From Pseudomonadota bacterium (GTDB lineage Bacteria; Bdellovibrionota_C; UBA2361; OMIW01): a stretch of DNA of 12,343 nucleotides. The translations under genes and the position numbers were made by a program. Positions 1 to 12,343 of the stretch are shown here, in pieces. The stretch's first letter is position 1. Every line of letters begins with the position of its first letter. The stretch is from assembly GCA_900299205.1 (NCBI GenBank), contig OMIW01000172.1, forward strand, positions 1 to 12,343, given 5' to 3'. Below the pieces are notes generated by a model. It did not search any database. It was not told the DNA's origin and saw only the letters and a list, made by a program, of their open reading frames with translations.

Positions 1-816
1 CGCCCTCTTGCGATGGGCCAGCAACTTGGGTGTTTTGCTCTGTCGGAGCCCGGAACGGGGAGCGATGCAGCCGCCCTGACGTGTCAGTATCGTCGCTCCG
101 GGGATTCTTTTATTGTATCGGGGACGAAGAATTGGATCACAAACGCTCCTGACGCAGGTTGTTGTGTTCTGCTTGCGACCGCTGATACGGCCGCGGGGTA
201 TAAAGGAGTCTCGGCATTTGTTCATGATATGACGCTCCCCGGTATAACGGTTGGTAAGCACGAGGAGAAGCTCGGTATCAGAGCGTCATCGACAGCGAGT
301 ATCCAGTATGATGATGTTGAACTAACGAGTGAAAACCTATTGGGAGGGGAGGGGAAGGGGTTTTCCATCGCGATGCACACCCTCAATGGAGGTCGGATTG
401 GAGTGGCATCGCAGGCCATCGGGATAGCGCGCGCAGCACTTGCCGATGCACTCGCCTATGGAAAGGAGAGGAGAACCTTCGGAAAGGCTATAGTCGAGCA
501 TCAATCCATCCAGAATTATCTCGCGGATATGATAACCCAGATCGATGCGGCACGTTACCTCACGCTCGGCGCGGCGCGTCGCAAAGATGCGGGACAGCCG
601 TATGCACGTGAAGCGGCTCAGGCGAAGCTTTTTGCATCTCAGGCTGCAATGCACTGTGCAGATAAGGGTATCCAGATTCATGGTGGTTATGGTTATGTGA
701 GAGATTATCCCGCGGAACGCCACCTCCGAGATGCTAAGATAACGGAGATATACGAGGGTACCTCTGAGATTCAACGAATGGTGATCGCTTCCCACCTGAT
801 AAAAGAGGGGATGTGA
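1..816 (+). CDS. Short-chain-type acyl-CoA dehydrogenase, 5' end missing
   Basis: FAD flavoenzyme that forms the alpha-beta double bond of an acyl-CoA and passes electrons to electron-transfer flavoprotein. The reading frame is open at the window edge (first codons R-P-L-A), so the N-terminal alpha-helical domain is missing and the ATG at 13 is probably internal. The first family signature is visible as LSEPGTGSD (near 40-66). The C-terminal domain carries [16 protein letters not shown] and then [10 protein letters not shown]. The Glu of YEGTSE (codon 754-756) is the usual catalytic base position in butyryl/short-chain enzymes. The visible 272 residues match the last 70 percent of a family member of about 380. 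The stop is one base from the next start, so it is co-transcribed with the mutase. The substrate is inferred to be butyryl-, isobutyryl- or methylbutyryl-CoA from this context. Confidence in the family is very high. Confidence 0.95.
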
Positions 817-817
817 G

Positions 818-2530
818 ATGGGAAAAAAAGGAGAAAAAGGGCCTACGAGCGAGGCTTCTCAATCGACCAACGGGCGCTCGGCAGACATCGCTGCATGGCG
901 CTCCAAGCGGCTCGTAAATGGTGGCGTAGGAATAGGTGAGCGAAAGCGAGCGTTTGAATCTATCAGCTTTCGTCCCCAGCCGACGGTCGTTTCGTGGGAG
1001 GACGGAAGCTCTCGGGAGCAACGAGAGACTATCGGCTATCCCGGAGAATACCCGTTTACGCGGGGGATTCACGCAACGATGTATCGTGGTCGTCTCTGGA
1101 CGATGCGCCAATTTGCTGGTTTTGGGACTCCCGAGGATACCAATCGACGGTTTCGCTATCTGCTTGAGCACGGTCAGACGGGGCTTTCGACAGCCTTCGA
1201 TATGCCATCGTTGATGGGGTACGACGCTGATCATAAACGGTCCCTCGGGGAGGTTGGTCGGGAGGGAGTTTCGGTGTCCTCGATCGAGGACATGGAGCGA
1301 CTTTTTGATGGTATAGATCTCGCTTCGGTCACCACCTCGATGACGATCAACTGCACCGCACCGATTGCATTCGCGATGTACGTAGCGGTCGCGCGGCGAC
1401 GGGGTATCCCATTCGAGCTGCTCGGCGGGACGATACAGAACGATATGTTCAAGGAATTTATCGCCCAGAAGGAGTGGATATCGCCACCCGAACCGTCAGT
1501 GCGACTTGCTTGTGATGTTATCCAGTTCTGTGCAGCTCATGTGCCCCGCTTCAATCCGATCAGCATAAGCGGTTATCACATTCGCGAAGCGGGTGCCACC
1601 GCCGTGCAGGAGTTGGCGTTTACCCTCGCTGATGGGCTTGGGTATGTTGAGGAGTGTTTGAGCCGTGGGATGGAAATAGACACATTCGCCCCTCGGATGT
1701 CATTTTTTTTCGACGTACACAACGATTTCTTCGAGGAGATTGCAAAATTCAGGGCGGCTCGGCGGATGTGGGCGCGATTTATGAAGGAGCGATACGGTGC
1801 GCGCGATCCCCGCTCGATGATGCTTCGCACTCACGCGCAGACGGCGGGAGTAAGTCTTACGGCGCAACAGCCCGTCAATAACGTCGCTCGGGTTGCCCTT
1901 CAGGCGCTTGCCGCTGTGCTTGGTGGCGTCCAGTCCCTCCACACCAACTCAATGGATGAAACGCTTTCATTGCCCACTGAGGAAGCGGTCAAGGTCGCTT
2001 TGCGGACACAGCAAATCATCGCTGAGGAGACGGGGGTCGTTAACACGGTCGATCCACTTGGTGGATCTTTTTACCTCGAGCAGCTCACCGACGATATCGA
2101 GCGTGAGGCGCTTGCGTACATCGCCAAGATCGATGAATTCGGGGGGATGCTTCGTGCCGTGCAGCTGGGTTATCCGCAGCACGAGATAGCGGAGGCGGCG
2201 TATCAGTTTCAACTCCGGTTGGAGCGACTCGATGAGGTACAGGTCGGGGTAAACAAATTTGTGGATGCCGAGGAGGAGTTATCAATCCCAACTCATCAGA
2301 TTGATCCTTCGATAGAGCGCGATCAAAAAGAGCGACTCGTGCGATTCAAGGCGGCGCGAAATGCTACTACTCACACCGCTGCGCTCGAACGGCTTGAGCA
2401 GGTGTGCCGTGATCGGGGTAATGTCATAGAGCCACTTGTTGATGCTGTCGATACGGGAGTTACCCTCGGAGAAGCGTCAGAGGTATTTCGATCAGTGTTC
2501 GGTGAGTATCGGGATCCAGGTTTGGTATAA
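818..2530 (+). CDS. icmA: Coenzyme-B12 acyl-CoA mutase large subunit, isobutyryl-CoA mutase type
   Basis: Catalytic TIM-barrel subunit of an adenosylcobalamin-dependent carbon-skeleton mutase, 570 residues, close to Streptomyces IcmA. It lacks the C-terminal B12 domain of fused methylmalonyl-CoA mutases; that domain is the next gene. The N-terminal region has [10 protein letters not shown] (74-83). The substrate-pocket stretch [11 protein letters not shown] puts Phe at 99, and [17 protein letters not shown] puts Gln at 217. Propionibacterium methylmalonyl-CoA mutase has Tyr89 and Arg207 at these places, and the constant offset of 10 supports the alignment. Phe/Gln is the pair known for isobutyryl-CoA mutase. 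The catalytic His of SGYH is present (254). The start ATG follows AAAGAGGGG at good spacing. Inferred role: isobutyryl-CoA/butyryl-CoA interconversion. Related activities such as 2-hydroxyisobutyryl-CoA mutase cannot be fully excluded. Many automatic annotations would call this methylmalonyl-CoA mutase. Confidence 0.93.
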
Positions 2531-2555
2531 GGGGATAATCGAGAAGGGGTGTGCA

Positions 2556-3008
2556 ATGACGGAAGATGATCCAGAGACTGGGCCAGAGCATAAAGGAGCG
2601 GAACCGCAGCGTGGCCCCATTCGGATTCTCATCGCCAAGCCGGGGCTCGATGGACATGATCGCGGGGCAAAAGTGGTCGCCCGGGCGCTTCGCGATGCCG
2701 GAATGGAGGTGATTTATACCGGTCTCCACCAAACACCCGAGATGATAGTGCGGAGCGCCATTCAGGAAGATGTCGATTGTATCGGGATGAGCATCTTGTC
2801 GGGAGCACACATGACCCTGTTCCCAGCGGTGTTGCAGCTTCTCAAAGAGGAGGGAGCAACCGATATTGTTGTGTTTGGCGGGGGGATTATTCCGAAAGGG
2901 GATATCGAAGCGTTGAAGGCCCAAGGGGTAGGGGAATTGTTTGGGCCTGGGGTCAAGATGGATGAGATCGTGGCTTGGGTGCGGGGGGTCGTTGGAGCGA
3001 GAGAGTAG
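2556..3008 (+). CDS. icmB: Acyl-CoA mutase small subunit, B12-binding domain protein
   Basis: Rossmann-like cobalamin-binding subunit of 150 residues that pairs with the preceding large subunit. The base-off/His-on motif D-x-H-x-x-G appears in [10 protein letters not shown], with His34 as the lower axial cobalt ligand. The second motif S-x-L is SIL at 79-81, and the glycine-rich GGG at 108-110 follows a beta strand, as expected for the nucleotide-tail pocket. About 20 N-terminal residues rich in Glu/Pro precede the domain and are probably disordered. The frame is open further upstream to 2436, but ATG 2556 is preferred because AAGGGG lies about 6 bases before it and the longer version would run 95 bases into the mutase gene. 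The gap to the large subunit is 25 bases. Length and separate encoding match IcmB-type subunits. Confidence 0.92.
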
Positions 3009-3057
3009 GAATCAGAGGCGACTGCGAAAAAGGGAACACCGGGCGTCGCGAAGTGAT

Positions 3058-3222
3058 AGGACCGGAGCGGTGAGTGCTGGACCCTGACTATGGGATCAGC
3101 CCGGATATGATAAGCACTAACCGAGTGCCACACCCGCGCCGTGGAGAACCTGCTTAACCCACTTCCCCAGGAGTCAGTGATCTGTAATTTGGGAGGCTCT
3201 GACATCAGTGCTCACGAAGGCC
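3058..3222 (+). ncRNA. Candidate structured RNA, 6S-RNA-like
   Basis: There is no protein gene here, but a consistent fold can be drawn by hand. A closing stem of 11 pairs joins 3070-3080 to 3205-3215, with three G-U pairs. Above it, TCAGCC pairs with GGCTCTGA across one bulge (near 3095-3100 and 3196-3202). A large open bubble then contains GGATATGATAAGCAC on the 5' side. The apical arm pairs GAGTG (3123-3127) with CACTT (3160-3164) and CCAC (3128-3131) with GTGG (3141-3144), leaving AGAACCTGCTTAACC as a one-sided bulge. E. coli 6S RNA, as recalled, has GAGCCGATATTTCATACCAC and GAGAAGCCTTAAAAC at matching places. Both ends are guesses. The fold is seen in the sequence; the 6S identity is inference. 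Confidence 0.4.
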
Positions 3223-3259
3223 ACTACCCTTGCGAGGCTACCAGAGTATGATTCAAAAG

Positions 3260-3289
3260 ATGGAGGACAGGCATGGGCCTGTCCTCTAT
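3260..3289 (-). terminator. Strong hairpin, probable terminator of the minus-strand membrane protein gene
   Basis: Arms 3260-3272 and 3277-3289 form 13 pairs (one G-U) around the tetraloop ATGG. Read on the minus strand, the stem is followed by CTTTTG, a short U-run, and lies 34 bases past the stop of the gene at 3324-3941. On the plus strand no T-run follows, so it would act as an intrinsic terminator mainly for the minus-strand gene. It may still help separate the converging transcripts. Confidence 0.55.
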
Positions 3290-3323
3290 GTAGCAGGGTA
3301 ACCTTTGAATGAACCGTATCGGC

Positions 3324-3941
3324 TTACCCGAGGATCAGCTGGTGGATGTCCCGCAGGATAATTCCGAACATCAAACCGAGCAGGAGCTGGTGAACGGAGC
3401 GAGCAACTGAGGCCGTCGTCCGCGTTTTCTGTTGGCGGAGATGGGCTCTCGCAGCGAGCCTAGCCACTAGCAAGGTCGTACATCCGAGCACCACACTACT
3501 AACGGCGCATTGAAGCACCAGTGATGGGGGCGTGGATTCAAAAACCAGACCCTTGACGAATCCCACGGGGAACGCATCAACTGCCCCCAGAAGTGCTGGA
3601 AGTGCCCATAGCCGAGGAGCCGTTACGACCCACGGTTCATCGTGCCCCTCACTGTCTCCGAAGCCTGAAGAGCACAGGATGAAGATGATGCATACCAGGA
3701 CCGCCAGTCGGAGCACTATCGCCACGAACCATCCTTCTGTGGTCGCAACCGTCGAAGCTGCGATTTTGACTGAAAAATGGAGGGCGGCTGCGATGGTTGC
3801 CCAAAGCAGACAAAACCTCCCACTCTTAAACAGAGAGGGATGGGCCATCGTATGAGCGACTCCGTCGACAGAGCCGAGGAGGCCCACCGCGATGGCCTTC
3901 GGAACCAATGTGAGCAGATAATCCATCAGATTAGTGCGCAA
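3324..3941 (-). CDS. Polytopic membrane protein with internal duplication, MntP/LysE-like layout
   Basis: I do not recognise a named family with certainty. The 205-residue protein has about five or six hydrophobic segments, near residues 8-25, 43-62, 72-91, 109-129, 141-161 and 183-200. Two halves look related: LLGSVDGVAH (21-30) and LLGAVDAFPVGFVKG (117-131) both place an acidic Asp in a hydrophobic stretch (D26 and D122, 96 apart), followed by a second hydrophobic helix. An Asp-Ala-Phe motif in two pseudo-symmetric halves is typical of the MntP manganese exporter group within the LysE-type transporters, so a small-solute or cation exporter is possible. The first codon used is TTG at 3941; ATG at 3926 would give 200 residues. 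Neither has a convincing ribosome binding site. It is transcribed divergently from the quinone oxidoreductase and converges on the mutase operon. Confidence 0.65.
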   Translation of the reverse strand: MRTNLMDYLLTLVPKAIAVGLLGSVDGVAHTMAHPSLFKSGRFCLLWATIAAALHFSVKIAASTVATTEGWFVAIVLRLAVLVCIIFILCSSGFGDSEGHDEPWVVTAPRLWALPALLGAVDAFPVGFVKGLVFESTPPSLVLQCAVSSVVLGCTTLLVARLAARAHLRQQKTRTTASVARSVHQLLLGLMFGIILRDIHQLILG

Positions 3942-4074
3942 TGTAGAACAGTTTACCCGACTCTCAGCTTAAAAGCCAATACTCCCCAGAAAATCGATAC
4001 CTTGCCGGCCCCCTCTATCCGGGTGATCATTTGGGGGACCTCCCTAATTCCGCATTTCCCAACTCGGAGCCCTC

Positions 4075-5103
4075 ATGCAAGCCCTGACCATTCACCCGGC
4101 GCCCGCGAACTCGCGGCTCCCGTACACCCTCCTTCCAACCATCATCCCTTCCCCCATACACCCTCTTCCCCCCACCCACGTCGCCATCGAGGTCGTCTGT
4201 GCTGGAGTCAACCGAGCGGATATCTTGCAGGCAAGGGGGCTCTATCCCCCGCCACCCGGAGAAAGCGAGCTTCTCGGGCTCGAGGTGTCGGGTATTGTTC
4301 GGGCGGTCGGCGCGGGGGTCACCCATCTTGTAGCCGGGCAACGGGTCGCGGCGCTCCTTTCGGGGGGTGGCTATGCGGAACTGGTGCACGCCCCAGCGTG
4401 CCAGGCGGTTCCGCTGCCACCGAGCTGGAGCTTTGTGATGGGGGCAGCTTTTCCCGAGGCGTTCGCGACCGCTTACATGGCGCTCGGCGTTGAAGGGGGG
4501 CTTCATGCTGGTGATACGGTGCTCGTGACGGGGGGGGCAAGTGGCGTCGGATGTGCCGCCATCCAGCTCGCAAAACTGGCAGGAGCGCGGGTGATCGCCT
4601 CGGCAGGAACGGTAGAAAAGGGAGAAGTATGTTCGAGGCTCGGGGCAGATTTTTTTCTCAACTACCGAGATGAAGATATCGCGGAGCGTGTCGCGGAGGT
4701 AACAAATGGTCGTGGAGTGGATCTTCTTCTCGACGTCGTCGGAGGAGAGCGATTCGCCGAGCATCTTTTGCTGCTTGCACGAGGGGGCCGATTGGTCTCA
4801 ATCGGTTTTTTGGGAGGAAAAAGAGGAGAGGTCGATCTCTCTCGGCTGATTCGAGAACGGCTGCGGATCGTTGGCACTAATTTGCGCAGCCGGACCGTTG
4901 AGGAAAAGGGTGCGCTTGTGCGGGGTGTGTGGACGATGATAGAGGAAAAGGTTCAGGAGGGAACGCTGATTCCTCAGGTCGATACGGTTTTTCCCATGGA
5001 GCGAGCAAATGAGGCGCACGAGCGGATGTTAGACAATAAAAATATCGGCAAGCTCATCATTCAGATTCGTCCTGAAGTGGGGGATGGCGAATATGGGTGT
5101 TGA
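4075..5103 (+). CDS. NAD(P)H:quinone oxidoreductase, PIG3 type (zinc-independent MDR)
   Basis: Medium-chain dehydrogenase/reductase of the zinc-free quinone oxidoreductase branch, 342 residues, slightly longer than the usual 325-330. GVNRADILQARGLYPPPPGE (44-63) is the hallmark N-terminal stretch of the PIG3/TP53I3 group. The Rossmann fold shows VTGGASGVG (151-159), the NADPH-binding loop, followed by QLAKLAGARVIASAGT. VDLLLDVVGG and GRLVSIGFLGG are the next expected core strands, and the C-terminus ends GKLIIQI. No Cys/His zinc ligands of alcohol dehydrogenases are present. The expected reaction is NADPH-dependent reduction of quinones or reactive carbonyls in the cytoplasm. CGGAG sits a few bases before the ATG. 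The first 35 residues are unusually proline-rich and the coding strand there is pyrimidine-rich. The gene overlaps the next by about 20 bases, suggesting translational coupling. Confidence 0.9.
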   Translation: MQALTIHPAPANSRLPYTLLPTIIPSPIHPLPPTHVAIEVVCAGVNRADILQARGLYPPPPGESELLGLEVSGIVRAVGAGVTHLVAGQRVAALLSGGGYAELVHAPACQAVPLPPSWSFVMGAAFPEAFATAYMALGVEGGLHAGDTVLVTGGASGVGCAAIQLAKLAGARVIASAGTVEKGEVCSRLGADFFLNYRDEDIAERVAEVTNGRGVDLLLDVVGGERFAEHLLLLARGGRLVSIGFLGGKRGEVDLSRLIRERLRIVGTNLRSRTVEEKGALVRGVWTMIEEKVQEGTLIPQVDTVFPMERANEAHERMLDNKNIGKLIIQIRPEVGDGEYGC

Positions 5104-6382
5104 GGGGCTAGCGGTAGAGGTTGGTGTTGATATGGGGGATGATGGGCCAATAGTGGTTACGTCAGACCGTCCGGTGTGCATAGTTGGTGCGGGAGTTTCG
5201 GGGCTGGCATGCGCGCTTCGTCTTCATCGGGCAGGAGTTCCTGTTCGCGTTTTCGAGGCAGAGAATCGGGTCGGAGGACGGGTTGGCTCGGAGTTTGTCG
5301 AGGGGTTCCGCTTCGATCATGGATTCCAGGTTCTCCTTGATTCTTACGAGGAGCTGGCTGGGGTGCTTGATGTGCCAGCACTCAATCTTCGCAGCTTTGA
5401 GCCGGGGTGTGTTGTGAAGTGGCGTGGGGATTTTTATCCTCTCTTCGATCCAGTGAGGCGACCTTCAGCGGTGCCCCGCATGATGGCTAAGATGATCGGC
5501 TCATGGCGTGATTGGATGAAGATAGTGGGTTTTCGCGCGCGATGGGTTAACCGACAAACGGTTCGCTTCTCGGAATCTCCTGGGTTGTCAGTTCGTGAAT
5601 TTCTTGAGAGGGAAAGATTGAGTTCCGAGATAATTGATCGATTCTTCCGACCATTCTTCGGAGGGGTGTTTCTCGAGCACGAGCTCTCAACGGCTGCTTG
5701 TTTCTTCCCGTTTATCTTCTCCCGATTTTCGGCCGGCTCTGCAGCGATTCCTGAGAGGGGGATGCAAGCTGTTCCTGATCAGCTTGCAGCAGGACTCCCC
5801 GCCGATGTGATTTCCTTGGGGCGGAGAATCGCGAAAGTCGGCGTTGACCATCTTGTCGATGACCATGGTGAGCGCGTTGAGGCTGCCATATTAGTCGATG
5901 CACGGTCTCTGTCGGCGGACACTCAGACCTTGGCTCATGGGGCAGCAGTTCACTTTATTGAAGTTCCAGCGCCACTTCCCGAGCGTCGTACCCTCTATCT
6001 TGGTGCCGATGACGGTTCGACGATTAACGTCATCGCACCTCTCTCGGATGTGCAGCCGTCTTATGCTCCCGCCGGACGGCACCTTGTTGCTGTGACCTGC
6101 TATACCTGTGGCTCCCGATCCATTGAAGAGATCGGTGAAGTAGCGAGGCGAGAGCTCGCCACTTGGTTCGGCTTTCAATTGGAAATGGTACGACTCCTCG
6201 GCTTTCGTTCAATCGCTCGTGCACTGCCCCGTTTTGTCTCCCCATCCAACCGTGTTTCTCAGCGAGATGGCGAGCGATATCGAATCGGTGATGTGACTGA
6301 ATATCCTTCGCTGAACGGGGCGCTTCGGAGCGCCCGAATAGTCGCAGAATCAATATCTAGGCGGGTCTGTGATGGCCGATAA
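5084..6382 (+). CDS. FAD-dependent oxidoreductase, amine-oxidase/phytoene-desaturase fold
   Basis: Flavoprotein of 432 residues. An N-terminal dinucleotide-binding fold is plain: VCIVGAGVSGLACAL (31-45) gives GxGxxG, with Glu58 at the end of the second strand for the FAD ribose. NRVGGRVGS (61-69) is the GG motif that follows in amine oxidases, protoporphyrinogen oxidases and carotenoid desaturases. GFQVLLDSYEE follows the DHG motif, a pattern seen in a poorly characterised bacterial branch of these enzymes. The C-terminus YPSLNGALRSARIVAESI resembles the FAD-contacting helix that closes the fold. The substrate is unknown; no carotenoid or haem genes are nearby. The start is uncertain: ATG 5084 has GGGGG directly against it, ATG 5093 is better spaced, and ATG 5132 would avoid the overlap. 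Co-transcription with the quinone oxidoreductase is likely. Confidence 0.85.
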   Translation: MANMGVEGLAVEVGVDMGDDGPIVVTSDRPVCIVGAGVSGLACALRLHRAGVPVRVFEAENRVGGRVGSEFVEGFRFDHGFQVLLDSYEELAGVLDVPALNLRSFEPGCVVKWRGDFYPLFDPVRRPSAVPRMMAKMIGSWRDWMKIVGFRARWVNRQTVRFSESPGLSVREFLERERLSSEIIDRFFRPFFGGVFLEHELSTAACFFPFIFSRFSAGSAAIPERGMQAVPDQLAAGLPADVISLGRRIAKVGVDHLVDDHGERVEAAILVDARSLSADTQTLAHGAAVHFIEVPAPLPERRTLYLGADDGSTINVIAPLSDVQPSYAPAGRHLVAVTCYTCGSRSIEEIGEVARRELATWFGFQLEMVRLLGFRSIARALPRFVSPSNRVSQRDGERYRIGDVTEYPSLNGALRSARIVAESISRRVCDGR

Positions 6383-6434
6383 TAGAACTGCAGAAAAGGT
6401 CGCAGCTCACCGTTAGAGGCGGAAAACGAGGACG

Positions 6435-7085
6435 CTAAGAAGGGTTCTGGTCGTTACGAGGCTTGTTCTCACCAGGGTTCCACAAGAACTCCTCTCCACC
6501 AACTTTAGCGAGCTGGAATCGAGCCAGCGCGAATAAATAATCGCTGAGCCGATTCAGGTAGTGGAGAATTCCCTCCGGCATGGTCTCCTCATGGACTAGC
6601 GCAACTACCGAGCGCTCAGCGCGACGACAAACGGTTCTTGCAATATGAAGGTAGCTATTAGCTAACGATCCACCCGGAAGGACAAACGAACGCAATTCCG
6701 GTACCTTTGCTGAGAGAAGGTCAATCCAATGTTCAATGTGGGTGACGTCATCGGTGAGATCCGTCCGCTTCGTCGGCCAGGTTATATGGGCTGAAGAGGC
6801 AAGAACGGCCCCGATGTCGAACAGGATATTTTGGATGGTTGCGAGTTGTTCGAGCGTGGAGGCATCCTCGACATTCGAAGTGCTATGGCCGTCGTCATCG
6901 GTGGGAGTTTCCCTTCTCGGAGGAGTCAGGAGCACTGTTCGGACAAGCCCTATCCAAGAATTAAGTTCATCGACATCGCCGTAAGCCTGAACTTTGAGGG
7001 AATCCTTGCTGACCCGAGAGCCACCGACCAACCCTGTTGTCCCGTCGTCTCCGGTTCGGGTATAAATCTTATTTATTTTTACCAT
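6435..7085 (-). CDS. mmaB: ATP:cob(I)alamin adenosyltransferase, PduO type
   Basis: Transfers the adenosyl group of ATP to cob(I)alamin to make adenosylcobalamin, the cofactor needed by the mutase encoded at 818-3008. The protein has 216 residues, a usual length. The N-terminal ATP loop KIYTRTGDDGTTGLVGG (6-22) is diagnostic, followed by YGDVDELNSWIG (35-46). The central helix FVLPGGS and LHIARTVCRRAERSVV (146-161) carries the conserved Arg and Glu residues. LNRLSDYLFALAR (177-189) is the last conserved helix. A Thr/Asp/Ser-rich stretch (about 57-76) looks like a disordered loop insertion. Start ATG is supported by GGAG nine bases upstream. It lies 64 bases after the small acidic membrane protein gene and converges with the FAD oxidoreductase. 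I see no clear terminator in the 52-base gap at 6383-6434. Confidence 0.94.
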   Translation of the reverse strand: MVKINKIYTRTGDDGTTGLVGGSRVSKDSLKVQAYGDVDELNSWIGLVRTVLLTPPRRETPTDDDGHSTSNVEDASTLEQLATIQNILFDIGAVLASSAHITWPTKRTDLTDDVTHIEHWIDLLSAKVPELRSFVLPGGSLANSYLHIARTVCRRAERSVVALVHEETMPEGILHYLNRLSDYLFALARFQLAKVGGEEFLWNPGENKPRNDQNPS

Positions 7086-7149
7086 GGTTCTCGCTCCGGA
7101 CTGAAAGCTTCTGACTATAGCCGAGTCTTACTGAATGATCTTGTCGGGA

Positions 7150-7575
7150 CTAATCCGCGTTATCAAGGAGTGCATCGAGGTCATCAAGAGAGTCGACTGG
7201 CACATTCCCCCCGGGGCTTAATTCTCCAATCTCTGAATTTTCTGACGGTTCCACCGGTGGCTCGTCTGCGGCCAATTCCTCGACCGGAGTGGAGGTAGGC
7301 ATTTCGCGCTGTTGCGGCGAGGGGATTGCGGTGGGGAAAGGCTCCCGAAGTTTGCTCTTTCGCTCGTCTACCAACGACTCACTTTGCGCGAGAGGGTGCG
7401 GAACTTCTGAGTGAGGGAGGGAGACTTTAGGTGGTGCTCCGGAGCGGAGCGGGATGTAGGGAATCAGCATCGCTACAATCGCTATGAGGAGAGAGGCAAG
7501 GGTCACCCGCATCCTTGGCTCAATCTGAGAAAGGCGGAGATATTTTTGGAGCACGTTTGGTGACCTCGTTGTCAT
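7150..7575 (-). CDS. Hypothetical single-pass membrane protein with acidic low-complexity tail
   Basis: Family not recognised. The 141-residue product starts with a basic segment (about 1-23, rich in Arg/Lys), then one hydrophobic helix near 24-41 (TLASLLIAIVAMLIPYIPL), then about 95 residues rich in Pro, Ser and Glu without hydrophobic core. It ends in an acidic patch, LDDLDALLDNAD. The charge pattern predicts the N-terminus inside and the tail outside the membrane, or a long uncleaved signal anchor. AGAGG lies just before the ATG at short spacing. The gene is followed after 64 bases by the adenosyltransferase gene on the same strand, so they may share a transcript, but nothing in the protein points to a cobalamin role. 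Reading-frame length, start signal and the ordered charge/hydrophobic pattern support a real gene. Confidence 0.65.
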   Translation of the reverse strand: MTTRSPNVLQKYLRLSQIEPRMRVTLASLLIAIVAMLIPYIPLRSGAPPKVSLPHSEVPHPLAQSESLVDERKSKLREPFPTAIPSPQQREMPTSTPVEELAADEPPVEPSENSEIGELSPGGNVPVDSLDDLDALLDNAD

Positions 7576-7674
7576 AAACCTCTAGGGGACCGCGAGCGGT
7601 TCAGAGAGAGCCGACCCACTTTCAATCGCTTCTCAGGTTCGTACCTTCGTTCGATTCCCCTCTCCGATGGTACC

Positions 7675-7698
7675 GTGAATCAAACGGTGAAATCAAAC
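7675..7698. repeat. Near-duplicate 11/12-base box, possible operator
   Basis: GTGAATCAAAC (7675-7685) is followed one base later by GTGAAATCAAAC (7687-7698), identical except for one extra A. The first copy also sits inside ACCGT-7-ACGGT (7672-7688), an inverted repeat. The boxes lie about 100 bases upstream of the minus-strand membrane protein gene and about 370 upstream of the phosphatase gene. A regulator site is a possibility only. Confidence 0.35.
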
Positions 7699-8038
7699 AA
7701 TTCGAGGTGAGAGTGGAGGAATAAGCAGGCCTCTTACCTTTTCAGAAGAGAAACTCCTATGCATTTTCCCCATTTGCGGGGCAGTTGAGGGAGTAAAGGG
7801 GTAAGTAGTTAAGACAATCGCCTTTTATGCCGATAGCTCGATAGGATTACGAGATTGGAGGGTTATTTCGACTGACTTTTCAATGGTTTCAGGACTTTCG
7901 TCGCTTTTGAACAATTCGCGATTGCGTTTCTTCGTTCGTTATGGGTCAAGAGATGAATCAGTTGATTGTTCGGTGGATTTGAAAAGAGGAAGAGAGAAAG
8001 TCGCACCGTTTGGGTTGATGGGACTCGTCGATAATCCC

Positions 8039-8049
8039 GGGGGGGGGGG
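8039..8049. repeat. Homopolymer run of 11 G before the phosphatase ribosome binding site
   Basis: Eleven consecutive G are followed at once by AGGAAGG (8050-8056), the apparent Shine-Dalgarno sequence of the phosphatase gene. Runs of this length are prone to slippage during replication, and a length change would alter the leader and the spacing of upstream sequences. Other G runs in the window reach 7 or 8, so this is the longest. Confidence 0.9.
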
Positions 8050-8063
8050 AGGAAGGCCAAAAG

Positions 8064-9068
8064 TTGATTGAGCGCGGTGAAGTATTGAGGGGCAGAAGCA
8101 TGCAGCCGGGGATGGAAGTGAATCAGGAGAGATTGAGTCGTGCTACCGAGCGCATGCCGGCTGCTATCACTGACACCGGGTGCGAGAGGGAGTTGAATGA
8201 AGATCGATATGCGGTCATAGAGTGTCGTAGTGGGGTTGCGTGGGTGGTGGCCGATGGCCTAGGGGGGGTGTCCGGGGGAGAGTTGGCTGCGCAGCTAGCG
8301 ATCGATGCTATGCGTCGTTTTCTCGAGAGCCAACCGATTGGTGACGTTGATTTTGCTCTCCGTTCTGCGGTGATGGAGGCAAACAGAATTATAGTGCTAA
8401 GGAGGCAAAATCCTCTCTTTGCGGGGATGGGAACCACGGTTGTGGGAGTTATGTTTCGCGGGAGCGAGATGTCCTTAACTCATGCGGGTGATTCGAGGGC
8501 CTATCTGGTGAGGGACGGAGATATTCAAGCTCTCACAAAGGATCACACGCTGGTCCAGGAGATGGTCGCTCGGGGCGAAATATCAGTTGAGGAGGCATTG
8601 AGGCATCCCCAAGCTCATGTTCTGACGAGGTGCTTGGGTGCGGAGCCTGGACTGAAGCTTGATGTGTCAAAATTTTGGATTCATTCGCAGGAGGAGGAGA
8701 GCTCAAAAGATTCCATAGTCCTAGCCTCTGATGGCTTATATAGCCTTGTGTCCGATGCCGAGCTTGCAACTATCGTGACTGACCTCGAACCTCAGCGAGC
8801 GTGTGTGCACCTGGTTGAATTGGCAAAGTCTCGGGGTGGATATGACAACATCACCGTGGTGGTGATCCCGGTTAATGGAATCATCAGTGAACATCCGCCC
8901 GAGGGCCATTCGGCGCTTAGAGCGAGCGAGATGGCGGTCGACAATGAGCCAGACGGTGCACTGTCGGGTATTTCTCGGGTAGATTGGTTGGTTCTCTGGG
9001 GGACGGTTTCCTCGGTGGCGTCAGCAACCGCGGTGTTCGCGCTCTTCACTTACCTTTTTTTGGTTTGA
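8064..9068 (+). CDS. PP2C-family Ser/Thr protein phosphatase, C-terminal membrane anchor
   Basis: Metal-dependent phosphatase of the bacterial Stp1/PppA type, 334 residues from the TTG start. The family motifs occur in order: ITDTGCERELNEDRYAV (35-51), VVADGLGGVSGGE (61-73) with the metal-binding Asp64-Gly65, GMGTTVVG (121-128), LTHAGDSRAYLV (138-149), LTKDHTLVQEMV (157-168), LASDGLYSLVSD (220-231) with Asp223, and GGYDNITVVV (258-267) with Asp261. All metal ligands expected for an active enzyme are present. After a linker, VDWLVLWGTV...LFTYLFLV (307-334) forms one C-terminal helix, so the enzyme is tail-anchored with its catalytic domain in the cytoplasm. TTG 8064 has AGGAAGG seven bases upstream; ATG 8100 with GAGGGG is an equally good start. 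The gene heads a phosphatase-FHA-kinase operon and would reverse phosphorylation by the kinase two genes on. Confidence 0.93.
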   Translation: MIERGEVLRGRSMQPGMEVNQERLSRATERMPAAITDTGCERELNEDRYAVIECRSGVAWVVADGLGGVSGGELAAQLAIDAMRRFLESQPIGDVDFALRSAVMEANRIIVLRRQNPLFAGMGTTVVGVMFRGSEMSLTHAGDSRAYLVRDGDIQALTKDHTLVQEMVARGEISVEEALRHPQAHVLTRCLGAEPGLKLDVSKFWIHSQEEESSKDSIVLASDGLYSLVSDAELATIVTDLEPQRACVHLVELAKSRGGYDNITVVVIPVNGIISEHPPEGHSALRASEMAVDNEPDGALSGISRVDWLVLWGTVSSVASATAVFALFTYLFLV

Positions 9069-9098
9069 TTAGGAATAAATAGAGGTCAGAGGTACGTC

Positions 9099-9866
9099 AT
9101 GACAAATGAGAAGGCTTCAGGGAGTAATGAGGGAGGATTTCTGGACTCAGAGGGTGCTCCGAGAGCAAGGAACCGTACAGTGATGCTAAGTCCGGAGATG
9201 ACGGGTGCGGTTAGAGCGAGAATTACCTCTGGATTGGCATATGCCAGGCAAGGGGGAGGTAACTTTCAAGGCGCTCAGACACCCGCATCAACAAATCAGG
9301 GGGACCGAAGGCCAGGCGGACTTGAGAACCCGAGTGTGTTTAGTCTCCCTGAAAGTGAGTCGGTCCCTGGGAGGGAGGAGCCTTTGCCAGCTTCGAACTT
9401 TTCGGTGGTGGCTCCGACCGTCAGGGAGGATTTTGGTCCAGCAGTGCCCCCATCCGCAAGTGATGTTAAGCCAACATCCGCAGCGGGAGATTTCATTCGA
9501 TATCAGCGGCTCTCGACGATAGTTGGTTTTCTCGTTTCCTACGACAGAGACCAGAATGGTGAGGTGTTTGAGCTGAGAAGTGGGCGACTAGTTATTACCT
9601 CTGACCGCTCGACGAGTGGGAACGTGCTATTCATTGATGACGAGACGGTATCTCCATCTCACGCGGTTATTCGGGTATCACCCGATGGTGACATTCAGGT
9701 ATTGGATCAACTGTCCGAGTTTGGAACGCGGGTTCAGCAACTCGGGGGTGATAAGACCGTTGAACTTTCCGGAGTTAAGGCTTCTTTAGGTCATGGCGAC
9801 ACGCTGCTGCTGGGTAAGCGCCGATTCCATGTCGCGCTGGTTGTGAGAGGAGGCTCGGAAACATAA
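9099..9866 (+). CDS. FHA-domain protein with N-terminal threonine motif
   Basis: The 255-residue cytoplasmic protein has a C-terminal forkhead-associated domain (about 138-248), the phosphothreonine-binding fold. The frame FELRSGRLVITSDRS...NVLFIDDETVSPSHAVIRV...LDQLSEFGTRV...GHGDTLLLGKRRFHV follows the FHA strand order. It is atypical: the usual S-R-x-H is SPSH (185-188), so the Arg is Pro, and the usual T/S-x-N-G-T is SEFGT (206-210), lacking Asn. Arg170 and Ser185 remain. The first 130 residues are low-complexity and probably disordered, apart from RARNRTVML (22-30), where Thr27 looks like a kinase target. AGAGG precedes the ATG at good spacing. Position between phosphatase and kinase suggests it is the substrate and reader of the pathway, as GarA/OdhI or Fha1 are elsewhere. 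Its downstream partner is not visible. Confidence 0.88.
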   Translation: MTNEKASGSNEGGFLDSEGAPRARNRTVMLSPEMTGAVRARITSGLAYARQGGGNFQGAQTPASTNQGDRRPGGLENPSVFSLPESESVPGREEPLPASNFSVVAPTVREDFGPAVPPSASDVKPTSAAGDFIRYQRLSTIVGFLVSYDRDQNGEVFELRSGRLVITSDRSTSGNVLFIDDETVSPSHAVIRVSPDGDIQVLDQLSEFGTRVQQLGGDKTVELSGVKASLGHGDTLLLGKRRFHVALVVRGGSET

Positions 9867-9872
9867 TTAGTT

Positions 9873-11513
9873 TTGTCGGTGATTTCCGACGAACAGGGGG
9901 CCGTGGTGGCAAGTGATTACAGGGGTACATTAAGTCTTCAGCCAGGGGCCGTAATCGCTTCACGGTATGAGGTGGTGAAGTGCCTTGGTACTGGGAGCAT
10001 GGGGATGGTGTACGCCTGTCGCAAGCGAGGGGCTCCTGGATCGGCGATGGTGGCTGTGAAGGTATTGTTCCCGGAGCTTTCTCAGGATAATAAAAATCAG
10101 GCTGCCCGCTTTCGTAACGAGATATTTGCGGCTTATGGGGTTAATCATCCGAACGTGGTGAAGGCGTGGGAGTACATCAGAGACGGAGATCTAATCGCAT
10201 ATTCAATGGAGTTTGTCAGCGGAGGGGACCTTGCGACTAAATTAGGTCGAGCTGATGCCCCCATGGATATCCCGAGTATCGTGAAGTTGTTGAGCCAGAT
10301 GTGCGCTGGAGTACAGGCAATTCATGACGCGGGCATTGTCCACAGAGACTTAAAACCGGAGAACATACTCCTGACGAAAGAGGGGGATGTAAAAATTGCT
10401 GATTTTGGTATCGCCCGTCTCGAGTTAGCATCTTCTCGAAAACTTACTGAACATGGGGGGGTTGTCGGAACCATCGACTATGTGGCCCCTGAGTATCTTC
10501 TTAGCTCCCAGATAGATGCGCGAGCCGACATTTACGCAGTAGGAATTCTCGGGTACGAGATGATCACGGGAGAGTCGCCATTCCGCGGAGAGACTATCTA
10601 CGACACGATGTGGAAACGTATAAAGTCGGACCCTCCGCCCCCTAGTCATGTGCGGTCTGAATGCCCGATAAAGCTCGATGAAATAATCCTCCGAGCAATG
10701 GCGAGAGCCCCAGAGGATCGGTTCCAGACGGCGCGCGATATGCTTGAGCAACTTCGTCTTTTATCGATCGAGTCTGGGTCGCGTCCATCTGAAGGGGGGT
10801 CTTCTCCGACGATTGAAGCAATTGCTCCCCGAAGAACGAGGAATGATACGATAAGATTAAAGGGAACTGGAGGTTCCTTTCCCAACCCTCACGGTCAGGT
10901 TGATCACAAGGAGACGTGTAATCTTTCGGGACGTTCTCCGAGCGAATCAAGAGACCCTCTCTCCTCATGGGAGACGGGAATGCGGCTCATGAGGACCCGG
11001 TCAGAGAGGGATAAGGGTGAGGAAATAAAAGTTCTCTGGCCTCATGAGAGCATATCGTCGGAAGAAGAAAGGGAAAAAGGTCTCCGGATTGCCCCTGATT
11101 CGGGCTCCTCGCCCATTTCTCGAGATCTGTCTGACATGGGGAGCTGGTCAATGAGTGAATCAGGTTGGGGAAGGGGAAAGGCCGCCCCTAGGAATGAGAA
11201 GGATCCGCCGGTATACAGTCCCTTGGAAACCTATCGACAGAGGTCGCGTCGCGACGACGTCGAGAAAGTATCGTTCGGAGACTCTTTAGATGGTGGGGGA
11301 CGGAACCAAAGAGGCGGACCCCCCCCGATTGCGTTCAGTCGCGACGACTTGACATTGCTTCTAATTACGACGCTTTTTGTCGTAGGGCTGGGTCTTATGC
11401 TTCAGTTCCTGGGCGTTTTCCAGGGAGAGCGCCCGTTAGTTCGTCGGCAGGTGCTTGGGTTCTATGACATCAGATTAGATTTGGAGGTCGCTCAAGAAGA
11501 GGCATTGATTTAA
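9873..11513 (+). CDS. Eukaryotic-like Ser/Thr protein kinase, tail-anchored
   Basis: Hanks-type kinase, 546 residues if TTG 9873 is the start. Kinase domain about 31-298: glycine loop LGTGSMGMVYA (38-48), Lys63 in VAVKV, Glu83 in the C-helix, catalytic HRDLKPENIL (157-166), DFG at 177-179, and GTIDYVAPEYL (199-209). All catalytic residues are present. A Ser/Pro-rich, charged linker (about 300-490) contains RTRNDTIRL (321-329) with Thr326. One membrane helix LTLLLITTLF...GVF (493-516) is followed by a 30-residue outside tail. There are no PASTA or other sensor domains. TTG 9873 has no ribosome binding site; GTG 9906, five bases after AGGGGG, is a good alternative that leaves the kinase domain intact. 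It follows the FHA gene by 6 bases, or 39 with the later start. The likely partners are the FHA protein as substrate and the PP2C as antagonist. Confidence 0.95.
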   Translation: MSVISDEQGAVVASDYRGTLSLQPGAVIASRYEVVKCLGTGSMGMVYACRKRGAPGSAMVAVKVLFPELSQDNKNQAARFRNEIFAAYGVNHPNVVKAWEYIRDGDLIAYSMEFVSGGDLATKLGRADAPMDIPSIVKLLSQMCAGVQAIHDAGIVHRDLKPENILLTKEGDVKIADFGIARLELASSRKLTEHGGVVGTIDYVAPEYLLSSQIDARADIYAVGILGYEMITGESPFRGETIYDTMWKRIKSDPPPPSHVRSECPIKLDEIILRAMARAPEDRFQTARDMLEQLRLLSIESGSRPSEGGSSPTIEAIAPRRTRNDTIRLKGTGGSFPNPHGQVDHKETCNLSGRSPSESRDPLSSWETGMRLMRTRSERDKGEEIKVLWPHESISSEEEREKGLRIAPDSGSSPISRDLSDMGSWSMSESGWGRGKAAPRNEKDPPVYSPLETYRQRSRRDDVEKVSFGDSLDGGGRNQRGGPPPIAFSRDDLTLLLITTLFVVGLGLMLQFLGVFQGERPLVRRQVLGFYDIRLDLEVAQEEALI

Positions 11514-11548
11514 AAAAAGAGACTTTCGGTATCAGCTACTATAAATCA

Positions 11549-11570
11549 TTTGACAAATCCGTTTGCCAAA
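11549..11570. promoter_or_regulatory. Two tandem TTTGNCAAA palindromes, candidate operator
   Basis: TTTGACAAA (11549-11557) and TTTGCCAAA (11562-11570) are each dyad-symmetric around one base and lie 13 bases apart start to start. The first includes TTGACA, a perfect -35 hexamer, but I see no good -10 at the right distance. TGACAAATC recurs at 11643-11651. The boxes lie 36 bases after the kinase stop and about 100 before the CpaE-like gene, a place where a repressor or activator could separate the two. Confidence 0.35.
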
Positions 11571-11588
11571 CTGTTGATTGCCTCTCGC

Positions 11589-11603
11589 GTTCCTCGGAGG
11601 AAC
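11589..11603 (+). promoter_or_regulatory. Palindrome enclosing a Shine-Dalgarno sequence
   Basis: GTTCCTC and GAGGAAC are perfect inverted arms around one central G. The right arm contains GGAGG, a strong Shine-Dalgarno sequence placed five bases before ATG 11606. In RNA this could form a five-pair hairpin with a UCGGA loop that hides part of the ribosome site; in DNA it could be a protein site. No T-run follows, so it is not a terminator. Confidence 0.4.
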
Positions 11604-11605
11604 CG

Positions 11606-11701
11606 ATGAAAGAATTCGGGTTAATTTTTACGCTCGAACAAGTGACAAATCAGAGAAGAAGGGCCTCGAACTATGAAGTTAATGATAATAGAGAATTCTA
11701 G
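11606..11701 (+). CDS. Possible 31-residue leader ORF overlapping the CpaE-like gene
   Basis: ATG 11606 is preceded by GGAGG at ideal distance, a better ribosome site than that of the following gene. The frame runs 31 codons to TAG, overlapping the CpaE-like gene (start 11673) by 29 bases in another frame. The product begins MKEFGLIFTLEQ, then becomes basic (NQRRRAS) and ends NDNREF. It has no signal peptide or membrane helix and no recognised family. If translated, it may couple or regulate translation of the next gene through the SD-containing palindrome. It may equally be a chance frame. Confidence 0.3.
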   Translation: MKEFGLIFTLEQVTNQRRRASNYEVNDNREF

Positions 11702-12343
11702 CGAGAATCAGATAAAATGTGCCCTTCGGATTGAAGCTCTTAGCGAGCGAGACAAAGAATTGCTTGATCTTCAGATCAAGGTCGTAACTGAAAAGGAGTA
11801 TGAGGATCGGCTTGATCAAGCGGATGTATTGATCCTTGGGTCAGGTTTGGGGGACTCGGCGTTATCTGTTGCTAGGAAGGCGAGAGCAAAATTTCCGTGG
11901 CTTAACATAATCATGTATGTGACCGACAAGGCATACGCAGAGGGAGCCTTTCGTACGGTGCATACTGAGGGGGTCCGAAAGGCCATGCCGGATGGTGCCA
12001 GTCCGAATGACTTGCTCCAAGAGCTGATTGCGATACAGGCGGAGTTTAAAAGAGAGGGGCGGGCACGAGATGGGCAGGTAATCGTCGTCTGTCACGCAAA
12101 AGGGGGAGTGGGTGCGACATCGTTTGTTGCAGCGCTCGCGGAGGTTTTTGCAGCGTGCAATCGTCGTACCATGATATGGGATCTTGATACAGTATCGCGC
12201 GATCTAAGTCGATCTCTGGCCGCCGTGGGGGATGAGAGTCGCTTGGTGGATGGATGGATTAATGGATCTTTAGATGTATCAAGAGAATCACTTCGCGATG
12301 CTCTCGTTCCGATAACGGACGAGGTTTTTCTACTCACCCCGCC
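11673..12343 (+). CDS. cpaE: CpaE-like pilus-assembly ATPase, 3' end missing
   Basis: The frame is open to the window edge and gives 223 visible residues. The N-terminal part (1-125) has the alternating strand/helix pattern of a receiver-like domain (LMIIENSS, ADVLILGSG, NIIMYVTDK) but lacks an obvious phospho-acceptor Asp in the first strand end, as in CpaE/TadZ. The ATPase part begins VIVVCHAKGGVGATSFVAAL (137-154, V to L). KGGVGATS is the deviant Walker A motif of the CpaE branch of MinD/ParA ATPases: the signature Lys143 is present, and the second Lys is replaced by Ala. WDLD (169-172) is the next expected strand with its Asp pair. CpaE-type proteins localise Tad/Flp pilus machinery to the pole. 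AAGGG lies nine bases before the ATG. The gap to the kinase gene is 159 bases without a clear terminator. Downstream pilus genes would be expected outside the window. Confidence 0.88.
   Translation, partial: MKLMIIENSSENQIKCALRIEALSERDKELLDLQIKVVTEKEYEDRLDQADVLILGSGLGDSALSVARKARAKFPWLNIIMYVTDKAYAEGAFRTVHTEGVRKAMPDGASPNDLLQELIAIQAEFKREGRARDGQVIVVCHAKGGVGATSFVAALAEVFAACNRRTMIWDLDTVSRDLSRSLAAVGDESRLVDGWINGSLDVSRESLRDALVPITDEVFLLTP

Follow-up and report, generated by a model that had tools for sequence, protein, structure and literature searches.

In the actinobacterial proteins OdhI and GarA, which are kinase substrates, a phosphorylated threonine in the N-terminus is read by the FHA domain (PMC8546545). 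DgcB from Bdellovibrio bacteriovorus carries a phosphorylated Thr14 with a valine at position +3, to which its own FHA domain binds, and the kinase that acts on this tail is unidentified (PMC6733907). Threonine phosphorylation also operates in type VI secretion (T6SS), through PpkA and Fha (PMC3953482). In Chlamydia, the Ser/Thr kinase PknD phosphorylates CdsD, an FHA protein of the type III secretion system (T3SS) (PMC2765968). Finally, the Tad-like Kil machine of Myxococcus is rich in FHA proteins and works together with a needleless T3SS* (PMC8460266, PMC12075869). These FHA proteins are named in the Kil literature; the signalling cascade that fires such FHA-rich, Tad-like killing machines of predatory bacteria is unknown (PMC8460266), and the words kinase and phosphatase are absent from the main text of the two Kil papers (PMC8460266, PMC12075869).

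In dozens of genomes, the locus described here combines the genes of a kinase, a phosphatase and an FHA protein with a conserved candidate phosphosite, beside Tad/T3SS-like genes. Each kind of component is already known. Their association with Tad/T3SS-like genes, and a class-wide site common to two FHA families, were not found in a limited literature search.

Gene content and neighbourhood of the locus

The window, that is, the whole stretch of 12,343 nucleotides that was analysed, contains four adjacent genes of interest, all on the + strand, as are the features within them. The first (8064..9068) encodes a PP2C-type Ser/Thr phosphatase of the Stp1/PrpC kind, with a C-terminal hydrophobic anchor at residues 316-334 in the hydropathy profile. 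Its PP2C domain is above the Pfam cut-off (1.6e-14), and the NCBIfam Stp1 model is matched at 6.5e-64; the curated Stp1/IreP score is 215.6, below the threshold of 230. The second gene (9099..9866) encodes the FHA protein, which is small, has no predicted membrane segment and consists of a disordered N-terminus and a C-terminal FHA domain (Pfam FHA 1.2e-4, above the cut-off). It is followed by a membrane-anchored Ser/Thr kinase (9873..11513; Pfam Pkinase 2.6e-50), modelled with AlphaFold2 (AF2). The catalytic domain (9966..10739; residues 32-289 in Pfam) contains HRDLKPEN, DFG and the activation loop TEHGGVVGT, and the catalytic Lys, HRD and DFG are invariant, as in Hanks-type Ser/Thr kinases. 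A transmembrane helix is predicted at residues 495-513 (11355..11411; hydropathy 2.37), with an AF2 helix at 490-516. The match to the PknB/PASTA kinase family (NF033483) is limited to the catalytic part (residues 25-299) and scores 264 against a cut-off of 450. The true start of the kinase is probably the GTG at 9906 rather than the TTG at 9873, because orthologues begin with M-A-D-E-H..LQPG; with this start, the residue called Thr326 below may be Thr315. The fourth gene (11673..12341) runs off the window. It is assigned to a TadZ/CpaE-like ATPase from adjacent orthologues, the Pfam matches (AAA_31/CbiA) being below the curated cut-off, and is the gene with which the Tad run of relatives begins.

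The order PP2C–FHA–kinase–TadZ is always the same. Where the contig leaves room, the FHA and kinase genes are adjacent in 38/38 loci, the PP2C gene is upstream of the FHA gene in 36/36 and TadZ is present in 34/34, while CpaF is found in 24 of 28 and a SctV/FlhA-type gene in 19 of 21. CpaB–CpaF–TadB–TadC–SctV/FlhA-type genes usually come next on contigs that extend far enough. Relatives contain a Tad/Flp assembly locus (TadZ, CpaB, CpaF, TadB and TadC); the window contig has the TadZ-like gene only, and in the same genome further Tad genes lie off this contig and SctV is located on another one, beside SctJ. All named relatives are uncultured and mostly metagenome-assembled, and are labelled Deltaproteobacteria, Bdellovibrionales, Oligoflexia, Dadabacteria or bacterium.

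Some further genes were noticed in these surroundings. In one genome (G002, L083) the PP2C-FHA-kinase-Tad run lies beside the flagellar genes FliL, FliM, FliP and FliR. Three loci (L146:1531-4029, L145:869-3331 and L148:1541-4045) encode a protein of about 830 amino acids that adjoins SctV-type and FHA genes; its degenerate kinase-like similarity suggests that it is possibly a pseudokinase. In the window itself, an ORF of 205 amino acids on the - strand (3324-3941) contains several hydrophobic segments and matches neither Pfam nor NCBIfam. The upstream ORFs (13-7085) resemble, by eye, an acyl-CoA dehydrogenase, methylmalonyl-CoA mutase subunits and a cobalamin adenosyltransferase-like protein.

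The FHA domain and the N-terminal Thr27 site

The FHA domain (9492..9845, from the alignment and AF2) adopts an FHA fold at residues 132-249 with a pLDDT of about 95. Its beta-sandwich aligns with solved FHA domains at Z 13-15 (VIA-align), and Foldseek agrees. The phosphothreonine-pocket positions R163, S185, H188 and S206 are present; among 31 FHA orthologues, S185 is near-invariant and the other three are invariant. The canonical Asn of the N-G-T turn is absent, its place being taken by F208 in the window and by a variable residue across orthologues. OdhI and GarA are the only sequence relatives of the domain in the PDB. Close structural matches (Foldseek, VIA-align) are Chlamydia CT664/CdsD, MDC1, OdhI, GarA and DgcB, with the CT664 FHA domain as the top Foldseek match of the protein. 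The FHA domains of DgcB, MDC1 and OdhI, all good matches, each bind the phosphorylated N-terminus of the protein that contains them.

The N-terminus is of low confidence in AF2 and has neither strand nor helix except for a helix at residues 32-50, in a model that represents the unphosphorylated form. Within this disordered part, RARNRTVML with Thr27 is present where the first-pass annotation had placed it (residues 22-30, 9162-9188; Thr27 codon 9177-9179). It opens a conserved island (residues 22-41, RARNRTVMLSPEMTGAVRAR, 9162..9221) that reads class-wide RARN[RK]TVMLTPE[IM]TGxVRA, 20 residues within an otherwise unalignable and unconserved N-terminus. R22, A23, N25, T27 and R39 are invariant in the 31 orthologues, a count that would be circular if taken alone since its rows were chosen by a pattern containing T; the orthologues missed by this pattern either start at a contig end or keep the threonine (RVRNKTVML in L102, TKTVML in L105). 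Thr27 is found in 39/39 rows, and in every FHA orthologue with a complete N-terminus. Position +3 from Thr27 is hydrophobic (L, M, V or F) in all 39 rows. On the evidence of the alignments, Thr27 is a candidate phosphosite with strong conservation, and the gene that encodes it always lies beside those for a Ser/Thr kinase and a PP2C phosphatase.

A related site exists in a second FHA family, the zinc-ribbon FHA proteins. In 21 of 25 of these, R-x-[RK]-[QNKR]-x-T is found 18-29 residues past the N-terminal ribbon, against 0.06 expected from shuffles; the member in the window's genome carries RVRQPTTSL. The hydrophobic +3 residue is not kept in the zinc-ribbon FHA proteins, and the motif common to both families throughout the class is R-x-R-[NQ]-[RK]-T. 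Motif sharing across the class is a property of two FHA proteins rather than of an FHA protein and a kinase. Since the two families are paralogous, the common motif was probably inherited and kept, and is not a case of convergence. The zinc-ribbon FHA gene is located between the gene of a tandem-FHA protein (25/25) and SctJ (23/25), in a T3SS-like cluster that also has SctQ and SctR-type genes. Because the Thr27 motif is class-wide, recurs in a second FHA protein and is encoded beside kinase, phosphatase and pilus/secretion genes, it has the appearance of a genuine control site.

Two other FHA proteins deserve mention. A tandem-FHA protein (L184:1370-2680, G000:C24), encoded directly before the zinc-ribbon FHA gene, has the canonical phosphothreonine pocket R..SSRH..STNGT, and its sequence makes it a good candidate for a reader in trans. 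A regular expression for the canonical tandem-FHA pocket matched none, being so narrow that the window genome's own R..SSRH..STNGT was not caught. A third FHA protein (L107:7047-7796, G007) is encoded beside another kinase and has an N-terminal RARKATITL.

The conserved block extends beyond a minimal phosphosite into the AF2 helix that directly follows the motif, and it may therefore bind a partner directly. It could be imagined that the block is a constitutive docking element, made up of a short linear motif and a helix, for a Tad or kinase partner, and not mainly a phosphosite. Conservation over about 20 residues, including R39 (38/39 rows), would be in accordance with such a role, as would the helix. 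However, the core of what the block has in common with the zinc-ribbon FHA family is R-x-R-[NQ]-[RK]-T, a sequence shaped like the target of a basophilic kinase, and FHA protein, kinase and phosphatase always go together, so that docking as the main function appears doubtful. A second candidate site in the island is Thr35 (codon 9201-9203), in E-[IM]-T-G-x-V-R-A. The family HMM aligns this stretch with ETTSVFRADLL of OdhI, and the alignment to the GarA 17-mer has a p of about 0.02. Thr35, and not Thr27, might then be the main regulatory site, similar in form to the ETTSVFRA motif of GarA/OdhI, but we regard this as improbable. The HMM stretch alone is not significant, and Thr35 is kept in 33 of the 39 rows and lost in 6, whereas Thr27 never is; it is also absent from the zinc-ribbon FHA proteins. 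The N-terminal ETTS phosphomotif itself is absent from the window FHA protein, with a weak resemblance at E-M-T-G. Thr27 is retained here as the preferred site.

The copy of the motif in the kinase tail

As the first-pass annotation stated, the kinase contains RTRNDTIRL, with Thr326, directly past its catalytic domain (residues 321-329, 10833..10859); the tail, Thr326 included, is of low confidence in AF2 and leads to the transmembrane helix. The annotation had counted six identical positions out of nine and had proposed one recognised site for both proteins. The actual number is five (R, R, N, T and L), plus a V/I pair. Of 150 trials in which both disordered segments were shuffled, 135 gave a best 9-mer match of at least 5 between them. 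With RARNRTVML itself as the target, 289 of 20,000 kinase-tail shuffles (about 1.4%) contained a match of this size or better, and the exact motif in the window tail has a p of about 0.005 against shuffles. The pure resemblance is weak, and conservation therefore has to decide.

Conservation gives a different answer for the two halves. While the FHA motif is class-wide, RTRNDTIRL occurs in 0 of 40 other orthologous kinases, all from outside the window's family, and as a conserved feature it was rejected, being private to the window's genome. In a search of this genome by itself, a strict DNA pattern matched the FHA and kinase sites and no others; a class-wide run adds two places there, neither of them in the locus or in an identified FHA or kinase gene. 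In 45 genomes of the class, the pattern has 132 matches versus 91 in the control. Thirty of the 132 are the FHA site, the other 102 are near background, and among orthologous kinases the window's alone is matched. One site common to kinase and FHA protein is consequently not supported as a conserved feature. The phosphosite idea stands for the FHA protein, with its strongly conserved Thr27 beside the PP2C and kinase genes. It falls for the kinase, since the annotation had itself made the idea dependent on conservation. Residues of the kinase's basic-substrate pocket (GGDL, HRDLKPEN) were also rejected as evidence, because they are common to other STPKs and do not discriminate; among three others examined in the window's genome, HRD[LI]KPEN is found in 3/3 and GGDL in 1/3.

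Two explanations can be given for the kinase copy. The first, to which we attach about an even chance, is coincidence, in which a basic Ser/Thr-rich tail happens to resemble the FHA motif. A five-residue identity is the usual best match between both shuffled segments, the DNA pattern is near background outside the FHA sites and no kinase orthologue keeps the sequence. It is less easily reconciled with the low frequency of five-residue matches to the conserved RARNRTVML itself, or with R-x-R-x-x-T, which is over-represented in kinase tails: it occurs in 11 of 41, from five families, versus 1.5 +/- 1.2 in shuffles, an excess that is inflated by related sequences, as 6 of the 11 tails are related by descent within a single genus-level group (f11). 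The second explanation, which is modelled on PknG and seems rather unlikely, is that the kinase phosphorylates itself on Thr326 and the FHA protein is recruited to this anchor. In PknG, a divergent disordered segment with autophosphosites binds the FHA substrate, GarA/OdhI (PMC8546545), and a disordered tail is present here in the AF2 model. Recruitment sites of this type turn over, so their sequence need not be conserved, and both the R-x-R-x-x-T excess and the p value of the exact motif would fit. On the other hand, no other kinase carries the exact motif, the contribution of group f11 to the excess is large, the match in the window was picked out post hoc and a T-centred profile is only weakly enriched in the tails (6/41 at p<0.05). 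An extended 15-residue profile of the FHA motif has no excess in them (0/41). For the kinase copy, coincidence is therefore given the higher weight.

Other kinase tails, for example those of L065, L071 and L077, have a YVGPxL past the catalytic domain and a T-[EQ]-V-L-xxxx-V-D-Y-A, which are conserved in parts of the class and are absent or unrecognisable in the window kinase.

A possible phosphothreonine switch and its known counterparts

Our preferred reading, which we consider slightly better than an even bet, is that a Tad-pilus and type III-like machine is under the control of a kinase/PP2C/FHA switch on Thr27. In the disordered FHA N-terminus, the target of the membrane-anchored kinase would be Thr27, within the basic site R-x-R-N-[RK]-T-V-x-L, and the neighbouring membrane-anchored PP2C is the likely eraser of this phosphate. 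Phosphorylated Thr27, with its hydrophobic +3 residue, would then be bound by the protein's own FHA domain, either as a lock in cis or as a dimer in trans; alternatively, the tandem-FHA protein encoded in the T3SS-like cluster may be the reader, through one of its FHA domains. Binding would change the partner held by the FHA protein at the base of the Tad machine, TadZ and CpaF being the neighbours. The zinc-ribbon FHA protein beside SctJ, with its R-x-R-Q-[RK]-T site, could be a second substrate. The kinase's own Thr326 copy would not be needed in this switch. Gene order, conservation, the motif common to both FHA families, the FHA fold and most pocket residues are observations; phosphorylation, the pairing of kinase and substrate, FHA binding and the effect on the machine are predictions. 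Several points weigh against this reading: the canonical Asn is missing, the conserved block is longer than a minimal phosphosite, Thr35 is an alternative or second site, the zinc-ribbon FHA proteins have no conserved hydrophobic +3 residue and are paralogues of the first family, and in the window's genome SctV and the Tad genes other than TadZ are not on this contig.

More tentatively, one kinase/phosphatase pair might act through R-x-R-[NQ]-[RK]-T in two FHA adaptors and so coordinate the Tad-pilus and T3SS-like halves of a single envelope machine throughout the class. Assembly would then be switched by phosphothreonine in a system other than T6SS, and the pair could supply the signalling step that is missing from contact killing of the Kil/T3SS* type. 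With its peptide and its two enzymes defined, the locus lends itself to direct testing in vitro.

OdhI and GarA, with PknG and PknB, are similar in having a disordered N-terminus with a conserved threonine and a single C-terminal FHA domain, and their being kinase substrates would have its parallel in the predicted phosphorylation of the FHA protein. Their motif is ETTS, whereas here it is R-x-R-N-x-T-V-x-L, the linker is longer and the canonical Asn is absent; furthermore, they act on 2-oxoglutarate dehydrogenase, while this FHA protein is encoded with Tad/T3SS-like genes. DgcB shares the conserved threonine with a hydrophobic +3 residue in an N-terminal tail. In contrast, it has a GGDEF domain and an unidentified kinase, where the present protein has no output domain and a candidate kinase and phosphatase adjoin it. 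As in the PpkA-PppA-Fha pathway of T6SS, a kinase, a PP2C and an FHA protein are encoded with a secretion machine, but that machine is Tad plus T3SS-like here, and the substrate site and FHA layout differ. T6SS genes were not seen in the neighbourhood of the locus, where the neighbours are Tad and SctV/FlhA-type genes. CdsD, the FHA partner of PknD in Chlamydia, is a structural T3SS component, unlike the small FHA protein of this locus with no predicted membrane segment. KilF has its FHA domain at the N-terminus; in the single CpaF that was scanned (L065), Pfam shows none. The Kil and T3SS* pair resembles the present system in its combination of a Tad-like machine that has FHA proteins with a T3SS-like complex.
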